Below the pieces are notes generated by a model. It did no database searches. It saw only the letters and a list, made by a program, of their open reading frames with translations, and had not been told where the DNA came from. The translations under genes were made by a program, and so were the position numbers. Positions 1 to 64,000 of a DNA stretch of 64,000 bases are shown piece by piece (positions within the stretch are counted from its first letter, which is position 1; each line of letters begins with the position of its first letter). The stretch is from Roseovarius sp. (GTDB lineage Bacteria > Pseudomonadota > Alphaproteobacteria > Rhodobacterales > Rhodobacteraceae), in the NCBI RefSeq assembly GCF_030373445.1, contig NZ_JAUCYU010000009.1, forward strand, positions 1 to 64,000, in the 5' to 3' direction.

Positions 1-9
1 TGTTTCGAT

Positions 10-51
10 GGTGTAGATATGACACCAACAATAAGTGTTGTAAAGACACTT
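10..51. promoter_or_regulatory. Two tandem GTGT-N7-ACAC operator-like dyads
   Basis: GGTGT-N7-ACACC (10-26) and AAGTGT-N7-ACACTT (33-51), centres 24 bp apart. Confidence 0.5.
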
Positions 52-345
52 AATGTCGAGATCCGCGGTATTTCCCCTAACCGCATGAAAATAAACGATT
101 CGAAATTTTCTTTTTCGTGTTCCGGGCCGGCCATGAGTTCGCTTCACGGGGCTTGATTTCCGTCATTGGCTCCATGAGTCGCCGCCCATTGAGCCCGAAG
201 TGCCAGCCGGCGCCCCGTTGCCTGTGGCCCTTTCGCCGCATTCGCGAATCCCCGGTCCCGGTTTGCGCGGGACAGGGTGGCGTTCTGCCGCCAGCCTTTG
301 CTATCACCCAGGTGCCGGGGGGCGAATTTGAGGATTACGGCACTC

Positions 346-1263
346 ATGACACGCCTTCTTGCCGCGCTTTGCGTGATTTTTTCCCTTTCCATCCCGGCCA
401 TGGCGCAAGATCGCGGGCCCTATAGTTTCGGCATGCTGGTCACCAATGACTCGCTGGGCGATGGGCATGACCGCTGGCGTACCGGCTCGATGGCGTCGAG
501 CCACGTGTGGGCGCCGGGCTGGACCGGGGAGGGGGATTACGGGCTGGGCCAGGTGTGGGAGCTGCGCGTCAATGCCGAGGTGATGGGGCCGGAGAACCTT
601 GCCACGCCGGCGCCGCTGGACCGGGTCTATGCGCAGGCGCTGTCCTTCGGGCTGCACAGCCACTTCAGGCGGAACGCCATCGAATACGCGATTGGCGGCG
701 AGTTGGTGCTGACTGGACCGATGACACAGCTCGACCATGTGCAGGAAGCACTGCACGACGTGCTGGGCGGCCGCGATGCCTCGCCCGCGACGAAGGCGGC
801 GCAAGTCAGCAACGATGTCGACCCGGCGGTGGTGTTCGAGGCGGGACGGGAGTTCCAGCTGGGCCAGCGGACGCGGCTGCGTCCCTTCGTCGAGGCGCGG
901 GCCGGGGTCGAGACGCTGGTACGGGCGGGCGCGGACTTCACGCTGGGGCAGTTCGGGCAGGGCGGCCTGCTAGTCAGGGCGCCGGTCACGGGCCACCGTT
1001 ACAGCGTAATACAGGAGGCGCCCTATAGCGGGTTGTCGCTGATGGTGGGGGCGGACACGGCCTATGTGCACAGCAGCGAGTTCATCCCGTCGAGCGGCCC
1101 GGTGCAGCTGAACGAGACGCGAAACCGGGCGCGCGCCGGCCTGCATTGGCGCAGCCGGGCGGGCAGCAGCGTGTTCTACGGGCTCACGTGGCTCGACAAG
1201 GAATTCGGCACGCAGCGCGAGGAACAGGTTGTGGGTTCCGTGCAGCTACGGATCAAATTCTGA
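346..1263 (+). CDS. Lipid A-modifying LpxR-family (DUF2219-like) outer membrane protein
   Basis: ORF 277..1263; likely start ATG at 346 gives signal peptide MTRLLAALCVIFSLSIPAMAQ; 'FGMLVTNDSLGDGHDRWRTGS' resembles LpxR N-terminus; C-terminal beta-strand ending in F. Confidence 0.7.
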   Translation: MTRLLAALCVIFSLSIPAMAQDRGPYSFGMLVTNDSLGDGHDRWRTGSMASSHVWAPGWTGEGDYGLGQVWELRVNAEVMGPENLATPAPLDRVYAQALSFGLHSHFRRNAIEYAIGGELVLTGPMTQLDHVQEALHDVLGGRDASPATKAAQVSNDVDPAVVFEAGREFQLGQRTRLRPFVEARAGVETLVRAGADFTLGQFGQGGLLVRAPVTGHRYSVIQEAPYSGLSLMVGADTAYVHSSEFIPSSGPVQLNETRNRARAGLHWRSRAGSSVFYGLTWLDKEFGTQREEQVVGSVQLRIKF

Positions 1264-1350
1264 AAAAACGTTCTTTGTGAAGGGTTTCCAAGGTGATTCG
1301 CATTTGGTACGCTTTGCACAATAAAAAAAGAGACTGAGGCAGGACGACAG

Positions 1351-2418
1351 GTGATGGAAACGGGCTTTCGGGGCGCGTTTGTCATTTCCTGGTCGCAGAC
1401 GGAAGTGGACGGTTTGACCGCCGCTCCAATCGAATCCCTCGCCGTTGGCGCGACATGGTCGTGGCAGGGCGAGATCGTGCGGATTGACGGGCCAAACGGT
1501 GTGCTGCGGCTGGAAGGGGCAAATGGGAACGGGACAAGCCGCCGCTGCGCGGCCAAGCTTGTCCGGCGGCTGGTGTCAGCGGCCAGGACAGACACGCGTA
1601 ATCTCGAAGAGGTGGAAGAGACCGGGCCACTGGCCGATACCGGCTTCGTGGTGACGGACGGGCTGAAGGCTTACAACGTGACGGTGGTGCCGGTGGGATA
1701 CGGCGCGCCGCCGCTGGTCATGTTCGTGGATGACATTCCGCCGAAGCGGTGCGAGCTGTGGGTGGTGCATCACTCGCTCGACCGGTTGGGGCAGAATGCC
1801 ACCGGTCCGGAGACGGGCGGGGTGATCTGTTTCACCCCCGGCACGCGGATCGAGACGCCGGAGGGGCCGCGGCTGGTCGAGGCGTTCCGCGAGGGCGATT
1901 ACGTTCAGACCAAGGATAACGGCGCCCAGCCGGTGCAGTGGATCGGCAGCCGGCGGATGACCGGCGCTCGATTGTTCGCCATGCCGCAGCTTCGCCCCGT
2001 CAGGATCAGGGCCGGGGGGCTGGGCGTGCAGCGGCCCGACCAGGAACTGCTGGTCTCGCCCGAGCACCGGATGCTTGTGAAGGGGGCCGTGGCGCGGGCG
2101 CTGTTCAACACGCCGGAGGTGCTGGTTTCGGCCAAGGACCTCGTGAATGACGGCTCGATCACGGTCGATCGGAGCGTGCGGGAGGTGACGTACATCCACC
2201 TGCTGCTGCCCCGCCACCAGGTGCTGTGGGCGAACGGGGTGGAGACGGAGAGCTTTCACCCGGCCTCGGCCGCGCTGTCGACGCTGGACCCCGGCGACAG
2301 GGCACGGCTTCTGGCGATCAACCCGGGGCTGGAGCACGAGCCGAGGGCCTATGGCGGGTTCGCGCGGCGAAACCTGAATACCTCGGAGGCGGCGATCCTG
2401 ATGCACGAGGCGGCCTAA
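1351..2418 (+). CDS. Hint (Hedgehog/intein) domain-containing protein
   Basis: 'CFTPGTRIETPEGPRLVEAFREGDYVQTKDNG' and 'LLVSPEHRMLV...HQVLWANGVETESFHPA' are typical Hint_2 motifs. Confidence 0.85.
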   Translation: MMETGFRGAFVISWSQTEVDGLTAAPIESLAVGATWSWQGEIVRIDGPNGVLRLEGANGNGTSRRCAAKLVRRLVSAARTDTRNLEEVEETGPLADTGFVVTDGLKAYNVTVVPVGYGAPPLVMFVDDIPPKRCELWVVHHSLDRLGQNATGPETGGVICFTPGTRIETPEGPRLVEAFREGDYVQTKDNGAQPVQWIGSRRMTGARLFAMPQLRPVRIRAGGLGVQRPDQELLVSPEHRMLVKGAVARALFNTPEVLVSAKDLVNDGSITVDRSVREVTYIHLLLPRHQVLWANGVETESFHPASAALSTLDPGDRARLLAINPGLEHEPRAYGGFARRNLNTSEAAILMHEAA

Positions 2419-2433
2419 TGGGCCGGGTTAAGT

Positions 2434-2475
2434 GGGGGCGCTGCCCCCCGCGTTGAAATCTGGAGATTTCAACGC
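2434..2475. repeat. Double hairpin: GGGGG-N5-CCCCC followed by 12-bp perfect inverted repeat GCGTTGAAATCT-GG-AGATTTCAACGC
   Basis: Read directly; arms 2450-2461 and 2464-2475 are exact reverse complements. Confidence 0.9.
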
Positions 2476-2482
2476 TCCCCCC

Positions 2483-2506
2483 GGGATATTTCCGGCCAGA
2501 AGAAGG
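2483..2506 (+). repeat. Dispersed intergenic motif copy 1 (GGGATATTTCCGGCCAGAAGAAGG)
   Basis: Matches GAGTATTT...CCAAGAAGAA family. Confidence 0.8.
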
Positions 2507-2534
2507 GCGGGAGGGTTTGCCGTGTTTTCCGCGG

Positions 2535-2562
2535 TTGACACTGTCTCGCGTGGCTGTATAAG
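2535..2562 (+). promoter_or_regulatory. Sigma70-type promoter for rpsD (TTGACA-N16-TATAAG)
   Basis: Near-consensus -35/-10 about 110 bp upstream of rpsD. Confidence 0.7.
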
Positions 2563-2638
2563 CGCGCCTTCATTGGTGTTGGTGGCCCCCGCGAGGGGAT
2601 CCCTGTCACCCCGGCCAAATCCGGGGAGAGGACAACGC

Positions 2639-2660
2639 CCTTCGAAACCCTGAACGAAGG
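2639..2660 (+). promoter_or_regulatory. rpsD 5'UTR hairpin overlapping the Shine-Dalgarno sequence
   Basis: CCTTCG (2639-2644) N10 CGAAGG (2655-2660); SD AAGGAG at 2657-2662; GTG start 2670. Confidence 0.55.
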
Positions 2661-2669
2661 AGATCAGCC

Positions 2670-3290
2670 GTGACCAAACGCACGTCTGCCAAGTACAAAA
2701 TCGACCGCCGGATGGGCGAAAACATCTGGGGCCGTCCGAAATCCCCCGTCAACCGCCGCGAATTCGGCCCGGGCCAGCATGGCCAGCGCCGCAAAGGCAA
2801 GATGTCCGACTTCGGCCTGCAGCTGCGCGCCAAGCAGAAGCTGAAGGGCTATTACGGCGACCTGACCGAGAAACAGTTCCGCCGCATCTATGCCGAGGCC
2901 GAGCGTGTGCGCGGCGACACCGGTGAGAACCTGATCGGCCTGCTCGAGCGCCGTCTCGACGCCGTGGTCTATCGCGCGAAATTCGTGCCGACCATGTTCG
3001 CCGCCCGCCAGTTCGTGAACCACGGCCACGTACGCGTGAACGGCCAGAAGGTCAACATCCCCTCCTACCGCGTGAAGGAAGGCGACGTGATCGAGGTGCG
3101 CAACCGCTCGAAGCAGCTCGCCGTCCTGCTGGAGGCCGTGCAACTGGCCGAGCGTGACGTGCCCGACTACATCGAGGCCGACCACACCAAGATGACTGCC
3201 AAGTTCGTGCGGACGCCGGGCCTGGGCGACGTGCCCTATCCGGTGATGATGGAACCGAACCTCGTCATCGAATTCTACGCGCAGAACTAA
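2670..3290 (+). CDS. rpsD: 30S ribosomal protein S4
   Basis: [42 protein letters not shown]... full-length S4. Confidence 0.98.
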
Positions 3291-3311
3291 GGCGTTTCTG
3301 CAACAGCCGAA

Positions 3312-3344
3312 GGGCCGCGACGGGGGACCGCCGCGGCCTTTTTG
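3312..3344 (+). terminator. Rho-independent terminator after rpsD
   Basis: GGCCGCG (3313-3319) ... CGCGGCC (3332-3338) followed by TTTTT. Confidence 0.75.
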
Positions 3345-3399
3345 TTTGTTCTGGCCAAGGCGATTTCCCGCCGATACAAGGCCCGGAAGGAGCAAGCTC

Positions 3400-4485
3400 A
3401 TGACGAAAATCAAGCCGCAGCCGGGTATCCTGGATATCTCGCCCTACGTGGGCGGTTCGTCGAAAGTCGACGGGGTCGAGAACGTGGTGAAGCTCAGTTC
3501 GAACGAGAACCCGTTCGGGCCAAGCGAGGCCGCGAAGGAGGCGTTCCGCAAGGCCGGGTTCGACCTGCACCGCTATCCCTCGACCGGCCACGAACGGCTG
3601 CGGGAGGCGATCGGCGAGGTGCACGGGCTCGATGCCGACCGGGTGATCTGCGGCGTGGGCAGCGACGAGATCCTGAGCCTTCTGTGCCAGGCCTATGCCG
3701 GCCCCGGCGACGAGGTGATCCATACCGAGCACGGCTTTGCGATCTACAAGATCAGCGCGCAGGCCAACGGGGCGACGCCCGTGGAGGTGCCCGAGCGCGA
3801 GCGGGTGACGGATGTCGATGCGATCCTTGCCGCCTGTACCAAGAAGACAAAACTGGTCTTCATCGCCAATCCAAACAACCCCACCGGCACGATGATCGGG
3901 GAGGCCGAATTGGCGCGGTTGGCTGACAGGTTGCCCAAGCATGTGCTCCTGGTGGTGGACGGGGCCTATGCCGAGTATGTCGAGCATTACGACGGCGGCG
4001 CCGCGCTGGTAGACATGCGCGACAACGTAGTAATGACGCGGACCTTCTCGAAGCTTTACGGGCTGGGCGGGTTGCGCGTGGGCTGGGGCTATGGCCCGGC
4101 GCACGTGATCGACGTGCTGAACCGCATCCGCGGGCCGTTCAACCTGTCGACCGCCGCGCTGGTCACGGCCGAGGCAGCGGTGCGCGATGGGGAATGGGCC
4201 GCGAAATGCCGGGCCGACAACACGCGCCTGCGGGCGTGGCTGGCCGAGGCGCTGGCCGAGAAGGGGGTGCCGTCGGATACCTCGACCGCGAATTTCATCC
4301 TGGCCCGCTTCGCCAGCCGGGAAGAGGCCGAGGCCTGTGACGATTACCTCAAGTCCGAGGGGCTGATCGTGCGGCGGGTGGCGGGGTACAACCTGCCGCA
4401 TTGCCTGCGTATCACCGTAGGTGACGAGCCTTCCTGCCGGCGGGTGGCCCATGCCATCGGCCAGTTCAAGGAGGGGGCACGATGA
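3400..4485 (+). CDS. hisC: Histidinol-phosphate aminotransferase
   Basis: '[11 protein letters not shown]', '[20 protein letters not shown]' PLP-binding motif; start ATG 3400. Confidence 0.92.
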
Positions 4486-5399
4486 GCCAGGTCTATGACC
4501 GGGTGGCGCTGATCGGGCTGGGGCTGATTGCCTCGTCGATGTTCTGGGCGATGAAGCGTGCAGGATTGGCGGGCGAGGTGACGGGCTATGCGCGGTCGGC
4601 CGAAACCCGCGACGTGGCGCGCGAAATCGGGCTGTGCGACCGGGTCTGTGAGACCGCCGCCGAAGCTGTGGAAGGCGCCGATCTCGTGGTGCTGTGTGTG
4701 CCGGTAGGCGCGATGGGCGCCGTGGCCGCGGAAATCGCGCCGGTGCTGAAACCCGGCGCGACGGTGAGCGACGTGGGCTCCGTCAAAAAGGACGTGATCG
4801 AGGCGGTGGCGCCGCACCTGCCCGAGGGCGTGCATTTCGTGCCGGCCCACCCGCTGGCGGGCACAGAGCATTCGGGCCCGCGCTCGGGTTTTGCCGAGCT
4901 GTTCGAGAACCGGTTCACGCTTATCGTGCCGGTCGAAGGCAGCGATCGCGAGGCGGTAGAAAAGCTGGAAGGCTTCTGGCAGGGAATGGGTGCCAAGACC
5001 GAGGAGATGGATGCCGAGCATCATGATCTCGTGCTCGCCGTGACGTCCCATGCGCCACACCTGATCGCCTACACGATGGTGGGCGTGGCCGATGACCTCC
5101 GCCGGGTGACCGACAGCGAGGTGATCCGCTATTCCGCCGCCGGTTTCCGCGATTTCACCCGGATCGCCGCCAGCGACCCGACCATGTGGCGCGACGTCTT
5201 CCTGCACAACAAGGAGGCGACGCTGGAGATCCTCGGGCGGTTCACCGAGGAACTTTTCGCCCTGCAGCGCGCCATTCGCACGGGTGACGGCCAGCATCTT
5301 TTCGACTATTTCACTCGCACCCGGGCCATTCGGCGTGGTATCATCGAGGCCGGGCAGGATACCGATGCACCAGACTTCGGACGAGTGAAAAGAGGCTGA
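4482..5399 (+). CDS. Prephenate/arogenate dehydrogenase
   Basis: Rossmann '[32 protein letters not shown]', '[11 protein letters not shown]'; 4-bp overlap with hisC. Confidence 0.92.
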
Positions 5400-5404
5400 G
5401 ACAT

Positions 5405-6010
5405 ATGCGTTTCATTTGGGTTATCCCATTGATCCTGATGGGATGCGGGGCGTTCGGCGGGCGCGACGATGAGCAGGTTTCGAGCCGCGGATCGGTCTGT
5501 GGCCAGCCCGCGATCAAAGGGTCGGTGGTGGGCGAGGTCGACGGCGCCAGCGCCATTTGCGGCATTGAGAACGCGGTCGAAGTCACCCGTGTCGGCGGGG
5601 TTTTGCTAAGCCAGCCGGCGATCATGGAATGCAACACCGCGCGGGTGCTGAACGCATGGGTCCAGCGTGACATGGACCAGATCGTCGGCAACATGGGTGG
5701 TGGCGTTCAGGAACTTCGGGTGGCCGCGCATTACGTCTGCCGAACCCGGAACCACAAGCCGGGCGCCAAGGTCTCGGAGCATGGCAAGGGGCGGGCGATC
5801 GATATCTCGGCCTTTCACCTGCGGGACGGCAGCGAGATTTCGGTGCTTGCGGATTGGGGCAATGGCCGCAAGGGGCGCGTCCTTCGGCGGCTGCACGAGT
5901 CGGCCTGCGGGCCCTTCGGCACGGTGCTGGGGCCGGAATCGGATCGGTTTCACCAGGACCATTTCCACTTCGACACGGCGAATTACCGGTCGGGCGCCTA
6001 CTGCCGCTGA
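5405..6010 (+). CDS. Extensin-like family protein (putative lipoprotein)
   Basis: Lipobox-like 'LILMGCG'; 'HGKGRAIDISAFHL' and 'FHQDHFHFD' typical of the extensin-like C-terminal domain. Confidence 0.8.
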   Translation: MRFIWVIPLILMGCGAFGGRDDEQVSSRGSVCGQPAIKGSVVGEVDGASAICGIENAVEVTRVGGVLLSQPAIMECNTARVLNAWVQRDMDQIVGNMGGGVQELRVAAHYVCRTRNHKPGAKVSEHGKGRAIDISAFHLRDGSEISVLADWGNGRKGRVLRRLHESACGPFGTVLGPESDRFHQDHFHFDTANYRSGAYCR

Positions 6011-6052
6011 GGCGGGCGGGCCGCGGCCCGGTGAGAGCCGCGGCGCAGAGCG

Positions 6053-6514
6053 CTATTCGGAATGCGAGCCGTGGTCGTCGCCGCTGCGTTCCTCGACCTT
6101 GAAGACGATGTCGATTTCACCGGCCTTTTCGAAGATCAGGGTGACGGGGATCTCGTCGCCGACCTCGAACGGGTCGCTGAGCCCCATGAACATCACGTGA
6201 TAGCCGCCCGGCGCGAGTTCGACGATGTCGTCGGCGGGGATCGCAAGCTTCTCGATATGGCGCATGCGGGCGACGCCGTCTTCCTCGTAGGACTCGTGCA
6301 CCTCGACCTTCGGGAAGTCGCCGCGCACGCCGATCAAGGCGTCGTCGGTTTCGCCGTCATTGGCGATGGTGACGTAGCCGCCGCCGGTCTTTGCCGTGGC
6401 GGCGGTGGCGAAGACCCTGGGGTGAATGATCTGAAGGTCGCCCAGCATGTAGTCATGTGCCGCGGCAAGGCTCGGCAGGGCGAGGGCGAGGGTGGTTGCG
6501 ATTAGGGTTTTCAT
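6053..6514 (-). CDS. Periplasmic copper chaperone PCu(A)C family protein
   Basis: Signal peptide; 'YMLGDLQIIHPRVFAT...GGYVTIANDGETDD...GGYHVMFMGLSDPFEVGDEIPVTLIFE'. Confidence 0.9.
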   Translation of the reverse strand: MKTLIATTLALALPSLAAAHDYMLGDLQIIHPRVFATAATAKTGGGYVTIANDGETDDALIGVRGDFPKVEVHESYEEDGVARMRHIEKLAIPADDIVELAPGGYHVMFMGLSDPFEVGDEIPVTLIFEKAGEIDIVFKVEERSGDDHGSHSE

Positions 6515-6580
6515 GTGTCTCTCCAAGTCTTGAGGTGACCGCAAGGTGCGGCCGGGTGTCTGAGGTTGGTACGGCCCGTG

Positions 6581-6937
6581 TCAGACGAGCGGCGGCGCGC
6601 GAGGGAGAGAGGGGAGATAGGCCGGCACCACGGCGCGCAATGGCTGCGGCACGGGTGCCGGGGCAGATGCAAGCGCGTCTTCGGGTGCGGCAATCGGAAT
6701 GATGTCTTCGGAGGTATCGGCGGCGTGGACCAGCGCGCAGGTGTCGGGGCTGTCCGAGACCTCGACCGGGTTGCCGTCAGCGTCGAAGCGCAGGGTGCGC
6801 AGCCCGTCACCGGTGCAGATGACCATGACACGGTCAAAGGTCAGGCCGAGCGCCGCCGCAACCCCCGCGCCCTGTGGCACGAGGAGGCCGAGCGCCACGA
6901 TCAGCGCGACGAGGGTTCTGGCAATCCAGCCGGTCAT
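6581..6937 (-). CDS. Hypothetical small exported/membrane protein next to the PCu(A)C gene
   Basis: N-terminal hydrophobic segment; head-to-tail with the copper chaperone gene. Confidence 0.6.
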   Translation of the reverse strand: MTGWIARTLVALIVALGLLVPQGAGVAAALGLTFDRVMVICTGDGLRTLRFDADGNPVEVSDSPDTCALVHAADTSEDIIPIAAPEDALASAPAPVPQPLRAVVPAYLPSLPRAPPLV

Positions 6938-6994
6938 GTCGGAAGGACTAATCCGCTTGCCGGCGGCGGAGCAAGCGCATTCCGCCGCCTGCGG

Positions 6995-7999
6995 CTATCT
7001 GAGGCGGAGGCGAGGGGCATCGCCCAGCGGCACCGGCCCGAGACGGACCTTGCCACCCTTGAAGTTCAGCGGAATGTCGAGCGTCTTGGGGTTGCCCGCC
7101 ATCTGCGAGATCAGGCCCAGCCCGTCTTCCAGCGTGCCGGCGATGGCATCGGGGAGCGCGCCGGAGTCCACGGCCATCTTGAGGATGTCGCGCCAGTTGC
7201 GGGCCTTGACCGTGACGTCGCCGACCGGGAAGCCCTGGTCATCGACCGTCACCTCGCCCGCTGCCTGAAGTTCCAGCCGGCCCCAGCGGGCCTTGGCGAG
7301 GCGGATGTCGATGCGGCGCGGCTGGGGGCGGGCTTCTTCGATGGCGGAGCGGTTCCACGGCTTGTCGAACTCGACGGTGACGTCGGCCTCGAAGGCGTCG
7401 AAACGTTCCGGCAGCTTGCCCGCCGGGTCGAGCCGCACGCGCCATTCCAGCGCCGGCGAAAGGCCCTCGGCGGCCAGCCCCAGCCGGTAGGTCGAGGGGT
7501 GGGCGGCCACCCGCTCGGCGGCGACACGCACCGCCTTTGCCCGGGTCGGCTGATCGGCGGAGCGGGGGGTCACGACCAGTTCCTCGGCCGTCAGGGTAGT
7601 GCGTTCCAGCGGCAGGGACAGGTCGGCGCCGACCACGACGCTGGCGCGCATGTCGCTGCTTTCCACGTCAAACTTTTCCTGCGGTGTGGCGACCATCTGC
7701 TGATCCGGCCAGACGGCAATGACGTGGTTGGGCTTGTAGCTGAGCGCGAGGATCTGGAACATCGGCGCTTCCCACGCGAGCCCGGTTTCGGGGTCGGCGA
7801 GGGTGATGTCGGTAAAGGTGGTGTCGAAACGGTTGGGGAAGCCTTTCGTTTCCAGCGTGCCGGTTTCGGCTGCCCACCCCTCGGCGCGCCGGGCCTCGAG
7901 CCAGGCCGAGAACCCCTCGGTTACGCCGGTCTTGCCGATATACCAGTACCCCGACCATGCCGCCGCCGCGATCAGGATCAGGGTCAACAAAATACGCAT
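6995..7999 (-). CDS. DUF2125 domain-containing protein
   Basis: MRILLTLILIAAAAWSGYWYIG N-terminal TM anchor; sequence pattern recalled from DUF2125 proteins. Confidence 0.7.
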   Translation of the reverse strand: MRILLTLILIAAAAWSGYWYIGKTGVTEGFSAWLEARRAEGWAAETGTLETKGFPNRFDTTFTDITLADPETGLAWEAPMFQILALSYKPNHVIAVWPDQQMVATPQEKFDVESSDMRASVVVGADLSLPLERTTLTAEELVVTPRSADQPTRAKAVRVAAERVAAHPSTYRLGLAAEGLSPALEWRVRLDPAGKLPERFDAFEADVTVEFDKPWNRSAIEEARPQPRRIDIRLAKARWGRLELQAAGEVTVDDQGFPVGDVTVKARNWRDILKMAVDSGALPDAIAGTLEDGLGLISQMAGNPKTLDIPLNFKGGKVRLGPVPLGDAPRLRLR

Positions 8000-8069
8000 C
8001 TGCCCGGTGCCTCTTTCATAGGGTCTTTCGATGGTGTTTAAGGCCTTGAAAGAGCGAGGAACAGGCAAA

Positions 8070-8600
8070 ATGACGATGTGGGTATTCGGCTACGGCTCGC
8101 TGCTGTGGAACCCCGGCTTCAAGCCGCGCGAGGAGGTGATCGCCACGCTGCCCGGCTATCACCGCAGCTTCTGCATGCGCAGCATCCACCATCGCGGCAC
8201 CGAGGAGAAGCCGGGGCTTGTGCTGGCGCTGGACGAGGCCGAGGGGGCGCATTGCACGGGCGTGGCCCTGAAGGTGAACGAGCCGGAAGAGGCGCAGGTG
8301 CTGGAGTACCTGCGCGAGCGGGAGCTGATCTCGTCGGCCTACCTGGAGAAGGTGTTGGCGCTGGAGCTGACCGATGGCCGCAAGGTCGAGGCGGTGACCT
8401 ACGTGATCGATGCCGCGCATGACCAGTATTGCGGCGGGATGCCGCTGGAAGAGCAGGCGCAGATGATCGCCCACGCGGTCGGCGGGCGGGGGCCGAATAC
8501 CGAGTACCTCTACAACACGACGAGCCATCTGAAAGAGCTCGGGCTGGAGGATGAGGACCTTGAGTGGCTGGCAAAACGGGTGCGCCAGATCGTGGGATAA
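8070..8600 (+). CDS. Gamma-glutamylcyclotransferase (ChaC-like)
   Basis: MTMWVFGYGSLLWNPGF ... 'YIDAAHDQYCGGMPLEEQAQMIAHAVGGRGPNTEYL' type ChaC motifs. Confidence 0.9.
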   Translation: MTMWVFGYGSLLWNPGFKPREEVIATLPGYHRSFCMRSIHHRGTEEKPGLVLALDEAEGAHCTGVALKVNEPEEAQVLEYLRERELISSAYLEKVLALELTDGRKVEAVTYVIDAAHDQYCGGMPLEEQAQMIAHAVGGRGPNTEYLYNTTSHLKELGLEDEDLEWLAKRVRQIVG

Positions 8601-8609
8601 ATCCTTGGC

Positions 8610-8633
8610 TTGACACTATATAAATCGTAGTGT
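8610..8633 (+). promoter_or_regulatory. Candidate operator dyad ACACTA-N9-TAGTGT overlapping a TTGACA box upstream of the motor operon
   Basis: TTGACA 8610-8615; perfect 6-bp dyad arms 8613-8618 and 8628-8633; start codon 8669. Confidence 0.45.
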
Positions 8634-8668
8634 GGCGCCAAGAACCGTCAGAGCCGGGAGCCGTCCAT

Positions 8669-9907
8669 ATGGACCAGCCGGACCGTGAGGTCGAGCCGCA
8701 GTTTTCACAGCCAGTCCGTCAGATCACGCTGATGCTGATCGTGCTCGGGCTGACCGGGTTCGGGGCCTTCGTGGCCCTGCCCCGGGTTTTGCCGGTATTC
8801 CAGTCGAATCTATATCTCAACGGGTTCATCGTTTTCGTGTTCTTCATCGGCGTGGTGGCCTGTTTCTGGCAGGTGTTCCAGCTGATCACCTCGGTCCGGT
8901 GGATCGAGGAATACGCGCAGGATCACCAGGCCAGCGATACCTCGGGCGCGCCGCGGCTGCTGGCGCCGCTGGCGACGCTGATGCGGCAGCGCCGGGGCAA
9001 GCGGATGCAGATCGCCTCGACCTCCGCACGGTCGATCCTCGACTCGGTCGCACAGCGGATCGACGAGGCGCGGGAGATCACCCGCTATATCGTCAACATG
9101 CTGATTTTCCTTGGCCTTCTGGGCACGTTCTATGGGCTTGCCACGACGGTGCCGGCCGTGGTCGACACCATCCGCAGCCTTGCCCCGCAGGAGGGCGAGG
9201 GCGGGGTCGAGGTGTTCAACCGGCTGATGACCGGGCTCGAGGCGCAGTTGGGCGGCATGGGCGTGGCCTTCGCCTCGTCGCTGCTCGGGCTGGCGGGGTC
9301 GCTGGTGGTGGGGCTGTTGGAGCTGTTCGCGGGCCATGGGCAGAACCGGTTCTACCGCGAGCTGGAAGAGTGGATGTCGTCGATCACCCGCGTGGGCTTT
9401 GCCTCGGGCGACGGGGAAGGCGGGGGCGACCAGAGCGCGATGGCCGGCTTCCTCGAACATATGTCCGAGCAGATGGACGCCATGCAGCAGATGGTCAGCC
9501 AGTCGGATGTGAGCCGGGCGATGGTGGATGAAAAGCTGGGCGTTCTGGCGGATTCGATCGAGCGGCTGACCCACCGGATGAGCGAGGCGAATCCGGTCAA
9601 CACCGCGCTGATGCAGGTGGCGAACGGGCAGGAACGCCTGATTTCTACGCTTGAGGCGCGCAACGAGTCGCTTGGCGAGACCGGCCTCGATGCCGAAAGC
9701 CGGATGCGCCTGCGGTCGATCGACGTGCAGATGCTGCGCATCCTCGAGGAGATCAGCGCCGGGCGGCAGGAGACGATGACCGAGATCCGCACCGACCTTG
9801 CGGCGCTGACCAAGATCTTCAACCAGTTGCGCAATGCCGAGAGCGGGCGCGCCCGCGCCGCACTTCGCGTCAGGCCCGACGCCGGCAAGACGGAGCGGGA
9901 GGGCTGA
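8669..9907 (+). CDS. MotA/TolQ/ExbB-type proton channel family protein
   Basis: Predicted TM segments; TM3 'IVNMLIFLGLLGTFYGLATTVPAV' and TM4 'LGGMGVAFASSLLGLAGSLVVG' match the TolQ/ExbB/MotA family; C-terminal soluble tail of about 200 aa. Confidence 0.85.
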   Translation: MDQPDREVEPQFSQPVRQITLMLIVLGLTGFGAFVALPRVLPVFQSNLYLNGFIVFVFFIGVVACFWQVFQLITSVRWIEEYAQDHQASDTSGAPRLLAPLATLMRQRRGKRMQIASTSARSILDSVAQRIDEAREITRYIVNMLIFLGLLGTFYGLATTVPAVVDTIRSLAPQEGEGGVEVFNRLMTGLEAQLGGMGVAFASSLLGLAGSLVVGLLELFAGHGQNRFYRELEEWMSSITRVGFASGDGEGGGDQSAMAGFLEHMSEQMDAMQQMVSQSDVSRAMVDEKLGVLADSIERLTHRMSEANPVNTALMQVANGQERLISTLEARNESLGETGLDAESRMRLRSIDVQMLRILEEISAGRQETMTEIRTDLAALTKIFNQLRNAESGRARAALRVRPDAGKTEREG

Positions 9908-9910
9908 TCC

Positions 9911-12832
9911 ATGGCCCTGTCCCGCCGCACAGGACAACGCTTTCAATCCTCGATCTGGCCGGGCTTCGTGGATGCGATGACCGGCCTTCTATTGGTGCTG
10001 ATGTTCGTGCTGACGATCTTCATGGTCGTGCAGTTCGTGCTGCGCGAGACGATCAGCGGGCAGGCCAGCAAGCTTGACGAGCTCTCGGCGGAGGTGGCGG
10101 CGCTGAGCCGTGCGCTGGGGCTGGAACAGGACCGCAGCGCCACGCTGAGCGAACGGGTGGGCGAACTGACCAGCACGCTGACCGCCGCCCGCCAGCAGCA
10201 GGAGCAGCAGACCGCCCTGATCGACAGCCTGCGGCAGGAGCGCGAGGAACAGGCCGAGGCGCTGGCCGCCGCGCAGTCGCGCATCGCCAGTTTCGAGGAG
10301 CAGGTGGCGAGCCTGTTGTCGGACCGCGAAACCAACCTCGGCACCATCGCCGAGTTGGAGGACCGGCAGGAGGAATTGCTTTCGGAGCAGGAGCAACTGA
10401 ACCTTGCGTTGGCCAACATGCGCGAGGAGATCGACGCCCAGACCGAAGAGGCCCGCCTTGCCGCCGCCCGACGCGAGGCGCTTGAGGCGCTGATCGCCGA
10501 TCTGCGGCGGCGCTATACCGAGGAGCAGGCGGAGGTTGCCAGCCTGTCGGGGCAGGTCGAGACGCTCGAGGCAGAGCTGAGCGAGGAAGAGAAGCTGCGG
10601 CTGGCCGAGGCGGCTGCGGCGGAGGCGTTGCGCGAGAAGCTGGAGAATGCCGAGACCGAGCTCACCTCGATGACGCTGGCGCTGGAGGAGGAGCGGCGCC
10701 GGGCCGAGGAGACGCTGACCCTTCTGGCGGCGGCGGAGAATGCCGAGGAGGATCTGGATATCCAGCTGGCCGCCGCGCTGCTGGCGCAGGACCAGATCAG
10801 CGAGGAGTTGACCACCGCGCAGTTGGCCATCGACGAGAAGGATGCCCGGATCGCGGAGCTGGAAGAGCAGGTATCGGAGGCCGAGGGCAACGCGGTGGCG
10901 CGGGCCAGTACGCTGGGTGACCTCGAGGCGCAGTTGGCCGCCGCGCTGGCGGATGCGGAGGACAAGGGCAAGACGCTGGACGAGCTGCGGCTTGAGCTGA
11001 GCGAGGCGCAGAGCCTTGCTGAAGGCCGGGCGGAAGATAACCGGACGCTGGAGGAACGCATCGCGTCGGCCGAGATTGCGCTGGCGGCCGCTCAGGCCGA
11101 GGCCGAGACGGCGCAGGCGGAGCTGGCGCAATCGCAGGAGGCGTTGACTTCGACCCGGGGCGAGCTGGAGGAACGGCTGGCCGCGCTGGAGGCGGAGCTG
11201 GCCGGGGTGAGCGCGCTGGAAACCCGGCTGGCGGAGGCCGAGGCCGAGGCGGAGGCGCTGACGGCGGAACGCGATGACCTTGCAACGCAGCTGTCGCAGG
11301 CCGAGGCGGTGGGGCGGGCCTTGCAGGACGAGACCGTGGCGTTGAAATCGCAATTGGAGGCGTCGCAGGGCGAAGCCAGCGAAACGGAGAACCTGCGGGC
11401 AGAACTGGCGCAGGCGCAGGCTTCGGGCGAGGAACTGGAAGCGCGGCAGGTGGAGCTGGAAACGCAGCTCTCGCAGGCGCAGGCCTCGGTCGAGGCGCTG
11501 GCGCAGGAGAAGGCCGATCTGGAAACCCGGCTGGCGGCGGCACGGGAGGCGCAGTCAGAGGCGGGCACGGAAAGCGCCGAGCTGGAGGAGCGGCTGGCGC
11601 GACTGGAAAGTCGGATTGCCGCGCTGACCGAGGAGCGCGAGACGCTGACGGGCGAGGCGAAGAGCCTCGAGGAGAAGCTGGCCGAGGCGCTGGCCGCGAA
11701 GACCGCCGCCGAGAACGAGGCGGTCGAGGATGCCGACCTGATCGCCGAGTTGCAGGCGCGGCTGAACCGGACCGAGGAGGCACTGCAGAAGGTGCGCCGG
11801 CGGCTGGCCGAGGTGCTGGCGGCGAACGAGGCCGCCGAGGCCGAAGCGGTGAGTTCCGAGGACGTGCGCAAGCAGCTGGCCGCCGCGCTGGCGGCCAAGC
11901 TGGCGGCCGAGAAACAGGCCGCCGCGAGCGACGAGGAGGTCGAGGACATCCGCGATCAGCTGGCGCAGGCACTGGCCGCGAAACTGGCCGCCGAGCGCGA
12001 TGCGCAGGCCGAGATCAGCAAGGCCGAGGAGCGCCAGATCCTGCTGGAAGAGGCGCGGCGCAAGCTGGCCGAGGCCGAGGCGGCGCGCGAGAAGCAGGCG
12101 GACCTCGCGACGGAGGCGCAGAAACAGCAGGAATTGCTGAACCGGCAGGTGGCGTCGCTTCGGCAGCAGCTGGGCGAGTTGCGGGCGCTGCTGGATGACG
12201 CCAAGGCGCGCGAGGCGGCGGCGAACGTGCAGATTGAATCGCTGGGGCAGGACCTGAACGTGGCGCTGGCCCGGGCCGCCGCCGAGGAGCGGCGGCGCCG
12301 GCAGCTGGAAGAGGAGAAGGCCCGGCGGCTGGAGGAGGAGCGCAACGCCCTGCAGGCGCAGAACGAGGATCTCGAGAAGTACCGCTCGGATTTCTTCGGG
12401 CGGCTGCGCGAGGTGCTGGGCAATCAGGAAGGCGTGCGGATCGTGGGCGACCGGTTCGTGTTCTCGTCGGAGGTGCTCTTCGCGCCGGCCGAGGCCGAGC
12501 TGGAAGAGGCGGGGAAGACCGAGATTGCCAAGGTGGTGAACATCCTGCGCGGGGTGGCCGACGAGATACCGGAAGGCATCGACTGGGTTTTGCAGGTCGA
12601 CGGGCACACGGATGACATCCCGATCCGCAACAGCCGGCAATTCGAGGATAACTGGGACCTGAGCCAGGCGCGGGCGCTGTCGGTGGTGCGCTACATGATC
12701 GACGACCTCGGGATGGACCCGGAGCGGCTGTCGGCGAACGGGTTCGGGGAATATCAGCCGGTGAACACCGCGAATACCGAAGAGGCCAGGGCGCAGAACC
12801 GGCGGATCGAGCTGAAGATCACCGAAAAATAA
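9911..12832 (+). CDS. MotB-like single-TM protein with very long coiled coil and C-terminal OmpA-like peptidoglycan-binding domain
   Basis: TM with Asp 'GFVDAMTGLLLVLMFVLTIFMV'; about 775 aa Ala/Glu/Leu-rich coiled coil; OmpA-like end 'LQVDGHTDDIPI...WDLSQARALSVVRYM...LSANGFGEYQPVNTANTEEARAQNRRIELKI'. Confidence 0.9.
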   Translation: MALSRRTGQRFQSSIWPGFVDAMTGLLLVLMFVLTIFMVVQFVLRETISGQASKLDELSAEVAALSRALGLEQDRSATLSERVGELTSTLTAARQQQEQQTALIDSLRQEREEQAEALAAAQSRIASFEEQVASLLSDRETNLGTIAELEDRQEELLSEQEQLNLALANMREEIDAQTEEARLAAARREALEALIADLRRRYTEEQAEVASLSGQVETLEAELSEEEKLRLAEAAAAEALREKLENAETELTSMTLALEEERRRAEETLTLLAAAENAEEDLDIQLAAALLAQDQISEELTTAQLAIDEKDARIAELEEQVSEAEGNAVARASTLGDLEAQLAAALADAEDKGKTLDELRLELSEAQSLAEGRAEDNRTLEERIASAEIALAAAQAEAETAQAELAQSQEALTSTRGELEERLAALEAELAGVSALETRLAEAEAEAEALTAERDDLATQLSQAEAVGRALQDETVALKSQLEASQGEASETENLRAELAQAQASGEELEARQVELETQLSQAQASVEALAQEKADLETRLAAAREAQSEAGTESAELEERLARLESRIAALTEERETLTGEAKSLEEKLAEALAAKTAAENEAVEDADLIAELQARLNRTEEALQKVRRRLAEVLAANEAAEAEAVSSEDVRKQLAAALAAKLAAEKQAAASDEEVEDIRDQLAQALAAKLAAERDAQAEISKAEERQILLEEARRKLAEAEAAREKQADLATEAQKQQELLNRQVASLRQQLGELRALLDDAKAREAAANVQIESLGQDLNVALARAAAEERRRRQLEEEKARRLEEERNALQAQNEDLEKYRSDFFGRLREVLGNQEGVRIVGDRFVFSSEVLFAPAEAELEEAGKTEIAKVVNILRGVADEIPEGIDWVLQVDGHTDDIPIRNSRQFEDNWDLSQARALSVVRYMIDDLGMDPERLSANGFGEYQPVNTANTEEARAQNRRIELKITEK
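11675..12004 (+). repeat. Four degenerate copies of a 16-aa motif LAxxLAAxxAAExxA within the coiled coil
   Basis: KLAEALAAKTAAENEA (codon 589), RLAEVLAANEAAEAEA (631), QLAAALAAKLAAEKQA (655), QLAQALAAKLAAERDA (683). Confidence 0.75.
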
Positions 12833-12835
12833 GGG

Positions 12836-13807
12836 CTATTGGCCGACGGTTATGTCGGCGTGGCGGGCGGCGATGAGAGTGTCTCCGCGCCTCAGCGTGA
12901 CGTAGCCGCGATACTGGCCCGCGGGCCAGCCGCCATCCGGGCTGCGCCGGCCATAGGCGCGGAAGAGCTGGAGTTGCGGGGCGATCAGGGTGATGGTGCG
13001 GGTGAAGATTTCGCCCTCGGGGCCGGTGGCGGAAAGGGTCAGCGTGTCGTTCGGTTCGGCATGGAAGACGTGGCCATAGAGGACGAGGGCGTCGCCGGGC
13101 GTGGTCTGCGTGACGCGGGCGGCGCCGGTCTGGACATCGTCGAGCGTGGGCACGGCGGTGGAAAAGCTGGCGGTGAAAAGGCCGGTGGGCGTGTAGGCGG
13201 GGGCAGTCTTCCAGAGGCCGTTGCCGGTGCCGGCGCCGCATTGCCTGGTGTCGGGCCGGAAGGGGTCGATGATCTCGCCATCCTTCAGCACGGTCAGGTG
13301 GATATGCGGATTGTTGGTCAGCCCGCTGAGCCCGACGAGGCCGAGCGGATCGCCTGCCGCGACAGTCTGCCCCTCGCGCACGGTGAGGGAGCCGTTCTTC
13401 ATGTGGCAATAGAGGGTTTGCCAGCCGTCGCCGTGGTCGAGGCGCACGGCGTTGCCGCATTCACGGCCGCGGATGGTGTCGCGGGTTGCGTCGGTGACGG
13501 CGATATCGGCCATGCCGTCGCGCAGGGCGGCGACGCGGCCGGGGGCGGCGGCGAGGACGGCGACGCCGTTTTCCATGGCCTCGAAGGACTGCAGGGCAAT
13601 ATCGGTGCCGCGGTGGCCGTCGCGGCTTTTGAGGCCGCAGGTATAATCGTGCTGGCCGGGGCCGGGATCGGCATCGACATAATCCTCGATGAAGCAGGTC
13701 TGCCCGAGGGTGCAGTCGATGGGGAGGGAGAGCTGCGGGGGCTCCGCAAACGAAGGCGCGGCCCAGAGGGCCGCGCCAATCAGTGCCGCAATCCGCGACG
13801 GCGTCAC
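12836..13807 (-). CDS. M23-family metallopeptidase (LytM-like)
   Basis: 'GLKSRDGHRGTDIAL' and 'NPHIHLTVLKDG' zinc-ligand motifs; GTG start overlaps the clpA TAG stop. Confidence 0.88.
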   Translation of the reverse strand: MTPSRIAALIGAALWAAPSFAEPPQLSLPIDCTLGQTCFIEDYVDADPGPGQHDYTCGLKSRDGHRGTDIALQSFEAMENGVAVLAAAPGRVAALRDGMADIAVTDATRDTIRGRECGNAVRLDHGDGWQTLYCHMKNGSLTVREGQTVAAGDPLGLVGLSGLTNNPHIHLTVLKDGEIIDPFRPDTRQCGAGTGNGLWKTAPAYTPTGLFTASFSTAVPTLDDVQTGAARVTQTTPGDALVLYGHVFHAEPNDTLTLSATGPEGEIFTRTITLIAPQLQLFRAYGRRSPDGGWPAGQYRGYVTLRRGDTLIAARHADITVGQ

Positions 13808-16143
13808 TAGTCAGCCGTCAGAAGTGGCGGCTTTTTTCCCGACAGCCGGGGACGGCTCGGACCTTCGTACTGAAGATCGATCTTGCCGTCCTTGACTCCA
13901 ACCTTGACGATGCCGCCCTTGGAGAGTTTGCCGAACAGAAGCTCTTCGGCGAGCGGTTTCTTGATATGCTCCTGGATGACGCGGCCGAGCGGGCGCGCGC
14001 CCATCTTGTCGTCGTAGCCCTTCTCGCCAAGCCATGCGGCGGCGGGTTCGGTCAGTTCGATGGTCACGTTCCGGTCAAGCAACTGGGCTTCCAGTTGCAG
14101 GACGAACTTCTCGACCACCTGCAGGATCACCTCTTTCGGCAGCGGCGCGAAGGAGATGACCGCATCCAGCCGGTTGCGGAACTCCGGGGTGAAGGTGCGT
14201 TCGATCGCCTCGGTATCCTCGCCCTCGCGGCGGTCGCGGCCGAAGCCGATGGCGGCCTTGGCCTGTTCCGTCGCCCCGGCGTTCGAGGTCATGATCAGCA
14301 CCACGTTGCGGAAGTTCACCGTGCGGCCGTTGTGGTCGGTCAGGTTGCCGTGGTCCATCACCTGCAGGAGGATGTTGAACACGTCCGGGTGGGCCTTCTC
14401 GATCTCGTCGAGAAGGAGAACGCAGTGCGGATGTTCGTCCACCCCGTCGGTCAGAAGGCCGCCCTGGTCGAAGCCCACGTAGCCCGGAGGCGCGCCGATC
14501 AGGCGGGAGACCGCGTGTTTCTCCATGTATTCCGACATGTCGAAGCGCAGCAGTTCCACGCCGAGCGAGTCGGCCAGTTGCTTGGCGACCTCGGTTTTCC
14601 CCACACCGGTCGGGCCGGCGAAGAGGTAGTTGCCGATGGGCTTCTCGGGTTCGCGCAGGCCGGCGCGGGCCAGCTTGATGGCGCTCGACAGGGCCTCGAT
14701 GGCCTTGTCCTGCCCGAAGACCACGCGCTTGAGCGCGCCTTCGAGATCCTTGAGCACCTCTGCGTCGTCCTTCGAGACGTTCTTCGGAGGAATGCGCGCG
14801 ATCTTGGCGACCACGGCCTCGATTTCCTTCGGACCGATGGACTTGCGCCGCTTGGAGGCGACGACAAGATGCTGGGCCGCGCCGGCCTCGTCGATGACGT
14901 CGATGGCCTTGTCGGGCAGCTTGCGGTCGTTGATGTAGCGGGCCGAGAGATCCACCGCCGACTTGATGGCGTCATTGGTGTACTTGACGCTGTGGTGATC
15001 CTCGAAATAGGGCTTGAGGCCCTTGAGGATCTTGATCGCGTCCTCGACCGTGGGCTCGACCACGTCGATCTTCTGGAACCGGCGGGAAAGGGCGCGGTCC
15101 TTCTCGAAATGCTGGCGGAACTCCTTGAAGGTGGTGGAGCCCATGCAGCGCAGCTTGCCACCCTGAAGCGCGGGCTTCAGGAGGTTCGAGGCGTCCATCG
15201 CGCCGCCGGAGGTGGCGCCGGCGCCGATCACGGTGTGAATCTCGTCGATGAAGAGCACCGCGTCGGGGTGCGCCTCGAGCTCGGTCACGACCGCTTTCAG
15301 GCGTTCCTCGAAGTCGCCACGATACCGCGTGCCGGCCAGAAGCGCGCCCATGTCAAGCGAGTAAATCGTTGTTTTCGAAAGAACTTTCGGCGTTTCACCC
15401 TGCACGACCTTGTGCGCGAGCCCCTCGGCGATGGCGGTCTTGCCGACGCCCGGGTCGCCCACGAGGAGCGGGTTGTTCTTGCGCCGGCGGCAGAGCACCT
15501 GGATGCAGCGCTCGACCTCGTGGTCGCGGCCGATCAGCGGGTCGACATCGCCGCGGCGGGATTTCTCGTTCAGGTCGACGCAGTACTTGGCCAGGGCGCT
15601 TTCGCCCTGTTCCACGGCCTCGGGGCCGCTGCTTTCGGACTTGGATTTCTCGTTGTCCATGTCGCTGACACCCTGCACGGGGCGGGTTTCACCATAGGCC
15701 GGGTCCTTGGCCACGCCGTGGGCGATGAAGTTGACCGCGTCGTAGCGGGTCATGTCCTGTTCCTGAAGGAAGTAGGCGGCGTTGCTTTCGCGTTCGGCGA
15801 AGATGGCGACCAGCACGTTGGCGCCGGTCACTTCCGTGCGGCCGGAGGACTGCACGTGGATGGCCGCGCGCTGGATCACGCGCTGGAAGGCGGCGGTGGG
15901 CACCGCCTCGGAGCCGTCGATGTCGGTGACGAGGTTCGACAGATCCTCGTCGATGAATTCCACAAGCGTCGCGCGCAGATCTTCGGTGTCGACCGAGCAT
16001 GCCTTGAGGACGCGCGAGGCGTCGGGCTCGTCGATCAGCGCCAACAGAAGATGTTCCAACGTCGCAAATTCGTGCCGCCGCGCGTTGGCCAGCGCGAGGG
16101 CCGCGTGAATTGCCTGCTCCAGTGTCGTCGAGAATGATGGCAC
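13807..16143 (-). CDS. clpA: ATP-dependent Clp protease ATP-binding subunit ClpA
   Basis: Two AAA+ modules: 'GDPGVGKTAIAEGLA' and 'GPTGVGKTEVAKQLA'; ClpA-type N-domain; 778 aa. Confidence 0.97.
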   Translation of the reverse strand: MPSFSTTLEQAIHAALALANARRHEFATLEHLLLALIDEPDASRVLKACSVDTEDLRATLVEFIDEDLSNLVTDIDGSEAVPTAAFQRVIQRAAIHVQSSGRTEVTGANVLVAIFAERESNAAYFLQEQDMTRYDAVNFIAHGVAKDPAYGETRPVQGVSDMDNEKSKSESSGPEAVEQGESALAKYCVDLNEKSRRGDVDPLIGRDHEVERCIQVLCRRRKNNPLLVGDPGVGKTAIAEGLAHKVVQGETPKVLSKTTIYSLDMGALLAGTRYRGDFEERLKAVVTELEAHPDAVLFIDEIHTVIGAGATSGGAMDASNLLKPALQGGKLRCMGSTTFKEFRQHFEKDRALSRRFQKIDVVEPTVEDAIKILKGLKPYFEDHHSVKYTNDAIKSAVDLSARYINDRKLPDKAIDVIDEAGAAQHLVVASKRRKSIGPKEIEAVVAKIARIPPKNVSKDDAEVLKDLEGALKRVVFGQDKAIEALSSAIKLARAGLREPEKPIGNYLFAGPTGVGKTEVAKQLADSLGVELLRFDMSEYMEKHAVSRLIGAPPGYVGFDQGGLLTDGVDEHPHCVLLLDEIEKAHPDVFNILLQVMDHGNLTDHNGRTVNFRNVVLIMTSNAGATEQAKAAIGFGRDRREGEDTEAIERTFTPEFRNRLDAVISFAPLPKEVILQVVEKFVLQLEAQLLDRNVTIELTEPAAAWLGEKGYDDKMGARPLGRVIQEHIKKPLAEELLFGKLSKGGIVKVGVKDGKIDLQYEGPSRPRLSGKKPPLLTAD

Positions 16144-16323
16144 TTTCCTGTGCTCCTTCTGATCTGCGTCCGGGGGCTTGCCCGGAGTCTTGACCTCATA
16201 GGTTTAAAGTTTGGTCGATCTGCCGGGTCCTTCAAGTATTTTTTCGCGGCATCCGATCACATTTCTAAACGTTATTGAGGTTTTGCACCTATTTTGTGCC
16301 CGGCCGGAAACGGTCGGGGATTT

Positions 16324-17091
16324 TCAGAAATTGTCCTTGCGCGTCCGGATTTCGGCGAAGACCTCGGCCGGGTTGGCGCCTGTCAGTCCCAGATGGTCCT
16401 GAATGCGCGCATCCCCTGCACGCAGGAACGGGTTGGTGGCGAGCTCTTCGGCGAGGGTGGAGGGCACGGTGGGTTGGCCGTTCGCCCGGGCTGTTTCGAC
16501 CGCCTCTGAACGGGATATAAGCTTGGGATTGTCGGGATCAATGGTCAGGGCGAAACGGGCGTTGGCGGCGGTGTATTCGTGGCCCGAGCAGATGGTGGTG
16601 TCGGGCGGCAGGGCCGCCAGTTTCTGCAGGCTTTCCCACATCTGCGGCATGGTCCCCTCGAACACCCGGCCGCAGCCCAATGCCATCAGGCTGTCGGCCG
16701 TGAAGGCGACCTTCGAGCCGGGGAAGTGAAAGGCGATGTGGCCGACGGTGTGGCCGGAGACGTCGATCACCTCGCCGCTCTCGTTGCCGATGCGAATGGT
16801 TTCGCCTTCCTTAACGGCGGTGTCGAGCGGGGGAAGGCGGTGGGCGTCGGCGGCGGCGCCCACGACCCTGGCGTCGTGTTTGGCGAGGATGTCGTCGAGC
16901 CCCTGCACGTGGTCGGCGTGGTGGTGGGTGAGCAGGACCTGTGTCGCGGTCCATCCCTTGTCGGCCAGCGCCTTCAGGATCGGGGCCGCCTCGGGCACGT
17001 CGATCACCGCGGTCTCGCCGGTGTCCGGATCATGCGCGAGGTAGGCATAATTGTCGGACAGGCAGGGAACGGTTTCGATCTGAAGTGTCAT
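16324..17091 (-). CDS. gloB: Hydroxyacylglutathione hydrolase (glyoxalase II)
   Basis: 'THHHADHVQG' metallo-beta-lactamase motif; 'CSGHEYTAANARFALTIDPDN' GloB signature. Confidence 0.95.
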   Translation of the reverse strand: MTLQIETVPCLSDNYAYLAHDPDTGETAVIDVPEAAPILKALADKGWTATQVLLTHHHADHVQGLDDILAKHDARVVGAAADAHRLPPLDTAVKEGETIRIGNESGEVIDVSGHTVGHIAFHFPGSKVAFTADSLMALGCGRVFEGTMPQMWESLQKLAALPPDTTICSGHEYTAANARFALTIDPDNPKLISRSEAVETARANGQPTVPSTLAEELATNPFLRAGDARIQDHLGLTGANPAEVFAEIRTRKDNF

Positions 17092-17154
17092 TGTGTTTCC
17101 CCATTCGCCGGTTACTGATACCCTTCAGACTGACTGATCGGGACAGCGGCTGCA

Positions 17155-17895
17155 ATGCATCTTGATGTGCAGGATCTTAGGAATTTCTATTACCGCAGTG
17201 CGCTGGGCCGGGCTGCGCAGAAGATCATCCGCGCGGAGGTGCAGACGTTCTGGCCCGAGGCCAAGGGGCAGACGGTGCTGGGCTTCGGGTTCGCGGTGCC
17301 GTTCCTGCGGCCCTACCTGGCTGAAAGCAAACGGGTCATCGCCTGCATGCCGGCGCCGCAGGGGGTGATCGGGTGGCCGCAGGGGATGCCGAACGTCTCG
17401 GTTCTGTGCGAGGAGACGTGGTGGCCGGTCGAGACCGGGCACGTCGACAAGCTGCTGGTGGTGCACGGGCTGGAGACGAGCGAGCAGCCGAGCGCGTTGC
17501 TGGAGGAATGCTGGCGGGTTCTGGGGCCCGGGGGATCGGCGCTGTTCATCGTGCCGAACCGGGCGGGCCTGTGGTCGCGGAGTGACCGGACGCCGTTCGG
17601 CTTCGGCCGGCCCTATACCCAGAGCCAGCTTGAGAACCAGTTGAAATCGCACAATTTCCTGCCCGAGGGCCATGCCACGACCCTGTTCCAGCCGCCGTCG
17701 GAGAAGCGGTTCTGGCGCAAGACCTCGGGGATGTGGGAGAAGCTGGGCGGCTCGCTGTCGGTGGTGGCGGCGGGCGGGGTGCTGCTGGTGATGGCGACGA
17801 AACGGGTGCAGGCGCCGCTTGGGCCGGGGCTGAGAGAGACGGTGAGAAAGCCGCTGGGGGTGCTTCAGCCGAAGCCTGAGGCCAAGCCGGTGTGA
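17155..17895 (+). CDS. Class I SAM-dependent methyltransferase domain protein
   Basis: '[17 protein letters not shown]', '[45 protein letters not shown]'. Confidence 0.8.
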
Positions 17896-17938
17896 CGTCG
17901 GTATCACGTCGGTATTTTGTCGGTATTACGTCGGTGCG
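17895..17938 (+). repeat. 11-bp tandem repeat, 4 copies, consensus ACGTCGGTATT
   Basis: ACGTCGGTATC / ACGTCGGTATT / TTGTCGGTATT / ACGTCGGTGCG read directly. Confidence 0.9.
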
Positions 17939-18116
17939 CGCGCCCGTACTTGCGGACGGTCTCGCCGGGCCGCGAGGGATGGTGGCGCTAACGACATGCC
18001 TTTGCAGCAAGGCGTTCTGCGGGGTCGTCGCGCGAAGGAATCGCGGTTTCGTGAAGAAATCCACAGCTTTTTCTTCGCGGAAAATATGCGCATTCGGTCG
18101 CAGGAGGATTAACCCT

Positions 18117-18190
18117 TTGAAAACGCTCAGTATTCAATTGTATACCGTTGGTTTCAAGCCGCTTGCTAGGTCCGCAAGGCTCTGCTACAC
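18117..18190 (+). promoter_or_regulatory. Candidate promoter(s) for the atp operon
   Basis: TTGAAA(18117)-N18-TATACC(18141) and TTGCTA(18163)-N16-CTACAC(18185) upstream of atpH. Confidence 0.35.
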
Positions 18191-18302
18191 CCCAGCCGAA
18201 TTTCGATGTTTACAGACAGGCATCGTGTCCTAACGCCCCCGGACGACGGCATCCCTATGCCGTCATTTTGCTGAACCGGGGCCAGAAATCGGAAGGGTGG
18301 AC

Positions 18303-18863
18303 GTGTCCGAACCAGCTTCGATCTCCTCCGGCATCGCCGAACGCTATGCCACCGCCATTTTCGAGATTTCGAAAGACGACAAGTCTCTGGCGAAACTTGA
18401 ATCCAACGTCACCGATCTTGCAGCCGCGCTGGACGACAGCGACGAGTTCGCCGAGCTGATCGCCAGCCCGGTCGTGCCCCGGTCGGAGCAGAAGGCGGCG
18501 GTCATGGCGATTGCCGACAAGATGGGCCTCGAGCCGGTGCTGAAGAACGGGCTGGGCCTGATGGCCGAGAAGCGCCGCCTCTTCGTGCTGCCGCAGCTGA
18601 TCGTGAAGCTGCGCGAGATGATCGCCGAGGACAAGGGCGAGGTGACCGCCGACGTGACCAGCGCCAAGGCGCTGACCAAGACCCAGTCGGAGAAACTTGC
18701 CAAGACGCTCAAGGCCACCGTGGGCAAAGACGTCAATATCAATGCGACCGTCGATGAAAGCCTCATCGGCGGTCTTATCGTCAAGGTGGGCTCGAAGATG
18801 ATCGATACCTCGATCCGCTCGCGCCTCAACTCCCTCCAGAACGCAATGAAAGAGGTCGGATAA
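18303..18863 (+). CDS. atpH: ATP synthase F1 subunit delta
   Basis: 'SGIAERYATAIFEISKD ... GLIVKVGSKMIDTSIRSRLNSLQNAMKEVG'; GTG start at 18297 or 18303. Confidence 0.95.
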   Translation: MSEPASISSGIAERYATAIFEISKDDKSLAKLESNVTDLAAALDDSDEFAELIASPVVPRSEQKAAVMAIADKMGLEPVLKNGLGLMAEKRRLFVLPQLIVKLREMIAEDKGEVTADVTSAKALTKTQSEKLAKTLKATVGKDVNINATVDESLIGGLIVKVGSKMIDTSIRSRLNSLQNAMKEVG

Positions 18864-20402
<1,539 letters not shown>

Positions 20403-20416
20403 GGGGGGACGAGGCA

Positions 20417-22739
<2,323 letters not shown>

Positions 22740-22792
22740 GCATCGCGCCGCGCCTTTCGAGGCGCGGCATCCTCTCCCAAAGGAGACAGTGA

Positions 22793-23236
22793 ATGGCTGA
22801 CACAGTCCAATTCGATCTGGTAAGCCCCGAGCGGCTTCTGGCTTCTGTCGAGGCCAGGGAAGTGCAGATTCCGGGTGCCGAGGGCGACATGACCGCGCTG
22901 CCCGATCACGCGCCGCTGATCACGACGCTGCGCCCCGGTGTCGTCACCGTGACGGGGGCCGAGGGCACGCAATCCTACGTGGTGACGGGCGGCTTCGCCG
23001 AGATCAACCCGGAAAGCATCTCGGTTCTGGCCGAGCGCGCCATCCCGCGCGAGGAGGTCACGCAGGAGCATTTCGACGAGATGATCCGCGAGGCCAACAG
23101 CCGGCTGGAAAAGGCGCAGGACGCCTACAAGAACGAGCCCGGCCCGGTCGACGAGGCCGCCAAGCTGCTGGCCGACATGGTGGCGATGGGCGACGAGATC
23201 GGCCTTGCGACCACCTCGCGCGCGGCGGCGCCGTAA
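22793..23236 (+). CDS. atpC: ATP synthase F1 subunit epsilon
   Basis: '[51 protein letters not shown]'. Confidence 0.97.
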
Positions 23237-23267
23237 CGGACCGCACCGACCGCGTTGCAGTGACAGG

Positions 23268-23294
23268 AAAGGCCCCGGGTTGCGGGGCCTTTTG
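23268..23294 (+). terminator. Rho-independent terminator of the atp operon
   Basis: AAAGGCCCCGGGTTGCGGGGCCTTTT. Confidence 0.85.
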
Positions 23295-23396
23295 CTTTTG
23301 GGGCGGGCTGTTCCGTGGGGGCGGGGCGGCGGTTGTTGACAGGTCGCCAGCCGCCTGAAAGCGTGTCTCCCCGTGGAAATCGAGGCGTGCGACCTG

Positions 23397-23747
23397 ATGT
23401 ACCAAGTGCTTTTCGAGGGTGAGGTTATCGGACATTCCCGGCTGGAAGGGGGTGATGCGCCCATGGGTGCGGCGTTCGGCACGTTTATTCCCGCCAGCCC
23501 GTTCGCGGCGTTCAGAAGAACGGCGACGCCTGAGAAGGACAGCGATCCGGGGACAGTTCGTTGGCTGGGACTATCGATATCGACTGCCGATGGGCAGCCT
23601 GTTGAATGCCATGGTGGTGTCGTTCTGTTCGAATACGACCTGGGGGATGAGATCGAATATGAGGTCGATGCGATCGGGATAGACGCGGCCGAGTACGAAA
23701 GGCTTTTTCCGGATCACGTGCGAGATTACAAGAACCAGTTCCGGTAG
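23397..23747 (+). CDS. Hypothetical protein
   Basis: ORF 23373..23747 in the gap between the atp terminator and the H-lectin gene; acidic protein, no family recognised. Confidence 0.55.
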   Translation: MYQVLFEGEVIGHSRLEGGDAPMGAAFGTFIPASPFAAFRRTATPEKDSDPGTVRWLGLSISTADGQPVECHGGVVLFEYDLGDEIEYEVDAIGIDAAEYERLFPDHVRDYKNQFR

Positions 23748-23879
23748 TCCTGGTACGGCGCATTTTTCCAAAACGCCCGCCTGATCAGTTGCTTGGACGG
23801 GATTTTCCTTTTTTGTTGCGCATTTCGGTCCAAATACGCCTATAAGACCGCTTCATCGAAGGACAGAAGACCAAGACCA

Positions 23880-24230
23880 ATGAAAGAACTCTCGGGACAC
23901 ACCATCGGGATCGACCAGGGCGACGACGTGATGTTCTCGGATTTCGAGGACGACGGCGAGATGTGGACGGGATCGGGCCCGCGCGAGCGCCGCAAGGCGG
24001 TGCAGTTCAGCCGGCGGTTCCAGGCCCCGCCGACGGTGTTCGCAAGCCTGTCGATGTGGGATATGGACAGTGCGGCCAACGTGCGCGCCGATATCAGCAC
24101 CGACAACGTCACGCCCGAGGGGTTCGAGCTTGTCTTCCGGACATGGGGCGACACGCGCGTCGCCCGCGCCCGGATGCGCTGGATGGCGATCGGGGCGCTC
24201 CGGTCGGAGGATGACTGGGACCTCTACTGA
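23880..24230 (+). CDS. H-type lectin domain protein
   Basis: 'AVQFSRRFQAPPTVFASLSMWDMDSAANVRADISTDNVTPEGFELVFRTWGDTRVARARMRWMAIG' resembles the H_lectin fold. Confidence 0.8.
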   Translation: MKELSGHTIGIDQGDDVMFSDFEDDGEMWTGSGPRERRKAVQFSRRFQAPPTVFASLSMWDMDSAANVRADISTDNVTPEGFELVFRTWGDTRVARARMRWMAIGALRSEDDWDLY

Positions 24231-24236
24231 GGCCGG

Positions 24237-25253
24237 TCAGTTGCCGAACTGGCCCTCGTAGATCGGTTCCAGCGTCGGGATCTCGAAAAGCGACGACACG
24301 CTGGTGCCGTTCCAGATGTTCAGGATCGCCTGTGCGAAAACCGGCGCGGTGGGCAGGATGCGGATGTTCGGCGTGTTCTTCACCGGGTCGGGCGCCGCGA
24401 TCGTGTCGGTGATGACCATCGACTTGAGCTTGGAATTGGTGATCCGCTCGACCGCCGGGCCCGAGAGCACGCCGTGAGTGACATACGCGTGCACCTCGCG
24501 CGCGCCGTTCTCGAGCAGGATCTCGGCCGCCTTGCACATGGTGCCGGCGGTGTCGCACATGTCGTCGACGATGATGCAGATCTTGTCGGTCACCTCGCCG
24601 ATCACCGTCATTTCCGAGACCTCGCCCGCCTTCTCGCGCCGCTTGTCGACGATCGAGAGCGGTGCGGTGATGCGCTTGGCAAGCTCCCGCGCGCGGGCCA
24701 CGCCGCCCACGTCGGGAGAGACGATCATGACGTCGTCGAGATGGCCCTTGAACTGGGTCTGGATATCCAGCGCGAAGACCGGCGAGGCATAGAGGTTGTC
24801 GACGGGGATGTCGAAGAAGCCCTGGATCTGGGCGGCGTGCAGGTCCATGGTCAGGACCCGCTCGATGCCGGATTCGACGATCATGTTGGCGACGAGCTTT
24901 GCGGAAATGGGCGTGCGGGCCTTTGTGCGCCTGTCCTGCCTTGCGTAACCGAAATAGGGGATCACGGCGGTGATGCGCTTGGCCGAGGAGCGGCGCAGCG
25001 CGTCGGCCATGATCAGCAGTTCCATCAGGTTGTCGTTGGCCGGGTTCGAGGTGGACTGGATGATGAACATGTCCTCGCCGCGGACATTCTCGAACACCTC
25101 GACGAAGACCTCCTGGTCGTTGAACCGTTCGACGCGGGCATCGACCAGCCCGATCCGGGTGCCGCGGTGCATCGACATGCGGCGGGTGATGGCGTTGGCA
25201 AGCGGCAGGTTCGCATTGCCGGAAATAAGCTTCGGCTCGGACGAGATCGACAT
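24237..25253 (-). CDS. prs: Ribose-phosphate pyrophosphokinase
   Basis: '[25 protein letters not shown]', '[17 protein letters not shown]', '[17 protein letters not shown]'; start ATG 25253. Confidence 0.98.
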
Positions 25254-25358
25254 TGGCAGGGGTCCCCGGGTGGCCTTCGATGACAGAATCGTGACGTTGA
25301 CACCGCTTAGCACGCGCGTCACGTATGGCAAAGGATGCGGGACCGGAGGAGAGACGAA

Positions 25359-25958
25359 ATGGCCCATATCGATTATTATTTTTCCGCGCTGTCGCCCTTC
25401 TCCTACCTCGCCGGCACGCGGCTGGAGGAAATGGCCGGGCGGCACGGGGCGACGATCACCTACAAGCCGCTCGACATCATGGCGCTTTTCCCGCGCACCG
25501 GTGGCCTGCCGCCGGGGGAGCGCCACCCGGTCCGCAACGCCTATCGCGCGCAGGACCTGCCGCGGCAGGCGAAGAAGGCGGGGATGAAGCTGAACCTGAA
25601 GCCTGCGCATTTCCCGACCAACGCCGCGCCCTCCTCCTATGCCGTGATCGCGGCGCAGAACGCGGGCGGCGGGCATATGGGGGCGCTGGTGCACGGCATC
25701 CTGCGGGCCGTCTGGGCCGAGGACCGCGACATCGCGCAGGAGGACGTGATCCGGAGCTGCCTCGAATGGGCGGAGTTCGACCCCGCGCTGGCCGATAGCG
25801 GGCTGCTGAGCGGGGCCGAGACCTATGCCGCCAACCTCGAGGAGGCGGTGGCGGCGGGCGTCTTCGGCTCGCCCTTCTACATCACCGATGACGGGGAGAA
25901 GTTCTGGGGCCAGGACCGGCTGGACGATCTCGACATGCACCTCTCGGGCACGCTCTGA
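25359..25958 (+). CDS. 2-hydroxychromene-2-carboxylate isomerase family (DsbA-like)
   Basis: '[26 protein letters not shown]'; '[29 protein letters not shown]'. Confidence 0.9.
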
Positions 25959-25985
25959 ACGGCAGCCGGGGGGGGGGCGTCCCGG

Positions 25986-26008
25986 CTTCTTCTTGGTAAA
26001 AATACTCA
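25986..26008 (-). repeat. Dispersed intergenic motif copy 2 (TGAGTATTTTTACCAAGAAGAAG)
   Basis: Identical over 23 nt to copy 3. Confidence 0.9.
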
Positions 26009-26045
26009 CATTCCGACGCCGCCACGCGCGCGGCGCCGGAGGGGA

Positions 26046-27092
26046 TTATCCCTTCGCCACCTCGACAAACCGGTCGATCTCTTCTTCCGTGATCGACCAG
26101 TCGCAGACCAGCCGGGCCAGCAGCGGTTCGTCGGCGTCGCCCTCTTCGAGCGGGCCGTCGTAGAGGCCGTAGACCGCGCCTTCCGCGTGCAGGCGTTGGT
26201 GGGTGGCGCGGGGCAGGCGGGCGAAGATCATGTTGGCCTGCGGTTCCACGTCGAAGCTGACGCCGGGTACGGATTTCAGCCCCTCGGCCAGCCGGGCCGC
26301 GCGGGCGTTGGCCGTTTTCGCCGAGCGGCGCCAGAGGTCATCGGTCAGGTAGGCCAGCATCTGGGCCGAGAGGTAGCGGTGCTTGGAGAAGAGATGCGCG
26401 GCGCGCTTGCGGCGCAGCTCGAACTCCCAGGCCTTGTCTGGGTCGAAGAAGACCACCGCCTCTACGCCCAAGCAGCCGTTCTTGGAACCGCCGAGGCTGA
26501 ACGCGTCGATGCCGGCCTCGTGGGTCATCTGGGCCGGCGTGCAGCCGAGCGCCTCGAGCGCGTTGGCGAAGCGGGCGCCGTCCATGTAGACGGGCAGGAC
26601 ATGGGCATGGGCCACCTCGGTCAGGGCGGCCAGCTCCTCGAGGGTGTAGACGCGGCCCTTCTCGGTGACCTGCGTGAGCGCCACGGGCCCGCGTTGCGAG
26701 ACGTGCACGTCGCCGGCGGGCCAGTTCTCGATGGCGGCATCGAGCGCCTCGGGGGTCATCTTGTCGCCTTCGCCCGCCAGCGTCAGCTTGGCGCCGCCGG
26801 TGTAGAATTCGGGCGCGTGGCATTCATCGCGGTGGATATGGGCGAGCGGGGTGCAGAAGATGGTCTGCCACGGCTGGGCCAGGGTGGCCAGCGCCAGCGC
26901 GTTGGCGGCGGTGCCGGTGGCGACGAGGAAGACCTCGGCCTCGGGCGCCTCGAACAGCTCGCGGATGCGGTCGCGGACGGCATCCATCAGCCCGTCGGCG
27001 CCGTAGGAGGGGGCAAAGCCCTGGTTCGCGGCGGTGATGGCGGCCAGCACTTCGGGGTGTGCGGGGCCGCAATTGTCGGAGGCGAAATTCAT
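26046..27092 (-). CDS. Low-specificity L-threonine aldolase / beta-eliminating lyase
   Basis: 'MNFASDNCGPAHPEVLAAI', 'YMDGARFANALEALG', 'FSLGGSKNGCLGVEAVVFF'. Confidence 0.92.
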   Translation of the reverse strand: MNFASDNCGPAHPEVLAAITAANQGFAPSYGADGLMDAVRDRIRELFEAPEAEVFLVATGTAANALALATLAQPWQTIFCTPLAHIHRDECHAPEFYTGGAKLTLAGEGDKMTPEALDAAIENWPAGDVHVSQRGPVALTQVTEKGRVYTLEELAALTEVAHAHVLPVYMDGARFANALEALGCTPAQMTHEAGIDAFSLGGSKNGCLGVEAVVFFDPDKAWEFELRRKRAAHLFSKHRYLSAQMLAYLTDDLWRRSAKTANARAARLAEGLKSVPGVSFDVEPQANMIFARLPRATHQRLHAEGAVYGLYDGPLEEGDADEPLLARLVCDWSITEEEIDRFVEVAKG

Positions 27093-27565
27093 GCGCCAGG
27101 CTCCTCGATCAGGTGGTCTTCCCAGTCGTCCTCGTCGACCTCGAATTCGGGCACGGTGCCGTTCAGCACCGAGACGCCCGCGTCGTGCACCGTGTCGGGC
27201 GTGCCCGAGATCAGCGGGTGCCAGTCATAGAGCGGTTTGCCCAGATGCAGAAGCTTGTAGGCACAGGTTTCCGGCATCCAGTAGAGGTTGCGGTCGAGGT
27301 TCTTCGGGCTCAGGGTGATGCATTCCGGCACGAACTGGTGGCGGATGTCGTATTGCGCGCAGCGGCAGGTCGTATCGTCGAACAGGCGGCAGGCGACGCG
27401 GGTGAGGGCGACTTCGCCGGTGTCCTCGTCTTCCAGCTTGTTGAGGCAGCACTTGCCACAGCCGTCGCAAAGCGCCTCCCATTCCGCGCGGGTCATGCGG
27501 TTGAGCGGCGTCGTCTCCCAAAAGCGCGGGCGCAGGCCGGTCCGGTCGATGGGGTCGTCGGTCAT
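27089..27565 (-). CDS. YcgN/UPF0260-family cysteine cluster protein
   Basis: 'WEALCDGCGKCCLNKLEDEDTGEVALTRVACRLFDDTTCRCAQY'. Confidence 0.92.
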   Translation of the reverse strand: MTDDPIDRTGLRPRFWETTPLNRMTRAEWEALCDGCGKCCLNKLEDEDTGEVALTRVACRLFDDTTCRCAQYDIRHQFVPECITLSPKNLDRNLYWMPETCAYKLLHLGKPLYDWHPLISGTPDTVHDAGVSVLNGTVPEFEVDEDDWEDHLIEEPGA

Positions 27566-28500
27566 AGCGTGTCGAGGATGGCCCGGGCGCGGGTGCAGTC
27601 GTTTTCCATCTGGGCGATGAAGGCCTCGAGGCTGTCGAAGGTTTCTTCCGGCCTGAGGTACTCGACCAGCGCGACGGAGAGGTCGGCGGAGTAGAGGTCG
27701 CCCGAGAAGTCGAAGATGAAGGTTTCGAGGTTGGGCACCTCGCCATTGAACATCGGTCGCAGGCCGAGCGAGGCAGCGCCCCGGTAGTGGCCCTTGTGCG
27801 GGCCGTCGAGTACGTCGGCCAGCACGGCGTAGACGCCGAACTTGGGCGGGTGGAGGCCTTCGATCGACATGTTGGCGGTGGGGTAGCCAAGGTCGCGGCC
27901 GCGTTGCTCGCCGCCGATCACCGGCCCGTCGATGCGGTGCCAGTGGCCCAGCATCCGCGCGGCATCGCGCGGGCGGCCATCGGTCAGGGCATTGCGGATG
28001 GCTGTGGAGGAGACCTCGCCGTTGTCGCCCTCCAGCAGCTCGGCGATGGTGACGCCGAAGCCCATCTCCTTGCCAAAAGCCACGAGGTCGGCGGCGTCGC
28101 CCGCGCGGCCCTTGCCGAAGCAGAAATCGGCGCCCACCACCACGTGGGACAGGCCCAGCCCGTCGCGGATCACCTTCTCGGCGAATTCGCGGGGGGCAAG
28201 GCCGGCGAGGGCGGCGTTGAAGTTCAGCTCGTAGAGCCGTTCGACGCCCAGCTTTTCCAGCCGGTGGGCGCGTGCCTCGGGGTTCATCAGGCGGAAGGGC
28301 GGGGCATCGGGCGCGAAATACTGGCGCGGGTGCGGCTCGAACGTCAGCACGCCCAGCGGCGCGCCGAGCCGGTCGCCGGCGGCGCGGGCCTGCTCGATCA
28401 CCGACTGGTGGCCGATATGGACACCGTCGAAATTGCCGATGGCGACGGAAGCGCCACGGTCGGCCGGGTCGAGGTAGGTGAAGTCGCGGATGATGCGCAT
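27562..28500 (-). CDS. ribF: Bifunctional riboflavin kinase/FAD synthetase
   Basis: 'ASVAIGNFDGVHIGHQSVI', 'GYPTANM', 'HKGHYRGAASLGLRPMFNG'; start ATG 28500. Confidence 0.96.
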   Translation of the reverse strand: MRIIRDFTYLDPADRGASVAIGNFDGVHIGHQSVIEQARAAGDRLGAPLGVLTFEPHPRQYFAPDAPPFRLMNPEARAHRLEKLGVERLYELNFNAALAGLAPREFAEKVIRDGLGLSHVVVGADFCFGKGRAGDAADLVAFGKEMGFGVTIAELLEGDNGEVSSTAIRNALTDGRPRDAARMLGHWHRIDGPVIGGEQRGRDLGYPTANMSIEGLHPPKFGVYAVLADVLDGPHKGHYRGAASLGLRPMFNGEVPNLETFIFDFSGDLYSADLSVALVEYLRPEETFDSLEAFIAQMENDCTRARAILDTL

Positions 28501-28595
28501 GGCGTTTGCGTAGCCCCATGCGGGCGCGGGTGCAAGACGCGATCCGGGGCGGTTGGCGCTTGCCTCGGCGTCGGGGCGCTGCCAATCTGCCGGGC

Positions 28596-29477
28596 ATGGA
28601 CAGTGACATGACATTTCGCCGCGCCACGACGATCGACGAGCTTGACGCGATCACCGGGTTTTCGACCGAAGCCGGCGAACGCATCGGCCTGGCCTATCGC
28701 CCCGATCCAGGCGACATCTTCATCTCGCCCTATGCCAAGTGCGGCACGACATGGATGCAGCAGATCGTGCACGGCCTGCGCTCGGGCGGGTCGATGGCGT
28801 TCGACGAGATCACGGAAGTTGTGCCGTGGCTGGAACTGGCGCATGACATGGGCGTCGACGTGAACGCCCCGCAGGTGGCCGCGCCGCGGGCGTTCAAGAG
28901 CCACCTGACATGGGAGGAGATCCCTAAGGGCGGGCGGTACATCGTGGTCTTCCGCGACCCGGTGGATGCGATGATCTCGCTCTACCGGTTCTTCGAGGGC
29001 TGGTGGTTCGAGACGGGCTCCATCAGCGTGGACGACTTCGCCGCGTATTACCTGCGGCGCGGGGAGGATTACTGGGCGCACGCGTCTTCGTGGTGGCGGC
29101 AGCGGGGGCGCGAGGACGTGCTGCTGGTGACGTTCGAGGAGATGAAGCGCAACCTGCCCGGCGTGGTGGGCCAAGTGGCGGATTTCATGGGCGGCTATGA
29201 TGCCGCGAGGCGGGCAATCGCAACCGAACAGGCCGGGTTCGCCTTCATGAAGCGGCACGTGGGCCAGTTCGACGACCACCTCGTGCGACAGGCGCGGGAT
29301 GCGGCCTGTGGGCTGCCGCCGGGCGGGGCCGCGACCAAGGTCGCCTCGGGAAAGAGCGGGGCGCAAATCTCGGACGATATCCGCCGCCGGTTCGACGACC
29401 GGTGGCAGGAGGGGATGGCGCAGGAATTCGGCCTGCCCGGCTACAGCGCCCTCGACCAGGCGCTGCAGGGGCGTTGA
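28596..29477 (+). CDS. Sulfotransferase domain protein
   Basis: PAPS-binding-like 'YAKCGTTWMQQIVHGLRSGG' and 'GGRYIVVFRDPVDAMISLYRFF'. Confidence 0.9.
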   Translation: MDSDMTFRRATTIDELDAITGFSTEAGERIGLAYRPDPGDIFISPYAKCGTTWMQQIVHGLRSGGSMAFDEITEVVPWLELAHDMGVDVNAPQVAAPRAFKSHLTWEEIPKGGRYIVVFRDPVDAMISLYRFFEGWWFETGSISVDDFAAYYLRRGEDYWAHASSWWRQRGREDVLLVTFEEMKRNLPGVVGQVADFMGGYDAARRAIATEQAGFAFMKRHVGQFDDHLVRQARDAACGLPPGGAATKVASGKSGAQISDDIRRRFDDRWQEGMAQEFGLPGYSALDQALQGR

Positions 29478-29483
29478 GCCGCG

Positions 29484-29666
29484 TCAGCCCTGGTTGGGCC
29501 CGCGCAACTCGCTGATGGCGAGGCGGATGCGCTTCCAGTCTTCCGCCTCGTCCGTCTTGCCGGCCTCTTCGCAGTCGCGCATGCGCTGCGCCGCTTCGGC
29601 CAGCGCCTTGTTGCCGCGCGCGCTGAACAGGGCGCGGGCGTATTCTGTCGTCTGAATGGCGTCCAT
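29484..29666 (-). CDS. Small hypothetical protein
   Basis: 60-aa ORF MDAIQTTEYARALFSARGNKALAEAAQRMRDCEEAGKTDEAEDWKRIRLAISELRGPNQG. Confidence 0.65.
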   Translation of the reverse strand: MDAIQTTEYARALFSARGNKALAEAAQRMRDCEEAGKTDEAEDWKRIRLAISELRGPNQG

Positions 29667-29763
29667 TGGGATGTCCTCCATCAGTTTGGGACACCACCAT
29701 AGCATGTATGGTGCGTGTCAGGCAAAGCTGATGGGGGCATGGCCCGATTTCAAGGGGCCGATA

Positions 29764-30207
29764 TCAGTCGAACTTGCCCGAAGGCGCAAGCACGGTGGCC
29801 TCGCCGATCAGCACCTTCTTGCCATTGACCATGCAGCGGCAATCGAGCTGGACGCGGCGCTTGGCGTGGTCGATGCCGATCACCTCGACCTCGGCATGGA
29901 CCATGTCGCCGGGGCGGACGGGCCCGAGGAACTTGAGCGTCTGGCCCATGTAGACGGTGCCATGGCCCGGAAGCTGTTCGCCGATCACGGCCGAGATCAA
30001 CCCGGCCGTCAGCATGCCATGGGCGATGCGGCCTTCGAAGATGGTATCCTGGGCGTATTCGTCGTCGAGATGCACCGGGTTCCGGTCGGTCGAGACCTGC
30101 GCGAACATCTCGATATCCTCGTCGGTGACGACCTTCCGCAGGTGGCGGGTCATACCCATCTCGATTTCCTCGATGGTAATGGTTCCGCGCGGCATGTTGT
30201 CCAACAT
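29764..30207 (-). CDS. MaoC-family (R)-specific enoyl-CoA hydratase-like protein
   Basis: 'DIEMFAQVSTDRNPVHLDDEYAQDTIFEGRIAHGMLTAGLISAVIGEQLPG' hot-dog hydratase motif. Confidence 0.92.
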   Translation of the reverse strand: MLDNMPRGTITIEEIEMGMTRHLRKVVTDEDIEMFAQVSTDRNPVHLDDEYAQDTIFEGRIAHGMLTAGLISAVIGEQLPGHGTVYMGQTLKFLGPVRPGDMVHAEVEVIGIDHAKRRVQLDCRCMVNGKKVLIGEATVLAPSGKFD

Positions 30208-30308
30208 TCGACCCTCCGAGGTCTGCGAGTGCGTAACTTTCGGACCGATTCACGCCCGATCTGGCAACTTAATTACTTCGCGGGTGCAGAAAATCAAGGG
30301 GTAATTTG

Positions 30309-31181
30309 TCAGCGCAGCCGCCCGATGGTGTAGGTGGGCGACACTTTTTCCATGTCGAGATAGGTCTTTAGCGCCTCCGGCTCGGGCTGGTGCGTTGTCT
30401 TGGTGGCCTCGGCTGCAAGACCGCCGGCGATGAACAGGCTGTCGAGATCCTCGCCCATGGCGCCGGCAATGTCGGTATGGGCGCCGTCGCCCACGGCGAG
30501 GATCTGGTCGTTCGAGAAGTCGCGGCCAAGTTCGGCCAGCCGGCGGTGGGCGAGGTCGTAGATCGGCGGATGGGGCTTGCCGAAATAGAGGCTTTCGCCG
30601 CCCATCTCGGTATAGAGCCGGGCCAGCGCGCCGGCGCACCATTCGCGGATATCGCCGCGGTCGACCACGATATCGGGGTTGGCGCAGAGCAGTTTCATGC
30701 CCTTCTGCTTGGCATAGAGGAAGTCGGCGCGCATCTCGTCGAGATCGGCGGATGGGTCAAACGGACCGCAGCAGACGATGCCCTCGGCCTCGGCCAAGGG
30801 CACGCTGGTCACGTCGACCGGGTCCTCTATGATCTTGAGCGGTTCGAAGAATTTCAGGTCGTGATCCTGGCCCACGAAATAGACCTTGCGGCCCACGGCG
30901 CCGCGGAACATGGCCATGCGCGCGCTGTCGCCGGAGGTGGCGATGGTGTCCCACGCATCCTCGGGGACGCCGAACTTGACCAGTTGCCGCTCGACCCCGC
31001 TGCGGGCGCGGGGGGCGTTGGTGACCAGCACCACCACGCCGCCGGCTTTCCGGTAATCCTGCATGGCCGCGACGGCCTCGGGGTAGGCGGTGACGCCGTT
31101 ATGCAGGCAGCCCCACAGGTCGACGAACATCGCCTTGTAACGGCCGGAAATCTCGGAAAGGGCGGTGATGATCTGGGTCAT
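30309..31181 (-). CDS. TIGR01459-type HAD-superfamily hydrolase
   Basis: 'MFVDLWGCLHNGVTAYPEAVAAM', 'LVTNAPRA', 'ILAVGDGAHTDIAGA'. Confidence 0.9.
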   Translation of the reverse strand: MTQIITALSEISGRYKAMFVDLWGCLHNGVTAYPEAVAAMQDYRKAGGVVVLVTNAPRARSGVERQLVKFGVPEDAWDTIATSGDSARMAMFRGAVGRKVYFVGQDHDLKFFEPLKIIEDPVDVTSVPLAEAEGIVCCGPFDPSADLDEMRADFLYAKQKGMKLLCANPDIVVDRGDIREWCAGALARLYTEMGGESLYFGKPHPPIYDLAHRRLAELGRDFSNDQILAVGDGAHTDIAGAMGEDLDSLFIAGGLAAEATKTTHQPEPEALKTYLDMEKVSPTYTIGRLR

Positions 31182-31309
31182 GGGGCCTCGGCGCCTTGGG
31201 TCGGGGGAACGGGGCCAGATATGGCAGGCGCGGCAAGGCTTGGCCAGTGCGAGTTTGCCCCGGCACCGGTTTGCCCGGCGGCCACGGGGGCGGCCGCCGG
31301 CAAGATGTC

Positions 31310-31549
31310 TCAGTGAACCGCGACGGGTTCCATGTCGTGCTGCTTGGCCAGCACGAAGGCCAGCGCCCGGTCGCGCACCAGCGCGAGGCGTTCGCCGTCG
31401 GCATTGTGCACGGCATAGAGCGTTTCCAGCCCCATGGCCTGTTGCTGCACGTCCGCGGGCAGGTCGTCGACCTTGACCGGGCGGACATAGACGATGGCCC
31501 GTTCCGCCTCGGCGGCGGCGCCGTTTTCGAAATCGTATCTGGTATCCAT
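31310..31549 (-). CDS. DUF1150-family protein
   Basis: 'AIVYVRPVKVDDLPADVQQQAMGLETLYAVHNADGERLALVRDRALAFVLAKQHDMEPVAVH'; immediately downstream of hsp20. Confidence 0.8.
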   Translation of the reverse strand: MDTRYDFENGAAAEAERAIVYVRPVKVDDLPADVQQQAMGLETLYAVHNADGERLALVRDRALAFVLAKQHDMEPVAVH

Positions 31550-31554
31550 ACCGC

Positions 31555-31968
31555 TTATCCCTTCTTGATGTTGATGGTCTGCACCACCGTTTCCGGCTGG
31601 GCGCGCTTCAGGTCGATGTGCAGCAGGCCGTTTTCCATCAGGGCCTCGCCCACCTCGACCCCGTCGGCCAGCACGAAAGAGCGCTGGAACTGACGCGCCG
31701 CGATGCCGCGATGCAGGAACACCCGGTGATCCGAGTCGTCCCGCTGACGCCCGCGGATGACCAGTTGCCGGTCTTCCACGGTGATCGAGAGGTCGCCCTC
31801 GCCAAAGCCCGCCACGGCGAGCGTGATGCGGTAGGAGGTGTCCGACGTCTGCTCGATGTTGAAGGGCGGATAGCCCTCGTTGCCCGACTTGGCGCTGCGT
31901 TCCAGCATGCGCTCAAGCTGCTCGAAGCCAAGCATATAGGGGTGCGACCCCAGGGATAGCTTTGTCAT
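31555..31968 (-). CDS. Hsp20-family small heat shock protein
   Basis: 'YPPFNIEQTSDTSYRITLAVAGFGEGDLSITVEDRQLVIRG' alpha-crystallin domain. Confidence 0.93.
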   Translation of the reverse strand: MTKLSLGSHPYMLGFEQLERMLERSAKSGNEGYPPFNIEQTSDTSYRITLAVAGFGEGDLSITVEDRQLVIRGRQRDDSDHRVFLHRGIAARQFQRSFVLADGVEVGEALMENGLLHIDLKRAQPETVVQTINIKKG

Positions 31969-32133
31969 CGGTGCGTCCTTTTCGATTAAGCGACCGTCCG
32001 TCTTCTGCCCGGGCCCCTTTTCGGCGACCCTGCCAATGAAATATGGTATCGGGGGCATTCGGGCGCAAGGGCTTTGCGAAATGCGCCATTGGCGGTATCT
32101 TGGGATGTCTGATCTTCAGGGGAATCGGCCCGG

Positions 32134-32358
32134 ATGAACATGTTGAGCGACCTGTCGATGAAATCGGACGAGGTGCTGCGGGTGGAACTGGAGGAGTTTC
32201 GCCGCCAGCACCGTGACCTCGACGAGGCGATCCACGCGCTCGAGGAGCGCGGCACCAGCGACCGGCTGACCATCAAGCGGCTGAAGCAGCAGAAGCTGCG
32301 CCTGAAGGACCGCATCTCGTGGATCGAGGACAGGCTTTACCCGGACATCATTGCGTAA
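32134..32358 (+). CDS. YdcH-family (DUF465) protein
   Basis: 'LEEFRRQHRDLDEAIHALEERGTSDRLTIKRLKQQKLRLKDRI'. Confidence 0.92.
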   Translation: MNMLSDLSMKSDEVLRVELEEFRRQHRDLDEAIHALEERGTSDRLTIKRLKQQKLRLKDRISWIEDRLYPDIIA

Positions 32359-32418
32359 CGGCAAGTGATCGGTATAGTGCGCGCTCCTGACACCGGGCGG
32401 ATCGCGAGAGGGCGCAGC

Positions 32419-32907
32419 ATGGCCGAAATTTCCGTGGGCATCATCATGGGCAGCCAGTCTGACTGGGCCACGATGAAGAAGGCGGCCGATATCCTGGATG
32501 AGCTGGGGGTGGCCTATGAGGTGAAGATCGTCTCGGCGCATCGCACGCCCGACCGGCTCTGGGAGTACGGCAAGACCGCCGCCGGGCGCGGGCTGAAGGT
32601 GATCATTGCCGGGGCCGGGGGCGCGGCGCATTTGCCGGGGATGATGGCCTCGAAGACGCGCGTGCCGGTGATCGGCGTGCCAGTGCAGACCAAGGCGCTG
32701 TCGGGGGTCGACAGCCTATATTCCATCGTGCAGATGCCCAAGGGCTTCCCGGTGGCGACCATGGCGATCGGCGAGGCCGGGGCGGCCAATGCCGGGCTGA
32801 TGGCGGCGGCGATCCTGGCGAATGGCGATGCGGCGTTGGCAGAGCGGCTAGACGCGTGGCGCGAGGCGCTGTCGGCCTCGATCCCGGAGGAGCCGCAGGA
32901 TGGTTGA
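32419..32907 (+). CDS. purE: 5-(carboxyamino)imidazole ribonucleotide mutase
   Basis: '[40 protein letters not shown]'. Confidence 0.97.
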
Positions 32908-33979
32908 GGCACTGGCACAGGGCAGCACGATCGGCATTCTCGGTGGCGGACAGCTGGGCCGGATGCTGGCCGTGGCGGCGAGCCGGCTGGGGTTCAAGAC
33001 CTGCATTTTCGAGCCCGGCGGCGATTGCCCGGCGAGTCATGTTTCGAACTATCATTTCCAGAAAGCCTACGAGGATGAAGACGCGCTGCGCGCCTTTGCC
33101 GATGCGGTGGATGTCATCACCTACGAGTTCGAGAACATCCCGACCTCGGCGCTCGATATCCTCGAGCCACTGAAGCCGGTGCGGCCGGGGCGCAATGCGT
33201 TGCGGGTGAGCCAGGACCGGCTGGTGGAAAAGGCGTTCCTGGCCGACCTGGGGTTGAAGACGGCGCCGTTTGCCGCCGTTGACGAGGCCGAGGACCTGGC
33301 CGAGGGGCTGTCGGAGATCGGCTTTCCGGCGATCCTGAAGACGCGGCGTTTCGGCTATGACGGCAAGGGGCAGGCGCGGATCAACGCAGCTTCCGAGGCC
33401 GAAGCGGCGCTGGAGGATATGGCGGGGCAACCCGCGATCCTGGAAGGGTTCGTGAATTTCAGCCACGAGGTGTCGGTGATCGGGGCGCGGGGGCTGGACG
33501 GCTCTGTCGCCTGTTTCGACCCGGGCGAGAACGTGCACGAGGGCGGCATCCTGCGGACCACGACGGTTCCGGCACGGCTGTCGACGAAACAGCGGACGGA
33601 CGCGGTGCTGCTGGCGGGGCAGATCCTCAACAAGCTCGATTACGTGGGCGTGATGGGGGTGGAGCTGTTCGTGACCGAGGCCGGGCTGGTGGTGAACGAG
33701 ATCGCGCCGCGGGTGCATAACTCGGGCCACTGGACGCAGCAGGGCTGTACCATCGACCAGTTCGAGCAGCATATCCGCGCCGTGGCGGGCTGGCCCCTGG
33801 GCGATGGCGGGCGTTATGCCGACGTGGTGATGGAGAACCTGATCGGCGACGACATGAAGAAGGTGCCGGGCGTCGCGCGGGAGGCGGGCGCGGCGCTGCA
33901 TCTCTACGGCAAGGCCGAGGTCAAGCCGGGGCGGAAGATGGGGCATGTGAACCGGATCGTGCCGGCTCGTCCGTCCTGA
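32900..33979 (+). CDS. purK: 5-(carboxyamino)imidazole ribonucleotide synthase
   Basis: '[29 protein letters not shown]'; ATP-grasp; overlaps purE by 8 bp. Confidence 0.96.
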
Positions 33980-34050
33980 CGGACGGTCTCGCGAGGGGCG
34001 GGCCGAGCGGCTGAGCCTCTGGCCGAGGTGGCGGTCCGGATTGTCGGATT

Positions 34051-34073
34051 TGAGTATTTTTACCAAGAAGAAG
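34051..34073 (+). repeat. Dispersed intergenic motif copy 3 (TGAGTATTTTTACCAAGAAGAAG)
   Basis: Identical over 23 nt to copy 2. Confidence 0.9.
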
Positions 34074-34259
34074 CGATTGGTGGGGCCCGGAACCAAAGCG
34101 CGCCGCGCATCGGATCGCTCCGACGGCGGCGCGCGAAATGCGTGTTTGGTTGCATCTCGTTGGGCGGTCATCGGCTCCCCAGCCCGAACCGCCGAGTCAG
34201 CGTAGGCCGGAAAAGGTTAACGAAAGGTTAGCACGATCCGGGGCCTCCATTGCGGAAGG

Positions 34260-35405
34260 TCAGCCCAGGAACCGCATCGCTGCCTCGCCCCTGAGATGGG
34301 TGATCCGGCCGCCCGAGAACGTGGCGCAGATGTCGCGGGTCGTGGCGTCGAGGATGACGAGATCGGCGCGCTGGCCGGGGGTGAGCCTGCCGCGGTCGTC
34401 GAGGCCCAGCAGGCGGGCCGGGCCGGCGGAGACGAGGGACCATGCGGCGGCGAGGTCGCAGACGCCGCCATCGGCCAGCAGGAAGGCGGCGCGGCGCAGC
34501 GAGGGGTAGTGGTAGTCCGAGGCCAGCGCGTCGCAGAGGCCCATGGCGGCGAGGTCGATGGCGCTGACATTGCCATTATGCGAGCCGCCCCGCACCACGT
34601 TGGGGGCGCCGAGGATGACGCCGTCGCCGGTGGCGCGGGCGGCTTCGGCGGCCTCCTGCGTTTCGGGGAATTCGGCGAGGTGGACGCCCATGGCGTGCCA
34701 CCGGTCGCGCTGGGCTTGGGTGCGGTCGTCATGGCTGCCCATGCGGATGCCTTCGGCGGCGAGGGAGCCGGTGAGGGTTTCGAGGGCGGCGGGCACGTCG
34801 CCCATGCGGGCGTGCAGGCCTTGCATGTATTCGAGATGTTTCTCGGGGTTGCGGCCGATGCGCAGGGCCTGGCCGGTCAGGCGGGGCGGGCGTTTGCCCT
34901 TTTCCAGCGCCTCATGCGGCAGGTGGTCGTTGAAGACGACGTAGGGGATGGCGTAGCGGCGGAGCATGGCCTGCATGGCGTCGTAATCTTCGAGCATGGG
35001 CGTTTCGAAACGGAGCTGCGCGATCAGGGTGGTGTCGAGCCGGGGGCGCACCTCTTCGAGGCCCGAGAAGACGCGCTCGGCGAAGTCGGGCCCGCGCATG
35101 CCGCCCTCCCAGCTGTAGAACTGGGCGAGCACGGCGGTGGTGATGCCGTTGGCCGCAAGCTCCGCCTCGGCCGCGATCAGGCCCTGGCCGATATCCTTCA
35201 TCGCGCCGCGCCTTGGGGCGAGGTGTTTCTCGAACCCGTCGCCATGGGCGTCGACGAGGCCGGGCAGGACGAGGAAGCCGGAGAGGTCGATCTCTCGCGG
35301 CTGGCGCGCGTCGGTGACCTGCCCGCCGGCGAGGTTGAGATCGCTATCTGCCAGCCCGTCGGGCAGCAGCACGCGCGCCCCGGTGAGGCGGAGGGAGAGG
35401 CTCAT
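34260..35405 (-). CDS. phnM: Alpha-D-ribose 1-methylphosphonate 5-triphosphate diphosphatase
   Basis: '[20 protein letters not shown]', '[19 protein letters not shown]', '[15 protein letters not shown]' PhnM motifs. Confidence 0.92.
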
Positions 35406-36124
35406 TCGCTGCCGCCCCAGAAGAGGTCGCCCAGGTTCATGGCGTGATCGAAGGCGCCGGTTTCCAGGAACCGGGTGACCTGTGCGATCACCATCGGGTT
35501 GTTCATCATGAAGGTGTGGGTGACGGGCAGCTCGATATGGTCGGCCATCCCCTCCACCCGTGTCGAGGCGACCGAGACCTTGCCGTCATCCGGCCCCTCG
35601 ATCAGGGTCGAGAAATAGGGGTTGAGCGAGCGGGTGCCGGCGATCACGCCGAGCTCGAAATCGACCGGCGGCAGGGTGGCGGGCAGCCCCTCGGCGCCGG
35701 TGACGAGTTCCTGGGCGGCCGGGCCGTTGATCCATTGGAAGAGCTCGACCTCCCCCAGCTCGTCGACCAGTTCCGAGCCCTGGTTGGGGGGGGCCAGCAT
35801 CACCACGCGGCCGAGCCGTTCGGGCCGGTGATCCTGAAGCCAGTAGCGCAGGAGGATGCCGCCCATGGAATGGGTGACGAAATGAACCTCCGTGTCGCCG
35901 CAGACGCGCACGGCGAAGGGGAGGGTTTCTTCCGCGAGCTGTTCGATGGTCTGTTCGGTCGAGGGATAATCGGAGCGGAAGGTGGTGTAGCCCTGTGCCC
36001 GCAGCGCCTCCTCCATCACGATGAACGAGGCCTCGGTGCGGGCGAGCCCGTGCAGCATCACCACGCAATCGGCCAGCGCCGGAGCGGGGAGGAGCAGGGC
36101 AAAGGCGGTGGCAAGCGCTTTCAT
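35402..36124 (-). CDS. Secreted alpha/beta-fold hydrolase (lipase-like)
   Basis: Signal peptide; '[15 protein letters not shown]', '[16 protein letters not shown]' nucleophile elbow GxSxG-like (HSMGG). Confidence 0.85.
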
Positions 36125-36190
36125 GGGGATTGAGATATAGCGAACGGCGGCGTTACAACAGCCCCCGATGCGGAATGGAGGGGCGCGGGC

Positions 36191-36628
36191 ATGGTACGTC
36201 TGGCGGTGCGGGCGGTGATCGTCGAGGACGGGCGGCTGTTGCTGGTCAACGCCTATCCCGGCGAGGAAAGCGCGCTGTGGTGCGCGCCGGGCGGCGGGGT
36301 GGAGACGCACAGCTCGCTGGAAGACAACCTTGCGCGCGAGGTGTACGAGGAAACCGGGCTGACCATCTCGTTGGGCGAACCTTGCCTCGTGAACGAGTTT
36401 CATAGCGAGGCGCGGGGGTTCCACCAGGTCGAGATGTTCTTTCGCTGCCGGGTCGAGGCGGGCGAATTGACCGATGAGTGGGAAGACCCCGAGGCGGTCG
36501 TCAACCGGCGGCGGTTCTTCACGCGGGCGGAGCTGGCGGGCATCGCGCTCAAGCCCGACAGCCTGCCGCAGGTCGCCTTCGGGGGCGGGTTTCGGTATGA
36601 TCCGCTGGAGGAGTTGGTGAAACCATGA
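36191..36628 (+). CDS. NUDIX hydrolase
   Basis: '[29 protein letters not shown]' Nudix box. Confidence 0.93.
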
Positions 36629-37125
36629 ACAAGGCCTTCACGAAAGAGGATGATGGCGGCGGGCCAGAGCGGCTGCCCGACCTGCCGATCAGCCCGCACC
36701 CGAACCACGTCACCCCGAGGGGGCTGGCCCTGCTGAAGGCGCGGGCCGAAGCGCTGGAGGCCGAGGTGGGACGGCTGCGCGCCGGGCAGGAGGAGGCGGG
36801 CGACCTGACCCCGTTGGCGGTGGCCGAGCGGGACTTGCGTTATGTCGAGGCGCGGATATCCAGCGCCATTCTGGTGACCCCGCCCGAGGCGCCGGAGCGG
36901 GTGCAGTTCGGCACCACGGTGACGGTGGTCGACGAGGAGGACCGGGAGGCCAGTTACACCATCGTCGGCGAGGACGAGGCGGAGCCGGAGAAGGGGTTGA
37001 TCACCCATGTTTCGCCGTTGGCCCGCGCGTTGATGGAGGCCGAGCCGGGGGACGTGGTGGATTGGGTGAAGCCAAGCGGCACGGTGGCGCTGGAGGTTCT
37101 GGCGGTGCGTCCGGCGGAGGGCTGA
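36625..37125 (+). CDS. GreA/GreB-family transcription elongation factor-like protein
   Basis: '[23 protein letters not shown] ... [53 protein letters not shown]'. Confidence 0.88.
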
Positions 37126-37131
37126 GCCGCC

Positions 37132-37971
37132 TCAGCGGCTGCGCAGGACGGAGACCGCCACGCCGCCGAGGACCAGGACAGAGGCCAGCACGGTCTTCGT
37201 TTCCAGCGTTTCCCCGAGGAAGATCATCCCGCCCGCGATGGCGATCACCGGCACGGTGAGCTGTGCCACTGCCGCTACCGAGGCGTCGAGCCGGGGCAGG
37301 ATGCCGTACCACAGCGCATATCCCATGCCGGAGGTGACCGCGCCCGACAGGACGGCAAGCGCCACGCCCGGCATGGTCACGTCGATCGCGCCGACGGGCA
37401 GGGCGAGGCCGATCACCACGCCCACCGGGGTGGCGAGGATGAAGTTCGCTGCCGTCGCCTGAAGCGCATCGTCGGCCCGGCGCCCGGCCAGCGAGTAGAT
37501 GCCCCAGCCGACACCCGCCGCGGCCATGAAAAGCCCGTGGCGGACGCTCACCTGCACCGGGCCCGCGGGCCAGAGGAGCCAGGCGAGCCCCGCCAGCGCC
37601 AGCGCTGCGCCGATCCAGCGGCGGGCCGGCATCGCCTCGTGCGCCAGAAGGCCGCCCGCGAACATGGTCACCTGCACCGTGCCGAAGAGGATCAGCGCGC
37701 CGAGCCCGGCGTCGAGCACGCCGTAGGCCAGAGAGAACCCGTACATGTAGACCAGCAGCGCCAGCATCCCCGCCGCCCGCGCCGGCCCGCCCAGCCGCAA
37801 CCCGCCGCGCAGGATGACGCAGAGCCCGGCCAGCATCACCGCCCCGGCAAACAGGCGTATCGTGCCGAAATCGGTGGGGCCGATATGCCCGCCCGCCAGC
37901 GCCATCCGGTTGAGGATCGAGTTGGCCGCGAAGGCCACCATCGTCAGCGCGGTGAGCAGGAGGAGCCGCAT
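37132..37971 (-). CDS. EamA/DMT-family transporter
   Basis: Multiple TMs; 'VAAVAQLTVPVIAIAGGMIFLGETL' EamA motif; start ATG 37971. Confidence 0.88.
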   Translation of the reverse strand: MRLLLLTALTMVAFAANSILNRMALAGGHIGPTDFGTIRLFAGAVMLAGLCVILRGGLRLGGPARAAGMLALLVYMYGFSLAYGVLDAGLGALILFGTVQVTMFAGGLLAHEAMPARRWIGAALALAGLAWLLWPAGPVQVSVRHGLFMAAAGVGWGIYSLAGRRADDALQATAANFILATPVGVVIGLALPVGAIDVTMPGVALAVLSGAVTSGMGYALWYGILPRLDASVAAVAQLTVPVIAIAGGMIFLGETLETKTVLASVLVLGGVAVSVLRSR

Positions 37972-38462
37972 CAGAGGCCGTTGAACGGCTTGGGATAGCG
38001 CAGGGCCTGCGCCGGGGAAGCCTCGCCCGGCCCGGCCAGCAGCGTGTGCTCGAGCGGGTAGGGCGAGGTGAGGTATGCGGCGCGGTCCTTGCGGAAGCCG
38101 GCCTTTTCGTAGAATTCCTCCTGCCCCAGGACGACCACGTACTGCCCTGTCAGTCGCGCCCATTCGGCCAGTTGCCCGATCATCCGGCGGCCATGGCCGT
38201 GGCCTTGCAGATCGGGCGCGATGGCGACGGGGGCAAGGCACAGCCAGCCTTTCGGCGCACGGAACGGGGACAGGGCGTAGTAGCCGATGACCCGCTCGCC
38301 CATCGGCAGCACCATCTCGCCCGCCATGTCGCCGGATTTGCGCAGCGCGTCCACCAACCGGCTTTCGTCACGGCCGCCGAAGGCCGCGTCCAGCAGGTCG
38401 CGCACGGCGTCCTCCTCTCCCGGCTGCATCGGCCGGGTGAAGCCGGGGAAGGCGGGCGTCAC
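37971..38462 (-). CDS. GNAT-family N-acetyltransferase
   Basis: 'LAPVAIAPDLQGHGHGRRMIGQLAEWAR' acetyl-CoA-binding motif. Confidence 0.9.
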   Translation of the reverse strand: MTPAFPGFTRPMQPGEEDAVRDLLDAAFGGRDESRLVDALRKSGDMAGEMVLPMGERVIGYYALSPFRAPKGWLCLAPVAIAPDLQGHGHGRRMIGQLAEWARLTGQYVVVLGQEEFYEKAGFRKDRAAYLTSPYPLEHTLLAGPGEASPAQALRYPKPFNGL

Positions 38463-39406
38463 GGCCGGCCTGCCATGTCGGTGAAGCCGGGCGTGCCGAG
38501 ATCCTCGGGGTGGGCCTCGAGGTGCTTGCGCTTGATCCCGTCGGACATGGTTCGAGAGCCGTCATGGCTCCAGCCCGGGGGCATCACGCAATACATCAGC
38601 CGGTCGCGCATGGTCAGGCCCGGCTGCGTGGCGTCGCGCCAGATCGCCACCCATTCGTGGAAGGCCACGCGCAGCGGGTTGAAGGTGCCGATATTGTGGA
38701 CGAGGCCGTAATCGACCTTTTCCTTCTCGTATTCGGGCACGAAGGTGCCGAACAGCTTGTCCCAGACGATGAAGACCCCGGCATAGTTGGCATCGAGGTA
38801 ACGCGGGTTGCGGCCGTGATGCACGCGGTGGTGGCTGGGCGTGTTCATCACCGCCTCGAACCAGCGGGGCATCCGCCCGATCGCCTCGGTATGGATCCAG
38901 AACTGGTAGATCAGGTTCAGCCCGCCGCAGAACAGCACCATCGCCGGGTGGAACCCCAGAAGGATCAGTGGCGCGCGCACGAGCATCATGAAGGTGAAGG
39001 TGCCCGTCCATGTCTGGCGCAGGGCGGTGGTGAGGTTGTAATGCTGGCTGGAATGGTGGTTCACGTGGCTGGCCCAGACCCAGCGGATGCGGTGGCCGAA
39101 GCGGTGGACCCAGTAATAGCGCAGGTCGTCGAGCACGAAGCACAGCAGCACCACCCAGATGCTGGTGCCGAGGTCGAGCGGCGTGATTTCCCACAGGACC
39201 ATGAAGAAGCCGTAGGCGACGAAGCCCAGCACGATGCCCGAGGCGACGTTACCCGCCCCCATCAGCAGCGAGGTCAGCGCGTCGCGCGTCTCGTACCGGC
39301 CACCGCGGCGCTTGATCATGATCCAGACCAGCTCGGCCAGGATGGCGGCGATGAAGAAGGGTACGGCGAAGTTCACCACGTCCGGATAGGTCAGGTCTTC
39401 GGTCAT
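38459..39406 (-). CDS. Sterol desaturase / fatty acid hydroxylase family protein
   Basis: Histidine motifs 'YYWVHRFGHR', 'HVNHHSSQHYN', 'HRVHHGRN'; TM segments. Confidence 0.92.
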   Translation of the reverse strand: MTEDLTYPDVVNFAVPFFIAAILAELVWIMIKRRGGRYETRDALTSLLMGAGNVASGIVLGFVAYGFFMVLWEITPLDLGTSIWVVLLCFVLDDLRYYWVHRFGHRIRWVWASHVNHHSSQHYNLTTALRQTWTGTFTFMMLVRAPLILLGFHPAMVLFCGGLNLIYQFWIHTEAIGRMPRWFEAVMNTPSHHRVHHGRNPRYLDANYAGVFIVWDKLFGTFVPEYEKEKVDYGLVHNIGTFNPLRVAFHEWVAIWRDATQPGLTMRDRLMYCVMPPGWSHDGSRTMSDGIKRKHLEAHPEDLGTPGFTDMAGRP

Positions 39407-39801
39407 GCGTTTTCCTTCCTCTCCATCAGGGTCGGCCAGAGTTCGGCCTCGTCATCCTCCAGCCGGAGCCGGATACGGGGGGCGGCGAAATCCGGCAGGT
39501 CGATGCGCAGCCCGTCCCCGGTGCGACGGATGTCGGCGCCGTTCAGGAAACGGGCGGTCGTGTCCATCCCCATCGGCCAGACCACCCCCGCGCCGTGCGC
39601 CGTCTCGATCAGCGCGGCGTGGCGGTCATGGCTCAGGATCACCCGCGTCGGCGGGGTGCCGGGATATTCCCGCAGCCACGCGCGCCGGGCGGCGTCCTCA
39701 TCCTCGAACCGGGCCAGTTCCGACCGCCCAAGCATATGCAGCAGGATCACGACCCCGGCAATGCCGATGACGACCATTGGCAGAAGTATCTGAAGCGGCA
39801 T
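39403..39801 (-). CDS. Hypothetical single-TM protein
   Basis: MPLQILLPMVVIGIAGVVILLHML N-terminal TM; overlaps hydroxylase gene by 4 bp. Confidence 0.7.
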   Translation of the reverse strand: MPLQILLPMVVIGIAGVVILLHMLGRSELARFEDEDAARRAWLREYPGTPPTRVILSHDRHAALIETAHGAGVVWPMGMDTTARFLNGADIRRTGDGLRIDLPDFAAPRIRLRLEDDEAELWPTLMERKENA

Positions 39802-39870
39802 GTGTCCTCCCGGCCCCCTCGCACCCAAGTAAGCCAAATGCCGGGCGCGCTTGTCAAAGGGGGCGTGGCG

Positions 39871-40785
39871 TCACATCGGTTGCGAGGGGGGCACCGGCGG
39901 CGGCGATTTCTTCAGGCGCGCCTCGCGCCATGCCAGGAGCCCCGCGCCGCACAGGATGATCGCCGCGCCGGTCAGCGACACTGCGTCGGGGATGACGCCG
40001 AAGACAAGCGCGTCGTAGATCGATGCAAAGACCAGCGCGGCATAGAAGAAGGGCGCTACGAAGCTGGCATCGGCCCGCGCCATGGCGTTGACGAAACAGG
40101 CCTGCGCCGCGGCCATCAGCACCCCGATCGCGGCCAGCGCCAGCCACTGCCGTGGCTCGGGCCATTGCCAGACGAAGGCGGCCGCGGCGGCCGAGATCAG
40201 CAGGCCGATGACATTGTTGATCAGCAGGATCTGCACCGGCCCCTCGTGCCGGGAGAGCCGCTTGATCAGGATTATCTCGGAGCCCAGCAACATCGCCGCC
40301 CCCAGTGCGAGCAATGCCCCCAGTTCCACCACCCCGCCGCCCGGCCGGGTCAGGATGGCGGCGCCCAGAAGCGCGATCGCTGCCGCGCTCCAGCGGATGC
40401 GGCCCACGGTTTCGCCCAGCAGCGGAATGGCCAGCATCATCGCGAAGACCGGGTTGAGGAAGCTGATCGCGGTAGCGTCGCTCAGCGGGATGAAGGCGGC
40501 CGCCGCGAACATCAGCGTCACCCCGCCCCAGCCGAGGCCCGAGCGCACGGTATGCAGCTTCAGGTCGGGCCGGGTGAAGCGCGGGCGCATCACCGCCGTG
40601 ACCGCGCCGATGGCGAGGAAGGCGAACAGGAACCGCCCGTTGGAGACCTGCAGCGCGTGCATCTCGAGCCCCAGCGCGCCGGTGCCGAGCGCCTTGGCAA
40701 GAAGCGTGGTGGCCGCGGCGAACGCGGCCGCGCAGAGGGTCAGCAGGGCGGCAAGCGCCGGGTTCTGGTCGCGCGGGGTGAACAT
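39871..40785 (-). CDS. EamA/DMT-family transporter
   Basis: Ten-TM-like hydrophobic profile; 'FIPLSDATAISFLNPVFAMMLAIPLLGETVG'. Confidence 0.9.
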   Translation of the reverse strand: MFTPRDQNPALAALLTLCAAAFAAATTLLAKALGTGALGLEMHALQVSNGRFLFAFLAIGAVTAVMRPRFTRPDLKLHTVRSGLGWGGVTLMFAAAAFIPLSDATAISFLNPVFAMMLAIPLLGETVGRIRWSAAAIALLGAAILTRPGGGVVELGALLALGAAMLLGSEIILIKRLSRHEGPVQILLINNVIGLLISAAAAAFVWQWPEPRQWLALAAIGVLMAAAQACFVNAMARADASFVAPFFYAALVFASIYDALVFGVIPDAVSLTGAAIILCGAGLLAWREARLKKSPPPVPPSQPM

Positions 40786-41054
40786 GGGCGGGGCTTCGCG
40801 CGAAATGCCGGAAGGGTCCAGAGGCGAAATTGTGCGCGGTACAAGTTTTCGCTTTCCCTTGCGGCAGTCGGGCGGTATGACCGCGGCCATGATCGCACGC
40901 CCCGCATACGCTGCCACCCGACGCCGACGCACCCGCGCCTGACGTCCGCCCGCGTTCGATCCCCGGCGCCCGACAATCGCGCCATTCCCACATCGCATTT
41001 GACTCATGGGCCCGCCTGAGCAATCAAAGGGCCTCCATATCAGAGGATATCGCC

Positions 41055-42248
41055 ATGATCCCGTCCGTTCTGCCGACCTACAACCGCGCGCCGCTCTCCT
41101 TCGCGAAGGGCGAGGGCAGCTGGCTGATCGAGGATAACGGGCGCCGATTCCTCGACCTCGGTTCCGGCATCGCGGTGAACGCGCTGGGCCATGCGCACCC
41201 CGATCTTGTGGCCGCGTTGACCGAGCAGGCGGGCAAGCTGTGGCATACCTCGAACCTCTACCAGATCCCGCAGCAGCAGGCGCTGGCCGACAAGCTGGTG
41301 GCCGCTACCTTCGCCGATACCGTCTTCTTCACCAATTCCGGCACCGAAAGCTGTGAGCTGGCGGTCAAGATGGCGCGCAAGTATTTCTACGAGAAGGGCC
41401 AACCCGAGAAGGTCGAGATCATCGGCTTCGAGGGCTCGTTCCACGGCCGCTCCTCTGCCGGTATCGCCGCCGCCGGGTCCGAGAAGATGACCAAGGGCTT
41501 CGGCCCCCTGCTGCCGGGGTTCCGTCACGTGGCGTGGGACGACCCGGAGGCACTTAAGGCCGCGATCACCGACGAGACCGCCGCAATCCTGATCGAGCCG
41601 GTGCAGGGCGAGGGCGGCATCCGCCCGCTCTCCGACCAGGCGCTGCGTGACCTGCGGGCGCTGTGCGACGAGCACGGGTTGTTGCTGATCCTCGACGAGG
41701 TGCAGTGCGGCATGGGCCGGACGGGCAAGCTTTTCGCCCATGAATGGGCCGGCATCAGGCCGGATATCATGATGGTCGCCAAGGGCATCGGCGGGGGCTT
41801 CCCGCTGGGCGCCGTGCTGGCCACCGAGGAGGCCGCCTCGGGCATGACCGCGGGTACCCATGGCTCGACCTATGGCGGCAACCCGCTGGGCTGTGCCGTG
41901 GGCAACGCGGTGATGGATCACGTGGCCGACCCGGCCTTCCTCGACGAGGTGAACCGCAAGGCGGGGCTTCTGCGCCAGAAGCTCGAAGGGCTTGTCGGAA
42001 GTCACCCGGAGGTGTTCGAGGAGGTGCGCGGATCGGGCCTGATGCTGGGGCTGAAGTGCAAGGCGCTGAATGCCGACGTGGTCAAGGCCGGCTATGACGC
42101 GGAGGTCATCACCGTGCCGGCCGCCGACAACGTCATCCGCCTTTTGCCGCCGCTCAACATATCCGAGGACGAGATCGCCGAGGCCGTCAACCGGCTGGAT
42201 GCCGCTGCCACCGGGATCGAGCTCACCGTGGCCAAGCAGACCGCCTGA
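41055..42248 (+). CDS. argD: Acetylornithine transaminase / aspartate aminotransferase family
   Basis: '[46 protein letters not shown]'; directly upstream of argF. Confidence 0.95.
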
Positions 42249-42250
42249 CT

Positions 42251-42272
42251 TTCACTTTTCCAGAAATACTCC
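42251..42272 (-). repeat. Dispersed intergenic motif copy 4, degenerate (GGAGTATTTCTGGAAAAGTGAA)
   Basis: GGAGTATTT core kept; purine-rich tail degenerate. Confidence 0.65.
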
Positions 42273-42278
42273 GGGGGT

Positions 42279-42296
42279 CCGGGGGCTGGCCCCCGG
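42279..42296. repeat. Perfect 8-bp inverted repeat CCGGGGGC-TG-GCCCCCGG between argD and argF
   Basis: Read directly; next to a copy of the GAGTATTT motif. Confidence 0.85.
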
Positions 42297-42323
42297 TTCT
42301 GCCATTAGACAAGAGAAACCGCC

Positions 42324-43250
42324 ATGAACGATTTCCTCGATATCCACAAAACCGACTCCGCCGACCTTCGGCAGATCCTCGACCAGGCGAGCGCCATGAA
42401 GACCGCCCGCGCCGGTCGGCTTCGGGGCGCGCCCGATGACGACCAGCCGCTCAAGGACCGGATGGTTGCCCTCATCTTCGAGAAACCCTCGACCCGGACG
42501 CGCGTCAGCTTCGACGTGGGCGTGCGCCAGATGGGCGGGCAGACCATGCTGCTGTCGGGCGCCGAGATGCAGCTGGGCCATGGCGAGACCATCGCCGACA
42601 CCGCCCGCGTGCTCAGCCGCTACGTCGACCTGATCATGATCCGGACCTTCGACGAATCCGTGCTGATGGAGATGGCGGAATATGCCGACGTGCCGGTGAT
42701 CAACGGGCTGACCGACCGCACCCACCCCTGCCAGATCATGGCCGACGTGCTGACCTTCGAAGAGCATCGCGGGCCGATCGACGGCAAGAAGGTGGTGTGG
42801 TCGGGCGACGGCAACAACGTCTGCGCCTCCTTCCTGCATGCCGCCGCGCAGTTCGGTTTCGACCTGACCTTCACCGGCCCCGCCCAGCTTGACCCCGAGG
42901 ACGAGTTCGTGGGCCTGGCCCGCAAGGCAGGCCGCAAGATCACCATCGAGCGCGACCCCTACAAGGCGGTCGAGGGTGCCGACCTGATCGTTGCCGATAC
43001 CTGGGTGTCGATGCATGACAGCCAGTCCACCAAGGAGCGGCGCCACAACATGCTGCGGCCCTACCAGGTGAACGAGGACCTGATGGCACATGCCAAGCCA
43101 GATGCCCTCTTCATGCATTGCCTTCCCGCCCACCGCGAGGAGGAGGTGACCAGCGCGGTCATGGACGGGCCGCAATCGGTGATCTGGGACGAGGCCGAGA
43201 ACCGGCTACATGCGCAGAAGGCGATCATGCGGTGGTGCCTGGGCGTGTGA
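42324..43250 (+). CDS. argF: Ornithine carbamoyltransferase
   Basis: '[21 protein letters not shown]', '[11 protein letters not shown]', '[12 protein letters not shown]'. Confidence 0.97.
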
Positions 43251-44149
43251 ACGACGACGCCGCCACCGGGCCCGGCCGCCTTCTGGCGGCGGGGCTGCTC
43301 ATCCTGATGGGAATGATGTGGGGGCTGCAATTCGCCATGCTGAAGCTCACCTCGCAGGGTGGGTATTCGGAAATTTCCGTGGTGATGATCGCGCTGGTGC
43401 TCTTGTCGGTGGCCTTCCTCGCCATCTCGCATGTCCGGGGCGAGCATATCCGCAGCCTGCGGGGCGTGGTGCCCTTCCTGCTGATCACCTCCGTGCTGGG
43501 CTATGTCATTCCGCTTTTCGCCGCGCTCACCGCGGCGGGCGAGATCAGCACCGGCCTGCTCAGCCTGACCGGCTGTACCTCTCCGGTCGTCGCCGTCATC
43601 GTCGCGCTTCTGATGCGGACCGAGCGGGTCTCGCCCCGGCGCGTCGCGGCGGTGGCGCTGGGTGTAATGTCGGTGGCCGTGATCCTCGTGCCGCAGGTCG
43701 ATGCGCCGGGCTTCGGGATGGCGCCGTGGATATTGCTGGCGCTGGTCGTGCCCGTCTCCTACGGGGTCGAGTCCGTTTATATTTCGCGCCACTGGCACGA
43801 GGGCATGACCGCCATGCAGGCGGTTACGGGCGAGACCATCACCGCCGCCGTGCTGGTCCTGCCGCTGTTCCTTGCCTTCTCGGGCGGTACGCTGCCGCTC
43901 TCCGGCGGCTGGACGCTGGCCGAAACTGCCATCGTCGTCTTCGTGGGCGCGGGCGTGGTGGAAAGCCTGATCTATTTCTACCTGATCCGGCACACCGGCG
44001 GGGTCTTCGTGAATTTCGGCACCTTCGTATCGCTCTTCGCCGGCATCGGCTGGGGCATCGTGCTGTTCGGGGAAAGCCATTCCGCGATGGTCTGGGGGGC
44101 GGTGCTGTTGCTCGTGGGCTCGCTTTACCTCGTCAGCCGCGAGGGGTGA
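43247..44149 (+). CDS. EamA/DMT-family transporter
   Basis: GTG start 43247 overlapping argF stop; multiple TM segments; '[24 protein letters not shown]'. Confidence 0.85.
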
Positions 44150-44222
44150 TCTGGCCGATCGGCTTGCACGTGGCCGCGTATGCAATAGGCTGACCTTGGC
44201 GGAGCGGGGAAAAGGCGCAGTC

Positions 44223-45623
44223 ATGGCCAAGGCACAGATCGGCGTTTACGGGCTCGGCACGATGGGCAGCGCGCTGGCGCTGAACATGGCCGAGAAAGGG
44301 GTGGCGGTGGCCGTCACCAACCGCGAGATCGACTGGATTTCCGCCTTCATGGCCGAGGCGGGGGCGCTGGCCGAACGCCTGCACCCGCACGACACGCTCG
44401 AGGATTTCGTCTCCGGCCTCGCAACCCCCCGGGTGATCCTGTTCATGATTCCGTCGGGCGCGCCGATGGACGCGATGATCGAGGCGGTCGCGCCGCTGCT
44501 CTCGCCCGGCGACACGATCATCGACGGCGGCAATGCCGATTTCCACCTGACCCGCCGCCGCTCGGCCGCCCTTGCGGAACAGGACATCCATTTCGTCGGC
44601 ATGGGCGTTTCGGGCGGCGAGCAGGGCGCCCGGCACGGGCCGTCGATGATGGTGGGCGGCACCGAGCATAGCTGGCAGCAGCTCAAGCCCATCCTGCGCG
44701 CCATCGCCGCGCAGCACGAGGGCGAGCCCTGCGTCGCCCACCTCGGCCCCGACGGGGCGGGGCATTTCGTCAAGACGGTGCATAACGGCATCGAGTATGC
44801 CGACATGCAGATGATCGCCGAGATCTACAGCCTTCTGCGCAACGGCGCCGCCTGGGCGCCCGCCGAGATCGGCCAACTTTTCGCCGAGTGGAACAAGGGC
44901 CCGCTGCGCTCCTACCTTGTCGAGATCACCGCCGACATCCTGCAATACCATGACCCCGAGACCGGCCACCCGATGGTCGACGTGATCAAGGACGCGGCCG
45001 GGCAGAAGGGCACCGGGCGCTGGACGGTGATCGAGGCGCAGATGATGGGGCAGGCCGCCAGCATGATCGAGGCCGCCGTGGGGGCGCGGGCGTGGTCCTC
45101 GGAGAAGGAGACGCGCCAGACCGCGCAGGAGAAGCTGGGCGGCGCACGGGGCGGGCTGGAGCTGGATGGCGCCACGCTGGCCGAGGCGATGATGGCGGCG
45201 CGCGTCCTGGGCTATGCGCAGGGGTTCCGAATCCTTGCCGCCGCATCGGCGGAGTATGACTGGCAGCTCGATTTTGCCCGGATCGCCGAGATCTGGCGGG
45301 CGGGCTGCATCATCCGCTCGGCCCTGCTCGACGATATCGCCACGGCCTTCCGGGGAGATCTGCCGCATGGCGAGCTGATCCTCGCGCCGGCCTTCACCGA
45401 AACCCTCGGCCGCACTTTGCCGGCGCTGCGCGCGGTGGTGGGCGCGGCGGTGGCGCAGGGCCACGCGGTGCCCGTGCTGTCGGCCGCGCTGCAATGGGCC
45501 GACACGATGCGGCAGGGTTTCGGCACCGCCAACATCATCCAGGCACAGCGCGACTATTTCGGCCATCACGGGTTCGAGCGGTTGGGGCAGGCGGGCCAGC
45601 ACCACGGACCGTGGTGGGATTAG
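44223..45623 (+). CDS. gnd: 6-phosphogluconate dehydrogenase (decarboxylating)
   Basis: 'IGVYGLGTMGSALALNMAEKG', 'GMGVSGGEQGARHGPSMMVGG', 'VKTVHNGIEYADMQMIAEIY'. Confidence 0.95.
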   Translation: MAKAQIGVYGLGTMGSALALNMAEKGVAVAVTNREIDWISAFMAEAGALAERLHPHDTLEDFVSGLATPRVILFMIPSGAPMDAMIEAVAPLLSPGDTIIDGGNADFHLTRRRSAALAEQDIHFVGMGVSGGEQGARHGPSMMVGGTEHSWQQLKPILRAIAAQHEGEPCVAHLGPDGAGHFVKTVHNGIEYADMQMIAEIYSLLRNGAAWAPAEIGQLFAEWNKGPLRSYLVEITADILQYHDPETGHPMVDVIKDAAGQKGTGRWTVIEAQMMGQAASMIEAAVGARAWSSEKETRQTAQEKLGGARGGLELDGATLAEAMMAARVLGYAQGFRILAAASAEYDWQLDFARIAEIWRAGCIIRSALLDDIATAFRGDLPHGELILAPAFTETLGRTLPALRAVVGAAVAQGHAVPVLSAALQWADTMRQGFGTANIIQAQRDYFGHHGFERLGQAGQHHGPWWD

Positions 45624-45630
45624 GGCGGCC

Positions 45631-46263
45631 TCAGTTGTCCGGCGCGCCGGGGGTGCGGCGGGTGCCTTCCATCGGCGTGTTCATCCACCGGTAAAGCAGC
45701 GCCTCGTAGGCGGTGAGCCGCTTGATGGCGGTGGCCTTGTCCTCGGTCTCGTCCTCGAGCCGGTAAAGCACGGTGGCCCCGGCGGGCACCGCCTCTCCCT
45801 TCAGCGTGGCAAGGGTGCGGCCGACGATCTCGGCCTCGTAGCCGAGATTGGTGAGCCGCGCCTGCGGGGTGCGCTTGTTTTCGAGCGAGTCGAGCAGGTT
45901 GACGGTGCGCTGGCGCAAAAGAAGCAGCATCCGGAACAAGTGCACCGACATCTCCTGGCTGAACCCGTCGGCGACGACCTCTCCCCCCGCCTGGTTCAGC
46001 CTGATGGCGTTCCGGAGCGCCCGGTCGGTGACCACCTTCAGGTAGGGCCGGTTGTAGACCACGTAGCGCTGCGAGGGCTTGCGGGGGCGGCCATCGGGCT
46101 GGACGGTGACGGCGGGGGCAGTGATCCTGGCGGAGGCGGGCGGGCTGCGGGTCGTGCTCTCGGGTTTCGGGCTGGCCGGGGCCGGGGCGGCAAGCCCGAG
46201 CGACAGGGCGGCGGACAACAGAAGCAACACACGGTCCTTCGAAGCAGCGTTCGTCATCGTCAT
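45631..46263 (-). CDS. Hypothetical exported protein
   Basis: Signal-peptide-like N-terminus 'RVLLLLSAALSLGLAAPAPA'. Confidence 0.65.
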   Translation of the reverse strand: MTMTNAASKDRVLLLLSAALSLGLAAPAPASPKPESTTRSPPASARITAPAVTVQPDGRPRKPSQRYVVYNRPYLKVVTDRALRNAIRLNQAGGEVVADGFSQEMSVHLFRMLLLLRQRTVNLLDSLENKRTPQARLTNLGYEAEIVGRTLATLKGEAVPAGATVLYRLEDETEDKATAIKRLTAYEALLYRWMNTPMEGTRRTPGAPDN

Positions 46264-46339
46264 CGAAGTTCCATGCCCCCACCGGGACCACGCTACAATC
46301 CGCACCGCATCCGGTCAAACGGAGACGGACGTGGACCGC

Positions 46340-47821
46340 TCAGACGAGGACCGAGTTCAGCAACAGGAAGATCGCCGCCGACATCGCCGCCGCCGCCGGC
46401 ACGGTGATGACCCATGCGGCGATGATGGTCATGAAGTGGCTGCGCCGGACCAGCTTGCGCCGGCGGCGCTCCTCGGGCGGCAGGCGGCGGGCGGGGCCGG
46501 CGCCCGCGTTCGAGCTGCGGCGGCGGCGCTCCATGTACCATTCGCGGAAGAAGCCAACGCCGAACACCCCGCCCACGGCAATATGGGTGGAGCTGACAGG
46601 CAGGCCCAGCCAGCTTGCCACGATCACGGTGATGGCGGCCGACAGCGCCACGCAATAGGCCCGCATCGGGTTCAGCTTGGTGATCTGGCTGCCCACCATC
46701 CGGATCAGCTTGGGCCCGAACAGGAACAGGCCGAAGGAAATGCCCAGCGCTCCGATCACCATGACCCAGAGCGGGATGGCCACCTGCCCGGCGGCGGCGC
46801 CGAACTCCGAGGCGTGGACGATGGCGGCGAGCGGGCCCACCGCGTTGGCCACGTCATTTGCCCCGTGGGCAAAGGACAGAAGCGCCGCCGACACGATCAG
46901 CGGCAGCGCGAACAGCGTCTTGAGCGAGCGGTTCCGGTTCTCCAGCCCGCGCGACTGGCGCCGGACCAGAGGCACGGTGAGGCCCCAGCAGACCAGCCCG
47001 CCTATCAGCCCGATCAGCAGGGCGGTGCCCATGTCGATATGGATGACCCGTTTCAGCCCCTTCAGCGCCAGGTAGGCGGCAAAGGTACCGGCCATCACGC
47101 CCACCAGGATCGGCACCCAGAATCGCGCGGCGGCCAGCTTGTCCTCGCGGTAGATGATGCGGCTCTTGATCAGGGCGAGGAAGGCGGCGGCGAAGACCCC
47201 GCCCAGCACGGGAGAGATCACCCAGCTTGCGGCGATCGCGCTCATCGTGGGCCAGGAGACCGCGCCGAACCCCGCCGCGGCGATCCCTGCGCCCATCACC
47301 CCGCCGACGACCGAATGGGTGGTCGAGACCGGCGCGCCCACCTTGGTGGCCAGGTTGACCCAGAGCGCGGCCGAGACCAGCGCGGCCATCATCGCCCAGA
47401 TGAAACTTTGCGTTTCGGCCACGCTGGAGGGGTCGATTATGCCCTTGGAAATGGTCGAGACCACGTCGCCGCCCGCCAGGAGCGCGCCTGCTGTCTCGCA
47501 GACCGCGGCGATGACGATGGCCCCACCCATGGTCAGCGCGTTGGCGCCCACGGCGGGGCCCATGTTGTTGGCCACGTCGTTGGCGCCGATGTTCAATGCC
47601 ATGTAGGCCCCGAACACCGCCGCCGCGACCACGATCAGGTTGCCGGGCTGGGTGCCGAAGAACAGCGCCGCCGCAAGGCCGGCAACGACGATGAAGGCCA
47701 GGGCGATGCCCAGCGCCGTCAGCGGGCGGGCGACATAGGCCGTGGCATATTCGACCTGAGAGATGCGCCCGAGGTCCTTGTCGAGCGTCTTCCACTGGTT
47801 GGTGTCGGGCGAATTGCTCAC
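46340..47821 (-). CDS. Inorganic phosphate transporter, PiT family
   Basis: 'GANDVANNMGPAVGANAL' and 'HGANDVANAVGPLAAI' duplicated PiT signatures. Confidence 0.95.
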   Translation of the reverse strand: MSNSPDTNQWKTLDKDLGRISQVEYATAYVARPLTALGIALAFIVVAGLAAALFFGTQPGNLIVVAAAVFGAYMALNIGANDVANNMGPAVGANALTMGGAIVIAAVCETAGALLAGGDVVSTISKGIIDPSSVAETQSFIWAMMAALVSAALWVNLATKVGAPVSTTHSVVGGVMGAGIAAAGFGAVSWPTMSAIAASWVISPVLGGVFAAAFLALIKSRIIYREDKLAAARFWVPILVGVMAGTFAAYLALKGLKRVIHIDMGTALLIGLIGGLVCWGLTVPLVRRQSRGLENRNRSLKTLFALPLIVSAALLSFAHGANDVANAVGPLAAIVHASEFGAAAGQVAIPLWVMVIGALGISFGLFLFGPKLIRMVGSQITKLNPMRAYCVALSAAITVIVASWLGLPVSSTHIAVGGVFGVGFFREWYMERRRRSSNAGAGPARRLPPEERRRRKLVRRSHFMTIIAAWVITVPAAAAMSAAIFLLLNSVLV

Positions 47822-47920
47822 TCGGCGGGCCTTCCGGGGTCATTCCTCTTCCGGGGCGCAGCGCTACCGGCACCGGCATGCCATTTCAACCGCCTCTGTC
47901 ACGAAACCGTCACAAAAGCT

Positions 47921-48379
47921 TTACAGTTGCAGCAAAAGCTCTTTCAGGCTGGGTTCGTCCACGCGGTTCGAGGCGGTCGCCGGGTCGAGCCAGAGCCGGG
48001 CACGCTCGCGCGATTCCGGGTAGGCGTCGTCAAGCTCTTCCACGTCGATGCGGTAGACCTGTACCTCGACCGGGGCGACATAGCCGTCGTCGAGCCGCTT
48101 CTCGTAGTGGTAGACCCCGACGGGCGCCTCGCTGACATTGGCCGTCTTGACGCCGGCCTCTTCCCACGCCTCCTCGCACGCGGCCTCGGCCGCGTTCTTG
48201 CCATCCATCAGCCAGCCCTTGGGCATGACCCAGCGACCGGTGTCCCGGCTGGTGATCATCAGCACCTCGGTGCCGTTCTCGCCCGCCCGGCAGCACAGGG
48301 CGGCAACCTGAAGCTCCGGCGGTCGGCGGAAGAGGGGCTGGACCATCTCGGTCCAGGCTTTTTTCAATCCATCGTTCAT
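47921..48379 (-). CDS. NUDIX hydrolase
   Basis: 'WVMPKGWLMDGKNAAEAACEEAWEEAGV' Nudix box. Confidence 0.92.
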   Translation of the reverse strand: MNDGLKKAWTEMVQPLFRRPPELQVAALCCRAGENGTEVLMITSRDTGRWVMPKGWLMDGKNAAEAACEEAWEEAGVKTANVSEAPVGVYHYEKRLDDGYVAPVEVQVYRIDVEELDDAYPESRERARLWLDPATASNRVDEPSLKELLLQL

Positions 48380-48448
48380 TCGGTTTATACTTCTGCTCAA
48401 AGATTTTTCTTATCCCTTTAATATAACAAAGGTTTACGGAATATCAAT

Positions 48449-50896
48449 TCAGCCGCCGCGCCGCTTGGCACGAAGCGTCGGGTCGGCCACAGTCGGATCC
48501 TCGGGCCAGGGGTGTTTCGGATAGCGCCCGCGCATGTCCTTGCGCACGTCCGCATAGGAGGAAGCCCAGAAGCCGGGCAGGTCCATCGTGGTCTGCACCG
48601 GGCGGCCGGCGGGCGACAGGAGCGTCACGCGCAGGGGCGTGCGGCCGACGGTGGGGTGGGTGGTCTGGCCGAACATCTCCTGCAGGCGGAGCGAGATCTC
48701 CGGGTGCTCGCCGGAATAGTCGATGGGGATGTCGCGGCCGAGCGGCGTGGTGAAATGGGCGGGCGCCTTGGCGTCGAGCTTTTGCATCCGGTCCCAGTCG
48801 AGCCGGGCGCGCAGGGCCGGCAGGATGTCGAAGCGCTTCCAGTCCTGCGCGGTCTTCACGCCGGTCAGGTAGGGCAGGAGCCAGTCTTCGAGGCTGTCCA
48901 TCAGGGCGGGTTCGGTCATGTCGGGCAGGTCCTCGCCCGCCTCGCGGAGCAGTTCGACCCGGGCGGTGAAGCGGCGGGCGGCGTCCGTCCAGCTGAGCCC
49001 GAGGTCCCGCACGCCGTCGAGCATGGCGCGCGCCACGGCATCCGGCGGCGGGTCTTTCCAGACCCGATCGTCGAGGGCCAGCGCGCCAAAACGTTCCTGC
49101 TGGCGGGTCGCGACGCGGCGCTCGCGACGGTCCCATTCGCAGATGTCCTGCCAGGCGATCTGGTCGGCGAAAAGCGCGCGCAGCTCGGCCTCCTCGATGC
49201 GGATCGCCTGTCTTATGCGGGCCTCGCGGCGGTCGCCGTCGAGATCGGTCGCCACGATCAGGCGGGTGCCCGAGAGCGGGTCGCCCTCGGGGAGGACCGC
49301 GCCCTTGCCGCCCGACAGCACGTAGCGCGGCGCGTCGCCCTTGCGGCGAAGGCCGACCCGGTCGGGATAGGCCAGCGCGGCGGCCGCGGCGTCGCTCATC
49401 GCGCCGTCGCCGGCGCGCGTCGCGGTTCTGGCGAGGCGCTTGGCCTCGGTGCGGATGCGTTCGATGACAGGGCGGCTGGGCTGGTGCGGCGAGCGGTCGG
49501 CGAAGCCTTTCGGATCGCGCACCGCCGCCAGCCTGAGCGACAGGTCCACCGGCGCCCCGCGCGGCAGCGGGTCACGCTCGGCCAGAAGCGCGGCGAGGGG
49601 GGCGGCGTCGGGGCCCGCCATGGCCAGCATGTGCGCAAGGCGGGGGTGGAGCGGCAGGGCGGCCAGCGCCTTGCCATGCGGGGTGATCCGGTTCTCGCGG
49701 TCGAGCGCGCCCAGCATCCGGAGCAGGGATTGCGCCTCGGCATAGCTGCCGGGGGCAGGCGGGGTGAGGAAGGCCAGATCGCCCGGTTGCGCGCCCCAGA
49801 GCGCCAGTTCCAGCGCAAGCCCGGCCAGGTCCGCCGCCTCGATCTCGGCCGGGGGATAGGCGCGGAGCGCGCCTTCTTCGCCCTTCGTCCAGAGCCGGTA
49901 GCAGGTGCCTTCGGCCACCCGGCCGGCGCGGCCCGCGCGCTGCGTCGCCTCGGCCCGCGTGACCGGTTCGGTCACCAGCCGCGACATGCCCGAGGAGGGG
50001 TCGAACCGCGCACGGCGCGCCTTGCCGCCGTCGACGACGACGCGGATATCCTCGATGGTCAGCGAGGTTTCGGCGATGGAGGTGGCGAGCACCACCTTAC
50101 GGCCCGTCTCCACCGGCGCGATGGCGGCGCGCTGCTGGGCAAAGGGCAGGGCGCCGTAGAGCGGACGGAGCGTGCAGTCGGCGGGCAGGCGGGTCTTGAG
50201 CAGCCCCTCGATCCGGCGGATTTCCCCCTCGCCGGGGAGGAAGACGAGGATGCCGCCCTCGGTTTCTCCTGCCGCTTGCACCACGAGATCGGCCAACGCC
50301 GCGTCGAACCGCTCGCCCTTGTGCAAGGGGCGGGGCAGGTGGCGGATATCGACGGGAAAGCTGCGACCCTCGGAGGTGATGACCGGCGCGCCCATCAGCT
50401 CGGCCACCGGCCCCGCGTCCAGCGTAGCGGACATGGCGACGAGGACCAGGTCGTCGCGCAGCGCGTCGGCGATCTCGAGGCAGAGGGCGAGGCCGAGGTC
50501 GGCGTTGAGGGAGCGTTCGTGGAATTCGTCGAAGATCACCGCGCCGATGCCGGTGAGCTCGGGGTCGGACTGGATCATGCGGGTGAGAATGCCCTCGGTC
50601 ACCACCTCGATCCGGGTGGCTTTCGAGACTTTCGCCTCGCCCCGCACGCGGTAGCCCACCGTCTCGCCCGCCTGCTCGCCCAGCGTCGAGGCCATCCGTT
50701 CCGCCGCCGCGCGCGCCGCCAGCCGGCGCGGTTCGAGCATCAGGATGCGCCCCCCGGTCAGCTTGGCCGACAACATCTCCAGCGGCACCACCGTCGTCTT
50801 GCCCGCCCCCGGCGGCGCCTGCAACACGGCCCGCCCGCCGCGCCTCAACGCGTCGATCAGGGGCCGTATCGCCTCGTGGATGGGCAGCGTGGTCAT
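48449..50896 (-). CDS. hrpB: ATP-dependent helicase HrpB
   Basis: 'APPGAGKTTVVPLEML', 'IFDEFHERSLNADLGLAL', 815 aa, HrpB C-terminal motifs. Confidence 0.96.
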   Translation of the reverse strand: MTTLPIHEAIRPLIDALRRGGRAVLQAPPGAGKTTVVPLEMLSAKLTGGRILMLEPRRLAARAAAERMASTLGEQAGETVGYRVRGEAKVSKATRIEVVTEGILTRMIQSDPELTGIGAVIFDEFHERSLNADLGLALCLEIADALRDDLVLVAMSATLDAGPVAELMGAPVITSEGRSFPVDIRHLPRPLHKGERFDAALADLVVQAAGETEGGILVFLPGEGEIRRIEGLLKTRLPADCTLRPLYGALPFAQQRAAIAPVETGRKVVLATSIAETSLTIEDIRVVVDGGKARRARFDPSSGMSRLVTEPVTRAEATQRAGRAGRVAEGTCYRLWTKGEEGALRAYPPAEIEAADLAGLALELALWGAQPGDLAFLTPPAPGSYAEAQSLLRMLGALDRENRITPHGKALAALPLHPRLAHMLAMAGPDAAPLAALLAERDPLPRGAPVDLSLRLAAVRDPKGFADRSPHQPSRPVIERIRTEAKRLARTATRAGDGAMSDAAAAALAYPDRVGLRRKGDAPRYVLSGGKGAVLPEGDPLSGTRLIVATDLDGDRREARIRQAIRIEEAELRALFADQIAWQDICEWDRRERRVATRQQERFGALALDDRVWKDPPPDAVARAMLDGVRDLGLSWTDAARRFTARVELLREAGEDLPDMTEPALMDSLEDWLLPYLTGVKTAQDWKRFDILPALRARLDWDRMQKLDAKAPAHFTTPLGRDIPIDYSGEHPEISLRLQEMFGQTTHPTVGRTPLRVTLLSPAGRPVQTTMDLPGFWASSYADVRKDMRGRYPKHPWPEDPTVADPTLRAKRRGG

Positions 50897-50967
50897 GGGC
50901 CCGGGTTATCGGGCAAAGGGGCGCGGATTTCCATAGGCCGTGGCGCGGGGCCGCGAGGGACGGACTT

Positions 50968-50990
50968 TGAGTATTTCAGCCAAGAAGAAG
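50968..50990 (+). repeat. Dispersed intergenic motif copy 5 (TGAGTATTTCAGCCAAGAAGAAG)
   Basis: Differs from copies 2/3 only in the spacer. Confidence 0.9.
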
Positions 50991-51001
50991 CGCAGGGGCG
51001 C

Positions 51002-51703
51002 TCAGCGCCGGTCCATCACCGCGGGGCCCAGCTTGGTGTCGAAGGCCACCCGTTCGGCGCGCATCACGTCGCCCGCGGGCACGTAGGTGACCGAGATGCC
51101 GACATTGCGCTTCTCGCGCTCGCTGTCGGAATAGCCTGCGACCCGCCGGTAGGAGCCGTTGCAGGTGATGGTGCTGCCGTTGGGTTGCCGCCCCTTGAGC
51201 GTGATGACGGCATGGCGGTGGCCGTCATAGACATCGGCCTGGAAGCGGCAGACCTCGTCTCGGGGCTGGTCGCGCAGGGCAACGTAGAGCAGGGTCAGCG
51301 GGTCGATCGCGCCGTTCAGCTTCGAGGTATCGGCGGGCGGCGCGCTGCTGCCGGTATCGCCCGAGAGCAGGCGGGGCTGGCCCGGCGCGAACTGGACCTT
51401 CACGTTGGTCACCCGGCTGCCGTCGTCGATCGCCTCGGAGTAGGTCTGGGGTTTCAGCGCCCCGCCCGCCACGCGGCCCTGCACCGAGACGTCGGCGCGC
51501 ACCTGCTTGAGCGCGCCCACCACGCCGGCGGTGCGGAACCGGGTGCGGGCGGCATAGGCCCGGTCGTTGACGTTGGCGGCAATCTCGATCGTCCCGGCCT
51601 TCAGCCCCAGGAGCCGGACGTCGAACTGCATCGAAGACGGATCGTCTGCCTGCGCGGGGGCGGCCAGCAGGGCAAGAAGAACAACAGGGAGTAGTCGCAT
51701 CAC
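51002..51703 (-). CDS. DUF3108-family exported protein
   Basis: Signal peptide; 'MQFDVRLLGLKAGTIEIAANVNDRAYAARTRFRTAGVVGAL'. Confidence 0.75.
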   Translation of the reverse strand: MMRLLPVVLLALLAAPAQADDPSSMQFDVRLLGLKAGTIEIAANVNDRAYAARTRFRTAGVVGALKQVRADVSVQGRVAGGALKPQTYSEAIDDGSRVTNVKVQFAPGQPRLLSGDTGSSAPPADTSKLNGAIDPLTLLYVALRDQPRDEVCRFQADVYDGHRHAVITLKGRQPNGSTITCNGSYRRVAGYSDSEREKRNVGISVTYVPAGDVMRAERVAFDTKLGPAVMDRR

Positions 51704-51792
51704 GTAACCTCATTCGCCGCGCGCCCCGCTCTGGACATCCGCGCCCTGGCCAAGGCATTAGGAACCGTAAGACCAATACACGGGCGGCGGCC

Positions 51793-52764
51793 ATGGATAT
51801 TGCACAGCTAAGCGACAGAATTATCAAGGGGGATCGGCGCGCCCTGTCACGGGCCATCACCCTGATCGAGAGCGGACGGGCGGATCACCGCCTAAAGGCG
51901 GGCGAGTTGATGGAGGCGCTGAAGGGGCAGGGACAGGCGATCCGCGTCGGCCTGTCGGGCACGCCGGGCGTCGGCAAATCCACCTTCATCGAGGCCTTCG
52001 GCACGATGCTGACGGCGGAGGGGTTGCGGGTGGCGGTGCTGGCGGTCGATCCCAGTTCGACCCGCTCGGGTGGGTCTATCCTGGGTGACAAGACGCGGAT
52101 GGAACGGCTCAGCCGCGACCCCAACGCCTTCATCCGCCCCTCGCCCAGCCAGTCGCACCTGGGCGGCGTGGCCCGGCGCACGCGCGAGGCGGTGGCGGTC
52201 TGCGAGGCCGCGGGCTTCGACGTGGTGCTGATCGAGACGGTGGGCGTGGGCCAGTCCGAGACGGTGGTGGCCGAGATGTCGGACCTCTTCATCCTGCTGC
52301 TGGCCCCGGCGGGCGGTGACGAGCTGCAGGGGGTCAAGCGCGGCATCATGGAGATGGCGGACATGATCCTCGTCAACAAGGCCGATGGTGACCTGAAAGC
52401 CGCGGCCACGCGCACCTGTTCCGACTATACCGGCGCACTGCGCCTGCTGCGCAAGCGGCCGCAGGATCCGGAGGGGTTCCCGAAGGCGATGATGGTCTCG
52501 GCCCAGCAGGAAGAGGGGCTGAAATCGGCGTGGGAGGAGATGACCGCCCTGGTCGACTGGCGCCGCGAGAACGGCCATTTCGACGCCCGCCGCGAGGCGC
52601 AGGCCCGGTACTGGTTCAACGAGGAAGTGAAGCAGGTCCTGCTGGCGCAGCTGGAAACGCCGCAGGCGAAGGCGGCGATGGCGCAGGCGGCCGAGGACGT
52701 GGCCGAGGGCCGCGCGACGCCCACCAACGCGGCGCGGGAGTTGCTGGAGCGGCTGAAGGGGTAG
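51793..52764 (+). CDS. meaB: Methylmalonyl-CoA mutase-associated GTPase MeaB
   Basis: 'VGLSGTPGVGKSTFIEAFG', 'VLAVDPSSTRSGGSILGDKTRM', 'LVNKADGD'. Confidence 0.95.
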   Translation: MDIAQLSDRIIKGDRRALSRAITLIESGRADHRLKAGELMEALKGQGQAIRVGLSGTPGVGKSTFIEAFGTMLTAEGLRVAVLAVDPSSTRSGGSILGDKTRMERLSRDPNAFIRPSPSQSHLGGVARRTREAVAVCEAAGFDVVLIETVGVGQSETVVAEMSDLFILLLAPAGGDELQGVKRGIMEMADMILVNKADGDLKAAATRTCSDYTGALRLLRKRPQDPEGFPKAMMVSAQQEEGLKSAWEEMTALVDWRRENGHFDARREAQARYWFNEEVKQVLLAQLETPQAKAAMAQAAEDVAEGRATPTNAARELLERLKG

Positions 52765-52781
52765 GGGCCCGCCGCGCCGGT

Positions 52782-54008
52782 TCACCCGGCCTCGGGCAGC
52801 TGCAGGTCCCCCTCGACGCCCGACATCGGCACGGGCGCATACGTGGTCTTCTGTTCGGGCTCGATGCCCTTGGTCACCATCAGGCGGAAGACCGCGAACA
52901 GCACCATGACCGATTGCGCGGCGCTTAGCGTGATCAGAAGGCCGGTCGGGCCCAGCGCCTCCATCGCCGCGCCGCCGATGAAGGGGCCGGCGGCGGCGCC
53001 GATCCCCTGCATCAGGACGATTCCGCCAGACGCCGCCAGAAGCGAGTCGGCCGGCGCCCTGTCGTTGATATGCGCCACCACGACCGAGATCGTTGGCAGC
53101 AGAAGCCCGCCGATCAGCGCCGCGATGGCAAGGCTCGTGGCAAAGCCCTGCACCTCCACCCGCGAGAGGTAGGCAAGGATGAGCGTCGCCGCGAGGGCCA
53201 CGCTGATGCAGACCCAGCGGCGGTCGATCCGGTCGGAAAGGGCCCCGATGGGGAACTGCAGCGCAAGCGCCCCGAGGGTGGCGGCGGCCATGAGGTAAGC
53301 GATTTCGGACGGCGAGAAGCCGATCCGCTGCGCAAAGACCGGTGCAAGCCCGAGGAAGGTGCCGAGCGAGGCGCCGGCCATGGCCATGGCGATCGCCCCG
53401 AAGGGCGAGATCCGCCACAGGAGCCGGATCGAGGGGCGTTGCTGGGCGCCCTCCGGCACCGGTGCCTTCGCCTGGCTGAGGGCGGTGGGAACGAGGGCCA
53501 GGGACAGCCCGACCGACACGACAAGGAACAGCAGGAAGCTTTCGGGCGGCGCCGCGTCGAGCAGCAGCTGGCCGCAGACCCCGGCCGCCATGCCGACCAT
53601 GGCGTAGATGGACAACAGGCGGCCCCTTTCATGGCTGGCGATCGAGGCGTTCAGCCACGATTCCACCGCGATCAGCAGACCCGCGAAGCAAAAGCCGGTG
53701 ATCGCCCGCACCAGGACCCAGGTGACCGGGTCGATCAGGATCAGGTGGACCAGCGCCATCGCCGAGGCGACCGACGCCAGCGCCGCGAATGTGCGGATAT
53801 GCCCCACCCGCTCGATCAGGCGCCCGGCCAGGAGCGAGCCGAGCCCCATGCCGACGTAAAAGCCGGACATGACGAGCCCGATTGCCGTGGCCCCGAAGCC
53901 CTCGATATCGCCGCGGAGCGCCAGCAGCGAGCCTTGCAGGCCGTTGCTCATCTGGAGCATGAAGAAACCCAGCAGCAGGGCGGAGAGGGTGACGAGCGTG
54001 TGTTTCAT
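52782..54008 (-). CDS. MFS transporter
   Basis: 12-TM-like protein; 'SGFYVGMGLGSLLAGRLIERVGHIRTFAALAS'. Confidence 0.9.
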   Translation of the reverse strand: MKHTLVTLSALLLGFFMLQMSNGLQGSLLALRGDIEGFGATAIGLVMSGFYVGMGLGSLLAGRLIERVGHIRTFAALASVASAMALVHLILIDPVTWVLVRAITGFCFAGLLIAVESWLNASIASHERGRLLSIYAMVGMAAGVCGQLLLDAAPPESFLLFLVVSVGLSLALVPTALSQAKAPVPEGAQQRPSIRLLWRISPFGAIAMAMAGASLGTFLGLAPVFAQRIGFSPSEIAYLMAAATLGALALQFPIGALSDRIDRRWVCISVALAATLILAYLSRVEVQGFATSLAIAALIGGLLLPTISVVVAHINDRAPADSLLAASGGIVLMQGIGAAAGPFIGGAAMEALGPTGLLITLSAAQSVMVLFAVFRLMVTKGIEPEQKTTYAPVPMSGVEGDLQLPEAG

Positions 54009-54138
54009 CGCCCGGTCAACTCGGGGCCGGCGGTCTGTGTTCCTGTTCCGGGTTGCCCGGGATCACCAAACGGGTTCTATGGAGCAGGAGGCCGGACGTG
54101 GCACAGATGCACCGGTTGACGACCAGAGGCGACGACAC

Positions 54139-54519
54139 ATGCAGCCCCGACATATCCAGAGATTGATTTCGGCTCCCTACTTCGTTCTCGGCGGGTGGTG
54201 CCTGTTCGCGCCGGGCATGGTCGAGCGGCTGACCATCGCCGCCGATTACCAGCACCTGAGCGCGACAAGCGCCCTCCTGATCGGCTGCTTCGGTGCCCAG
54301 GCCGTTCTCGGGGGGCTCTTCATCTGGTTCAGCACATGGCAGCGCACCACGTTCCTGGTCTACGCCATCGCCCTGCTGCCGTTTTTCTGGTTCAACTACT
54401 GGTTCGTCTTCGAGGTGCCGGTCTTCAATCGCTGGATGATGCTGGATTTCGGCGCCAACGCCGCGATGCTGGGGCTCAGCCTGTGGGGCTGGAAGCGCCT
54501 TGGTGAGGTCGCGCCGTAA
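54139..54519 (+). CDS. Hypothetical small membrane protein
   Basis: MQPRHIQRLISAPYFVLGGWCLFAPG... several predicted TM segments. Confidence 0.75.
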   Translation: MQPRHIQRLISAPYFVLGGWCLFAPGMVERLTIAADYQHLSATSALLIGCFGAQAVLGGLFIWFSTWQRTTFLVYAIALLPFFWFNYWFVFEVPVFNRWMMLDFGANAAMLGLSLWGWKRLGEVAP

Positions 54520-54549
54520 GGGGCCGCGGCGGCGCAGGGGGCCGAACGC

Positions 54550-54575
54550 AAAAGGGCGCCCGCAGGCGCCCTCTC
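54550..54575 (-). terminator. Terminator-like hairpin of the pyrophosphatase gene
   Basis: GGGCGCC-CGCA-GGCGCCC; minus strand continues into TTTT. Confidence 0.75.
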
Positions 54576-54594
54576 ATTCAAACCATCGGTCCGG

Positions 54595-55515
54595 TCAGAC
54601 CGCCAGGTTCGGGATGATCTGTTTCTTCCGGCTCATCACGCCCGGCAGCACCACCGTGTCACCCGAGACGGAGGCGCCGAAGCTCTTCTCGGCCACGGTT
54701 TTCACCAGATCGTTCGGCACCAGCAGGGTGGCTTCTTCCTTGAGGATGTCGACCACGAACAAGAGGACCTGGTCGACGCCGTCTTCAGAGGCCACGCCGG
54801 TCATGCTCTCCATCAGGCTGTCCTTGCGCGACAGGACCATGTCGGGCGCGGTGGTTTCCAGAACCGAGACGCGGAACTTCTTGCCGCCCACCTCGTATTC
54901 CTTCGAGTCCATCCGCAGCAGTTCGGCATCGGAAAAAGCCGACACGTCGGACTTGGCGGCGAACATCTCGGCGGCGTAGTCCGGGATCTTGATGCCGAGA
55001 TCGGCGGCCAGTTGCTGGGCCACGGCCTTGTCGTGGTCGGTGGTGGTGGGCGAGCGGAATTCCAGCGTGTCCGACAGGATGCAGGTCAGCGCCGCGCCCT
55101 TGGCCCATTCGGGCATCCGGGCACTCTCCTCGCCCATCAGGTCGACCATGATCGTCGCGGTGCAGGCCAGCGGGCGCACGGTGATGTCGATCGGGCCCTT
55201 GGTCTCCAGCCCGCCGACCAGCTTGTGGTGGTCGATGATCGCCTGCACGTCGGCGCCGTTCACGTTGGCGGGCAGCTCGGCGGGGTTGTTGGTGTCGACG
55301 ATCACGCAGGCCTGCCCGTCCTCGACGTCGGAGATGATGCGCGGCTTCGGCAGGTTCCAGCGCTCGAGCATGAAGGCCGCTTCGGTGTTGGGCTCGCCCA
55401 GCAGCACGGCCTCGGCGTCGATGCCCTTCACTTCCTTGAGGTACCACGCCCACAGGATGGGCGAGCCGGTGGAATCGGTGTCGGGGGATTTATGGCCGAA
55501 AACAAGCGTGGTCAT
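54595..55515 (-). CDS. ppaC: Manganese-dependent (family II) inorganic pyrophosphatase
   Basis: 'VFGHKSPDTDSTGSPILWAWYL', 'IIDHHKLVGG' DHH motif; start ATG 55515. Confidence 0.95.
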   Translation of the reverse strand: MTTLVFGHKSPDTDSTGSPILWAWYLKEVKGIDAEAVLLGEPNTEAAFMLERWNLPKPRIISDVEDGQACVIVDTNNPAELPANVNGADVQAIIDHHKLVGGLETKGPIDITVRPLACTATIMVDLMGEESARMPEWAKGAALTCILSDTLEFRSPTTTDHDKAVAQQLAADLGIKIPDYAAEMFAAKSDVSAFSDAELLRMDSKEYEVGGKKFRVSVLETTAPDMVLSRKDSLMESMTGVASEDGVDQVLLFVVDILKEEATLLVPNDLVKTVAEKSFGASVSGDTVVLPGVMSRKKQIIPNLAV

Positions 55516-55633
55516 TTGGGGTTTATCCTGTCTGCGATGAGAATTTGCGCGCCTTATAGGCATGTCCGAAAGGCTTGTCACTACCGATGCTGCGGTGCAG
55601 CATCATTTTGCTCGGCACCGCACGGATCGCCAC

Positions 55634-56476
55634 CTATCCCAGCTCCATCGTGGCGATCGCCTGCAGCGTGGGGCCGGTCTCGGGCGCTGGGCCGCGGTAC
55701 ATCCGGGCGGTCGCGAACGGCACGGTGAACCCGTCCTGTTCCAGCGCCCGGCGCAGCGCCGTGTTGCCCTCCGGCAAGTCGACGATCAGCGGGCCATCGG
55801 GGCGCAGCGCGGCGATGTCGGCGATCAGGGTGAGCGCCTCGCCCGTGCCGGGCGCGATGACCGGCCCGATCTTGGTGCCACTGCCACAAGCCCGCCACGT
55901 GGCAAAACCGGCGATGTCGCCATTCGCCCCCAGCACGCGCGTCTCCCGCACCTCCGCCTCGTTCGACAGCCACGCCCCCAGGAACCGCGGCCGCGCATAC
56001 CCCGTGGCCCGCGCGTCGAGCGCCATGAGCGCGGGCATGTCCCCTTCCTTGGCGGCACGAACCGCGGCGGATGCCATTGCCTCCACCCGCCCCTCGTGCC
56101 GCAGGCTCGCCCCCGTCCGCACGAAGCCCGACACCCGGTAATTCGCCTCCTGCGCCGGCACGCCATCCAGCCCCACGCACCGCGAACCGGCATGGTTGAG
56201 CCCATGCATCCACGTCGCATAGCCGATCCCCCGCCCGCGCCATTCCGGCCGGCAGAGGTAGAGGCCGAGGAAAGCGTTCCCCTCGTCGTGATTGACCACC
56301 GAGATCGCCGCCACCGGCTCGCCGCCCACCAGCGTCAGGAAGAACCCCTCCGGATCAGCGGCATGGAAGGCCGCCGCATCGGCGAGACCGGGGTTCCAGC
56401 CCTCTTCGGCGGCCCAGCCCATCACCGTCTCCAGCTCTGCGGCGCTCGTCGGGCGAGTGACGGGCGTCTCGGTCAT
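55634..56476 (-). CDS. GNAT-family N-acetyltransferase
   Basis: 'NAFLGLYLCRPEWRGRGIGYATWMHGLNHAG' GNAT motif; tandem GNAT-like C-terminal half. Confidence 0.88.
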   Translation of the reverse strand: MTETPVTRPTSAAELETVMGWAAEEGWNPGLADAAAFHAADPEGFFLTLVGGEPVAAISVVNHDEGNAFLGLYLCRPEWRGRGIGYATWMHGLNHAGSRCVGLDGVPAQEANYRVSGFVRTGASLRHEGRVEAMASAAVRAAKEGDMPALMALDARATGYARPRFLGAWLSNEAEVRETRVLGANGDIAGFATWRACGSGTKIGPVIAPGTGEALTLIADIAALRPDGPLIVDLPEGNTALRRALEQDGFTVPFATARMYRGPAPETGPTLQAIATMELG

Positions 56477-56582
56477 GGCTGTCTCCTGCAAAGCCCCGCA
56501 ACAGGGTAGCCCCGCCACGCCGCCCGCTCAATCGCATTTCCCGCATTGGCAAGCCGCCCCCGCCCCGGCTAGTTTGCGGGGC

Positions 56583-57257
56583 ATGAGCAGACTGGCCGAA
56601 ACAGACCTCTACCCGCCTGTCAAAGCGTGGCTCGAAGGCCTGGGCTACGAGGTCAAGGCCGAGGTCGGCCCGGCCGACGTGGTGGCCTGCCGCGACGGGG
56701 AAGAACCGGTGCTGGTGGAGCTGAAAACCGGCTTTTCCCTCACCCTCCTGCAACAGGCCGTGGCGCGGCAGGCGATATCCGACGCCGTCTACGTCGCCGT
56801 GCCTCGCTGGCAGGGCAGGGCGGGGTGGCGCGCCTTCAAGGGCAATATCGGGCTGTGCAAGCGGCTGGGCGTCGGCGTGATCAGCGTGCGGGCCGAGGAT
56901 GGCTTCGTGCAGGTGCATGCTGACCCGGTGCCGTTCCGGCCGCGCAAGTCGCAACGCCGGCGCGAGAGGCTGCTAACCGAGTTCGCCCGCCGCGAGGGTG
57001 ACCCGAACGCGGGCGGCACGCGGGGCGCGATCATGACCGCCTACAAGCAGGACACGCTGCGCATCGTCGCGCACCTTGCGGAAAACGGCGCCTGCCGCGG
57101 CGCCGAGGTGGCCAAGGCCACGGGCGTGACGCGCGCGACCCGCATCATGGCCGACAACCATTCCGGCTGGTTCATCCGGGTCGAGCGTGGGCTTTACGCC
57201 TTGAGCGACGCGGGCGGCCTTGCCGTCACGGACGAAGCGGAAGCCGCTCGATCGTGA
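56583..57257 (+). CDS. DUF2161-like protein with PD-(D/E)XK-type nuclease core and C-terminal winged-helix
   Basis: 'LGYEVKAEVGPADVVACRDGEEPVLVELKTGFSLTLLQQAVARQ'; C-terminal 'GAEVAKATGVTRATRIMADNHSGWFIRVERGLYALSDAG'. Confidence 0.8.
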   Translation: MSRLAETDLYPPVKAWLEGLGYEVKAEVGPADVVACRDGEEPVLVELKTGFSLTLLQQAVARQAISDAVYVAVPRWQGRAGWRAFKGNIGLCKRLGVGVISVRAEDGFVQVHADPVPFRPRKSQRRRERLLTEFARREGDPNAGGTRGAIMTAYKQDTLRIVAHLAENGACRGAEVAKATGVTRATRIMADNHSGWFIRVERGLYALSDAGGLAVTDEAEAARS

Positions 57258-58212
57258 AGCCTTCCTGCTCCAGCAGGTACAGGATCCCGATCTCGCCCGG
57301 CAGATGCCCGGCCCCCGCGGCGAGAACCACCTTCTGCCCCGGCACCTCGGCCATCAGCTTGTCGATCCACGCGGCGTTGCGGGCGGTCAGGAAGATCCTC
57401 TCCAGCCGCGCGAAATCCTCCTCCGCCGTCGGCCCTCCGTATTTCAGCGAAACGGCGCGAGAGAACTCCCACATCAGCGCCACCTCCTGCTGCAGGTAGC
57501 GCTCGCGGATCGTGTAGGACATGTCGTTCGCATCGCCCGGCCAGGCCAGCGTCATCCGGATCATCTCGATCTGCTTCTCCGGCGGCTCGGTGTCGAGCGT
57601 CGTCAATACCTCGGCGAAATCCTCCAGCGAGTGCGAGCCGAGCCCCTGCTCGGTCGCGTATTCGCCGACCATCTCGTCGATTCCGCCGCCTTCCAACCCG
57701 CCGTTGCGCGCCTCGCAGGGGCCGATGCCAAGCATCATCGCGGCCCAGAGCGGCTTGAACTTCGCGGCCATGAAACCGGGGATCATCCGCGCTTCCATCT
57801 CGGCCTTGAAATGCTGCCAGTCGGCCTCGCCCAGCAGGTCGGGCAGGGTCTCTCCCTCTGTGATGAACATGATCGACGGGTCGCTGGCCAGTTCGGCCTG
57901 AAAGCCCTTCTGATCTTCCAGCGACATTTCGAGATAAACGGAATCGGCCGCGTCGATCAGCGGTTTCAGGCGTTCGAGATGGGCGCCGGTCTCGGCATGG
58001 CGGAAGTGGTAGGTGCCGAAGATGGTGATCTCCGTATCGCCCCGTTCGGCCCGCCACAGCAGGCCCTCGGGATAGGGGGTGGCGTCCGCCCGCGCCTGCA
58101 CCTCTTGCCGTTCGGCCTCGGGCATGGCATCGATCAGATCCTTGCCCTCGCACAGCGCAAACGCGGCAACGGGTTGAAGAACCAAAAGAATCACGGCAAC
58201 AAGACGCAGCAT
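57226..58212 (-). CDS. TraB/GumN family protein
   Basis: 'EITIFGTYHFRHAETGAHLERLKPLIDAADSVYLEMSLED', 'VVLAAGAGHLPGEIGILYLLEQEGFTIERL'. Confidence 0.92.
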   Translation of the reverse strand: MLRLVAVILLVLQPVAAFALCEGKDLIDAMPEAERQEVQARADATPYPEGLLWRAERGDTEITIFGTYHFRHAETGAHLERLKPLIDAADSVYLEMSLEDQKGFQAELASDPSIMFITEGETLPDLLGEADWQHFKAEMEARMIPGFMAAKFKPLWAAMMLGIGPCEARNGGLEGGGIDEMVGEYATEQGLGSHSLEDFAEVLTTLDTEPPEKQIEMIRMTLAWPGDANDMSYTIRERYLQQEVALMWEFSRAVSLKYGGPTAEEDFARLERIFLTARNAAWIDKLMAEVPGQKVVLAAGAGHLPGEIGILYLLEQEGFTIERLPLRP

Positions 58213-58302
58213 GAAAACTCCTTTCGCCCCCCGTTCGGCGAAAGCCTATTGGCCCCATGCCCCGGCCGCAAACCCTCTTTCAAAAAAATGCATCACGGGA
58301 TG

Positions 58303-58331
58303 TTGACAGCCTCGCGACCAGCCCCTAGCTA
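58303..58331 (+). promoter_or_regulatory. groESL promoter TTGACA-N17-TAGCTA
   Basis: -35 at 58303-58308, -10 at 58326-58331, just upstream of CIRCE. Confidence 0.75.
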
Positions 58332-58338
58332 TTCGCCG

Positions 58339-58365
58339 TTAGCACTCACCACCGACGAGTGCTAA
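58339..58365 (+). promoter_or_regulatory. CIRCE element (HrcA operator)
   Basis: TTAGCACTC-N9-GAGTGCTAA, exact consensus. Confidence 0.98.
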
Positions 58366-58416
58366 TCGCCCGGGACGGGGCGATTGGAGGAAACTTTGAG
58401 CCAAGGAGCCAAAGCA

Positions 58417-58728
58417 ATGGCATTTAAACCGCTGCATGACCGCGTGCTTGTCCGCCGCGTTGAGAGCGAAGAGAAAACCTCTGGCGGGCTGATCATTCCC
58501 GACAGCGCCAAGGAAAAACCGCAGGAAGGCGAAGTCGTTTCCGTGGGCGCAGGCGCCCGTGACGAAGGCGGCGCCCGCGTCGAGCTCGACGTCAAGGCCG
58601 GCGACCGCATCCTGTTCGGCAAATGGTCGGGCACCGAGATCACGCTCGACGGTGAAGAGCTGCTGATCATGAAGGAAAGCGACATTCTGGGCATCATCGA
58701 CGGTGACAAGGCCGCCAAGGCAGCCTGA
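58417..58728 (+). CDS. groES: Co-chaperonin GroES
   Basis: '[41 protein letters not shown]'. Confidence 0.99.
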
Positions 58729-58750
58729 ACGCCCCGGATCGTCTAACTGA

Positions 58751-60427
<1,677 letters not shown>

Positions 60428-60454
60428 TCTGCCGAAGTCTGCGCACGAAGTACC

Positions 60455-60483
60455 AAGGGCCGCCTTTCGGGGCGGCCCTTTTC
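60455..60483 (+). terminator. Rho-independent terminator of groESL
   Basis: AAGGGCCGCC-TTTCGG-GGCGGCCCTTTT. Confidence 0.88.
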
Positions 60484-60518
60484 TCGTGTAACGCTCTTCC
60501 GGATCAAGCGGTGACGGC

Positions 60519-61133
60519 TTACGCCGACAGCAGCCCCCTCGAGAACCGCCCCGCCGTCTGCCCCGACCCCTGCCGGACATCGGTTTCCGAGGTCTGGATG
60601 ATCTCGCAGAGATCCTCGTGGATCTGTTCCAGCTCCTCCGTCGCCCCGGTCAGGGCCAGGAGCGGGCTGTCCTGCCCGGCGACCCTTACGTAGAGCGAGG
60701 CGAACCCCGTGCGCCCGGCCGGGCGGCGCAGGAACAGGCTTTCGATCTCGTTCAGGCGGATGCTGCGCACCACGCGGCCCTGGTCGTTCATGTTGATCTT
60801 GGTCAGCGCCAGCGTCCCGCGCTTGGCATCCAGCGACAGCTGCCGACGGAAGCCGCGCGTACCATAGGCATAGACGACCAGCCCGGTCGCCGTGAACAGC
60901 GTCGCCAACAGGCTGTGCGAGACGATCTGGTCTGCGCTTGCCTCCAGCGGCAGTACCAGCCAAAGCAGGGTCGAGCCCGCCACCATCAGCCCACCCGCCA
61001 GACGCAGGACCAGCTCCGACATCGCCTCGACCTTGAAGCGCTCGAACCGTTCGCGCACCGTCAGGCCAAGCGCCGTCGCGGTCAGCGAAACGGTGCTCCA
61101 GTCGCCTTCATAGATGTTTTCCAGCCGTCCCAT
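60519..61133 (-). CDS. Hypothetical membrane protein
   Basis: Two TM segments; 'LALTKINMNDQGRVVRSIRLNEIESLFLRRP' PH-like strand pattern. Confidence 0.7.
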   Translation of the reverse strand: MGRLENIYEGDWSTVSLTATALGLTVRERFERFKVEAMSELVLRLAGGLMVAGSTLLWLVLPLEASADQIVSHSLLATLFTATGLVVYAYGTRGFRRQLSLDAKRGTLALTKINMNDQGRVVRSIRLNEIESLFLRRPAGRTGFASLYVRVAGQDSPLLALTGATEELEQIHEDLCEIIQTSETDVRQGSGQTAGRFSRGLLSA

Positions 61134-61273
61134 GCCTCGCCGACCCTATTGTTTCCCTTTGACTTGAATTGGCGCGAAAAAACCGGCGACAATATGTCCG
61201 GCCCATATCCATTTCACGGCGCGCGCGGGGTAAATTTCGGCCCGCCGGGCGGATCGCGGAGCGGCAGCGCCCC

Positions 61274-61762
61274 TCAGACCTGCCGCGGCCGGACGATATG
61301 GAACGACCCGCTCATGTAGGTCAGCGGCTTCTCGCCCGCGTTGGAAATACCGGTGACATCGCCGATACATATGGCGTGGCTGCCATGCACGTGCCGGTGG
61401 TTGAGCGAGCAGGTGAACGCCGTCGCCCGGGCCAGGATCGGCCCGAACTCGGTATTCGAGAACTCCACGCCCTGGAAGCGGCTGTCGCGCTCGTGGTCGA
61501 AGACCCCGGCAAAGGCCTGTGCCATCTCGACCGCGTCCTCGGGCAGCACGTTGACGCAGAACACCCCGTTGCCGCGCACAGCCCGGGCGATGCTGCTGTC
61601 GGCCTTCAGGCAGACCAGCACCGAGGGCGGATCGGCCGACAGCGAGGTGAAGGCGCTGACTGTGGCGCCGGCCTGGCCTGCCGGGCCGTCGGTGGTGACG
61701 ACGGTGACCGTGGCCGCAACCTGCCGCATCGCCGTGATGAAGGCCTCGCGCGCGGCGTTCAC
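61274..61762 (-). CDS. Flavin reductase family protein
   Basis: 'ATVTVVTTDGPAGQAGATVSAFTSLSADPPSVLVCLKADSSIA', 'HAICIGDVTGI'. Confidence 0.93.
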   Translation of the reverse strand: MNAAREAFITAMRQVAATVTVVTTDGPAGQAGATVSAFTSLSADPPSVLVCLKADSSIARAVRGNGVFCVNVLPEDAVEMAQAFAGVFDHERDSRFQGVEFSNTEFGPILARATAFTCSLNHRHVHGSHAICIGDVTGISNAGEKPLTYMSGSFHIVRPRQV

Positions 61763-61967
61763 GGGCGCGGGCCTTTCACGGCTGGCAGGAGGGCGGGGGC
61801 GGTCACGGGCGGTCGTCTCCTTGGCACGGGGGATCTGTCCTGTCGGTGACCACGGATAAAGGCGAAACCGGCCCCGGTAAAGCGCTTAGGCGGCCCGGAC
61901 CTGCCGGCAGGCGATTGCCCAGCGGGCGGATTGCCCGTATGACCCTGCCTGCCAAGCGGAGCCTGCA

Positions 61968-62873
61968 ATGCCTGATCCCACCCCTGCCGTTGCCGTCATG
62001 ACGCCCGACATCAAGCCGGGCCTGCGCCGGGGGCGCGTGCCGCTCGACCGGCTGCTCTGGCCGCTGGGCCGGCCCGACCGTCTGGCGGGAGCGGGCGCCA
62101 CCATCGCCGACCTCACTCCCGACGATCACCTCGTGGGGTTTGCCCAAAGCTACTACCTCGCGTGGCCCGGCCTCGGCACGCGGGCGCGGGTTTCGGTCAT
62201 CATGGCCGAGCCCACGGCCATCCACGGCGCCTACCATGCCCGCGTCGCCCGCGCCGCGCGCCGCTACCACCGCGTTCTCAGCTACAACGAGGACCTGCTC
62301 GCGCGCCTCCCCAACGGCCTTTTCTTCCCCTATGGCAGCACCTGGGTCCGCGACTGGCAGACGCGTGACATGACCAAGTCCGCCATGTGCTCGCTGATCG
62401 CCTCGAAGAAACGCTCTCAGGCGGGTCACGCCCTGCGCCACCGGCTGGTCGAGCGGGTGCGGGCCGAGAATCTGCCGGTCGACGTGATGGGACGCGGATA
62501 CAAACCGTTCGACACCAAGGCCGAGGGGCTGGCGCCCTACCGCTACTCGCTCATCATCGAGAACGTGCAGGAGCGGAACTACTTCACCGAGAAACTGGTC
62601 GACGCGGTGCTCTGCCGGACGGTGCCGATCTACTGGGGTTGCCCCAATATCGGCGATTTCATGGACACGTCCGGCATGATCCTGTGCCAGTCCGAAGGGG
62701 ACATGCACGCCGCCCTCCTGTCGATGTCCGAGACCGACTATTCCGCCCGGCTTCCGGGTCTTGAAAGCGCGATCCCCGCCGCCGCATCCTACGCCGATTT
62801 CTACCACCGCGCCGCCACCGCCGTCCTGGAAGACCGCCCCGACCCGCCTCGACGGAACGATCGGAGGCCTTGA
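61968..62873 (+). CDS. Glycosyltransferase family 10 (fucosyltransferase-like) protein
   Basis: 'YRYSLIIENVQERNYFTEKLVDAVLCRTVPIYWGCPNIGDFMDTSGMI' GT10 motif. Confidence 0.88.
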   Translation: MPDPTPAVAVMTPDIKPGLRRGRVPLDRLLWPLGRPDRLAGAGATIADLTPDDHLVGFAQSYYLAWPGLGTRARVSVIMAEPTAIHGAYHARVARAARRYHRVLSYNEDLLARLPNGLFFPYGSTWVRDWQTRDMTKSAMCSLIASKKRSQAGHALRHRLVERVRAENLPVDVMGRGYKPFDTKAEGLAPYRYSLIIENVQERNYFTEKLVDAVLCRTVPIYWGCPNIGDFMDTSGMILCQSEGDMHAALLSMSETDYSARLPGLESAIPAAASYADFYHRAATAVLEDRPDPPRRNDRRP

Positions 62874-62897
62874 GGGGCCAGCCCCTTCAAACGCCCC

Positions 62898-62922
62898 GGG
62901 AGTATTTGGATCCAAGAAGAAA
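62898..62922 (+). repeat. Dispersed intergenic motif copy 6 (GGGAGTATTTGGATCCAAGAAGAAA)
   Basis: Matches family. Confidence 0.88.
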
Positions 62923-62941
62923 CCGGGCGCCCGCGCCTCGT

Positions 62942-62966
62942 GCTTCTTCTGGCCCGAAATATCCCC
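62942..62966 (-). repeat. Dispersed intergenic motif copy 7 (GGGGATATTTCGGGCCAGAAGAAGC)
   Basis: Matches family, especially copy 1; opposite orientation to copy 6. Confidence 0.85.
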
Positions 62967-63004
62967 GCCGGAGGCTCCGACGGTTTCACCAGAGGCGCCG
63001 GTCC

Positions 63005-63691
63005 CTATCGCGCGGGCCAGATCCCGTAGCGCCTGGTCAACAGCTCGACGCAGGCGATGTTCGCCGCGTGCCGCCCGCGCCCGCCGATCACCGCGTCCTG
63101 CAGCGCGTGCCCGTCCCCGAACGCCGGTACCAAACCGGCCCGTGCGCCGTCGGCAAGCCGGATCGCAACGCCCTGCCGCGCCAACTGTCCCGAGAGCCAG
63201 ATATCGTCGACCGCCCACGCCTCCGCCGGAGGCACGACCTCCGCGCCCGCCAGCCAGCGCGGGTCGACCAGCACGCCCGAGAAGCCCTGCGCGATGTCCA
63301 CGCAACCCGGCGTGGTCGTCCCCAGCCGCTTCAGCCGCGCCACCGACCAACCGCTTGCCGCCACCGCCGCCCCCTCCCGGCGCGCCGCCAGCAGCCTCGC
63401 CGCCCAGCCTGGCGGCATCAGCCAGTCGTCATCGCAATAGATCAGCCGCTCCACCTGTCCCGCCAGCGCCCGGGCCGGGCCGATCGCCTTCGTGGCCGGT
63501 CCGAAATCCTGTTCTGCCCGGATCACCTCAACGCCCTCGGGCAGGGCGGCCGGGCCGGGAAACCGCGCCCAGTCCCGCGGCAGGCACAGCAATACCCGCT
63601 CCGGCGCGGGCGTCTGCGCCAGAAGCGAGGCCAGCACCGGTCCCAGCCGGGGCAGGCGCGGCGGAATGGAAGTGAGCGCGACGGCATACAT
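63005..63691 (-). CDS. Glycosyltransferase-like protein (GT2-type fold)
   Basis: 'VALTSIPPRLPRLGPVLASLLAQTPAPERVLLCLP', 'LIYCDDDWLMPPGW' DxD-like motif. Confidence 0.7.
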   Translation of the reverse strand: MYAVALTSIPPRLPRLGPVLASLLAQTPAPERVLLCLPRDWARFPGPAALPEGVEVIRAEQDFGPATKAIGPARALAGQVERLIYCDDDWLMPPGWAARLLAARREGAAVAASGWSVARLKRLGTTTPGCVDIAQGFSGVLVDPRWLAGAEVVPPAEAWAVDDIWLSGQLARQGVAIRLADGARAGLVPAFGDGHALQDAVIGGRGRHAANIACVELLTRRYGIWPAR

Positions 63692-63772
63692 GCGTCTGCT
63701 CCTAACCGATCGCTGCCGCGAGGGCCAACCTCCCCGCCCCAGCCCCCGAGCCGGGGCCTCTCCCGGACGACA

Positions 63773-63798
63773 ACGGGCGGTCCCGAAGGACCGCCCGT
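63773..63798 (-). terminator. Terminator-like 11-bp perfect hairpin downstream of the right-edge gene
   Basis: ACGGGCGGTCC-CGAA-GGACCGCCCGT; no strong T tract. Confidence 0.55.
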
Positions 63799-63823
63799 CA
63801 ATCCGTTCAACCTGTCGTCAGGC

Positions 63824-64000
63824 TCAGCCCGCGATCAGCCCCATCTGCTCGAGCTTCAGGATCACCTGGTGCGCGCAGTTGTCAACATCGGTGCCTTCCG
63901 TCTCGACCCGCAGCTCGGGGTTCTCGGGCACGTCATAGGGGTCGGAAATCCCGGTGAATTCCTTGATCTTGCCCTCGCGCGCCAGCTTGTAGAGACCCTT
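63824..64000 (-). CDS. Partial C-terminus of an APS kinase / bifunctional sulfate adenylyltransferase-APS kinase (5' end outside window)
   Basis: Minus-strand translation to stop: KGLYKLAREGKIKEFTGISDPYDVPENPELRVETEGTDVDNCAHQVILKLEQMGLIAG, a CysC-type C-terminus. Confidence 0.9.
   Translation of the reverse strand, partial: KGLYKLAREGKIKEFTGISDPYDVPENPELRVETEGTDVDNCAHQVILKLEQMGLIAG

Follow-up and report, generated by a model that had tools for sequence, protein, structure and literature searches.

A conserved alphaproteobacterial gene pair predicted to encode a wall-anchored, ion-driven envelope motor with a register-locked coiled-coil stalk

Background

To our knowledge, only a few ion-driven 5:2 motors have been described, namely Mot, Ton, Tol, gliding/T9SS and Zorya. 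Channels of the MotA/TolQ/ExbB/ZorA type form pentamers around dimers of a B subunit and are powered by a flow of ions. OmpA domains are binding modules for peptidoglycan. Zorya requires effectors and shows a defence-like distribution. In a 2025 survey, non-flagellar B subunits were described as lacking homology to OmpA (PMC12505986). For coiled coils that pass movement between domains, a spacing in multiples of the heptad is a hallmark (PMC9587094, PMC13269768).

The gene pair described here is located in a 64,000 bp stretch of DNA from Roseovarius sp. (contig NZ_JAUCYU010000009.1, hereafter called the window). It had been singled out from the nucleotide sequence as a proton-motor-like channel with a giant coiled-coil partner, and as a candidate for an undescribed envelope machine.

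Results and discussion

Organisation of the gene pair

Two open reading frames of the window, the channel gene (8669-9907) and the partner gene (9911-12832), are separated by a spacer of 3 nt. The start codon of the channel is the ATG at 8669, which is kept in relatives; an upstream GTG at 8630 is disfavoured. The partner has an N-terminus of ~15 aa, followed by a transmembrane (TM) helix bearing Asp21 (IWPGFVDAMTGLLLVLMFVLTIFMVVQFV). The channel gene, the 3 nt gap and a 973-aa partner with a short N-terminus, an Asp-bearing TM helix and an OmpA end had all been predicted and were all confirmed. The features of the pair are:

8669..9907, + strand: channel (A) subunit, 412 aa, with four hydrophobic helices (MotA-like topology) and a cytoplasmic helical tail of ~180 residues
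9125..9127, + strand: Thr153 in the TM3 motif FLGLLGTF, candidate ion-path residue from its invariance in the alignment
9278..9280, + strand: Ser204 in the TM4 motif GMGxAFxSSLxGL, candidate ion-path residue, likewise from alignment invariance
9341..9904, + strand: helical tail of the A subunit on the cytoplasmic side, residues ~225-412, with the motif AESRMRLRSIDVQMLRILEE conserved in Rhodobacteraceae
9911..12832, + strand: B subunit, 973 aa, with TM helix, coiled-coil stalk and OmpA domain, matching the NF006542 profile
9956..10039, + strand: single TM helix of B, residues 16-43, near-invariant in 74 Rhodobacteraceae
9971..9973, + strand: Asp21 of B, putative ion-carrying residue by analogy with MotB/ZorB, kept in partners
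10046..12418, + strand: probably continuous heptad coiled coil of B, residues ~46-836, ~117 nm if straight
10811..11980, + strand: length-variable middle of the stalk, residues ~301-690, delimited by conservation along the alignment
12434..12829, + strand: MotB-type OmpA peptidoglycan-binding domain, residues 842-973, with GHTD at 898-901, LSQARA and NRRIE

Identity of the channel subunit

The channel had been predicted to be of the TolQ/MotA type. With Pfam PF01618 (MotA_ExbB) this was not borne out, since the score remained under the gathering score (13.0 vs 22.9 bits), but the ZorA profile matches, the invariant TM3 and TM4 motifs and the fold search led us to call it a MotA/TolQ/ZorA-type channel. 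Among the PADLOC profiles it matched ZorA1 (7.4e-10, 36 bits, partial alignment), and ZorA (8vvn) was the top PDB sequence match of the class-wide channel profile. The predicted structure (pLDDT 73) retrieved exclusively TolQ, ExbB and ZorA among the top 50 Foldseek matches, although with modest E-values (best 1.7e-3, TM-score on the query ~0.3). Thr153 and Ser204 are invariant in two alignments, of 20 class-wide rows and 34 Rhodobacteraceae rows, and the TM3 motif was found in 133/133 channels. The polar Thr/Ser ring in TM3/TM4 and the Asp in the TM helix of the partner, by which the superfamily is recognised, are thus both present. The cytoplasmic tail is shortened or missing in several orders beyond Rhodobacteraceae.

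These matches, together with the PADLOC match of the partner to ZorB3 (3.1e-23), could mean that we are dealing with a Zorya-like system against phages or with the sensor-motor half of one. However, the channel matches to Zorya are partial and weak, and the score against the NCBIfam ZorA model NF033917 is far below its cut-off (13.5 vs 500 bits). In the phylogenetic tree the ZorA rows form their own clade (support 100/100). The tree sets Zorya and Tol/Exb apart, with a poorly supported base for the pair's own family and a MotA branch that is too long for placement.

Family and domains of the partner subunit

The partner is a member of NCBIfam NF006542/PRK09039, "peptidoglycan -binding protein" (754.4 bits vs a cut-off of 388). 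Pfam OmpA was found at residues 856-964 (E = 2.5e-17), and the fold of the C-terminus is that of MotB, MotS and PomB. The TM Asp is present in all correctly identified partners, 121 of which were recognised by motif and 2 by WPAFVD. The partner family is already catalogued, under a generic database name only. The idea of an undescribed machine therefore stands in one respect, as our search of the open-access literature (subscription papers were not covered) found no published characterisation or functional study of the pair, but not in the other, as the family is listed as NF006542/PRK09039.

The proximity of the OmpA domain to MotB/PomB/MotS, combined with four hydrophobic helices like those of MotA, would also suit an alternative flagellar stator. 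However, FliF was not matched in the 4.8 Mb genome of the window, which is scored 100% complete, nor in 11 of the 16 channel-bearing genomes tested, and flagellar neighbours are absent at the locus. Because the pair occurs in hosts that lack flagella, a stator is refuted as its general role, and for the host of the window a flagellar function is excluded by the missing FliF match; we consider the chance of this explanation close to nil.

Distribution and genomic context

The channel was detected in 199 of 289 sampled alphaproteobacterial genomes (undetected in ~30%), nearly always as a single copy, and its carriers include near-complete genomes as small as 0.7-1.1 Mb. The genome of the window, whose closest relatives with a name belong to Roseovarius, and all 23 genomes of the same genus contain one copy each. 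In a phylum-wide sample, strong relatives beyond Alphaproteobacteria were rare; the full pair was present in three fetched outside loci, and the remaining weak matches out of the class were mostly long ZorA-like ORFs. The two genes do occur together: the partner directly follows the channel in 74/74 Rhodobacteraceae loci with enough contig, and in other alphaproteobacterial orders in 35/41 loci by motif, or at least 37/41 when the two partners with WPAFVD are included. Across much of Alphaproteobacteria, the pair is conserved and belongs to the core gene set.

In the window, the pair is flanked by housekeeping genes (ChaC, DUF2125, M23, ClpA and a glyoxalase II-like gene). ChaC lies beside the pair in 65/65 full Rhodobacteraceae loci, ClpA in 58/72, and an M23 peptidase was detected in 40/72. 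In the other orders, efp (31/41) and a gene of the inositol-monophosphatase family (32/41) are found near the pair. As had been claimed, no ZorC/D-like effector was matched among the neighbours, nor was a ZorE-like gene. With its core, single-copy and syntenic distribution this makes a Zorya-like defence system highly improbable.

A third gene is located immediately upstream of the pair in 23/41 loci of the other orders, and beside it in 0/80 Rhodobacteraceae loci. Its product is rich in proline, ends in an OmpA-like domain and apparently carries a signal sequence. In the genome of the window, the profile of this gene matched just two OmpA-domain places; one, 3.5 kb from TolQ, is in our reading Pal, the other an unrelated OmpA protein. 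We set aside the idea that stalk length is linked to loss of the third gene, since several loci of other orders without it are still short-stalked. The genome of the window has a separate TolQ beside Pal, plus ExbB, and the pair is additional to TolQ-Pal and ExbB of the host.

Length and continuity of the stalk

The coil, originally put at ~775 residues, spans ~790 residues (46-836). The peak of its hydrophobic periodicity lies at 3.50 residues with a power of 37, far above the 99th percentile of the shuffles (10.4), so the pattern is not due to chance. With 791 residues of 0.1485 nm each the contour length is ~117 nm, close to the ~115 nm estimated before. The giant coil does not define the pair but is an elaboration seen in Rhodobacterales: the stalk (from the TM end to OmpA) has a median of ~444 residues in Rhodobacteraceae (range 265-959), whereas the median is ~167 in the other orders (range 108-435), where ~170 residues are typical. 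The variable middle of the stalk lies between coil that is conserved at the proximal (46-300) and distal (691-836) ends. As to recent tandem duplication as a source of coil growth, just weak, short repeats were detected.

A straight rod of 117 nm is longer than any periplasm width, and the original prediction held that the stalk must bend, fold back or lie along the wall. Folding back into antiparallel helical hairpins would fit it across the periplasm, and the AF2 monomer of the partner (pLDDT 62) indeed shows a helix broken near 209-235, 346-351, 495-502 and 646-675, and its helices 352-494 and 503-645 are equally long. However, pLDDT at these breaks is near or below 50, and the heptad phase is the same on both sides of 209-235 and 346-351. 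In the protein of the window the phase is steady from residue 46 to ~460-494, and beyond ~494 the register makes two slips, each equivalent to 3 residues. Prolines occur solely at 17, 859, 887, 904, 937 and 950, leaving the helix ~46-836 without proline; the coils of the first 83 Rhodobacterales orthologs contain none in 41,677 residues and those of 20 further orthologs one in 9,577 (combined 1 in ~51,000). Since the spacing described below also keeps register throughout the class, we regard hairpins as quite improbable, and among the three geometries fold-back is the disfavoured one. Almost no proline, only two small slips and a spacing that keeps register favour one continuous coil: judged from the sequence, the stalk is probably a single extended coiled coil, neither a flexible tether nor a folded hairpin.

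Heptad register of the stalk

The spacing was measured between the TM Asp and the OmpA GHTD motif, each distinct length being counted once, and spans 210-1061 residues. In a first set of 119 loci, 35/91 distinct spacings fell in class 3 modulo 7 (p = 1.2e-8), while classes 3, 0 and 6 together held 67/91; classes 0 and 6 are one 4- or 3-residue slip away from class 3. The window spacing of 877 is 2 mod 7, which corresponds to class 3 plus two 3-residue slips. A hold-out of 60 newly fetched loci (58 usable) gave 24/46 distinct spacings of 3 mod 7 (p = 1.6e-9), and 12/28 when previously unseen spacings alone were counted (p = 2.3e-4). Pooling of the 177 loci resulted in 47/119, where 17 were expected (p ~1e-11; chi-square p = 2e-14); all spacing p-values are optimistic because the genomes are related, still at least one indel lies behind every distinct length. 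When moduli 3-15 were scanned, strong deviation was seen at 7 and 14 only (3 and 6 reached p = 0.02-0.04). No mod-7 preference was seen in the control, the length of the channel's cytoplasmic tail in these genomes. A mod-7 control on the linker of the third gene offered just 9 lengths, a number too small for a comparison.

As these spacings suggest, the stalk is free in length but changes mostly stepwise by seven residues, as expected of a rigid shaft. Because any long coiled coil favours heptad-preserving indels, the register lock shows continuity, not movement. A two-stranded coil of 117 nm is likely torsionally soft, and may behave less as a drive shaft than as a spring.

The pair could also be a passive tether between inner membrane and wall, in which the channel is an anchor or a leak, the coil a mere spacer, and no force is passed. 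The five-fold variation in stalk length, possibly intolerable for a precisely geared machine, would fit such a tether, but the fully conserved Asp and Thr/Ser ring and the register lock exceed its needs, and we consider it rather unlikely.

Proposed mechanism

We propose that the pair is a constitutive, wall-anchored, ion-driven 5:2 inner-membrane envelope motor, to which we assign a probability of roughly 55%. Five channel subunits would probably ring two B helices, as in the family. The ion path would lie between Asp21 of B and the ring of Thr153 and Ser204 in A, and the flow would rotate the A pentamer relative to the B dimer. The B dimer is predicted to run on unbroken as a two-stranded coiled coil to the peptidoglycan-binding OmpA domains. 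Torque or tension made at the membrane could reach the wall through such a continuous, register-locked shaft. In most Alphaproteobacteria the predicted stalk length about equals the width of the periplasm. In Rhodobacterales the middle would be lengthened to a stalk of ~40-140 nm, which would have to take an oblique course or follow the wall and so grip peptidoglycan away from the motor. The role may be in envelope maintenance beside Tol-Pal, not replacing it.

A more specific version is put forward tentatively: a separate class-wide 5:2 rotary motor, whose torsionally coupled coiled-coil drive shaft (up to ~140 nm in Rhodobacterales) might turn or drag distant peptidoglycan-bound heads, with the register under selection and the length free.

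The pair is apparently uncharacterised, of motor type, and part of the core genes in a large share of a major bacterial class. Its register-locked, freely lengthened stalk makes the long-standing question of whether, and by what means, motor force crosses the periplasm directly testable.

Comparison with known systems

The closest database entry, NF006542/PRK09039 (sister models NF006543-NF006546), is a model of 627 aa without mechanism, partner or function, whereas the protein of the window has 973 aa. Zorya ZorA/ZorB (PDB 8vvn, 8qyd; PMC11890865) resembles the pair in its channel core, Asp-bearing B TM helix, B OmpA domain and gene order. The original prediction of a ZorA/ZorB-like layout with the coil on the other subunit proved correct: in Zorya the long coil is on the cytoplasmic A subunit, here on the periplasmic B subunit. 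In addition, the pair belongs to the core genome and has neither effector genes nor a defence locus. MotA/MotB, PomA/PomB and MotS share the MotB-type OmpA domain, the Asp-bearing TM helix and the A-B gene order; however, MotB has a plug and a linker where the B subunit of the pair has hundreds of coil residues, and the pair is also present in hosts without flagella. TolQ/TolR and ExbB/ExbD have the polar-ring motif GLxGT, and probably the channel fold, in common with the pair, but its B subunit carries OmpA instead of the TolR/ExbD fold and it lies outside the tol-pal operon. With its predicted OmpA domain, the pair is a counter-example to the survey of non-flagellar B subunits (PMC12505986). 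Linker lengths that favour multiples of seven, as in the stalk, are found in PadC diguanylate cyclases and Rec-controlled histidine kinases (PMC9587094, PMC13269768). Those linkers are short, whereas the length of the pair's stalk varies over a range exceeding 800 residues, and the stalk links a putative motor to the wall.

The pair and its channel at other loci

Beyond the Alphaproteobacteria, the full pair is also present in a small number of genomes within the same phylum (loci L192, L193 and L194), whose channels group together as one clade. The stalks of these three pairs are short. At two other loci, L043 and L051, the channel gene is present with no recognisable adjacent partner; the search hit for the channel query at L025 (genome G022) apparently contains a single in-frame TAG.

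Genes around the pair

The following features of the window were listed:

1351-2418: Hint_2 domain protein (PF13403, 1.2e-56)
5405-6010: extensin-like C-terminal domain protein (PF06904)
12836-13807: M23 peptidase, convergent
18297-23236: genes resembling F-type ATP synthase subunits (by-eye reading of ORF layout and shared synteny)

Possible cell-wall roles can be proposed for the extensin-like protein and the M23 peptidase, both neighbours of the pair. The ATP synthase-like genes lie approximately 6 kb downstream of it, and the Hint_2 gene keeps the same place across the genus.

Directly upstream of the channel gene, 23 of the 41 non-Rhodobacterales loci (including L041, L042 and L044-L049) contain a third gene, for example:

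L047, 6124-7011: third gene, directly upstream of the channel

Its product is proline-rich and secreted-looking, with an OmpA-like domain that retains RRLSLxRAL...R and has AYAS/AFAG in place of the usual GHTD motif. This protein may serve the motor as an outer partner.
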